Shown here: piece by piece, positions 1 through 34,562 of the stretch
Layout: every line of letters begins with the position of its first letter
How positions within the stretch are numbered: the first letter of the stretch is position 1
NCBI GenBank assembly: GCA_003153935.1
Contig: PMCA01000022.1
Span: 1 to 34,562 of the forward strand
Source: Elusimicrobiota bacterium
GTDB taxonomy: Bacteria; CAYTYR01; UBA6262
DNA length: 34,562 bases
Direction: 5' to 3'
Notes under the pieces: generated by a model
Databases searched by the model: none
The model's input: the letters and a program-made list of their open reading frames with translations, nothing else
Told to the model about the DNA's origin: nothing
Position numbers and translations under genes: made by a program

Positions 1-8
1 TTTCCTCT
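1..8 (-). promoter_or_regulatory. Ribosome binding site of a leftward gene beginning just outside the window
   Basis: Read on the minus strand, the last bases are CAGAGGAAA, a Shine-Dalgarno-like AGAGG/GAGGA motif. It lies downstream of a leftward promoter (101-131) and a leader hairpin (49-79), so a start codon is expected a few bases left of position 1. The gene itself cannot be seen. Confidence 0.45.
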
Positions 9-48
9 GTTTTTTATTTTTGCCGCGCTAAGCCTATACAAAAGATAA

Positions 49-79
49 AACTTACAATCCTGAGCGCAAATTGTAAGTT
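49..79 (-). terminator. Leader hairpin with T-rich tail (attenuator-like)
   Basis: AACTTACAAT (49-58) and ATTGTAAGTT (70-79) form a perfect 10-bp inverted repeat with an 11-base loop. On the minus strand the stem is followed by TTTTATCTTTT, which resembles an intrinsic terminator. Because the hairpin sits about 15-45 bases after the predicted start of a leftward transcript, it could be an attenuator or the end of a very short RNA. It is less likely to be the terminator of the gene at 171-1145, which has its own hairpin. Confidence 0.55.
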
Positions 80-100
80 AGCTTGCTTACTCCAGTGTTG

Positions 101-131
101 ATTATATAGCAAATACGAACATACTTGTCAA
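101..131 (-). promoter_or_regulatory. Sigma70-type promoter, leftward
   Basis: On the minus strand TTGACA (126-131) is followed by TATATAAT. The perfect TATAAT (101-106) lies at 19-base spacing, and TATATA (103-108) lies at 17. A short dyad, ACTTG-T-CAAGT (123-133), overlaps the -35 box and could be an operator. Transcription would start near 94 and run out of the window to the left. Confidence 0.6.
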
Positions 132-133
132 GT

Positions 134-167
134 AAAAATTTTAGCACTGTACCTGGTAGTCTGCTAA
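134..167 (-). terminator. Intrinsic terminator of the leftward operon ending at 171
   Basis: TTAGCA (141-146) pairs with TGCTAA (162-167), with a further TAC/GTA pairing inside the loop. On the minus strand the hairpin is followed by AATTTTTAC. It begins only a few bases after the stop codon at 171, as expected for the end of the long cofactor and envelope operon. Confidence 0.6.
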
Positions 168-170
168 TTA

Positions 171-1145
171 TTATTCTATGACTTCCGAGGCGGTTTGCAG
201 TGCCGCCAGCGGCACAGTTAGCCCGATCACCCTCGCCGTATTGGCATTTATGACCATCCGGTACTGGGGGCAGGTAGTTACCGGCAACTTAGCCGGGTCC
301 GCTCCTTTAAGAATCGCTATGGCTAATGGGACGGTTGCGCGCGCTCCCTCGGCAAAATCGAAACCGACTGATAATAAAGCCCCTTTCCTTACCAGACTTA
401 TTAACGAAGTATAGGTGGGTATTTTGTTCGTATTGGCTATAGCTATCATACCTTCGCCAAAAGCCGAAATTTTAGCGTCCGCTAAGGTGACTATCACATC
501 GACCTTGCCGACCAACGGCTTGGTGGCTGCCGCTATCGAGTCCACCGTATTGGCCTCTTTGGGGATAGTAAATTCCAGAGGTACCAGGCCGATCGTGGCC
601 ATGGCCTTCTTCCAGGATTTCACCTGGCTGGCCGGCGCCTGATCATCGGGATTAAACAATAATCCTATCTTCTTGGCCTGGGGTAGCACATATAACAGGG
701 AGCTTAATTGCCGGTCAGCCGAGACTGAGCAATGACTGCCGGTGAAATTTGCTCCTGGTTTTTCCAGGCTATCCACCAGCTTGGCCCCTACCGGGTCGGC
801 TACGGCGGAAAAAATTACCGGTTTCTTTATATTAGCTTCCTTTATCGCCAGGCAATTAGGCGTCCCAGCAGTGAAAATAAGATCAACCATTGATTCCATC
901 TTTTTTAATTGAGCAATAAATAATTCCTTAGAGCCCTGCGTGTCCAGTACCATGAACTCGATATTTATACTGGCTTGTTTAGACGATTTTTCCAATTGGT
1001 CACGGAAAGCGTTCTGGGAAGTTGTATAATCCGGGTTGTCAAAATATACGGCCAGCAGGACCTTCTTAGAGTTTGCGGCGTACGCTGCGCCGGAAAATAT
1101 TACGAACATAAATAATAGGCTACTGATCAAAGTTAACTTTTTCAT
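171..1145 (-). CDS. ABC transporter substrate-binding protein (ABC_sub_bind / TrpX-like family)
   Basis: A 324-aa exported solute-binding protein. Residues 1-23 form a signal peptide ending in a typical AYA cleavage site. The segment ADPVGAKLVDSLEKPGANF (about 116-134) is the family signature of the ABC_sub_bind (PF04392) group, which binds amino acids or related small ligands for import. The ATG at 1145 is preferred over one 15 bases upstream because GAAGGG stands at good distance before it. No permease or ATPase gene is next to it: it is the last gene of the operon and a terminator follows directly, so its partners lie elsewhere or it acts as a stand-alone receptor. The ligand cannot be told from sequence. 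Confidence 0.85.
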   Translation of the reverse strand: MKKLTLISSLLFMFVIFSGAAYAANSKKVLLAVYFDNPDYTTSQNAFRDQLEKSSKQASINIEFMVLDTQGSKELFIAQLKKMESMVDLIFTAGTPNCLAIKEANIKKPVIFSAVADPVGAKLVDSLEKPGANFTGSHCSVSADRQLSSLLYVLPQAKKIGLLFNPDDQAPASQVKSWKKAMATIGLVPLEFTIPKEANTVDSIAAATKPLVGKVDVIVTLADAKISAFGEGMIAIANTNKIPTYTSLISLVRKGALLSVGFDFAEGARATVPLAIAILKGADPAKLPVTTCPQYRMVINANTARVIGLTVPLAALQTASEVIE

Positions 1146-1168
1146 AAATACACCCTTCATAAATTATT

Positions 1169-1918
1169 TTAGACTCCGGTGAAAAGAAGAGCCAGGTTCA
1201 ATACCACTAAGGCAATAAGCCCATAAAAACTGCCCTGATGCAGTTCAGCCGCCAGCGGGTTGCCCTTTTGCAGTACCTGTATATCCTCTACATAGATTAT
1301 CTCACAGGCGCCCGCGCCGCTATCGGTCCGGACGGTACTTGTTATCCACTGGTACTCTTCCGGCTTTTCCCGGTTGGTTTTGTCGGCATTTATCGCCTGG
1401 ACATTGACCAACTTTCCCTTGATCTTTATCTGGTCACCGGTATTCAAGCTTTTCAGTTTCCGCTCCAATTCCTTACTATTGATAATTAGATGATTATTGG
1501 ACAGTTGGTTGCCGTTAAAATCAAGATTACCGGTCCACTGGTAGTAGGCGAAACGGGAGTCTTGCGAAAAGGTCAAGGCGCGGCTCTGATAGACTTTGCT
1601 GGAAACGTTATTACCCCAGATCAGGCACAGGTCTTCCTGGAAAACTCCGGCATACGAATAGATACTGAAGCGCTTATAATTGAGCTGGTGCACCAGCAGA
1701 CCGTTGATCTCGTAGTTGAACAGCGGTTTGAGCCGGTATTCATAGCCCTGGTTAACGAACTTGATCTCCGGTTCATTTTTCGCGTCGGTCTGCAGGGGTT
1801 CCTGCAATACTTCGGGTACGATCTTATCCACCCCGCGATAATTGTTTTCCGTGAAATAGGTCACTATCCAGGTCACTACCATAAGTATGAATAAATAGCG
1901 GTTAAGCTTCTGCAGCAT
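1169..1918 (-). CDS. Membrane-anchored protein of unnamed family with OB-like domain
   Basis: A 249-aa protein with a membrane segment at each end (about 7-22 and 232-248) and a hydrophilic middle that probably lies outside the cytoplasm. Around residues 165-180 the stretch GDQIKIKGKLVNV resembles an OB-fold strand. A recurring DLCLIWG motif lies near residue 97 and GACEIIYV near 205. I do not recognise a named family. The start at 1918 lies inside the preceding gene, with a 17-base overlap, so the two are translationally coupled and probably work together with the M50-like membrane protein. No catalytic residues are evident. Confidence 0.75.
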   Translation of the reverse strand: MLQKLNRYLFILMVVTWIVTYFTENNYRGVDKIVPEVLQEPLQTDAKNEPEIKFVNQGYEYRLKPLFNYEINGLLVHQLNYKRFSIYSYAGVFQEDLCLIWGNNVSSKVYQSRALTFSQDSRFAYYQWTGNLDFNGNQLSNNHLIINSKELERKLKSLNTGDQIKIKGKLVNVQAINADKTNREKPEEYQWITSTVRTDSGAGACEIIYVEDIQVLQKGNPLAAELHQGSFYGLIALVVLNLALLFTGV

Positions 1919-2522
1919 CGGAATTCATATTCTCAAATTGTTGATAGAGAATATATCCTCCCCAGGCCAAAGCGGCCAAAATTATTATCACGCCCGCGCC
2001 ATGGCTCAGCCGCGCCAGGAAATGGTCATATCTCAGCCAGCCCAGCCGGCCCAGGAGATAATGCCAATCATGATAACCCGGCGCTTCCTGTCCGGTGACG
2101 CCGCCCAGCAGCATGATCACCTGGTCCCTGGCGTCGTTGATATAAGGAGCCAGGTCCAGGAAATTCTGGCCGAACCACCATAAGGCCACTGAGGCCCCAA
2201 AGGCGTCACGGTTTTTTATCAGGAAAGCGAACAATACTATCAGCGGCATCAATAATTGCATCAGGCTGCCGCCCAAATACTGAATGAACTCCCCCAGGAA
2301 CCCGAAAATGATATGCCCGGCTTCATGTATGGGCAGGTCAACATTGTGCATAACGGAATTCATGGCTTCATCCATGGGAGCGCGCATAAGGTTAAGACCC
2401 CAGAGAAAGAACAGCGCGTAGACCAGGACGCGGCCGTAAAAATATAGCGGTTCGGTTTTTTGCTGTTCCGGCAGGAACAATTCCCTGACAGTTTGTTTTA
2501 TATCCGTGAAATTAGCTAACAT
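1902..2522 (-). CDS. M50-like integral membrane metalloprotease homologue
   Basis: A 206-aa polytopic membrane protein. HEAGH at residues 66-70 is the zinc-binding HExxH motif of the site-2 protease type. It lies next to hydrophobic segments (about 32-46, 85-100 and 180-198). A later LDLAPYINDARDQ stretch could supply the third metal ligand, as the NPDG-type motif does in classical M50 enzymes. It is shorter than most RseP or SpoIVFB proteins and has no PDZ domain. Only a weak ribosome binding site precedes the ATG, which sits inside a 9-base tandem repeat (2521-2538). Its 3' end overlaps the next gene by 17 bases. Proteolysis is inferred; a non-peptidase role is possible. Confidence 0.7.
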   Translation of the reverse strand: MLANFTDIKQTVRELFLPEQQKTEPLYFYGRVLVYALFFLWGLNLMRAPMDEAMNSVMHNVDLPIHEAGHIIFGFLGEFIQYLGGSLMQLLMPLIVLFAFLIKNRDAFGASVALWWFGQNFLDLAPYINDARDQVIMLLGGVTGQEAPGYHDWHYLLGRLGWLRYDHFLARLSHGAGVIIILAALAWGGYILYQQFENMNSDAAEA

Positions 2523-2538
2523 TCGTGTTATTCGTGTC
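2521..2538. repeat. Two 9-base tandem units at a gene junction
   Basis: ATTCGTGTT (2521-2529) is followed by ATTCGTGTC (2530-2538), eight of nine bases identical. The repeat spans the stop codon of the thioesterase gene and the start codon of the M50-like gene. Confidence 0.6.
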
Positions 2539-2908
2539 TTATATTGAACGCGGTGGCTAAAAGGATGGCCACTAATTCTTTTTTCCTGGTCACTTCGATC
2601 AGGCAGACGGTAGTTTTTTTGCCTTCCTTGATCCGCTTGGCCCTGGCCTGTACGATATCACCGGCCCAGATCGGTGACAGGTAATTTATTTTCATTTCCA
2701 TGGCCACCGCTACGCGGCCCTTACTGTTGACCGCGCCGGCAAAAGCCCGGTCCGCCAGGCTGAAGATGGCGCCGCCATGGGCGGAACCGTTGGAGTTGGT
2801 ATGCCGGGGCAGTATCTTCAGCTGGAACGCCGCGCCGTTATTGACGGACTTTATCCCCAGATGATCGCTGAACGGGCTTTTTTTCTTTAGAAATTGTTTC
2901 TCCGCCAT
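2528..2908 (-). CDS. PaaI-family hotdog thioesterase
   Basis: A 126-aa single hotdog-fold protein that probably hydrolyses acyl-CoA thioesters in the cytoplasm. HGG at residues 44-46 and Asp53 match the PaaI pattern in which the HGG loop and an acidic residue on the central helix activate water. The length is typical for the family. GGAGAG stands just before the ATG. It lies 8 bases after coaX, so it is cotranscribed with the CoA-synthesis gene. A role in CoA ester housekeeping would fit that context, but the substrate cannot be read from sequence. Confidence 0.85.
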   Translation of the reverse strand: MAEKQFLKKKSPFSDHLGIKSVNNGAAFQLKILPRHTNSNGSAHGGAIFSLADRAFAGAVNSKGRVAVAMEMKINYLSPIWAGDIVQARAKRIKEGKKTTVCLIEVTRKKELVAILLATAFNIRHE

Positions 2909-2916
2909 AAACTCTC

Positions 2917-3693
2917 CTATTTTTTTATATCCTCATATATCAGGCGCAAACCGATCAAGGTCAGGTTCTGGTTGATCCTGGTGAATAATTTTTCCGCGTT
3001 CTGTATCAGGTATACCAGCCCGCCCGTACCCACGATAACCGGCTGGCCCTTGATCTCCCTCTTAAGTTGTTTCAATATCTCCTTGGACTGCCCGACAAAG
3101 CCGTACACCAGTCCCGCCTGCATGCTCTGGATAGTGTTCTTGCCCAGGCACCGGGGCGGGCGCACCAATTCCACTCGCGGCAATTTGGCGGTCCTCCGGG
3201 TTAGGGCCTCGGTAGAAATACCGATGCCGGGCGCGATCGCTCCGCCCAGGTAATCCCCATTGCGAGAAACCACGTCGAAAGTCGTGGCCGTGCCGTAATC
3301 GACAATGATCATGGCCTGCCCGGACTTTTTGTACATCTTCCAGGCGGCCAGCGCGTTCACGATCCGGTCCGCCCCAACCTCCTGCGGATTATCGTAATGG
3401 ATGGGCATTTTTACTTTGGCGGCCTCCACCACTATGGCTTTCATTTTGAAATATTTTTTGGTTACTTCCGTCCAGACCTCGGTCAGGTTGGGCACCACGC
3501 TGGCGATGATCGCGCCGGTTATCTCGTTATTATCAACTGGCATAGTGGTATCCACCAAACCCATCAGCTCCAAGCCATATTCGTCTACGGTTCTCCTGAT
3601 ATCCGTGGCAAACCGCCAGCTTATCAATAATTCTTTATCTCTAAATATCCCGATCACTATATTGGTATTGCCGATATCAATGGCTAATAGCAT
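2917..3693 (-). CDS. coaX: Type III pantothenate kinase
   Basis: A 258-aa ASKHA-fold kinase that phosphorylates pantothenate in the first step of coenzyme A synthesis. The N-terminal AIDIGNTNIVIGIF holds the phosphate-1 motif with catalytic Asp6. GADRIVNALAAW (107-118) and DYGTATTFDVV (132-142) are the signatures of CoaX, and a further glycine-rich VIVGTGGL motif follows near the C-terminus. The length matches the family. It lies 16 bases after birA, and the birA-coaX order is common in Firmicutes and several candidate phyla. It is the only pantothenate kinase visible here. Confidence 0.95.
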   Translation of the reverse strand: MLLAIDIGNTNIVIGIFRDKELLISWRFATDIRRTVDEYGLELMGLVDTTMPVDNNEITGAIIASVVPNLTEVWTEVTKKYFKMKAIVVEAAKVKMPIHYDNPQEVGADRIVNALAAWKMYKKSGQAMIIVDYGTATTFDVVSRNGDYLGGAIAPGIGISTEALTRRTAKLPRVELVRPPRCLGKNTIQSMQAGLVYGFVGQSKEILKQLKREIKGQPVIVGTGGLVYLIQNAEKLFTRINQNLTLIGLRLIYEDIKK

Positions 3694-3709
3694 TCTTCGC
3701 TCCTGTTCC

Positions 3710-4690
3710 CTAAACTATATGCACTTCGCCGGCTATGACACTCTGGGTCTTAGCGCCTGATCTTACCAGCAGCCGGCCCTCATTATCCATACCGGCGACC
3801 TGACCGCTAACCATTTCGTTGCCTTGTTTTACGTTGACCCGGCGCCCTTTGAGCGTATCCAAGCGGCGATAGTTTTCGATTATCTTATCCCAGCCGCCGG
3901 ACAGGAAAAGCTGGTATTGTATCTCCAATTGCAAAAGTATGGCCTGCAGCAGCTCAACCCGGTTGATTTTCGCTATCGGCTTCATGGACTCCATCAGGCT
4001 GGCAGCTTTTTTCCTTACTTCCCCGGGTAGAGAACTGACCCGCATATTCACATTCAGACCCAGTCCCAAAACCACGTAATTGATCCGGTCGCTTTCCGCT
4101 CCCAGCTCAGTCAGTATCCCGCCTGCCTTTTTATGATCTTTACCCGCAACTAATAGGTCGTTAGGCCATTTCAGACCCAGATCGATGCCGCAATAATTTT
4201 TGACCGCCAGGGCCGCAGCCACCCCGGTCAGCAAAGTGATACGGACCGCCTGAGCAGGGTGCAAATTAGGCCGCAGTACCAGGCTCATATATATATTTTG
4301 TCCCGTCGGGGAAAACCATTCATGGCCCAGGCGTCCCCGACCCCTGGTCTGCTTCTCCGCGATCACCAGGGTACCCTCCGGCGCGCCCGCCTGCGCCAGT
4401 TTCTTGGCGTAATCATTGGTCGAGTCTATGACCGGTAAATAGTATATTTTAGTTCCCAGTTTCCTGGTCTTCAATCCATGTTTGATCTCTTCCGGCAATA
4501 ACAAGTCCGGAGCCGTGCCCAGGATGTAACCGCTTTTGCGCCGGGACTGTATCTGGTACCCAAGCTTTTTCAGAGATTGGATCTGTTTCCAGACCGCGAT
4601 CCGCGAAACGCCCAGGTATTGAGCCATTTCCTGTCCGCTGACCGCGTTGCCGCTGTGTTTCTTTAACAGACCCAATATTTTACCGCGCAT
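3710..4690 (-). CDS. birA: Bifunctional biotin-protein ligase / biotin operon repressor
   Basis: A 326-aa protein that activates biotin to biotinyl-AMP and transfers it to carrier proteins. Residues 1-58 form a winged helix-turn-helix (LGVSRIAVWKQI, 26-37), so it may also repress biotin genes. The ligase core shows GRGRLGHEW (117-125), the biotinyl-AMP binding loop, and KWPNDL (174-179). The C-terminal SH3-like domain (about 280-326) is present. GAGG lies 7 bases before the ATG. No biotin genes or biotin-dependent carboxylase genes lie in the window. Confidence 0.95.
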   Translation of the reverse strand: MRGKILGLLKKHSGNAVSGQEMAQYLGVSRIAVWKQIQSLKKLGYQIQSRRKSGYILGTAPDLLLPEEIKHGLKTRKLGTKIYYLPVIDSTNDYAKKLAQAGAPEGTLVIAEKQTRGRGRLGHEWFSPTGQNIYMSLVLRPNLHPAQAVRITLLTGVAAALAVKNYCGIDLGLKWPNDLLVAGKDHKKAGGILTELGAESDRINYVVLGLGLNVNMRVSSLPGEVRKKAASLMESMKPIAKINRVELLQAILLQLEIQYQLFLSGGWDKIIENYRRLDTLKGRRVNVKQGNEMVSGQVAGMDNEGRLLVRSGAKTQSVIAGEVHIV

Positions 4691-4699
4691 TATATAACC

Positions 4700-5515
4700 T
4701 CAAATTATTTCCAGGCTGATATCCAGGGCTGTCGCTGAATGGGTAAGCGCGCCTATGGAAATACGGTCAGCCCCGAGGCCAGCGTATTTTTTTACGTTCG
4801 CAAGAGTTACCTTGCCCGAGATCTCGATCAAGGGTTTAGGTCCCTGTTGCCTGATCATTTTAATAGCTTGCCGTAAAACGCCATCATCCATATTATCCAG
4901 CAATATAATATCAGCAATGCCCGTCTTCAGGATCTCCTTCACCTGTTTTAAATTTTCCGCCTCTATCTCAACCTTCATATTCTTAGGCTTATGTTTTAAT
5001 CTGCTAACTGCCGTCTGCCAACTGCCGACTAGTTTTAAATGGTTATCTTTGACCAGGATCATATCGTCCAGACCCAGGCGATGATTGCTGCCCCCGCCGC
5101 AGAGCACGGCGTATTTCTCCAATACGCGCAATCCGGGAGTGGTCTTGCGGGTATCCAGTATCCTTGTCCCGGTCGGTTTTACCGCCGCGACAAACTTCGC
5201 GGTAAGCGTGGCTATGCCGGACATCCTCTGCAAAAAATTCAGGGTGGTCCGTTCTATCAGTAGGATTTTCCTGGCATCGCCCTTTAACTCGGCTATTATC
5301 TGGCCCTTTTTCAACGGTTCGCCATCCTGCACCTTTTGCTTATAGGCGATCCCCTCGTGCTTCAGGATCTGTTCCGCCACCGGCCAGCCGCAAAAGATCC
5401 CGGCGGCTTTGGCCAGCAAAATGGCCTTTACCTTCCTGGCCGGTATAAGCAGGTCGCTGGTAATATCCCCGCGACCAATATCTTCCTTTAAAGCGCGCTT
5501 AATTATCTCGTTCAT
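4700..5515 (-). CDS. nadC: Nicotinate-nucleotide pyrophosphorylase (quinolinate phosphoribosyltransferase)
   Basis: A 271-aa enzyme that makes nicotinate mononucleotide from quinolinate and PRPP in de novo NAD synthesis. LKEDIGRGDITSDL (9-22) is the N-terminal signature. DTRKTTPGLR (121-130) with the Arg/Lys quinolinate-binding residues, GGGSNHRLGL (140-149) and KDNHL (156-160) complete it. The start overlaps the yjbQ stop by 4 bases (ATGA). nadA and nadB are not in the window. A pair of 14-base tandem units (5001-5028) lies inside the gene in frame, in the less conserved stretch after KDNHL. Confidence 0.95.
   Translation of the reverse strand: MNEIIKRALKEDIGRGDITSDLLIPARKVKAILLAKAAGIFCGWPVAEQILKHEGIAYKQKVQDGEPLKKGQIIAELKGDARKILLIERTTLNFLQRMSGIATLTAKFVAAVKPTGTRILDTRKTTPGLRVLEKYAVLCGGGSNHRLGLDDMILVKDNHLKLVGSWQTAVSRLKHKPKNMKVEIEAENLKQVKEILKTGIADIILLDNMDDGVLRQAIKMIRQQGPKPLIEISGKVTLANVKKYAGLGADRISIGALTHSATALDISLEII
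5001..5028. repeat. Two 14-base tandem units inside nadC
   Basis: CTGCTAACTGCCGT (5001-5014) is followed by CTGCCAACTGCCGA (5015-5028), 12 of 14 bases identical. On the coding strand this reads through WQTAVSRL without disturbing the frame. Confidence 0.55.
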
Positions 5516-5904
5516 TCTGTCACCTTGATCCAGACTTCGCGTTCACGCGGACCGTCGAATTCGCAGAAATATATCCCCTGCCAGGTCCCCAGCGCCAGCC
5601 GGCCGTTCTCAACTATTATTTGCTTTGTATTACCTATCAGACTGGATTTGATGTGCCCGGCGGAATTCCCCTCCGCGTGGGTAAAGTAATCCCGCTCCGG
5701 CACCAGTTTATTAAGCTCTACGAGCATGTCTCTGCGCACCGCCGGATCCGCGTTCTCATTGATGGTTACTCCGGCCGTGGTATGAGGGACAAAGACCAGA
5801 CAGACGCCGTCTTTAAGCTTGGACTTCTCCACGGCGTCCCGGACCTGCACCGTGACATCGATCATTTCAGTGCCTGACTTGGTAGTAACCTGGAATTTAA
5901 TCAT
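5512..5904 (-). CDS. YjbQ / UPF0047 family protein (first copy)
   Basis: A 130-aa cytoplasmic protein of the YjbQ family. Family members form trimers, and some show weak thiamine-phosphate synthase activity; the physiological role is unsettled. The family landmarks VFVPHTTAGVTINEN (38-52), the HIKSSLIG histidine segment and the GTWQGIYFCEFDGPR C-terminal signature are all present. It overlaps both neighbours by 4 bases: the HD-GYP gene upstream and nadC downstream. A second, diverged YjbQ gene lies at 25293-25706. Confidence 0.88.
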   Translation of the reverse strand: MIKFQVTTKSGTEMIDVTVQVRDAVEKSKLKDGVCLVFVPHTTAGVTINENADPAVRRDMLVELNKLVPERDYFTHAEGNSAGHIKSSLIGNTKQIIVENGRLALGTWQGIYFCEFDGPREREVWIKVTE

Positions 5905-7190
5905 CTATTGGCTATCTTATCCTTGGAATAGGCATTGATGAAAGCCTGGGCGATGATCGGATCGAACTGCGTGCCCATGCCCCTCTTGATCTCTTCCAAC
6001 GCTTCGAAACCTTCTTTGCGCGGACGGAACGGCCGGTCCGTGGTCATGGCGTCGTAAACGTCGGCTACGGCCAGGATACGCGATTCTATGGGTATCGATT
6101 CTGCTTTAAGACCCTTAGGATAACCGGTACCGTCAAATCTCTCCCGGTGCGCCAGGATAATTTCCGAAACATGTTTAAGTTCATCCACTTGTTTGATTAT
6201 CTGCGCGCCTACTACCGGCTGTTTCTTCATGACCGCCCATTCCTCCGGAGTCAGCTGTGTTTTCTTTTTCAGCAGTTCTTCCGGCATGGCCTGCCGGCCG
6301 ATATCCAGCATCATGCAAGCGGTAAAAAGGGTTTGCCTGGTTTCCTGAGAGCCGGTAAATTCCGAGGATAATTCATCCCAGATGGCCTGGGAGTATTTCG
6401 TAACCCGCTCGGCGTGACCGCGGATTAACGGGTCCCGGACCTCGATAGTCAAAGATAATAATTTAAGCACGCTGACGAACCAGTTCATGTTCCTGGCCGA
6501 TAAGGCTTCGTTTTCCTTATTCTTTTGGGCCAGCTCTTTGGTAGCCACGGCGATCTTCAGCTCCAGGTTACTGTTCAGGTCCTTGACCTTATTCAGCAAT
6601 TCCAGGTTCTCGGTATTTTTCCGGGCCAGGTCATCCTGGCGCTTTTTGACCATGTCGATATAGCTGGAAACCATCCAGGCGGTCAGGGCCATAAAATTCA
6701 CCCGGACGAACAGGGTGCTGATCAGTTTCTCGTAAGTTATTTTGTTGATGGATACCAGGTAAGAGGAATAATCGAAGATCACCAGCACCATGATGTACAT
6801 TAATGCCGAAATAACAAAATCTAAAACTATTTTTTTCTTATTAAGAGAAAACCCTCCCATAGTTATGATCAGCAGGTACATGATATAGAACGGGCTGTTG
6901 ATGGTACCGGTAAAGACGATCAGCAGTGTGATCAAAGCTATATCCAGTACCCGGTATAGGTATTCGGAGAACAGCGATAGATTCTTACCCTTCTTCAGGG
7001 CCAGCATCATCCCGGAGTTGAACAGCACCACCACCAATATCGCCCCGGTCAGGATAGGCTTCATGTTGGCCAACTCTCCGATATACGAAAGGAAAGAAAC
7101 CATGATCACGGCCATGCATAGAAAAGCCCACCTGGTAGCAATATCGTTTTGCATGCGTGCTTTTATTTGTTGCAGTTCGTCGGCGACCAT
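5901..7190 (-). CDS. Membrane HD-GYP protein with degenerate metal site (paralogue 1)
   Basis: A 429-aa protein with five or six N-terminal membrane segments (about 20-185), a coiled coil (about 186-235) and a C-terminal HD-GYP domain (about 240-420). Active HD-GYP enzymes hydrolyse cyclic di-GMP at a two- or three-metal centre. Here the HD histidine is Leu295 (MMLDIGR), the KxHP histidine is Gln324 (MKKQPVVG) and the second His of the HH pair is Arg349 (HRERFDGTGYP). GHAERV, Asp296, His348 and the late VADVYDA Asp are kept. Catalysis is therefore doubtful and a binding or sensing role is likely. It follows a receiver-only regulator by 20 bases, with GAGG before the ATG. Its close paralogue lies at 14957-16252. 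Confidence 0.9.
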   Translation of the reverse strand: MVADELQQIKARMQNDIATRWAFLCMAVIMVSFLSYIGELANMKPILTGAILVVVLFNSGMMLALKKGKNLSLFSEYLYRVLDIALITLLIVFTGTINSPFYIMYLLIITMGGFSLNKKKIVLDFVISALMYIMVLVIFDYSSYLVSINKITYEKLISTLFVRVNFMALTAWMVSSYIDMVKKRQDDLARKNTENLELLNKVKDLNSNLELKIAVATKELAQKNKENEALSARNMNWFVSVLKLLSLTIEVRDPLIRGHAERVTKYSQAIWDELSSEFTGSQETRQTLFTACMMLDIGRQAMPEELLKKKTQLTPEEWAVMKKQPVVGAQIIKQVDELKHVSEIILAHRERFDGTGYPKGLKAESIPIESRILAVADVYDAMTTDRPFRPRKEGFEALEEIKRGMGTQFDPIIAQAFINAYSKDKIANR

Positions 7191-7210
7191 TTGTACCTCG
7201 TTTTCTTGTT

Positions 7211-7594
7211 TTACGTACTGGGCTTATCCTGCTTCAGCAACTCGCCGACCTTGGCCAGCAGAAAATTACCGTCGAACGGTTTGGTCAGGAAAAGATTAGC
7301 TCCGGTCTCATAACCGATCTCTTCCTCCACCGGCTGGCTCCGCGCGGTCAGGATGATGATCGGGATAAAGCTGTAGTCCTTATCGAATTTGAGCATGCGG
7401 CAAACCTTATATCCTTCTACTTTGGGCAGCATCAGGTCCAGAATGATCAGGTCCGGCTTTTCGTTCCGGGCCATTTCCAGGCCCTTGAACCCGTCCTCAG
7501 CCACCATTACCTCATAGCCCGCGCCCAATAATCTTTGCTTCAATACTTCGACTATATCCGGTTCATCATCAACGATTAACACTCTTTTCGCCAT
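7211..7594 (-). CDS. Stand-alone response regulator receiver (CheY-like)
   Basis: A 127-aa protein made only of a receiver domain. The acidic pocket VDDEPD (8-13), phosphoacceptor Asp53 (LILDLMLP region), the Thr/Ser-type TAR motif (83-85) and the conserved Lys105 (TKPF) are all intact, so it should be phosphorylated. There is no output domain. No histidine kinase gene lies in the window. Its place between the TPR/HEAT membrane protein and the HD-GYP gene suggests that it relays a signal by protein contact. GGGAG precedes the ATG. Confidence 0.92.
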   Translation of the reverse strand: MAKRVLIVDDEPDIVEVLKQRLLGAGYEVMVAEDGFKGLEMARNEKPDLIILDLMLPKVEGYKVCRMLKFDKDYSFIPIIILTARSQPVEEEIGYETGANLFLTKPFDGNFLLAKVGELLKQDKPST

Positions 7595-7623
7595 ATTCCA
7601 CTCCCTTTTTCACACGCGCTTTT

Positions 7624-8982
7624 TTAAACCGGCTGTACATCTTCCTTATCCTTGCTTAAGGAAATATTCATCCTCTGTTTTATTTCGTCAGGGAGTACTT
7701 CCCCCTTAGTCTGTAAAATAGCCGCCAGCGCTTTAAACGCCCGGCGTTTGACATGGTATTCACTATCTTCACTTAATTTAAACAAGAATTCGATGGTATC
7801 TACCGAGCCTATTTCACCATAGGCCCAAGCCGCGCTTATCCTCATCCATTTATCATCGCTTTCAGCCATTTCCCGCAAGGTTTCCAGCGCCCGCGGTTTA
7901 TCAAAATCATAGAGGGCTTTGGCCGCGTTCGCCCGTACCCGGTTGTCCGGATCATCCAAAAAGGGAGACAAGAGTTTAGTGGCTACTTCCGGGTCCATCT
8001 CTTTGACCAATTCAGCTTCAATCACTTCTATGCCTTTTGCCCGGATATGGGGATTAATATCAGAGATCATTTCCCTGGTGCTGATCATGGGATTACCGGC
8101 AGCCGTGGAATTGCCCAGCATGAGCCTGGACTGCCCTTGGGTCAAAGCCATACTTTGATCCTGGATAATACCCAGGATTTTCTCCTGGTATTTCATCATG
8201 GCGGCTTCCCGGCGGGTACTAACATAACTGATGATCAAATAGATAAAGAAGATCACGGCTATTATTATCGCTACAAAACCAATTATCCCATACGTCATGG
8301 TCCGCCGCATCATATTTTGGCTTTCCTGAAAAGTATTGACCATGGTTTCGTCTTTTTTGTTGAGGATCTCGATCATTTTTTTGCGTTCTTCATTCATGTT
8401 CTGGAATAACTGGAGCCTCTCTTTATCAGTGGTAGAGATCATTTCTTTCAGTACCTGTTGCGGCCCCATGACCGTATCGATCAATTTTTCCTGTTGTTTC
8501 TGAAAGGTGGAAAAAAGGTTGACCATGACTTCGTCATTCTTGGCCCCCGGGACCATGTTCCCTGGGGCTGGGACAGCATAACCGCCCGGAGCACCAGTCG
8601 GAGAGGATACAGCCGCTACCGGCTGCGGATGCAGGGCGGCGTCAGCCATATTGTACATCTGGGTGACTTTATTGTCTTCCGGCACCAAATCGTGCGCGCG
8701 GGTAAGATAAGGCAAGGCATTACCATAATCTTTCCTTAAATAGAATTCTGTTCCCTTTTCTACCAGGATCTTCACTAAAAAAGCTTTGGTTTTGACATTG
8801 CCTTTGTCCATGGACATGGCGACATCAAGGTCCTGGATAGCTCCGTCCAAGTCGCTTTTGAGATATTTCTGCACCCCATTAGAAAAATACATATCCCCGG
8901 CACTATCTGTAGCCTGTACCACGCTCCATAAGCCCAGGGCAGAGACCAGGAACAGGATGCCGAAGATCAATCTTTTAGTCAT
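7624..8982 (-). CDS. TPR - coiled coil - transmembrane - HEAT repeat protein
   Basis: A 452-aa protein with a signal peptide (1-24) and two TPR-like units (about 28-118). A Pro/Gly/Ala-rich linker follows (119-148), then a charged coiled coil (about 150-228), one membrane helix (231-254) and PBS-lyase-type HEAT repeats (about 305-425, with units containing DPDNRVRANAAKALYDF). The likely topology puts the TPRs in the periplasm and the HEAT array in the cytoplasm. Both ends are protein-binding scaffolds and no enzyme motif is seen. GGAGG lies before the ATG, and 99 bases separate it from the PorV gene, a gap that may hold a weak promoter. A transducer or scaffold role is inferred. Confidence 0.85.
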   Translation of the reverse strand: MTKRLIFGILFLVSALGLWSVVQATDSAGDMYFSNGVQKYLKSDLDGAIQDLDVAMSMDKGNVKTKAFLVKILVEKGTEFYLRKDYGNALPYLTRAHDLVPEDNKVTQMYNMADAALHPQPVAAVSSPTGAPGGYAVPAPGNMVPGAKNDEVMVNLFSTFQKQQEKLIDTVMGPQQVLKEMISTTDKERLQLFQNMNEERKKMIEILNKKDETMVNTFQESQNMMRRTMTYGIIGFVAIIIAVIFFIYLIISYVSTRREAAMMKYQEKILGIIQDQSMALTQGQSRLMLGNSTAAGNPMISTREMISDINPHIRAKGIEVIEAELVKEMDPEVATKLLSPFLDDPDNRVRANAAKALYDFDKPRALETLREMAESDDKWMRISAAWAYGEIGSVDTIEFLFKLSEDSEYHVKRRAFKALAAILQTKGEVLPDEIKQRMNISLSKDKEDVQPV

Positions 8983-9081
8983 TACTTCCTCCGCCTATTT
9001 TTTGATAATTTCTTAATATATTCCAGCCAGATATTTGCTTTAAATGTTCCCCCGTAACAGAGCGGTGGTTGCTAAAGCTCT

Positions 9082-10524
9082 TTATTGGAGGAATTGCATA
9101 ATATCCTTCAGCTTTTTCAGCTGCTCCCTGGCCGCGGTATTATCAGGATTGATCAGCAAGGTTTTGGTCAGCTCCAGTTCCGCCTCTTTATATTGCCTGG
9201 TGGCCATCATCTCCTTCGCCTGGTTAAAATGTTCATCTTCCTGATTCTTTTTGATCACCGGATCTAATTCCTCCGCCTTTTTCATCGCCAGGTCGGCATT
9301 CTTAGCGTCATTATCACGATAGAAATCAAGAGCCTTATTGAAATACACCAAAGCTTCCTGTTTGCGTTTATACATGGCGATACTGTCTAATATATTCTGA
9401 GCTTCCTTATTTTCCGGAGCGAGTTTGAGCACCTGGCGCGACTCGCCGGTGGCTTGCTCATAATCCTTTTCGTTAAAGGCCTTGAGCGCCAGTTGGTAAT
9501 GTGCCGCGACCTCATTTTCCAGGCGCAACCTCGCCAGTTCCTTTTCTTCCTGGTTCGGTAATAAGCCAAAACGCGCGTTAATGCTAAAACGGTGCGTCGT
9601 CTCGAGATCATTCAACCCAATGGCGTAATTAAAATCAAAATAGCGGGTGCTGACGCCAAATCCCGCAGTAATTTCCTGGTAGTCGACTCCCGCCCTTACC
9701 GCCAGGGTAGCCAGTTTCACCGGATAGTTATACTCCAATCCGGTATGCCATTTTAATAAACTTTTTCCCGTACCAGACTCATATAATGATTTTTTGGGCA
9801 TCAAGTTAAGATAATCCAGGTCCAAGTCGTAGATCAGCTTCTGGTCCAAAAGTTTGACCGCTGTTCCTAACTTAAGATTCATCGGGAAGTCATCAGGCTC
9901 GTCCTTCAGCTTCAACCTGGGACTCAAAACATTTTGCAGAGTTGCGCCCACGGTCAGGATTTTTGAGGGATAGTACATGCCGGCTAAATCCAGCCCATAG
10001 CCAAAAGCAGAATAGGTATCAATATCCTGGGTGATGATCTTGAGATTCGCGCCGGCGTCAAATTTTTCACTGATCTTCCTGGCATAAGAAATATAATAGG
10101 CATTCTCTTTATCGCTAAAATTACCCAGGACATCCCCAAAAACATCGGTCTTTTCAATATCTCCTGTCCCCAGGCTGACCCAGGATATTCCCAAAACATT
10201 TCTTTCCAGGAAAGGCTGGGCATAACTAAGATAACTTAAGCTGGTCCCGGAATATAAGTTGGCATACAAAAAAGTAGCTTCCTGCCAGCTTAATTGCCCC
10301 AATCCGGCTGGATTCCAATAAGGAGCGCTGGCATCATTGGCCAGCCCGGTATAGGCATTACCCATAGCCAGGGCCCGGGCGTTCACGCCGAAATTGGTCA
10401 AATATTCCCCGGGCAAACCGTCATTCGCCTGAGTTTGCTTGTAATTGATACCCAATGCGTAAGCACCGGATACGCTCAGGAGCATGAACACCGACAAAAT
10501 CATGATCGATAATTTTTTTGGCAC
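9082..10524 (-). CDS. PorV/PorQ-family outer-membrane protein with C-terminal TPRs
   Basis: A 480-aa protein with a signal peptide (1-24). A FadL/PorV-like beta-barrel follows (about 45-321), including the hallmark ALAMGNAYTGLANDASAPYW segment and WNPAGL. TPR repeats follow (about 330-476). In type IX secretion, PorV shuttles cargo that carries a C-terminal domain; many diderm candidate phyla carry PorV-like proteins with no proven secretion role. The start is GTG, with a GGGGGG-rich Shine-Dalgarno a few bases upstream. It follows the two CTD-bearing proteins directly (9-base gap), which supports a role in their export or anchoring. The fused TPR tail would face the periplasm. Confidence 0.88.
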   Translation of the reverse strand: MPKKLSIMILSVFMLLSVSGAYALGINYKQTQANDGLPGEYLTNFGVNARALAMGNAYTGLANDASAPYWNPAGLGQLSWQEATFLYANLYSGTSLSYLSYAQPFLERNVLGISWVSLGTGDIEKTDVFGDVLGNFSDKENAYYISYARKISEKFDAGANLKIITQDIDTYSAFGYGLDLAGMYYPSKILTVGATLQNVLSPRLKLKDEPDDFPMNLKLGTAVKLLDQKLIYDLDLDYLNLMPKKSLYESGTGKSLLKWHTGLEYNYPVKLATLAVRAGVDYQEITAGFGVSTRYFDFNYAIGLNDLETTHRFSINARFGLLPNQEEKELARLRLENEVAAHYQLALKAFNEKDYEQATGESRQVLKLAPENKEAQNILDSIAMYKRKQEALVYFNKALDFYRDNDAKNADLAMKKAEELDPVIKKNQEDEHFNQAKEMMATRQYKEAELELTKTLLINPDNTAAREQLKKLKDIMQFLQ

Positions 10525-10533
10525 TTGTCCCCC

Positions 10534-10935
10534 CTACTTCAAGACTGTTATTTTGCGGATCGCTTTACTGCTGTTTCCTCCGTCTGCCGGTTCGCTGACA
10601 ATTTTACAGATATAGGTGCCATTAGCCGCTACCAGGCCATCGCCGTTCCGGCCGTTCCAAGTGACCCGGTTCTTATAACCGCCGGTATTACCTTTACCGC
10701 CTTCAGTGCCGGCAGCGAACTCCATCGTGCGGACCAGATCACCGGTAAGTGAATAAATATAGATAGTCACCTTGGCATCTTGATCAAGTGCATAAGTAAT
10801 TATGGTCTTATTTAAAGCACTATCTCCGGACAATGGATTGAATGGATTAGGAAAATTGGACACTTCGCTGAGCGCCCAGGCATATCCTGTGCACATTAAC
10901 AAGAACACCAACACTAAAGTACCTGTTTTTCGCAT
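10534..10935 (-). CDS. Small exported protein consisting of one FlgD-like / CTD-like Ig domain
   Basis: A 133-aa protein with a signal peptide (about 1-20) followed directly by a single domain. The domain begins NFPNPFNP and ends in IRKITVLK. It closely matches residues 1218-1320 of the neighbouring 1320-aa protein, sharing TYALxxDAxVTIxI, LVRxxEF, GGKG, NRVxWNGRN, DGxxxANGxYICxI and IRKI. Such domains (FlgD_ig or type A CTD-like) normally end longer secreted proteins; here the domain stands alone. The ATG at 10935 with AGAGG upstream is preferred over a GTG six bases earlier. It may be an anchor, a decoy or an assembly factor. Confidence 0.85.
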   Translation of the reverse strand: MRKTGTLVLVFLLMCTGYAWALSEVSNFPNPFNPLSGDSALNKTIITYALDQDAKVTIYIYSLTGDLVRTMEFAAGTEGGKGNTGGYKNRVTWNGRNGDGLVAANGTYICKIVSEPADGGNSSKAIRKITVLK

Positions 10936-10956
10936 ATACACCTCTATTAAGGGTTA

Positions 10957-13900
10957 TTACTTGATGACCGCTATTTTACGAATTTCCTTAAACGTGCCAC
11001 TGCCGTCACTGGCTTCCGCGACTATCCGGCAAATATAGGCGCCATTGGCTACAATCATTCCGTCATCGTTGCGGCCGTTCCAGCTGACCCGGTTGGTATA
11101 ACCGGTATCAGTTCCTTTGCCGCCTTCACTGCCCGCTCCAAACTCCAGCTTCCTTACCAAATCCCCGATCAAGTTAAAAATAGTAATGGTAACGGTAGCA
11201 TCCTTGGTCAAAGTATATGCTATCGTTGTGGATTCTTTGCCGGCAGCAAAAGGATTGGGATAATTAATGGTCCCGGTCAGGGTGCTGGATGGGGCTTTGA
11301 AGGCCAATATGGCAAAGACGCCAAAATTCCCGGTCTGTACCGTGAACGAATTCGCCGCCAGGTCCCGGGTGTCATTAGAGACCAACTCCCACTTATTGGT
11401 CGCTTCATTCAACTTGCATAACCGGAGCAGATCTTCCCTTACATTCGTGCCGTCAAGATAACCGTCATTATCGGCATCGGGATAATTCATGGTAAGCTGT
11501 ACCGTGCCGGTGAATGAAGCTATGGCCTGATCATTAGCATCCAGCAACGCCAGCTGATAGATCTTTACACTGGTGGTCTTGATGGTCGGATCGCTCACTA
11601 TATAATCGTTAGCCTGTTTTACTTTAGTTGAATTGGCAGAGGAAACTTCAGCGACCTTTATATAACTATTAACCGGCATAACATTGGCTTCGGCTACTAT
11701 CCTCAAGGTTCTGTCCCGGTTGGCATAGTCCAATCCCTGGGTAGTTTCTATCAAAGTAGTAAAGGTAAAGGAAAAATCACTGGCCAGGGCGTTTCCTGCC
11801 AAGTCTTTCACCGCTGAGCTGACGGTAATAGTAAAAGATTTTGACGGCGGCAAAGGATTCATCGGGGTCAAGGTCAGGGTCTTGTCCACCTCGGTGTAGG
11901 ACAGGTTGAAATTTATCGCGGCTCCATCCTGGTCAACAAATATAATATTGTTTTTCACCAGGGTGGCCTGGTCAATTCTTTTATTGAATATTACTCTTAC
12001 ATTAGGAATATAACCTGACAGGGTTTTGGAATCAACCGCCGGTACAGTTTGACTGACCGCGGGGTTACCCGACCTGACGGTAAAACTCCAGGAAGTCTGC
12101 GCGCTGGGCGTTGTCAGGGCAGGAGTTCCGTTATCAGTGGCGCTTACTTTCCAATAATAAGTTTGGCCGTCTGTCAGTCCGTCTGCGGCGGAAACCAAGT
12201 AATAACTTTCAGTTATCCCGGTCTTGGAAATTATCACATGTGAAAAATTGCTGGTATCGGAAACCAGCAGCGAATAGGTTAAAACTTGACCCGGGTCAGG
12301 ATCGCCGGCGGTTTCCCAGTCTAAGACCGGGGTAGTGCTCGGATCGCTGGACTTATCGGCAGGAGAGAGCAGGTTAAAACTATTAGGCGGCTTATTGACA
12401 TTATTGACCGCAAAAATAGCGTCCGAAGCATCCTCTCCGGTTTTAGGGGCATACCCGGTCCCAGCCCCGTCATCCGTCGCTATTACTTTAATTTTGTAAT
12501 AAACGCTGTCAGGAGTGGTGGTAGAGTTCCAGACATAACTCGCCGTACCATCCGGGAGTGAGGAAACTAAAGTCGTATAATTATTGCCGCTATCAATTGA
12601 ATATTGCACAGTAAAAGTATGGTGATCGCTGGTATTGGGATCACTTTGGGTCCAGGTAACCGTGACATTCCCCCCCAGCGATTCACCGCCATTAGGATAA
12701 GTAAGAGTTACTGCGGGCGCAAAGTTTTCATTGTTTATAGAGAAGGAATTGGCTGATTCACCTGAACCGGTTAATCCCCCCTGGTCAGTGGCAGTTACTT
12801 TAATCTTATATAGTGATGTGCCATTATTGTAATTCAAAGTATTCAAAGAATAGGAGGTAGTCCCATTGGCCAAGCCGGTCGCGATAGTGGTGTAACTGGT
12901 CCCCGAATTAGTAGAAATAGCGACATCAAAAGTGGTCGGATTGGCAGTGTCGGATACGGACCAGGTGACATTTATACTGGTATTGCCGGCATTGATCCCG
13001 GCGGTAGATAATGAACCAACGGTAATGCCGCTGGCTGACGGGTAGGTTACAGTCACCGCCGGAGGCGTGGTATCGAAATAAAATGTCGTGCCGGCTGAGG
13101 GCGTCTCATTTTGAGACGCTGTAGAAGCCTTCGAACGGACCACATAACTGCTCCCGTTAGCCCACCCAACAGCGCCGGAAGAATAAGTCCATGAGGTCGT
13201 CCCTGTTGCTGTGAGCCAGGTCTCTGTCCCTCCCCATCCACCGGAACCATTAGAATAAAGGTTATCGCTGTTGCGTTTAATGGAAACCTGCACCTGGGTA
13301 ATGGTTCCGCTCAGTACCGTAGCTGTCCCGGAAAGAGTGGTCAAAGCGCTGTAATAATAGTTACTCGCCGGGACGGAAACCGCTGACACCGGCATGGCAC
13401 TGTTAAAATAAAAAGCATTGCCTGTACCTGGTATCTCGTTATTGCCAGCTACGTCCACGGCCTTTGATTTGACGCGGTAGTTGACGGCATTGGCCCAGGA
13501 AACAGATGAAGAATTATAACTCCAGGAAGTTGTCCCGGTCGTCGTCAGCCAGGTTTGTGCGCCCCAGGAAGATCCGGTCCAGTATTGATTATTATCCAGC
13601 CGTTGAATAGTAATAGTGACCGCCGCCACTCCGCTGCCGCCGACATTGTCACTGGCGGCGCCGGAAATAATGGCCATGGCATTATAGTTATTGCCATCGG
13701 CCGGGATGGTCACCGTCGATGCCGGCGCTACCGCATCCGGAACGAAATTAATGGTGACATCCAGTAGTTTCGCGGTGGTAGCAGTATCAGTCGTACTTAA
13801 ACTGGACTGGTACTGTATGTAACGGGAACCATTGCTGACCGAACTAAGCGCGGTAATATCCTGCCCGCTGGTGACTGCCGGGCAACTGCCCCAATCTACG

Positions 13901-14919
13901 GCATCGCTCATATTTGCCTGGTTGCCGGTCCTGACTTTCATGGTCAGAGTAGTGTTGGCAGGAGTGGTCGCATTCCAGCTCATGGTACTGAAGGTACTGG
14001 CCTGGGTACAATCATAGATCGTGGAAGTGAATGTCCCGCCAGTCGAAAATTGCGTGGGAAATTTAAAGAACCTGTTAAAACTATAATCGCCGACATAGGT
14101 TTCGCCGGTTTTATAATTATAACAGGTAAAAGTGGGATTGCTCATGCCGCTGGGATGAAGCTGAGTATTGCTGGTCCCGGAAAAATCAATTTCCAAAGCT
14201 CCGGTGGCGAGATTCCATCTCCGCCAACCGCTGGAATAACTGATAAAGGTGAGAAAATTCCCATCGCTGGTAATGCCATGATTGTCCACGCTCGTATAGG
14301 TGCCGCCCAGGGTGATATCATCCAGCCATACCAGGCTGTTCCCGGAAATGGTATAGCGCCGTACCGTGGCGCCGCCCGCGCTGTATCCCAGCGTGTAGAT
14401 CCTCCCTTGCGGATCAGCGCCTAAATTACTATTGTCCCAAGATTCTCCGCTCAAGAGAGCTTTGCCTGACGGGACGGTTATGCTTACCGTTGAAACATCT
14501 CCCCAGGTATACGCATTTATATTTGCTCCGCTGCGGCCGAAGAGCCTTCCCCCGGCATAAGCCAAACCCTGATTATCTCCACCGAGAGAAACCGTTTTCG
14601 TTTCAACCAGGGTGCCATCCAAATTATATTTTGACACCATGCTGCCATCAGTCATATAGACAAAATCACCGTCACAGGCGATGCCGTGATCAGTAGCGCC
14701 GGCGCCGCAATTAACCTGGGTAGGCGCAGTGACATAGGTCATCGTGCTGAGGAGAACTACGCTGGCAGAGGAACCGGTATCATGGACCAACGTGCTGTTT
14801 TTGGTACCGGTATTAAAATCGGTGTCCGTGGTCTGGGTCCAGGTATTGGCCAGCAAAGCGCCGGGGCCAAGCAACAGGGCCAATAACCCCAATACAGGCA
14901 GTATTCGTTTGTGTGTCAT
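10957..14919 (-). CDS. Large multi-Ig surface protein with FlgD-like C-terminal domain
   Basis: A 1320-aa exported protein with a signal peptide at 1-24. Next come a beta-propeller-like region (about 50-300) and a discoidin-like sandwich (301-393). Two tandem Ig-like modules (398-510 and 511-620) share the WLTxTGTTSWxY motif. Two Ig modules (620-733 and 735-841), a fibronectin III-like domain (843-949) and a Big_5 Ig-like domain (953-1056) follow. A domain of unknown type (1057-1210) with DADNDGYLDGT precedes the FlgD/CTD-like domain (1218-1320) that starts YPNPF. It is rich in Thr, Ser and Asn. Adhesion or a surface-layer role is likely. The start has GGAG 7 bases upstream, and it lies 37 bases after the HD-GYP gene. 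Confidence 0.88.
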   Translation of the reverse strand: MTHKRILPVLGLLALLLGPGALLANTWTQTTDTDFNTGTKNSTLVHDTGSSASVVLLSTMTYVTAPTQVNCGAGATDHGIACDGDFVYMTDGSMVSKYNLDGTLVETKTVSLGGDNQGLAYAGGRLFGRSGANINAYTWGDVSTVSITVPSGKALLSGESWDNSNLGADPQGRIYTLGYSAGGATVRRYTISGNSLVWLDDITLGGTYTSVDNHGITSDGNFLTFISYSSGWRRWNLATGALEIDFSGTSNTQLHPSGMSNPTFTCYNYKTGETYVGDYSFNRFFKFPTQFSTGGTFTSTIYDCTQASTFSTMSWNATTPANTTLTMKVRTGNQANMSDAVDWGSCPAVTSGQDITALSSVSNGSRYIQYQSSLSTTDTATTAKLLDVTINFVPDAVAPASTVTIPADGNNYNAMAIISGAASDNVGGSGVAAVTITIQRLDNNQYWTGSSWGAQTWLTTTGTTSWSYNSSSVSWANAVNYRVKSKAVDVAGNNEIPGTGNAFYFNSAMPVSAVSVPASNYYYSALTTLSGTATVLSGTITQVQVSIKRNSDNLYSNGSGGWGGTETWLTATGTTSWTYSSGAVGWANGSSYVVRSKASTASQNETPSAGTTFYFDTTPPAVTVTYPSASGITVGSLSTAGINAGNTSINVTWSVSDTANPTTFDVAISTNSGTSYTTIATGLANGTTSYSLNTLNYNNGTSLYKIKVTATDQGGLTGSGESANSFSINNENFAPAVTLTYPNGGESLGGNVTVTWTQSDPNTSDHHTFTVQYSIDSGNNYTTLVSSLPDGTASYVWNSTTTPDSVYYKIKVIATDDGAGTGYAPKTGEDASDAIFAVNNVNKPPNSFNLLSPADKSSDPSTTPVLDWETAGDPDPGQVLTYSLLVSDTSNFSHVIISKTGITESYYLVSAADGLTDGQTYYWKVSATDNGTPALTTPSAQTSWSFTVRSGNPAVSQTVPAVDSKTLSGYIPNVRVIFNKRIDQATLVKNNIIFVDQDGAAINFNLSYTEVDKTLTLTPMNPLPPSKSFTITVSSAVKDLAGNALASDFSFTFTTLIETTQGLDYANRDRTLRIVAEANVMPVNSYIKVAEVSSANSTKVKQANDYIVSDPTIKTTSVKIYQLALLDANDQAIASFTGTVQLTMNYPDADNDGYLDGTNVREDLLRLCKLNEATNKWELVSNDTRDLAANSFTVQTGNFGVFAILAFKAPSSTLTGTINYPNPFAAGKESTTIAYTLTKDATVTITIFNLIGDLVRKLEFGAGSEGGKGTDTGYTNRVSWNGRNDDGMIVANGAYICRIVAEASDGSGTFKEIRKIAVIK
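10960..11268 (-). repeat. C-terminal domain copy duplicated in the next gene
   Basis: These bases encode residues 1218-1320 of the large surface protein. They match the coding sequence of the 133-aa protein (about 10537-10860) in both protein and DNA, for example around the NRVxWNGRN and EGGKG motifs. This indicates a domain duplication within the operon. Confidence 0.7.
13060..13728 (-). repeat. Two tandem Ig-like modules of about 110 codons
   Basis: 13390-13728 and 13060-13389 encode consecutive modules of the surface protein. Both carry a WLTxTGTTSW motif followed by WANxxxYxVxSKA and an end pattern xxFYF. They look like an internal duplication. Confidence 0.7.
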
Positions 14920-14956
14920 TCATCAGCTCCAGGATAGAGATATATTTCCTTTGAAC

Positions 14957-16252
14957 TTATATCTTTACTATCTTCCCTTTCTGGTAAGCCCGCAAAAAGG
15001 CTTGTACTATGTTGGGATCGAATTGCATGTTCATTCCTTTTTTAATCTCTTCAACTGCGGTTGAATCATCTTTACGCACCCGGAAAGGACGGTCGCTGGT
15101 CATGGCATCAAAGGCATCGGCTACCGCAATGATCCGGGAAACCAAAGGTATCTGGTCTCCTTTTAATTGCTTCGGATATCCCGTACCGTCATAGCGTTCA
15201 CGATGGTAGAGAATAGCTTCGGCCACCGGTTTAAGTTCTTCCACCTGCCCGATAATGTGCGCCCCGACGATAGGATGCTTCTTCATTTCCAGCCACTCTT
15301 CATTCGTTAATGGCCCGTTCTTTCTCAGGATCTCGTCCCTGATCGACAATCTGCCTATATCCTGCATCATACACGCCATATACAGGGTACCGCGTAATTC
15401 AGGAGGGATTTTCATACCTGGAACGGAATTTAATTCTTCAAACACTGACTGGGCAAAAGCAGTGACCCTTTCGGCATGTCCTTTACTGTACGGGTCCCTG
15501 ACCTCCACCCCCATGGCCAAAACCTTGACCACGTCAATGAATAAGCCATGGTATTTGAGGTATAACTCCGTATTTTCCTGGTTGCGCCTGGAGATCTCTT
15601 TGGTGGAAGCGGCCACTTTCTGTTCCAGGGTGCTGTTGAATTCTTTAACCTTCTCGTACAATTTTAAATTCTCCGTGTTACTGCGGACCAGCTCTTCCTG
15701 TCCCTTATTAATCGTATCAATATACATCGTGGTTACCCATGCGGTTAAGGACATAAAGCCCAGCCTGATGAATAAGGTAGTGACCAGCTCTTCTACCGAA
15801 ACGACATTTATCGATATCAGATATTGGCTATAATTATTGATAATAACTACGGCGCTGTATAATACGGCGGAGAGGAAAAAATCATAATATATCCTTTCCT
15901 TGCGCAGGGCCGATCCATCCATGGCGATCAGCAGAAAATACATAATATAGAAAGGACTTTGGAAAGTACCGGTACGGGAAATTAAATACGTGATCAGGGT
16001 AATGTCCAGCACCCGAATGAGGTATTCAGTGGAGAGAGAGAGCTTGTGGCCTTTTTTCGCAGCCCACTGCTGGCCCAGATTCAAGGTAGCAACCACAAGA
16101 ACAGAAACGATTGCCAGCCCCATTATATTAGCGGCTTGGCCTACGTACCATAAAAAGGAGACCATTAAGACGCCGATAAATAAAAAAGCCCACCTCATGG
16201 AAATGTCCTGCTTCAAGCGGGCCGCAGCGTTTTGTTGTAGATCCGGAATCAT
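14957..16252 (-). CDS. Membrane HD-GYP protein with degenerate metal site (paralogue 2)
   Basis: A 431-aa paralogue of the protein at 5901-7190, similar along its whole length: five or six membrane segments (about 20-185), a coiled coil and an HD-GYP domain. The HD histidine is Gln297 (MMQDIGR) and the second His of the HH pair is Arg351 (YHRERYDGTGYP). His326 (MKKHPIVG), GHAERV, Asp298, His350 and the late Asp are kept. It is thus less degenerate than its paralogue, but still lacks a metal ligand thought essential for cyclic di-GMP hydrolysis. It is the first gene of the surface-protein operon, with its own strong promoter (16348-16376) and GGGAGG before the ATG. Confidence 0.9.
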   Translation of the reverse strand: MIPDLQQNAAARLKQDISMRWAFLFIGVLMVSFLWYVGQAANIMGLAIVSVLVVATLNLGQQWAAKKGHKLSLSTEYLIRVLDITLITYLISRTGTFQSPFYIMYFLLIAMDGSALRKERIYYDFFLSAVLYSAVVIINNYSQYLISINVVSVEELVTTLFIRLGFMSLTAWVTTMYIDTINKGQEELVRSNTENLKLYEKVKEFNSTLEQKVAASTKEISRRNQENTELYLKYHGLFIDVVKVLAMGVEVRDPYSKGHAERVTAFAQSVFEELNSVPGMKIPPELRGTLYMACMMQDIGRLSIRDEILRKNGPLTNEEWLEMKKHPIVGAHIIGQVEELKPVAEAILYHRERYDGTGYPKQLKGDQIPLVSRIIAVADAFDAMTSDRPFRVRKDDSTAVEEIKKGMNMQFDPNIVQAFLRAYQKGKIVKI

Positions 16253-16347
16253 ATTTCCTCCCGACTTTTAAAACTCTTATCTATATATCGCGCCAACAAA
16301 TATCCTGGCCTTTGACTATGATAAGGGTTCTTCTAACCTAATATATT

Positions 16348-16376
16348 AGTATAAAGAAAATAATAGCACCTGTCAA
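16348..16376 (-). promoter_or_regulatory. Sigma70-type promoter of the HD-GYP / surface-protein operon
   Basis: On the minus strand TTGACA (16371-16376) and TATACT (16348-16353) are separated by exactly 17 bases. The predicted start near 16341 leaves a leader of about 90 bases before the ATG at 16252. Confidence 0.75.
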
Positions 16377-16383
16377 GAGACAG
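16370..16383. other. Dyad CTGTC-AAGA-GACAG over the -35 box
   Basis: A 5-bp inverted repeat with a 4-base spacer covers the -35 element. On the minus strand it is followed by a T-rich stretch. It may be an operator for the HD-GYP promoter, a weak terminator for the gene ending at 16409, or both. The rest of the 156-base gap shows nothing else. Confidence 0.4.
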
Positions 16384-16408
16384 TTAAGGGCTGAAATCTA
16401 TGTTTCCC

Positions 16409-17938
16409 CTACTTACTGATCCTGAATAAGACCATGGGTTCAGTTCCCTGGTTCAATACTGCCACCTTCTCCAGCCGGTAAGGTTGAAATATATTATACA
16501 CTTCCCGGGGGGTGATTTGCCAATATTTTTTTAGTAATTCTTCCGTGCGGGCATCATCAAACACTTCCGACAGCACATAGATCCGCGGGTGCGGCTGTTT
16601 AAGACTTTGGGCCAGCAGGTCCCGCAAAAAGGCCAGGCCCTTCTCTTTACCCCGCGGCGGGAACACCAAATCCAACGACAAGCACTGTATATTATAGAAA
16701 TAAGGCAGGTAAACTTTCCCCGCCTGGTATCCCGACAATCCAGCGGTTATTACGACATCCTGCGGTTTGACTTTTTCGGCTATGGCGGCCGCTATCCCGT
16801 AATCACGATTATTCTTGATATCCGTATGGGCATAGATATTTTCGTAATTTACCCAGAAAGTTATCATCAGGACCATCGACCAGAGTACGAGGTATAACGC
16901 GTACAAGGATCTCCGGGAATAATGAGTGCCGGTAAGGGCAACCATATAAATAAGCAGGATACCGACACCGAGCAGATAATTACCGTTGCCCGGGTTCCAG
17001 ACACTGAAGAATAACAGGTAAAGGCCGATGGTAACCAGCGCGAAGCGATAAAAATCCTTCTTTTCCCTCCAGACCGATAAATTAAAAGCCACCAGGCCCA
17101 TAAGGATGGCGCCAGTCAATTTCCACCAGCTGTCCGCCACGGTCCAGAGCACCCCGAAGACCGATTTGCAGGTAAGCAGCAGATTGGCCGGATTAAAACT
17201 CCAGTACGGGTTCTGGTATTCCATCGGGCCGTAACTCCCCGCTGCCCCGGCTAACCAGGTGATCCCCTGTTTTACAGAACCGGCATGATGCTGGAAGACC
17301 ATCACCATCAGATACGGAATACCAGCCAGGAGCAGGATGATACCCAGATACCCGAGAACCTTCTGGCGTTTCCCGATCAGCCAGAGGCAGGGAATGACCA
17401 GCAAGACATTGGACTGGTGGGCCAGAATAGCCAAGGAGCTGGCAAAGGCAAGGAAGATTACATAATGCCAGTCGGAATTTTCTGTATACTTAAAAGCAGC
17501 GTAGTAAGTCAGGATGACGAAGAAAGCGCTGACGATATAAACCTGCGCGTCCACGCTATAGGTCCAGTACAGGGCGGAGAAAGCCAGGAAGATCATTGCT
17601 CCCAGGGATAGCCAGTAATGTTCGGTACTCTTGTACAGCCAGGTGAAAAAAAGAGCCAGGCCGCTGAGGCCGAACAAAGTATTCATTATCTGCAAAACCT
17701 GGTAACTATTCTCCACCGGCAGGCGCAACAGCTCCGCGACCTGGCAGAAAAGTGTGGCAATTAAATTGTAGATAAAATGGTTGGGATGGAAAAGAAACTT
17801 CTGGTAGTCGGGGAATTCCTTCGCGGCGACAGAGGCGTAGAGTAGCCCGTCAAACAGATACTGGCGGGAAAAACAGTGGAAATAAAAATAGCCGATAGCC
17901 GCTATAACCAGGAAAGTCAGATACTTGTAATAGCGCAG
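16409..17938 (-). CDS. Polytopic membrane protein, glycosyltransferase-like (GT-C type), probable CTG start
   Basis: The frame from a TTG at 17728 gives only 439 aa, but it stays open upstream and encodes family-like sequence, including FHPNHFIYNL and a first membrane helix. The best start is CTG at 17938, six bases after AAAGGAG, giving 509 aa. No ATG, GTG or TTG lies in frame between an upstream stop and 17728. The protein has about ten membrane segments and a soluble C-terminal part (about 400-509). It resembles lipid-linked sugar transferases of the GT39/DUF2723 type; the HPNH motif is typical. Donor and acceptor are unknown. It follows the small outer-membrane protein gene by 11 bases. 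Confidence 0.7.
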   Translation of the reverse strand: MRYYKYLTFLVIAAIGYFYFHCFSRQYLFDGLLYASVAAKEFPDYQKFLFHPNHFIYNLIATLFCQVAELLRLPVENSYQVLQIMNTLFGLSGLALFFTWLYKSTEHYWLSLGAMIFLAFSALYWTYSVDAQVYIVSAFFVILTYYAAFKYTENSDWHYVIFLAFASSLAILAHQSNVLLVIPCLWLIGKRQKVLGYLGIILLLAGIPYLMVMVFQHHAGSVKQGITWLAGAAGSYGPMEYQNPYWSFNPANLLLTCKSVFGVLWTVADSWWKLTGAILMGLVAFNLSVWREKKDFYRFALVTIGLYLLFFSVWNPGNGNYLLGVGILLIYMVALTGTHYSRRSLYALYLVLWSMVLMITFWVNYENIYAHTDIKNNRDYGIAAAIAEKVKPQDVVITAGLSGYQAGKVYLPYFYNIQCLSLDLVFPPRGKEKGLAFLRDLLAQSLKQPHPRIYVLSEVFDDARTEELLKKYWQITPREVYNIFQPYRLEKVAVLNQGTEPMVLFRISK

Positions 17939-17949
17939 ATAATTCTCCT

Positions 17950-18456
17950 TTAGAACATATACCTGGTGCCAACGACAGCGTCAAAATCCCATTTGCCGAC
18001 TGGGATTATATTCACGATCGGCGATATTTCAAAATAAAGCTCGAACGGCTGCTGGGGCAGAAAATAACTGATACCCACGGTTCCTTTTAATCCGAGCAGG
18101 TTATCGTATGTTTCATCCGCATTGCGTCTTTGGTAACGGTGCTCACCGTCCATGGTCAGGCTCAACCCGCCACCATAATAAAGCGACGCGCCGCAATTGC
18201 TATTAATATTCTTGATGATATCATAATTATGGTACAGGTAATCCCCCTGGATAAAAACTACCCCGTGATAACCTAATCCAACCGAGAGATCGTAAGCCTC
18301 TTTGTTGTTGAGCCAATATATTCCCGTTAATCCGCTCGGCCAGCCGAGAAAGACTCCTGCGCCGTACTGGGCCGGTACCGGGCAAACCCGCGCTTCAGCC
18401 GTGATAGCGCCCAGACCTATTAGCAGCATCATAATTAGAATTAATAGTCGTTTCAT
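17950..18456 (-). CDS. Small outer-membrane beta-barrel protein
   Basis: A 168-aa protein with a clear signal peptide (about 1-22, ending AEA). Alternating hydrophobic strands follow, rich in Gly, Tyr and Asn. The last residue is Phe (TRYMF), the usual C-terminal signal for BAM-assembled barrels. The size suggests an 8-stranded barrel. GGAGG lies 5 bases before the ATG. It sits between uvrB and the membrane glycosyltransferase-like gene, all on one strand. No specific function can be given. Confidence 0.75.
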   Translation of the reverse strand: MKRLLILIMMLLIGLGAITAEARVCPVPAQYGAGVFLGWPSGLTGIYWLNNKEAYDLSVGLGYHGVVFIQGDYLYHNYDIIKNINSNCGASLYYGGGLSLTMDGEHRYQRRNADETYDNLLGLKGTVGISYFLPQQPFELYFEISPIVNIIPVGKWDFDAVVGTRYMF

Positions 18457-18472
18457 TAGATCCTCCAGTTTA

Positions 18473-18504
18473 GTGTCAATGTGTCAAAGTATCAGAGTAT
18501 CAAA
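18473..18504. repeat. Four degenerate 8-base tandem units downstream of uvrB
   Basis: GTGTCAAT, GTGTCAAA, GTATCAGA and GTATCAAA follow one another without gaps in the spacer between uvrB and the outer-membrane protein gene. The consensus is GTRTCARA. On the minus strand two units contain TTGACA, but no -10 box lies at the right distance. Confidence 0.7.
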
Positions 18505-18521
18505 GTTAAGGTCTTAATAAT

Positions 18522-20558
18522 TTAACCATCACTCTTTTTTGACCCTTTTATTTGCTCCTCTTCTTTGACACTTTTTATTGCCACAGCTTTTGACAGCTCC
18601 AGTACCTTATTACGTAACACAATTGCCAGTTCAAAATCAAGGTTATCCGCAGCCTCACGCATCTGCCGCTCCAGATCACGCAGTAGTTCCGGGGTAGCTT
18701 TCTCCGGTGTATATTTATATCCCTCATCCTTGACAAAACTGTAAATCTTCTGTTTGGAAACGGAGGTCAACTCCGACAGGTCATGTATGGCTCTTTCAAT
18801 GGTCTTGGGCGTGATGTCGTTTTCCTTATTGTAAGCCAGCTGCCTTTGCCGGCGGCGTTTGACTTCATTGATCGTGCGGCTCATGGACCCGGTAATGTTA
18901 TCCGCGTACATGAGCACCATCCCGTCCACATTCCTGGCGGCCCGGCCGCATACCTGTATCAGCGAAGTTTCCGAGCGCAGGAAGCCCTCTTTGTCCGCGT
19001 CCATTATCGCCACCAGTGACACCTCCGGGAGGTCCAACCCTTCTCGGAGCAGGTTCACTCCCACCAGGCAGTCGAAGTCCCCCCGGCGCAGGTCCCGCAA
19101 TATCTCCACGCGTTCCAGGGTCTCCACCCCGGAATGCAGGTACTTCACTTTCAGGCCCTTATCCAGCAGGAAATCCGTCAGGTCCTCGGCCATGCGTTTG
19201 GTCAGAGTGGTCACCAGGACGCGCTGGTGCTTTTCCACCCTCTTGGTGATCTCACTGATCAGGTCGTCTATCTGTCCCTTAGTGGCGCGGATCTCTATAT
19301 CCGGGTCGATCAGGCCGGTAGGCCGGATGACCTGTTCCACTATCACCCCTTTGGTCTTCTCTAACTCATACTTGGCCGGGGTAGCGGATACATAGACCAC
19401 CTGGTTGATCATTTTTTCCAGCTCAGCGAATTTCAGGGGCCGGTTGTCCAGGGCACTCGGCAGCCGGAACCCGTAGTCTATCAAAGTCTGCTTGCGGGAG
19501 CGGTCCCCATGGTACATGCCGTTCAGCTGGGGTATGGTCACATGCGACTCATCTATGACCAGCAGATAGTCTTTGGGGAAATAGTCGATCAGGCACTGGG
19601 GCCTTTCCCCCGGCAACCTCCCGGCAAAATGACGGGAATAATTCTCGATGCCGTTGCAATAGCCTATCTCCCGGATCATCTCCAGATCGAACTTGGTGCG
19701 CTGCTCTATCCTCTGGGCTTCCAGCAGTTTGCCTTCCCGCTTGAACTCGGCGACCCTTTCCGTCATCTCCCGCTGGATCTCCGACATAGCTTTTTCAAAC
19801 TGCGGCGCGGAGGTGACGAAGTGCTTGGCCGGATAAATATAGGCTTTGTCTTTTTCCGCGATGACCTCCTGGGTCAGGGGATTGATCTCCCGGATACGGC
19901 TGATCGTGTCCTCTTCCAGGTCTACCCGCAGCGCAGTTTCTTCAGTGGAGGGGAAGATATCCACCACTTCGCCCTTGACCCGGAAGGCGCCGCGGTGGAA
20001 ATCAATATCGTTCCTCTCATAATAGATGCTTATCAGCCGGCGCAGGACGTCATCCCGGTTGACCTTCTCCCCCTTGGACAGGATCACCTGCGCCTGCCGG
20101 AATTCTTCCGGGGAACCGATATTGTAGATGCAGGAAACCGAGGCCACTATCACCACGTCACGCCTCTCCAGCAGGGAGCTGGTAGCTTTTAGCCTCAGGC
20201 GGTCGATCTGGTCATTGATGGCCATGTCTTTTTCTATATAGGTGTCGGTCTGGGGTATGTAGGCTTCCGGCTGGTAATAGTCATAGTAGGAGACGAAGTA
20301 TTCCACCGCGTTTTCCGGGAAAAACTGCTTAAATTCTGCGTAAAGCTGGGCCGCCAGGGTTTTGTTATGGGAGATCACCAGGGTGGGTCGGTTTATGTTG
20401 GCCATGACATTGGCCATGGTAAAGGTCTTACCGCTGCCAGTTACACCTAGTAGTACCTGGTGTACCAGACCCTGGTCTAAACCCACGGTAAGCTGCCTGA
20501 TGGCTTCGGGCTGGTCCCCCTCCGGTTTGTATTCGGAGACTAATTTTAATTTATCCAT
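18522..20558 (-). CDS. uvrB: Excinuclease ABC subunit B
   Basis: A 678-aa damage-verification helicase of nucleotide excision repair. It is loaded by UvrA and recruits UvrC. Walker A is GVTGSGKT (38-45). The beta-hairpin [20 protein letters not shown] inserts between the DNA strands. DESHVT is Walker B, and helicase motifs V and VI ([26 protein letters not shown]) are complete. A C-terminal UVR motif for UvrC contact is present. The frame is open for 73 more codons upstream, but that extension does not match the family; [16 protein letters not shown] is the standard start. The ribosome binding site is weak, and a GTG at 20573 is an alternative. It is divergent from the DUF4912 gene. Confidence 0.97.
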
Positions 20559-20616
20559 GCGGTATCTTATCACAATTCCTACAGGGTACGCAATAGTCAA
20601 TTTTTTGTTCCACAAA

Positions 20617-20636
20617 AGTGTTGACAAATAAACACT
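20617..20636. promoter_or_regulatory. Dyad AGTGTT-N8-AACACT over the -35 box
   Basis: A perfect 6-bp inverted repeat with an 8-base spacer encloses the TTGACA of the rightward promoter. The arm spacing and its place fit a dimeric repressor site between two divergent genes. Confidence 0.45.
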
Positions 20637-20649
20637 AATAAGATAGAAT
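20621..20649 (+). promoter_or_regulatory. Sigma70-type promoter of the DUF4912-GH57 operon
   Basis: TTGACA (20621-20626), a 17-base spacer and TAGAAT (20644-20649), 11 of 12 consensus bases. The start would lie near 20656, and AAAAAGG stands before the ATG at 20698. Confidence 0.75.
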
Positions 20650-20656
20650 TGTTCTA
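20644..20656. promoter_or_regulatory. Dyad TAGAA-TTG-TTCTA over the -10 box
   Basis: A perfect 5-bp inverted repeat with a 3-base centre covers the -10 element and the likely start site. It may be an operator. It does not match the classical LexA boxes closely, so SOS control of the divergent uvrB is not supported. Confidence 0.4.
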
Positions 20657-20697
20657 CTTCACCCGAAGACCATAAATCCACAAAAAGGTATTTAATC

Positions 20698-21585
20698 ATG
20701 TCCAACGACAAAAATGACGCTACTTTCAGCGGTTCATCCGCTGGTTCCAGCCCCAAGGGAACTCCTTCAACAGGCACCCAGGGTTATGTAGATCGCGGCG
20801 GTCCCTTGCCCGATACTTACAACGATACCTTGATCGTTTTGCTGCCCCGGGACCCGCAATGGATATTCGCCTACTGGGAAATTAGCGACAAGACCAGGGA
20901 AGAAGTTAAGAATAAATACGGCGCCAATATACTGCAAAGGTCCAAGCCCGCCATCAGAGTCTATGATGTAACCAACGTCAACTTCAACGGGGCTAACGCC
21001 AACCGCAGTTTCGATATTTTCATAACACCGGAAGCCAAGAACTGGTACATTTACGTAGGTATGCCCAAGCGGAACTACTGCGCTGACCTGGGCTTGCTGG
21101 TGGATGACGGAGTGTTCATTACCCTGGCCCGTTCCAACGTGGTAGCCACGCCGGCCGGAGGTATATCCGATATTTATGATGAACAATGGATGCTGGTCAA
21201 AGATGACTTTGAAAAGCTGATGAAACTGTCAGGTATAGATAAGATAGGCGCTTCCAGCGCGGAAGCCATGAGAATGCTGACCCAGAGATTGGAATCGATA
21301 CTGGCTGTCTCTTCTAAAGGCGGCAGCGGCGTAGGCGCGTTAAAGCCGGGAACCAAGAAAGGCTTCTGGCTGATAGCTGATGCCGAGCTAATAGTCTATG
21401 GCGCTACCGAAGCGGATGCCATGTTGACCGTACAGGGTAAACCGGTAAAATTAAGACCGGATGGAACCTTTAGCCTGCGTTTCGCCTTCCCTGATGGGGA
21501 GCTGGATATACCCATTAAAGCCATGTCCGCTGATCAGTCCGATAGCCGGCAGATCACCATTAAAGCCAAACGGCACACGAAGTAA
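20698..21585 (+). CDS. DUF4912 domain protein
   Basis: A 295-aa protein with a low-complexity Ser/Gly/Thr N-terminus (1-35). The DUF4912 domain follows (about 38-155), marked by LPDTYNDT and [14 protein letters not shown] helical linker comes next, then a small beta-rich C-terminal domain (about 217-290) that looks Ig-like. There is no signal peptide, so it is probably cytoplasmic. DUF4912 proteins often sit next to GH57 alpha-glucan enzymes, as here; a role in glycogen handling, perhaps as a binding partner, is inferred. It is the first gene behind a strong promoter. Confidence 0.88.
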
Positions 21586-21662
21586 TTTGATGAATGAAAC
21601 ATAAACGCAATCCTGCCCGCAAAATTGTGGGTGGGAGTTTTTTTAGGAACAACAGGAGTCAT

Positions 21663-23249
21663 ATGCAGCAAGGTTACCTTTGTTTAGTACTGCACGCCCA
21701 TCTTCCATTTGTGCGCCACCCGGAGCACGAGGACTTCCTGGAAGAAGATTGGCTCTATGAGGCGATAAGCGAGACCTATATTCCCCTCATTAATATGATG
21801 GATGGACTCATAGAAGATAAAATAGACTTCCGCATCACCATGAGTCTGACCCCGCCCCTTTGCGCCATGCTCAGCGATCCCCTTTTGCAGGACCGGTACC
21901 TCCGGCATATCTGGAAACTAATCGACCTGGCCGAAAAGGAAAGCACCCGTCTGCAGTTTCAGCCAGCGTTCTATCCGGCTGCCCAAATGTACGAGAACCA
22001 TTTCAAGATGGCCCGCTATGTCTTTGAGGAGAAATACGGCCGCAACCTGCTCAACGCCTTCAAAAAATTCCAGGACATGGGCAAGCTGGAGATCATCACC
22101 TGCGGCGCCACCCATGGCTATTTACCATTAATGTTGAATAAGAGCGCCAAACGCGCTCAGATCAAGGTAGCGGTGCAGGATTACACCTCCAAGTTCGGCC
22201 AGCCCCCGCGCGGGATCTGGCTGCCGGAGTGCGCCTATGAACCGGGCGATGACCAGCTGTTACGCGATGAAAAGATACGCTATTTCTTCATGGAAACCCA
22301 CGGTTTGCTTTTTGCCGAACCCCGGCCCAAGTACGGCGTTTACGCGCCTATCTTCTGCCCCAGCGGCGTAGCGGCTTTCAGCCGGGACATTGAGTCCTCA
22401 CGGCAGGTCTGGAGCGCAGTCGAAGGTTATCCCGGCGATTACCGTTACCGGGAATTCTACCGCGACATCGGCTACGACCTGGAATACGATTACATCCGCC
22501 CTTTCCTCCACAACGACGGAGTGCGGCGCAATATAGGCGTCAAATATTTCAAGATCACCGGCAAAGTGGCCCTGGGAGAAAAGCAGCCCTATAACCCTCA
22601 GGAAGCCAAGAACGCCGCGGCCGAACATGCCGGTAATTTCCTGTTCAACCGACAAAAACAGATAGAATACCTGAACGGCTTTTTAGGTAAAAAACCCATA
22701 GTAGTAGCGCAGTATGACGCGGAGTTGTTCGGGCACTGGTGGTTTGAGGGTCCGGACTTCCTGAACTTCCTGATCAGGAAAATAGCCTGCGATCAGGATA
22801 CCGTCAAGATGGTCACCGCCAGCGAATACCTTAAGGAAAATCCCAAGAACCAGGTGGCCGTACCAGCCGCTTCCAGTTGGGGAGATAAGGGATACCATGA
22901 ATGCTGGCTACAGGGCACCAATGACTGGATCTACCGCCATTTGCATAAGATACAGGAATGGATGAATGAACTGGCGCGGGATAACCAAAATGAATCTAAC
23001 GGATTGCGGATCAGGGCTTTGAACCAGGCGGCGCGGGAATTATTGCTGGCCCAATCGAGCGACTGGGCGTTTATCATGGCGATGGGCACGATGGTGGCTT
23101 ATGCGCAAAAAAGGACTTGCGACCACATCAATCGTTTCATTAAGCTATATACCGACTTGAAGAATAACTCCATTGATGAGAACTGGCTACAGGAAGTTGA
23201 ATACCGCGATAATATATTCCCCTCGATCGACTTCAAAGTATACCTGTAA
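21663..23249 (+). CDS. GH57 1,4-alpha-glucan branching enzyme
   Basis: A 528-aa enzyme that forms alpha-1,6 branches in glycogen-like glucans. All five GH57 conserved regions are seen: HAHLPF (11-16); CGATHGYLPL; GIWLPECAY with nucleophile Glu189; YDAELFGHWWFEG with acid/base Asp352; and SSWGDKGYHECWL. The pattern and spacing match the archaeal/Thermus-type branching enzymes (DUF1957 C-terminal region) rather than amylopullulanase. The open frame begins at 21594, but the ATG at 21663 has ACAGGAG just upstream and matches the family N-terminus. Its stop abuts the stop of the convergent flavodoxin gene with no bases between. Confidence 0.93.
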   Translation: MQQGYLCLVLHAHLPFVRHPEHEDFLEEDWLYEAISETYIPLINMMDGLIEDKIDFRITMSLTPPLCAMLSDPLLQDRYLRHIWKLIDLAEKESTRLQFQPAFYPAAQMYENHFKMARYVFEEKYGRNLLNAFKKFQDMGKLEIITCGATHGYLPLMLNKSAKRAQIKVAVQDYTSKFGQPPRGIWLPECAYEPGDDQLLRDEKIRYFFMETHGLLFAEPRPKYGVYAPIFCPSGVAAFSRDIESSRQVWSAVEGYPGDYRYREFYRDIGYDLEYDYIRPFLHNDGVRRNIGVKYFKITGKVALGEKQPYNPQEAKNAAAEHAGNFLFNRQKQIEYLNGFLGKKPIVVAQYDAELFGHWWFEGPDFLNFLIRKIACDQDTVKMVTASEYLKENPKNQVAVPAASSWGDKGYHECWLQGTNDWIYRHLHKIQEWMNELARDNQNESNGLRIRALNQAARELLLAQSSDWAFIMAMGTMVAYAQKRTCDHINRFIKLYTDLKNNSIDENWLQEVEYRDNIFPSIDFKVYL

Positions 23250-23732
23250 TTACTCCAGCGCCTTCTTTATTTCTGCCTGTACCATTTCAATCTTACTTAT
23301 ATCTGCCCCTGCGATACTTAACCGCATGACCTTTCTCGCTTCTTTCTTCTTAATTATCCCGGCCATCTTCCGCAAGCAATGATCCTTGCCAGCACCGCTC
23401 CCGTAAGTAACGAATACCAGGACTTTCTTCCCCATCAAGCCAACGCACTCATCCAGGTAAGTATTCATCGCCGGAGCCGGGCCAAAAGCCCACACCGGAC
23501 TGCCGAAACATACCAGGTCATAAGGCGAGACTACGACAAAGGTGCTCTCCACTTTGGTCTTGAAGCGGAAAAACGCTCTCAGGCATTTACCAAAGAAAGA
23601 TTTGGCCTCCCCGGTGGCTTGCAAGCGCCGCTCATCCACCGCCCACCCTTCCTTATGCAGGTGTTCGCCGACCAGCTGGGCCAGTTTCTTGGTATTCCCG
23701 GTTTCTGAATAGTAGACGATAAGTGCTTTCAT
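23250..23732 (-). CDS. Flavodoxin-family protein
   Basis: A 160-aa FMN-binding electron carrier or quinone reductase-like protein. KALIVYYSETGNTKKLA at the N-terminus holds the SxTGNT phosphate-binding loop. CFGSPVWAFGPAP matches the second FMN loop, and VTYGSGAG near residue 107 the third. The ATG at 23732 is chosen over the longer frame because GGAGG lies 5 bases upstream. It overlaps the methyltransferase stop by 4 bases. Its redox partner is unknown; queuosine enzymes in the same operon do need electrons, but a link is only a guess. Confidence 0.88.
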   Translation of the reverse strand: MKALIVYYSETGNTKKLAQLVGEHLHKEGWAVDERRLQATGEAKSFFGKCLRAFFRFKTKVESTFVVVSPYDLVCFGSPVWAFGPAPAMNTYLDECVGLMGKKVLVFVTYGSGAGKDHCLRKMAGIIKKKEARKVMRLSIAGADISKIEMVQAEIKKALE

Positions 23733-24907
23733 ATAACCTCCAGGATAGCACATTTGAGATAACTGGTTTCCGGCATGGACAATAGCACCGGGTGGTCCTT
23801 GGCCTGGCCGCGGAACTCGAGCAGGCGCAGAGTTCTTTGTGAACGCAGGGCGCTGTCTTTCAGCATATTAATGAAAGTATATTCATCCATATAATGTGAG
23901 CAGGAGGAAGTTACCAGTAAGCCCCCTTTTTTCACCAACTGCATCGCCAGGCTGTTCAATTTGCGGTAGCCCTTGATGGCCTGCGGCAGTGTTTTCTTGC
24001 TCTTGGTGAACGAAGGCGGGTCAACATTGACCACATCGTACTTCTGGCCCTTCAGTACCGCCGAGGTCAGGAAATCAAAGACATCGCTTTCGATGAATTC
24101 GCATTTATCCGACAGGTCATTCAACAGGGCGTTATCAGTGCTCCATTTTATGGCCTCAGTAGAAGAGTCAACCCCGGTCACCTTGATGCAACCGCCCTTA
24201 CCCGCGCTCACGGAGAACCCGCCGCTATAACAGAAGCAATCCAGCACAAATTTGTCCTTCACCAGCGCCCGTAAAGCTTCGCGGTTATCCCGCTGGTCAA
24301 AGAAGAATCCTGTCTTCTGCCCTTTGGTCACATCCACTTTATAAGTAATACCCGCCTGTTCTATATCCAGGCAGTCAAAGGGCTCGATGCCGCGAAATAC
24401 TTTCTTATAAAGCTCCATCCCCTCCAGCGTGCGCACTTCCGCGTCATTCCGCAGGTAAATACCACGAGGGCGAAAAATATCGGTTAACGCGTCAGCTATC
24501 AATTCCAGTCTTTGCTCCATACCCAAACTCAAAACCTGTATTACCAGGAAATCTTCATACTTATCTATTATCAATCCCGGCAGGAAGTCGCTCTCCCCGT
24601 AAACTAATCGGTATGATCTCTCAGTTGGGTACATTCCCTGGCGGAGTTGGTGAGCGGCTGTAATGCGTCTTTTGAAGAATTCCTTATCTATCTCTTCCCT
24701 ATCCCTGGTCAATATCCTGACCGCGATAAGGGAGTTCTTGTTGACCAGTCCCAAACCGATGAATTGTTTCCGGCTGGAATATACCTCTACCAGGTCACCG
24801 TTGGTGATCTCCCCTTCAACGTGGTCTATCTCGTTGGAGAACACCCAAAGGTGCCCGGCCAGTACCCGGTTCTCTTCTTTTTTTCTTAAGATTACCTTTT
24901 TATTCAT
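23729..24907 (-). CDS. RlmI/RlmK-like class I SAM-dependent rRNA (cytosine-5) methyltransferase
   Basis: A 392-aa protein with an N-terminal PUA domain (about 1-75, GHLWVFSNEIDHVEG), a central linker domain and a Rossmann methyltransferase domain (about 195-392). Motif I is LDCFCYSGGFSV and motif IV is VNVDPPSF; a Cys in TSSCSHYM is a candidate catalytic residue. This layout is that of E. coli RlmI (YccW), which makes m5C in 23S rRNA. The frame is open for 52 more codons upstream, over the queF gene, but family alignment begins at the ATG at 24907, which overlaps the queF stop by 8 bases. The exact target base is not provable from sequence. Confidence 0.9.
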   Translation of the reverse strand: MNKKVILRKKEENRVLAGHLWVFSNEIDHVEGEITNGDLVEVYSSRKQFIGLGLVNKNSLIAVRILTRDREEIDKEFFKRRITAAHQLRQGMYPTERSYRLVYGESDFLPGLIIDKYEDFLVIQVLSLGMEQRLELIADALTDIFRPRGIYLRNDAEVRTLEGMELYKKVFRGIEPFDCLDIEQAGITYKVDVTKGQKTGFFFDQRDNREALRALVKDKFVLDCFCYSGGFSVSAGKGGCIKVTGVDSSTEAIKWSTDNALLNDLSDKCEFIESDVFDFLTSAVLKGQKYDVVNVDPPSFTKSKKTLPQAIKGYRKLNSLAMQLVKKGGLLVTSSCSHYMDEYTFINMLKDSALRSQRTLRLLEFRGQAKDHPVLLSMPETSYLKCAILEVI

Positions 24908-25289
24908 GTTTCCCAAACTCTGCTTCAATTGTAGTGATAATGCCGCCGCGGGGAGTGAATTCACCTTTGATCGCGGCCCATTTTGGTTTGCAGGCCTTGG
25001 TAAAATCCTTAAGTATCCGGTTAACCGCGTTCTCATGGGAGATACCCAGGTTGCGGTAGCCAAGAATGTAATATTTGAAGGATTTCAGTTCCACGCATAG
25101 CTGATCAGGGACATACTGTATAGTAATAGTAGCAAAATCAGGTAATGCCGTGTGCGGGCAAAGCGAGGTGTATTCTGGTACGGATATTGTTATCTTATAA
25201 TTCGCGAACAAATTCGGAAATATCTCTATCTCCGGCAACTTCGCCTTCAATCCCCCCTCTGCTAATTTTAACTTTTCCTTATTATCCAT
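24900..25289 (-). CDS. queF: NADPH-dependent 7-cyano-7-deazaguanine reductase
   Basis: A 129-aa unimodular (type I) QueF, which reduces preQ0 to preQ1 in queuosine synthesis. The catalytic Cys44 and Asp51 lie in TSLCPHTALPDFAT, the ELKSFKYY NADPH-binding segment is at 67-74 and the SHEN substrate motif at 84-87. Each matches the Bacillus enzyme. GGAGAA precedes the ATG. It lies 3 bases after the second yjbQ gene, in the same operon as queH. The genes for preQ0 formation (queD, queE, queC) and tgt are not in the window. Confidence 0.95.
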   Translation of the reverse strand: MDNKEKLKLAEGGLKAKLPEIEIFPNLFANYKITISVPEYTSLCPHTALPDFATITIQYVPDQLCVELKSFKYYILGYRNLGISHENAVNRILKDFTKACKPKWAAIKGEFTPRGGIITTIEAEFGKHE

Positions 25290-25292
25290 AAA

Positions 25293-25706
25293 TTATTCTC
25301 CTATTATTTTAATTAATACTCTCTTCCGTCTCTTCCCATCAAATTCACCGTAAAATATCTGCTCCCAGGGGCCGAAGTGCAGCTCGCCATTCGTAACCGC
25401 CACCACCACTTCCCGCCCCATCAGCGTCCTCTTTATATGCGAATCCCCGTTATCCTCGCCCACATTATGCTCATACTTATCTTTCCCATAGGGCGCCAGC
25501 TTCTCCAGCCATTTCATGAAATCCCGGTGCAAACCCGATTCATTATCGTTAATGAAAACGCTCGCGGTGATATGCATCGCGTTCACGAGGCATAATCCTT
25601 CCTTAATTCCGCTCTTATCAACCGCTTTTTCCACCTGTGAAGTAATATTAACGAATTCCTGCCGGTTGGCGGTATTGAACCAAAGCTCCTCAGTATAACT
25701 CTTCAT
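25293..25706 (-). CDS. YjbQ / UPF0047 family protein (second copy)
   Basis: A 137-aa YjbQ-family protein, clearly diverged from the copy at 5512-5904. It has [14 protein letters not shown] in place of VPHTTAGVTINEN, an inserted [17 protein letters not shown] histidine region and a [16 protein letters not shown]-terminal signature. The two belong to different subgroups rather than a recent duplication. GGAGCG lies before the ATG. It is packed between a HAD phosphatase gene and queF. The molecular role of the family remains open. Confidence 0.88.
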
Positions 25707-25715
25707 GAGACGCTC

Positions 25716-26348
25716 CTATATGATTTTTAGCAATTGTTTTAAGTTAGTGATGATCTTGTAGGGTTTCTTCGCAGCCAGTTCTTTCCTGGTACCCGAACCG
25801 CCCAGGATGCCAACGGCCCTGATACCGGCGTTGTTCCCGGCTTCTATGTCATAGATCATATCACCTACGTACAAAGCATCCGCGTGACTTATCTTAAATC
25901 TCTTAAGTATTTTTTTCAGCAGGAAAGGCGCGGGTTTAAGTTCCCGTTTCTTGTCCGCGCATAGAACCAGGTCAAAATATTTATCCAGTTCCAGGTGACG
26001 GACCAGTATCTGGCTGAATTTGGTCGGACGGTTGCTGGCTACAGCCAGCTTGATGCCACGCTTACGTAAAGCGGCTAAAACCTGACAGCCCTGCGGCTTG
26101 ACCCGGGAATAACGTAGTAAAGATAACTGGTGATGCTCCCGGTACACAGCCAGTGCTTTCTCCACCTCGGCCGGTTTTACGAATTGGGAGATGAATATCT
26201 TATCACCCAACCCCACAGCCCGTTTAACCTTGTCGTAACTGACCGGAGGATAACCAAAACAGCAACGGGTAAAATTTAAGCTTTTTTCTATCGCCAGGTA
26301 GGCGTCGATTAAAGTTCCGTCCAGGTCAAAAATAACTAATTTTATCAT
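25716..26348 (-). CDS. HAD-superfamily hydrolase (Gph-like phosphatase)
   Basis: A 210-aa phosphatase with the HAD motifs: FDLDGTLID with nucleophile Asp8 and acid/base Asp10, VASNRPTK (motif II), a Lys in KKRELKPAP (motif III) and GDMIYDIEAG (motif IV). A helical cap (about 18-85) makes it similar to phosphoglycolate phosphatases, but the substrate could be any small phosphate ester. The ATG at 26348 overlaps the queH stop by 4 bases; an in-frame ATG seven codons earlier is less likely. Confidence 0.9.
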   Translation of the reverse strand: MIKLVIFDLDGTLIDAYLAIEKSLNFTRCCFGYPPVSYDKVKRAVGLGDKIFISQFVKPAEVEKALAVYREHHQLSLLRYSRVKPQGCQVLAALRKRGIKLAVASNRPTKFSQILVRHLELDKYFDLVLCADKKRELKPAPFLLKKILKRFKISHADALYVGDMIYDIEAGNNAGIRAVGILGGSGTRKELAAKKPYKIITNLKQLLKII

Positions 26349-26893
26349 CCCTGCCTCGCCGCGTTCCATTGGCGGGTCATGCTGAATTTACAACCACAGT
26401 AATTCTGCCGGTAAAACTCATGCTCCTTGGCAAACTCCATAGTTTTCTTAAATCCGTCTCCTTGTTTAAAATCATATGACAAAAACATCGGGCTCAAGTC
26501 AGAGCCGATCCTATTTATATCTACAACATCCTTATGGGGACTGACCGATAATGTCGTAGCGAAATATTCTATGCCGAATTCCTTCGCCTGGCGGAGAGTA
26601 TCCAGCAGGCGCATCTGATAACAGACCAGGCAGCGCCGGCCGCCTTCCTTTTCCTCTTCCAATCCCTTAACTTTATTCAGCCAGCGTTCATCCTCATATA
26701 CGCCTTCCAACAAAGTGAACTTCAGCAGCTTGGCCGCTTCTCTAACAACGCCGAGCCGCCGGTCATATTCCTCGCGCGGGTGGATGTTGGGGTTATAGAA
26801 ATAGCCGGTAACCTCATATCCGTCTTCGCGCAATTTATTCACCACGGACGCGCAGCACACTCCGCAGCATATATGTAACAGCACTTTCTTCAT
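26345..26893 (-). CDS. queH: Epoxyqueuosine reductase QueH
   Basis: A 182-aa metalloenzyme that reduces epoxyqueuosine to queuosine in tRNA, the last step of the pathway. It replaces QueG in many lineages. The cysteine clusters HICCGVCC (Cys9, 10, 13, 14), CLVC (Cys88, 91) and YCGC (Cys166, 168) supply the iron-sulfur and metal ligands known for QueH. TTLSVSPHKD is a further family signature. It begins 2 bases after the class II aldolase gene and overlaps the HAD gene by 4 bases. With queF in the same operon it supports queuosine modification in this organism. Confidence 0.94.
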   Translation of the reverse strand: MKKVLLHICCGVCCASVVNKLREDGYEVTGYFYNPNIHPREEYDRRLGVVREAAKLLKFTLLEGVYEDERWLNKVKGLEEEKEGGRRCLVCYQMRLLDTLRQAKEFGIEYFATTLSVSPHKDVVDINRIGSDLSPMFLSYDFKQGDGFKKTMEFAKEHEFYRQNYCGCKFSMTRQWNAARQG

Positions 26894-26895
26894 CG

Positions 26896-27462
26896 TTATC
26901 TTCTACCTCGCAAAAGCAAGTTGACCTTGGCCTGTTCTTCCAGCATCTCGATCAGGGCGAAAGCCAGGCGGAAATTTTCTCCCATAGCCACTACTCCATG
27001 GTTCTTAAGCACCACAATATTATTTTTCTCCAGCGCGGCTAACACCGGCTCTATCTTCGTTACCGTCGGGGTAAACTGCGGTACAACAGGTAGCTTATCC
27101 AGGTGGATCCTGGCCTCAAACCCGAGGATGTCCAATTTACTGTAATAATTGAAAAATCCCACGGTGTGTATGGAATGAGCGTGTATCACCGCGTTTATTT
27201 TGGGGAACTTACGATAAATACCCAGGTGCAGGTCCTTCTCGCTGGTTAAATTGACTTTTTCTTTTTGACGCAGCTTCCCCTGTCCGTCAACCAACGCTAT
27301 CTGGGAGCTTTTCAGCAACCCCAGGTAGCAATTGGTCACGGTCAAAAGAATACCCTGGCCGGTCTTCTGCGACATGTTACCCGACCGGCCCGTTACCAGT
27401 CCCCTCTCCCACAGGAGATGCGCCCAATATATAAATTCCTTTTTAGCTGAGTTTATGCTCAT
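26896..27462 (-). CDS. Class II aldolase/adducin family protein
   Basis: A 188-aa zinc-dependent aldolase, epimerase or dehydratase relative (fuculose-phosphate aldolase, AraD or MtnB fold). GNMS (28-31) binds phosphate. Glu75 in TSEKDLHLGIYR is the likely catalytic acid. His94 and His96 (HAHS) and His155 (KNHGVV) are the metal ligands. The ATG at 27462 is taken instead of a TTG two codons earlier. The natural substrate cannot be assigned: no sugar kinase or methionine-salvage gene is nearby. Confidence 0.85.
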   Translation of the reverse strand: MSINSAKKEFIYWAHLLWERGLVTGRSGNMSQKTGQGILLTVTNCYLGLLKSSQIALVDGQGKLRQKEKVNLTSEKDLHLGIYRKFPKINAVIHAHSIHTVGFFNYYSKLDILGFEARIHLDKLPVVPQFTPTVTKIEPVLAALEKNNIVVLKNHGVVAMGENFRLAFALIEMLEEQAKVNLLLRGRR

Positions 27463-27472
27463 TTGCAACTTT

Positions 27473-28042
27473 CTATTTAAAATAATACTTTACGCTGAAA
27501 CTTAACAGCGGATTGGTCGCGAAAGTGGTAGTCGTTTTTGAGTCAGTATGGCCACTGGGACCGGTCTTGACGGTATCGATATCAACCCCGATGTGGGAAA
27601 GATTCGCGCCAAAACTTAAATTGGGCAATTCCTGGAAGAAAAATTCCACGCCCAGGCCGCCGCCGATATTGATATTCGTCTCATCGTTCTCAAAAGTATC
27701 ATTATCAAAATTATCGAAATCCAGCTGGATCCCGGCCAACGCCAGCAAACGCATATATTGGTACTTCTTGATCACGAACACGCCATTGCCGCCAATACCG
27801 AACGTAACTTCGTCACTGTTGAAAGAGAAACCAAGATTGCCGTCAACAGCCATCGTATCGCTCAGCCAGTACCTTAGTCCCACCCCGCGTCCATCCGTGC
27901 CGATTCCCAGCCTGCCCGTAAAATTGCCGCCCGCGGTTACGGTTACGCTTTTCGCTGAAGATGCAGTCGGCGCGGCCATGGCGGTGCTAAAAGCTACGAA
28001 AACCAATGCTACTGTCGCGAGTATTACTAATGCTTTTTTCAT
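27473..28042 (-). CDS. Outer-membrane beta-barrel protein
   Basis: A 189-aa protein with a signal peptide (1-23, cleavage after AMA). Eight or so amphipathic strands follow, rich in Gly, Asn and Phe, and the protein ends in VKYYFK. It has the look of the OmpA-like or OmpX-like small barrel families, without a periplasmic OmpA domain. An AAGGGGG Shine-Dalgarno is present. It lies between the osmC-like and aldolase genes with gaps of 16 and 10 bases. No specific function is evident. Confidence 0.78.
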   Translation of the reverse strand: MKKALVILATVALVFVAFSTAMAAPTASSAKSVTVTAGGNFTGRLGIGTDGRGVGLRYWLSDTMAVDGNLGFSFNSDEVTFGIGGNGVFVIKKYQYMRLLALAGIQLDFDNFDNDTFENDETNINIGGGLGVEFFFQELPNLSFGANLSHIGVDIDTVKTGPSGHTDSKTTTTFATNPLLSFSVKYYFK

Positions 28043-28058
28043 TACACTTCCCCCTTGT

Positions 28059-28454
28059 TTAGATTTTCTTGCTCTTTATTAAAGTTATGTCTATTTCCGG
28101 ATTAATTTTCAGGGTCTGGTGGACCGGACAGTTCTTGATGAACCGCAGCAAGGAAGCCCGTTTGCTTTCATCCAGCTTGGCTCCCTTAAGGTCAACCAAT
28201 ATCTCTATCTTCTTGAACGCGTACGGAGCCTTATCGGTCAGGTCCCCCTGGACGGTGACCTTGAATTTCTCCAACGGCAATTTAACGCTCCAGGCAAACT
28301 TGCGGATATAGACCCCGGCGCAGGCGCCCAGGGATGCCAGCATCGCTTCCAATGGGGCGATGGCGCCTCCATCGGCGTCAATAACCATCTCCGCATCATG
28401 ACCCCGCACCTTGAAATTCATATTTTTTTCGTGCTCAACGGTTATTTTATACAT
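28059..28454 (-). CDS. OsmC-family protein
   Basis: A 131-aa OsmC/Ohr-fold protein that may reduce organic hydroperoxides by two redox cysteines. Cys45 lies in MLASLGACAGVYIRK and Cys109 in NCPVHQTLK, the two conserved positions of the family. There is no N-terminal extension. AGAGG lies 9 bases before the ATG. It starts 6 bases after the antiporter gene, so the two are cotranscribed. It could equally be a YhfA-type member that does not act on peroxides. Confidence 0.9.
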   Translation of the reverse strand: MYKITVEHEKNMNFKVRGHDAEMVIDADGGAIAPLEAMLASLGACAGVYIRKFAWSVKLPLEKFKVTVQGDLTDKAPYAFKKIEILVDLKGAKLDESKRASLLRFIKNCPVHQTLKINPEIDITLIKSKKI

Positions 28455-28460
28455 TATACT

Positions 28461-30179
28461 TTACCTCTTCTTGACCATGCGCGATGACAAGGCTCCCTGC
28501 AACACGGTCCAGATTTCTTCCTGGTCCTTAGCCGCCATTATTAACTGCTCGTTTTTGACGTTGAGCATCATCTTGGCTATGGAAGCCAATAGCTGGATCT
28601 GTGCCTCGTCATCCGCTTGTGGCGTTAATATCAAAAATATGAAGTGAGTAGGCTTGCCGTCAGGTGAATTCCATTCTATCCCTCCGCGGGAACGCCCGAT
28701 CACCACCATAGGTTTTTTTACCAGGTCCAGGCGGGCATGAGGCACAGCTACGCCGTGTTCCAGGGCCGTACCCAATACTTCTTCACGTTTGATAACGGCC
28801 TGGTACAATGGTTCAACTAAAGGCAGGCTCTCCTGCTCCGCCGCCATTTCGCATAATTCATAAATAGCTACATCCCGTTCGCCGGCTTTGAGATCCGGCA
28901 ATATAGCGTTACGGGCGAAAAATTCCAGTATGCTTATTTCCTTCCGGTTCTTGATCGAATGGCTCAGCCACGGACCTAAAACGATCGAGGAGATGACCGC
29001 GCCGCAAATAATGGCCACGAACACCGGCTCGCTGATTAAATGATATTGCCAGGCCAGCATACCCAGGACGATCTGCATCGGGCCGCCCGGAGTATGGGCG
29101 ATAGCGATGGACAGGCGATTCGATTTCGATTGTGTGGTAAAATTAACTCCCAGCCAGGCGCCGGCAAACCGCGCCAAAATACCGATTACGCTTACTATAA
29201 CGACTAAAAATAGATTGAAATTCTGGAAGAAATCCAACCGCAAACCGATACCGGCAAAATATAAAGGCACAAAAACCGCGAAAACCATCTGAGAGATCGT
29301 CTGCCTGGTCTTTTCCGAAAGAGATTTGGCACCGCCCACCATTATGCCGGCTAAAAAGAAACCGAACAAAGCCTGAATACCCAACTTCTGAGTAATAGCG
29401 CCGCAAACCAGCCCCACCAGGCAGATAAAGGTCAGGGAGGTTGCCGGCTCGGGCATTTGCTGTTCTTTTATCTTGTTAATTATCTTACCGGCCCAGATCC
29501 GTCCCAAAGTTAAGCAGAAAACCGCAAAACCTATAGTAGCAGCAAAAACCATAAGGATATGGGTTATGTTCGGAGCCGATGAAACGAACAAGCTGATGAC
29601 CATCGTGAAGATCAGCCAGCCGATCATGTCATTGACGCTCAGGGCACTCATGATCAGCAGTCCCAAGTCGGTTTTCAATACTCCCAGATCCTGCAGAGCC
29701 CTGGCCGAGATCGCCATAGCGCTGATGGTCATAGCTGTAGCCATAAACAAGGCGAATACTAAACGCTGACCGGGATTTATCAGGTAGCTATCGGGTATTA
29801 GCAGCCAAGGTAAGATCGATATTGCCAATGGCAATACTATATCGGTAATGGCTATCTTTAAAGCGTCACCGCGTTGGCGCCAGGCGCTGGAAAAGTCTAC
29901 TTCCAACCCCACTACCAGCAGGAAAAACAGTAGGCCCAGCCAGGAAACAGTTTCCAGCATATTCAGCTGTATGGCATCCTGGGGGAAAATCACATTAAAC
30001 ATTTCTGGCATGAACCGGCCGAATATGGTCGGTCCCAGCACCACTCCTACCAGTATTTCAGCGGTCAGGGAAGGCTGTTTGATCTTGCGGAATAGCTCGC
30101 CTAAACCGCGGGCCAATCCCAGCAAAAGGAAAAACTGAACCAGGAATATAAGAATATTCCGTTCACTCAAATATGACAT
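28461..30179 (-). CDS. CPA-type cation/proton antiporter fused to a PTS EIIA domain
   Basis: A 572-aa fusion. Residues 1-405 form about 12 membrane segments of the monovalent cation/proton antiporter fold; the ion-site motif reads SVNDMIGW with Asn183-Asp184. Residues 425-565 form a fructose/Ntr-type EIIA domain, with the phosphorylatable His481 in GVAVPHARLDL intact and the GIEWNSPDG loop present. PTS phosphorylation could therefore control ion exchange. No HPr or EI gene lies in the window. There is no clear ribosome binding site, and a possible promoter ends 6 bases before the ATG (leaderless mRNA possible). Transported ion (Na+ or K+) unknown. Confidence 0.9.
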   Translation of the reverse strand: MSYLSERNILIFLVQFFLLLGLARGLGELFRKIKQPSLTAEILVGVVLGPTIFGRFMPEMFNVIFPQDAIQLNMLETVSWLGLLFFLLVVGLEVDFSSAWRQRGDALKIAITDIVLPLAISILPWLLIPDSYLINPGQRLVFALFMATAMTISAMAISARALQDLGVLKTDLGLLIMSALSVNDMIGWLIFTMVISLFVSSAPNITHILMVFAATIGFAVFCLTLGRIWAGKIINKIKEQQMPEPATSLTFICLVGLVCGAITQKLGIQALFGFFLAGIMVGGAKSLSEKTRQTISQMVFAVFVPLYFAGIGLRLDFFQNFNLFLVVIVSVIGILARFAGAWLGVNFTTQSKSNRLSIAIAHTPGGPMQIVLGMLAWQYHLISEPVFVAIICGAVISSIVLGPWLSHSIKNRKEISILEFFARNAILPDLKAGERDVAIYELCEMAAEQESLPLVEPLYQAVIKREEVLGTALEHGVAVPHARLDLVKKPMVVIGRSRGGIEWNSPDGKPTHFIFLILTPQADDEAQIQLLASIAKMMLNVKNEQLIMAAKDQEEIWTVLQGALSSRMVKKR

Positions 30180-30185
30180 GGGTTT

Positions 30186-30215
30186 ATTCTATCACTTTTG
30201 GGGGGATTTTTACAA
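30186..30215 (-). promoter_or_regulatory. Possible promoter for a leaderless antiporter mRNA
   Basis: On the minus strand TTGTAA (30210-30215), an 18-base spacer and TAGAAT (30186-30191) precede the ATG at 30179. Six bases lie between the -10 box and the ATG, which would place the start of transcription at or next to the A of the ATG. The -35 box is poor (4 of 6). Confidence 0.35.
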
Positions 30216-30220
30216 GAAAT

Positions 30221-33061
30221 TTACCTGCACAAACTTGTGAACGCGCAGTTGTCGCATTGCCAGGCATCGGACAGGTCCGCCTCGAACGGCTTGGCCGGGT
30301 CAATTATCTCCCTGAGCAGGGTTTGCCCGGCAGCCATGATCAGTTCCAGGGACTCGGTTCTCTCCGCCGGGTCCTCTTTCTTGAAGCACATGCTCAGCCT
30401 GGTTTCACGCAGGTTATACAGGCAGGCATTCACTTCCCGGCCCGGCTGGCTCTGCCGGAAAATGCTGATATATATGGGCATTTGGAAAGTTTTGATGGTT
30501 TTCTTCATCTCCGGCCGGGTCAATCCCATCTCCAGCAGTTTCTGCAGCTTCCCAGGCAGTTCTATCTTCCCGCCGGTCTTGTAATCGACCACTAATAATG
30601 TTCCGTCATCCAGCTCGTCCACCCGGTCCACTTTGGCATTTAGCTTGAAGTCCCCTATCTTGTACGGATATTTATTTTCCAGGACAATGAGCTTGGCTAC
30701 CGGCCTCTCCTTTTCGTTCCGCAGGAATTGCTCCAACCGGTGCTTCAGTACACTTTCTAATAAAAACGCGCCATCACCCAGGCGCGGATGGAAATCCTCC
30801 TCGAATTTCTTCTTGAACGCCTTGAAGAACTTGGCTTCGAACCCGGCATCTATTACCGGCCGCTTATTAATAAACTCCGCGAAAGTCTGGTGCAAAAGCT
30901 CATGCACGAAGGTCCCTATCTCCCTCGGTTCGGGAGTAGCCAGCAGGTCGGTCTTTGGCTGCAAATTCAGCACATAGCGGAAATAGAACTGCCGCGGGCA
31001 GTCCAGATAAGTATCCATACTGCTGGGCGAATAAGTGAATTGTTTCAGGAAGGCAGCCATCTCCGCTGTCTTAGGCGTACTCTCTTCTTTCAGCGCCGGC
31101 TCTACCCTGAACACGCCTCTTTTCGGGATAAAAACATCCAGCTTTTTTTCTTCTTTCTGCTTTTCCCACAATATCTGCTCCAGGAACCGGCTGCGTTCAT
31201 TCTGCCCGGCCTCCTGGTAGAACAAATGTACCTTCTCCGCGCCGCCTATCACCCGGCGGAAGTAATAACGCTGTATCTCCTCTTCTTTTTCCAGCCGGTT
31301 GATCCCCAATATGAGCAGTATTTCCCGGGGGATGAGCGGCTCCAGTTGACGTATCTGCGGCACCGTGCCTTCGTTCAGGCCCGTGACCAGCACTTCCTTG
31401 AACGACAGGGACCTGGTTTCCAGTAATCCCAGTATTTGCAACCCTTTCAGCGGCGAACCTGAGAAAGACAGCTTCGCTGATTCCAGAAATAGCCGGAATA
31501 TCCGGAAAAGATCCGCCTGTTCGAATATTTCTTTACTGCAGGACGCGGACGATACTGTTTCCGCCAGCTTCAGGGTCTCTTCAATAGCCTTCACGTTGAA
31601 CGGATAAGAAGAAAATTGGCTGTATTGATTGACCGCCATCACCAGCTCGCCGGCTTTCGCGGCCAGTGCCGCCAAAGTATTGATATTCTGCCAGTCAGTG
31701 AACAGCATCTTATGCAGAAATTGTATTTCTTCCCGCAGTTTATCTTTTGGCTGGCCCGAAAGTACTTCTGCCTGCTCAAATATCTCCTGGTCAGCGATTA
31801 TCTCTTCCAGGGAAATGAATAATTTGCCTGCTACCGGGCTGGGAACCGTGCCCAGCAGCGCTTCCGCTATCTTATGGATGGTTATCCTGACTGCTGTACT
31901 GCCAGTTGACAAGGACAAATTCTTGATGACCGGGTTGGTCATTATCTTTAAATAATCGCGGCTGTAATATAAACCGCCCTTTTTGTTCTCCTGCGCGCGG
32001 AAAATACCGTCAAACAAAGGGAATACTATAGTTCTCTGCAAAGGATAGCCAAGCGATATGTTAAAATCAGCGGGTAATGGCGATACTGCGGATAGTAACA
32101 CCGGCAGTTTGGCCGGGTCCGGCACCACTAATAAAGTATTCTCCGGGTCCTCTACCTTTTCCAGCACCTGCCTGACCAGCGCTGCCTCAGCGTGCGAATC
32201 CTGCCCACAATAAAGCTGGATATCAGGCATAGCTTTATCTTTTTTTAGGGATTCGGGCTTTATGCCCAATTGCTTGGCATTATTCTCCAGTACAGGCCAT
32301 TCAGCGGGATCACCCTGGAACAGCATCTTGGCTTTTCCTGAATCCAATATCGTTTTAACTATCGCCAATTCAGTCTCATGGAAATAGAAAAACCCGGAGA
32401 AGACAAAATGCTCGAAATCTCCGAGGATCCCCTTGGGAGCCGAATCCCCCCGTTTAGATTCCGTTTCGGAATCTGGGGGGACCGCATCCTTAACATTCCT
32501 GGCTGCTTCCCGGTACATCAGGCCGCGGGTCAGTTTCCTTTCCTTAAAACAATACTTCTCGAAATCATTCCTGACCTGGCTGATGTTCTCCAGCAGTTTA
32601 TTCACCGGCTCCGGCACAGCGTAACCGATCGCCGCGCTGGCTTCCACAGCTTGTAATTTTTCTTCCGCTATATCCTGCAGATCCAGCTGTTCGATGAATA
32701 TCCTGATCTCCCTGGCCCAGGGCAGGAACGAAGCGAAAGAATTGTCTTCCCGCAACAGTCCCGGATATTTATCCCGGCACAGCTGGTAGATGAAATATTC
32801 CGCGTCCAGGTCACCTATCTGCGAACAGGGCTCCTGGCGGCAGGCGATATATGAAGCGAACTCATCCATGGTAAAGAATGCCGGCGAGAGCAATGGCTTC
32901 CCGTTCAAGCGGAACAATTCCCGGTTCAGGAACATTCCCGGCCGGCGGCCACCGAAGATCAACGCCACTTTTTCCAGGGGGACGCCTTTTTCTTTCAACG
33001 ACAGCAGGTATTTGGCTGTCGCCTTGATAGGGTCTTCACGGAATGAGAGGAATTCTATCAT
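30221..33061 (-). CDS. AddB-like PD-(D/E)XK nuclease, iron-sulfur type
   Basis: A 946-aa protein of the AddB/RecB-nuclease type, the partner of the AddA-like helicase in double-strand break end processing. The N-terminal inactivated helicase-like part lacks a Walker A motif and has IFGGRRPGMFLNREL instead, as in the alphaproteobacterial-type AddB. The C-terminal nuclease has YLDCPRQFYFRY, GTFVHELLHQ, KVDRVDELDDG and LLVVDYKTGG. It ends in CDNCAFTSLC, so four cysteines can hold a 4Fe-4S cluster that staples the domain. The ATG at 33061 overlaps the addA-like stop by 4 bases, with GGAGG upstream. Confidence 0.88.
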   Translation of the reverse strand: MIEFLSFREDPIKATAKYLLSLKEKGVPLEKVALIFGGRRPGMFLNRELFRLNGKPLLSPAFFTMDEFASYIACRQEPCSQIGDLDAEYFIYQLCRDKYPGLLREDNSFASFLPWAREIRIFIEQLDLQDIAEEKLQAVEASAAIGYAVPEPVNKLLENISQVRNDFEKYCFKERKLTRGLMYREAARNVKDAVPPDSETESKRGDSAPKGILGDFEHFVFSGFFYFHETELAIVKTILDSGKAKMLFQGDPAEWPVLENNAKQLGIKPESLKKDKAMPDIQLYCGQDSHAEAALVRQVLEKVEDPENTLLVVPDPAKLPVLLSAVSPLPADFNISLGYPLQRTIVFPLFDGIFRAQENKKGGLYYSRDYLKIMTNPVIKNLSLSTGSTAVRITIHKIAEALLGTVPSPVAGKLFISLEEIIADQEIFEQAEVLSGQPKDKLREEIQFLHKMLFTDWQNINTLAALAAKAGELVMAVNQYSQFSSYPFNVKAIEETLKLAETVSSASCSKEIFEQADLFRIFRLFLESAKLSFSGSPLKGLQILGLLETRSLSFKEVLVTGLNEGTVPQIRQLEPLIPREILLILGINRLEKEEEIQRYYFRRVIGGAEKVHLFYQEAGQNERSRFLEQILWEKQKEEKKLDVFIPKRGVFRVEPALKEESTPKTAEMAAFLKQFTYSPSSMDTYLDCPRQFYFRYVLNLQPKTDLLATPEPREIGTFVHELLHQTFAEFINKRPVIDAGFEAKFFKAFKKKFEEDFHPRLGDGAFLLESVLKHRLEQFLRNEKERPVAKLIVLENKYPYKIGDFKLNAKVDRVDELDDGTLLVVDYKTGGKIELPGKLQKLLEMGLTRPEMKKTIKTFQMPIYISIFRQSQPGREVNACLYNLRETRLSMCFKKEDPAERTESLELIMAAGQTLLREIIDPAKPFEADLSDAWQCDNCAFTSLCR

Positions 33062-34562
33062 TTTACTTCCTCCCATTCTAAACTATTCATATATAAAATA
33101 AATCCTTTGGTATTTTTACCGTAAATAGCCTCAACAGAACGGCTATATCCCTTCACCTGCTCTAAATTTTTGTCGTTACGGTCTGATTTGAAATCTATTA
33201 CCCACACTTCTTTCGGGAACACCAGCAGACGGTCTATCCTCCGGCCCACTCCGCCCTCGGCAGTTATATTCACTTCCAGCAATACTTCAGCCTCTGGTTC
33301 GAAGAATTGTTTCATCTCCGGGCTCTTCACGACTGCCAGCGCCTTCTTCTCCAACGAGTCAAGCTCAGCATCCGTGAAATATACCAACCCTAAACTTTTT
33401 CTCCTGTCTTTTATTACTGCCTTGACATCCTGTTTCCTGGCGTCGCCTACGCCAGCCAGCAGGTAATGCAGTATTTCTCCCTCTTTCTTCCTCCTGGTCC
33501 GTTCCGGGTCCTCAACCGGTACCTGCTCCTCGTTCAGCCGCGCTGTCCAGTCCTCAAAGAGACTGCCGGACAATACTATCGGCGCGATCGCTTTAATTTC
33601 TACTTTAGCCTTCCGCGCCTGCCCCTTCTCATAAGGCAGCCCCGGCAGTAAAGATACTATCGCTGAATCCTTCTCCACGAATATATGCAGTTCTTCCTTC
33701 GGCCTGGTGAAGGAAACATACAGCGTATTTATCTCGTCCAGGATGCTCTTCAGGTATTCGGTCCGGCGTATCTCCCCAAGGTTGCGGTTCAGTCGCCAGT
33801 ATTTCTCCGCGATATTCAGCGGCGACAGCATTCCGTCCTCTTCCTCTATATGGAAACTATCCACTTTCGGATCTATCTCCGTGAACGGCACGATGACTGC
33901 CGGGAACTCCAGTCCCTTGGCCTTATGCACGGTCAACACCCGGATGGAATGCGATTCCCTGGTCTTGACGAACAGGTCCTCTTCGCGCGCGTCTTTCAGG
34001 TATTCCAGGAATCCGGGGATGTCCAGGGCTTCTTCTTCCTGCTCCTTGACCAGCTCCAGGAACCGCACCAGGAATCCTTGTCCGTTCTTAGCTCTCTTCA
34101 ATAATTCAAACCTGCTCACGATGCTTACTATCAATTCATACAGCGGCAGGAACCCGGCCTTGCGGAAAATATCCTCGATAAGCTTCTTCCAGATATCCTC
34201 ATAGACTTTCTGGAACTCCCGGTAATAATATATCTTGTCGCCCTTGCGGACGCGTATGCCTAATTGGAACAGGAATGAATTGATCTCTGTGGCTGGTATC
34301 CCGGAAACACGGGTAAATGATTCACCGCTGATAAAGGTGGCGAAAGCCAGGTTATCCAGCGGCGCGGCCAGGAATTCCAGCAGTGACACAACCTCCCGAA
34401 CCGAATTATGCTCCAGTATATTCAGGGTCTTTTCCGATTCCACGGGTAGTTTAGCTTCCAGCAGCCAGCCTGTGACCAGCTCCGCCTGCTTATTCGTCCT
34501 GGCAAGTATCGCTATTTCGCCGGGATTGAACCTCTTCAATAGTTCCTTTATCCTGTCCAGTA
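33058..34562 (-). CDS. AddA-like UvrD-family helicase-nuclease, partial (C-terminal part)
   Basis: About 500 residues from the C-terminal end of a superfamily 1 helicase; the frame stays open to the window edge, so the N-terminal part with Walker A is outside. EIAILARTNKQAELV is motif IV. TVHKAKGLEFPAVIV (about 33900-33940) is motif V, and YVSFTRPKEEL is motif VI. The C-terminal RecB-like nuclease has GRRIDRLLVF and WVIDFKSDR followed by QVKGYSRS, the usual D-DxK-Q/Y pattern. A coupled addB-like gene follows directly, so the two should form an AddAB-type complex. A TTG at 34539 opens the visible frame but is internal. Confidence 0.9.
   Translation of the reverse strand, partial: LDRIKELLKRFNPGEIAILARTNKQAELVTGWLLEAKLPVESEKTLNILEHNSVREVVSLLEFLAAPLDNLAFATFISGESFTRVSGIPATEINSFLFQLGIRVRKGDKIYYYREFQKVYEDIWKKLIEDIFRKAGFLPLYELIVSIVSRFELLKRAKNGQGFLVRFLELVKEQEEEALDIPGFLEYLKDAREEDLFVKTRESHSIRVLTVHKAKGLEFPAVIVPFTEIDPKVDSFHIEEEDGMLSPLNIAEKYWRLNRNLGEIRRTEYLKSILDEINTLYVSFTRPKEELHIFVEKDSAIVSLLPGLPYEKGQARKAKVEIKAIAPIVLSGSLFEDWTARLNEEQVPVEDPERTRRKKEGEILHYLLAGVGDARKQDVKAVIKDRRKSLGLVYFTDAELDSLEKKALAVVKSPEMKQFFEPEAEVLLEVNITAEGGVGRRIDRLLVFPKEVWVIDFKSDRNDKNLEQVKGYSRSVEAIYGKNTKGFILYMNSLEWEEVK

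Follow-up and report, generated by a model that had tools for sequence, protein, structure and literature searches.

Locus and gene neighbourhood

The 34,562-nucleotide window (the whole stretch of Elusimicrobiota DNA that was analysed) encodes, at 5901..7190 on the minus strand, a degenerate HD-GYP membrane protein of 429 amino acids, here termed P1, which consists of a six-helix membrane region followed by a long coiled stalk and a C-terminal HD-GYP domain. The reading frame is intact over its 429 codons. The C-terminal half matches Pfam HD_5 (1.8e-37), which assigns the protein to the HD-GYP fold family, and a GYP motif is present (G356-Y357-P358, corresponding to G284-Y285-P286 of PmGH from Persephonella marina). 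A UPF0047 gene (5512..5904, minus strand) overlaps the P1 stop with its start by 4 bp; the window holds a second UPF0047 gene (25293-25706, minus strand) and a gene whose product joins a Na+/H+ exchanger to a PTS EIIA domain (28461-30179, minus strand).

Seven genes, from the co-oriented paralogue P2 (14957..16252, minus strand; 54% identity to P1) through P1, are co-directional with gaps of 9-99 bp, and a candidate sigma-70-like site, recognised by consensus match only, lies upstream of P2 at 16376-16348. Between the two paralogues, all on the minus strand, are genes for a single-domain response regulator (7211..7594) located 20 bp upstream of P1, a TPR, transmembrane and HEAT-repeat protein (7624..8982), a PorV/PorQ-family outer-membrane protein with a TPR tail (9082..10524), a small FlgD-like protein resembling a T9SS sorting tail (10534..10941), and a large Ig-like surface protein with a FlgD-like C-terminus (10957..14919). 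With its PorV-family protein and FlgD-like sorting tails, the segment 9082-14919 forms a type IX secretion-like cluster that is largely conserved in G002, a genome of the same family. A functional tie between P1 and this cluster is unsupported, as the sister genome retains the surface and sorting-system genes without the response regulator or P1, and the neighbours therefore identify no output for P1. The source genome contains 17 HD_5, 10 GGDEF and 13 PilZ matches, and the latter two counts make it likely that cyclic di-GMP signalling operates in this organism. Another HD-GYP-like protein of the source genome (L066, ORF from 2672 on the plus strand) has Asn at the position of PmGH D305 and Met at that of K225.

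The N-terminal region was matched by NF033792, the profile of the RegB/PrrB/ActS redox-sensing histidine kinases, over residues 10-188 of P1 (3.3e-8) and also in P2 (8e-6). The P1 score of 32.8 bits is far under the whole-protein cut-off of 350, P1 has no kinase part, and a weak match of the same region to the six-helix domain of PilS was also found. The RegB quinone motif GGXXNPF is only partially resembled in P1 (GTINSPF) and P2 (GTFQSPF). Taken together, a redox role of the P1 membrane domain may be regarded as a lead.

Loss of metal ligands in P1 and its relatives

The ligands of P1 were mapped by profile alignment to PmGH, whose numbering was checked letter by letter and was right for 17/17 checked residues. 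The original prediction, made from the sequence alone, held that three metal-site histidines had been lost from P1 and proposed an alignment with structurally known HD-GYP proteins. This alignment confirmed that the HD-motif histidine (PmGH H221) is replaced by Leu295 (codon CTG, 6306..6308), the metal histidine H250 by Gln324 (CAG, 6219..6221) and the second histidine of the HH pair, H277, by Arg349 (CGG, 6144..6146; all on the minus strand), and no substitute histidine for positions 295, 324 and 349 was found in it. Of the eight metal ligands of PmGH, P1 retains four, H189 (His259), D222 (Asp296), H276 (His348) and D305 (Asp377), together with D183 (Asp253), D308 (Asp380), R314 (Arg386) and a basic residue, Arg389, at K317. 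The GYP loop and the other residues had been described as preserved; this was borne out for GYP, but three further changes had been missed. The first, Leu255 (TTA, 6426..6428, minus strand), lies at the position of the PmGH metal ligand E185, which is Tyr in the paralogues and in canonical relatives and assigns the family to the Y/F subfamily of HD-GYP proteins, predicted to be binuclear (PMC4159591). The second, Arg299 (CGG, 6294..6296, minus strand), replaces the metal-centre lysine K225 and is common to the degenerate clade described below, and the third, Phe388, corresponds to Tyr316 of PmGH within the nucleotide-binding RPY[K/R] loop, which is otherwise kept as R386-P-F388-R389 (6024..6035, minus strand) with the same Tyr to Phe change in the clade.

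The ligand set of active HD-GYP phosphodiesterases (H189, H221, D222, H250, H276, H277, D305) is thus incomplete in P1. In PmGH, changing H221, H250 or H277 to alanine essentially abolished activity in each case, and K225A had an effect similar to that of the metal-histidine changes (PMC4159591). Since each of these histidines is needed in PmGH, P1 is very unlikely to carry out metal-dependent hydrolysis, and the substitutions strongly suggest that the protein has lost the capacity to hydrolyse cyclic di-GMP.

To place these losses against a background, 69 distinct HD-GYP domains were collected by similarity to P1 from the source genome, its relatives and named genomes, a procedure that should not bias the set against degenerate members. 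All seven core ligands are kept in 62 of the 69 domains and one is lost in three; the four domains losing two or more are P1, P2, G004:C7 (a protein of a relative that belongs to a different family within the class) and DvhD of Desulfovibrio vulgaris. P2 has lost H221 (Gln297) and H277 (Arg351) and retained H250, while G004:C7 keeps H221 and carries Thr, Gln and Asn in place of H250, H277 and D305. Within P1, 4/7 ligand columns are kept as against 18/21 other strongly conserved columns, an excess of ligand loss that does not reach significance for P1 taken by itself (Fisher's exact test, p=0.14); support for metal-site loss lies in the survey of 69 domains and in the clade rather than in this test.

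With four of the eight PmGH ligands left, residual metal could still bind to P1, and it is conceivable that a single metal, bound by H189, D222, H276 and D305, supports slow cleavage of the same or a different cyclic nucleotide, in line with the partial activity left in the PmGH E185A and D305A variants (PMC4159591). This prospect is a slim one, as the three histidines that are each essential in PmGH are all absent from P1, K225 is Arg, and the missing ligands are not the same in P2 and G004:C7, which leaves no single alternative site conserved.

A degenerate clade and the constraint on P1

P1, P2 and G004:C7 form one clade (bootstrap 99, SH-aLRT 95), which was still recovered at 95/92 after removal of ten metal-site and related columns; all three lack H277 and carry Arg at the position of K225 and Phe at that of Y316. 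Their sister group, consisting of C11 of the source genome and its orthologues in G001-G003, is fully canonical, as is G004:C14. The simplest reading of these sequences is that H277 was lost early and that different further losses followed. The earlier picture of a single broken paralogue is accordingly right about the metal site of P1 but too narrow: the loss appears as an inherited, stepwise and clade-wide property, which includes P2 and G004:C7, and not as one broken gene. In 5/5 genomes of the class (L063, L070, L071, L072, L068), an HD-GYP gene lies directly upstream of etfB; it is canonical in four of them and degenerate in G004, where it is G004:C7. Class-level and phylum-level searches returned the same five genomes.

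The P1 terminal branch is long (0.60 vs 0.18 for P2), which possibly reflects weaker constraint on P1, and it could be proposed that P1 is a redundant copy heading towards a pseudogene whose substitutions have no functional meaning. The same-family genome G002 contains, in L095 (473-7121) and L096, several HD-GYP 3'-end fragments of 70-460 bp with short broken frames, ~79-95% identical, in an apparent graveyard of HD-GYP copies, and such arrays are what this proposal would draw on. It is nevertheless improbable, given the intact frame with its 4-bp overlap with the next gene, the conserved non-ligand positions counted above, an N-terminal identity of 52% between P1 and P2, and changes common to P2 and to a relative in another family. 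The pairwise dN between P1 and P2 of 0.37 against a saturated dS, together with the intact frame, also argues against simple decay, although with dS saturated this comparison does not separate selection on P1 from that on P2. Searches of the named genomes returned HD-GYP-domain relatives only, with no full-length match and hence no close orthologue of P1.

Fold and predicted nucleotide site

The HD-GYP domain of P1 was modelled by AlphaFold2 with a pLDDT of about 81-98 (about 90-98 over most of the domain), and the membrane part was poorly modelled. The nearest solved folds in Foldseek were DvhD and the active proteins PA4781 and PmGH, with target-normalised TM-scores of 0.84-0.85 against chains A and C of DvhD (9rbz) and of 0.78-0.85 across the isolated HD-GYP domain of DvhD and PA4781. 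Alignment, model and Foldseek agree that the fold is well preserved and the metal site broken, as had been proposed.

DvhD, reported in 2026, has SQ in place of HD and MN in place of HH, contains no bound metal and binds three cyclic di-GMP molecules per dimer without hydrolysing them (PMC13090378). Six of nine positions of its canonical site are kept or conservatively replaced in P1: L577, Y621, M646, R650 and R653 correspond to L313, Y357, M382, R386 and R389, and Y652 to F388. The contacts made by Y523, K582 and E668 are absent (Leu255, Trp318 and Met405, respectively), and the K582 and E668 positions vary in canonical HD-GYP domains too. In the bridging site, P567 is kept, K520 is conservatively replaced by Arg252, and the R569 contact is not conserved. 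From the conserved contacts, P1 is likely to bind cyclic di-GMP. The original suggestion of a receptor or scaffold is plausible, and its receptor half has a solved precedent in DvhD (PMC13090378), but some of the DvhD contacts are absent in P1.

As a scaffold or pseudoenzyme partner, P1 would not need the nucleotide and would act through protein contacts, for example by pairing with and tuning P2 or the canonical etf-linked paralogue. PA2572 of Pseudomonas aeruginosa sets an example, in that it has no detectable activity and yet influences phenotypes (PMC3411652); P1 and P2 are encoded on the same strand within a series of genes separated by short gaps, and the contacts of DvhD Y523 and K582 are missing. 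However, the R386/F388/R389 loop, Tyr357 and Met382 are kept in diverged members of the clade, which a pure scaffold need not do, and this role is considered unlikely.

Comparison with known systems and proposed mode of action

Degenerate HD-GYP proteins have already been described in DvhD and PA2572, and DvhD is the only experimentally shown metal-free HD-GYP receptor for cyclic di-GMP found here. DvhD (PDB 9rbz, 9rc0) and P1 are both membrane proteins with a helical stalk ahead of an HD-GYP fold; in each, H221 and H277 are among the missing metal ligands, and GYP and the equivalents of Arg650, Arg653 and Met646 are kept. They differ in that DvhD has lost H221, D222, H276, H277 and D305 and kept H250, carries a PAS domain as well as a periplasmic dCache domain, and has a protease/adhesin output that is known, whereas P1 has a RegB-like six-helix domain and no PAS domain, and no such protease/adhesin partner was found for it. 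PmGH (PDB 4mcw) shares the fold, the base-binding residues and 32% identity over the aligned region with P1 but is an active phosphodiesterase in which the eight metal ligands are complete. PA2572, a YN-GYP protein likened to P1 by its published description, also has an altered HD motif, but carries an N-terminal receiver domain. The RegB/PrrB/ActS kinases resemble P1 through the partial match of the six-helix N-terminus; unlike them, P1 is without a kinase domain and keeps the quinone motif only in part.

On balance, P1 is somewhat more probably than not a catalytically dead HD-GYP protein serving as a membrane-anchored receptor or switch with predicted binding of cyclic di-GMP. Its cytoplasmic HD-GYP domain would bind a cyclic dinucleotide, of which cyclic di-GMP is the most likely, free of metal and leave it uncleaved; binding would alter how the long stalk helix packs and thereby be transmitted to the six-helix, RegB-like domain in the membrane. 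Alternatively, signalling would run in the opposite direction, with a redox signal at the membrane domain acting on the HD-GYP face. We infer for P1 the absence of hydrolysis, the binding of nucleotide and the direction of signalling. More speculatively, Arg299 and Arg349, and their equivalents in P2, may provide positive charge that the metals would otherwise contribute. A broader version, in which the whole clade comprises HD-GYP pseudo-phosphodiesterases with a RegB-like redox or quinone sensor that integrate membrane redox state and cyclic di-GMP, with arginines replacing metals to hold the nucleotide, is quite unlikely.

Implications

Repeated conversion into receptors is known for EAL and GGDEF domains. 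If P1 is indeed a receptor, it would represent a second lineage, distinct from DvhD in its ligand losses and in its input domain, and would suggest that HD-GYP domains have likewise become receptors more than once; the loss of H277 together with K225R and Y316F would provide marker positions for spotting such receptors in genomes.
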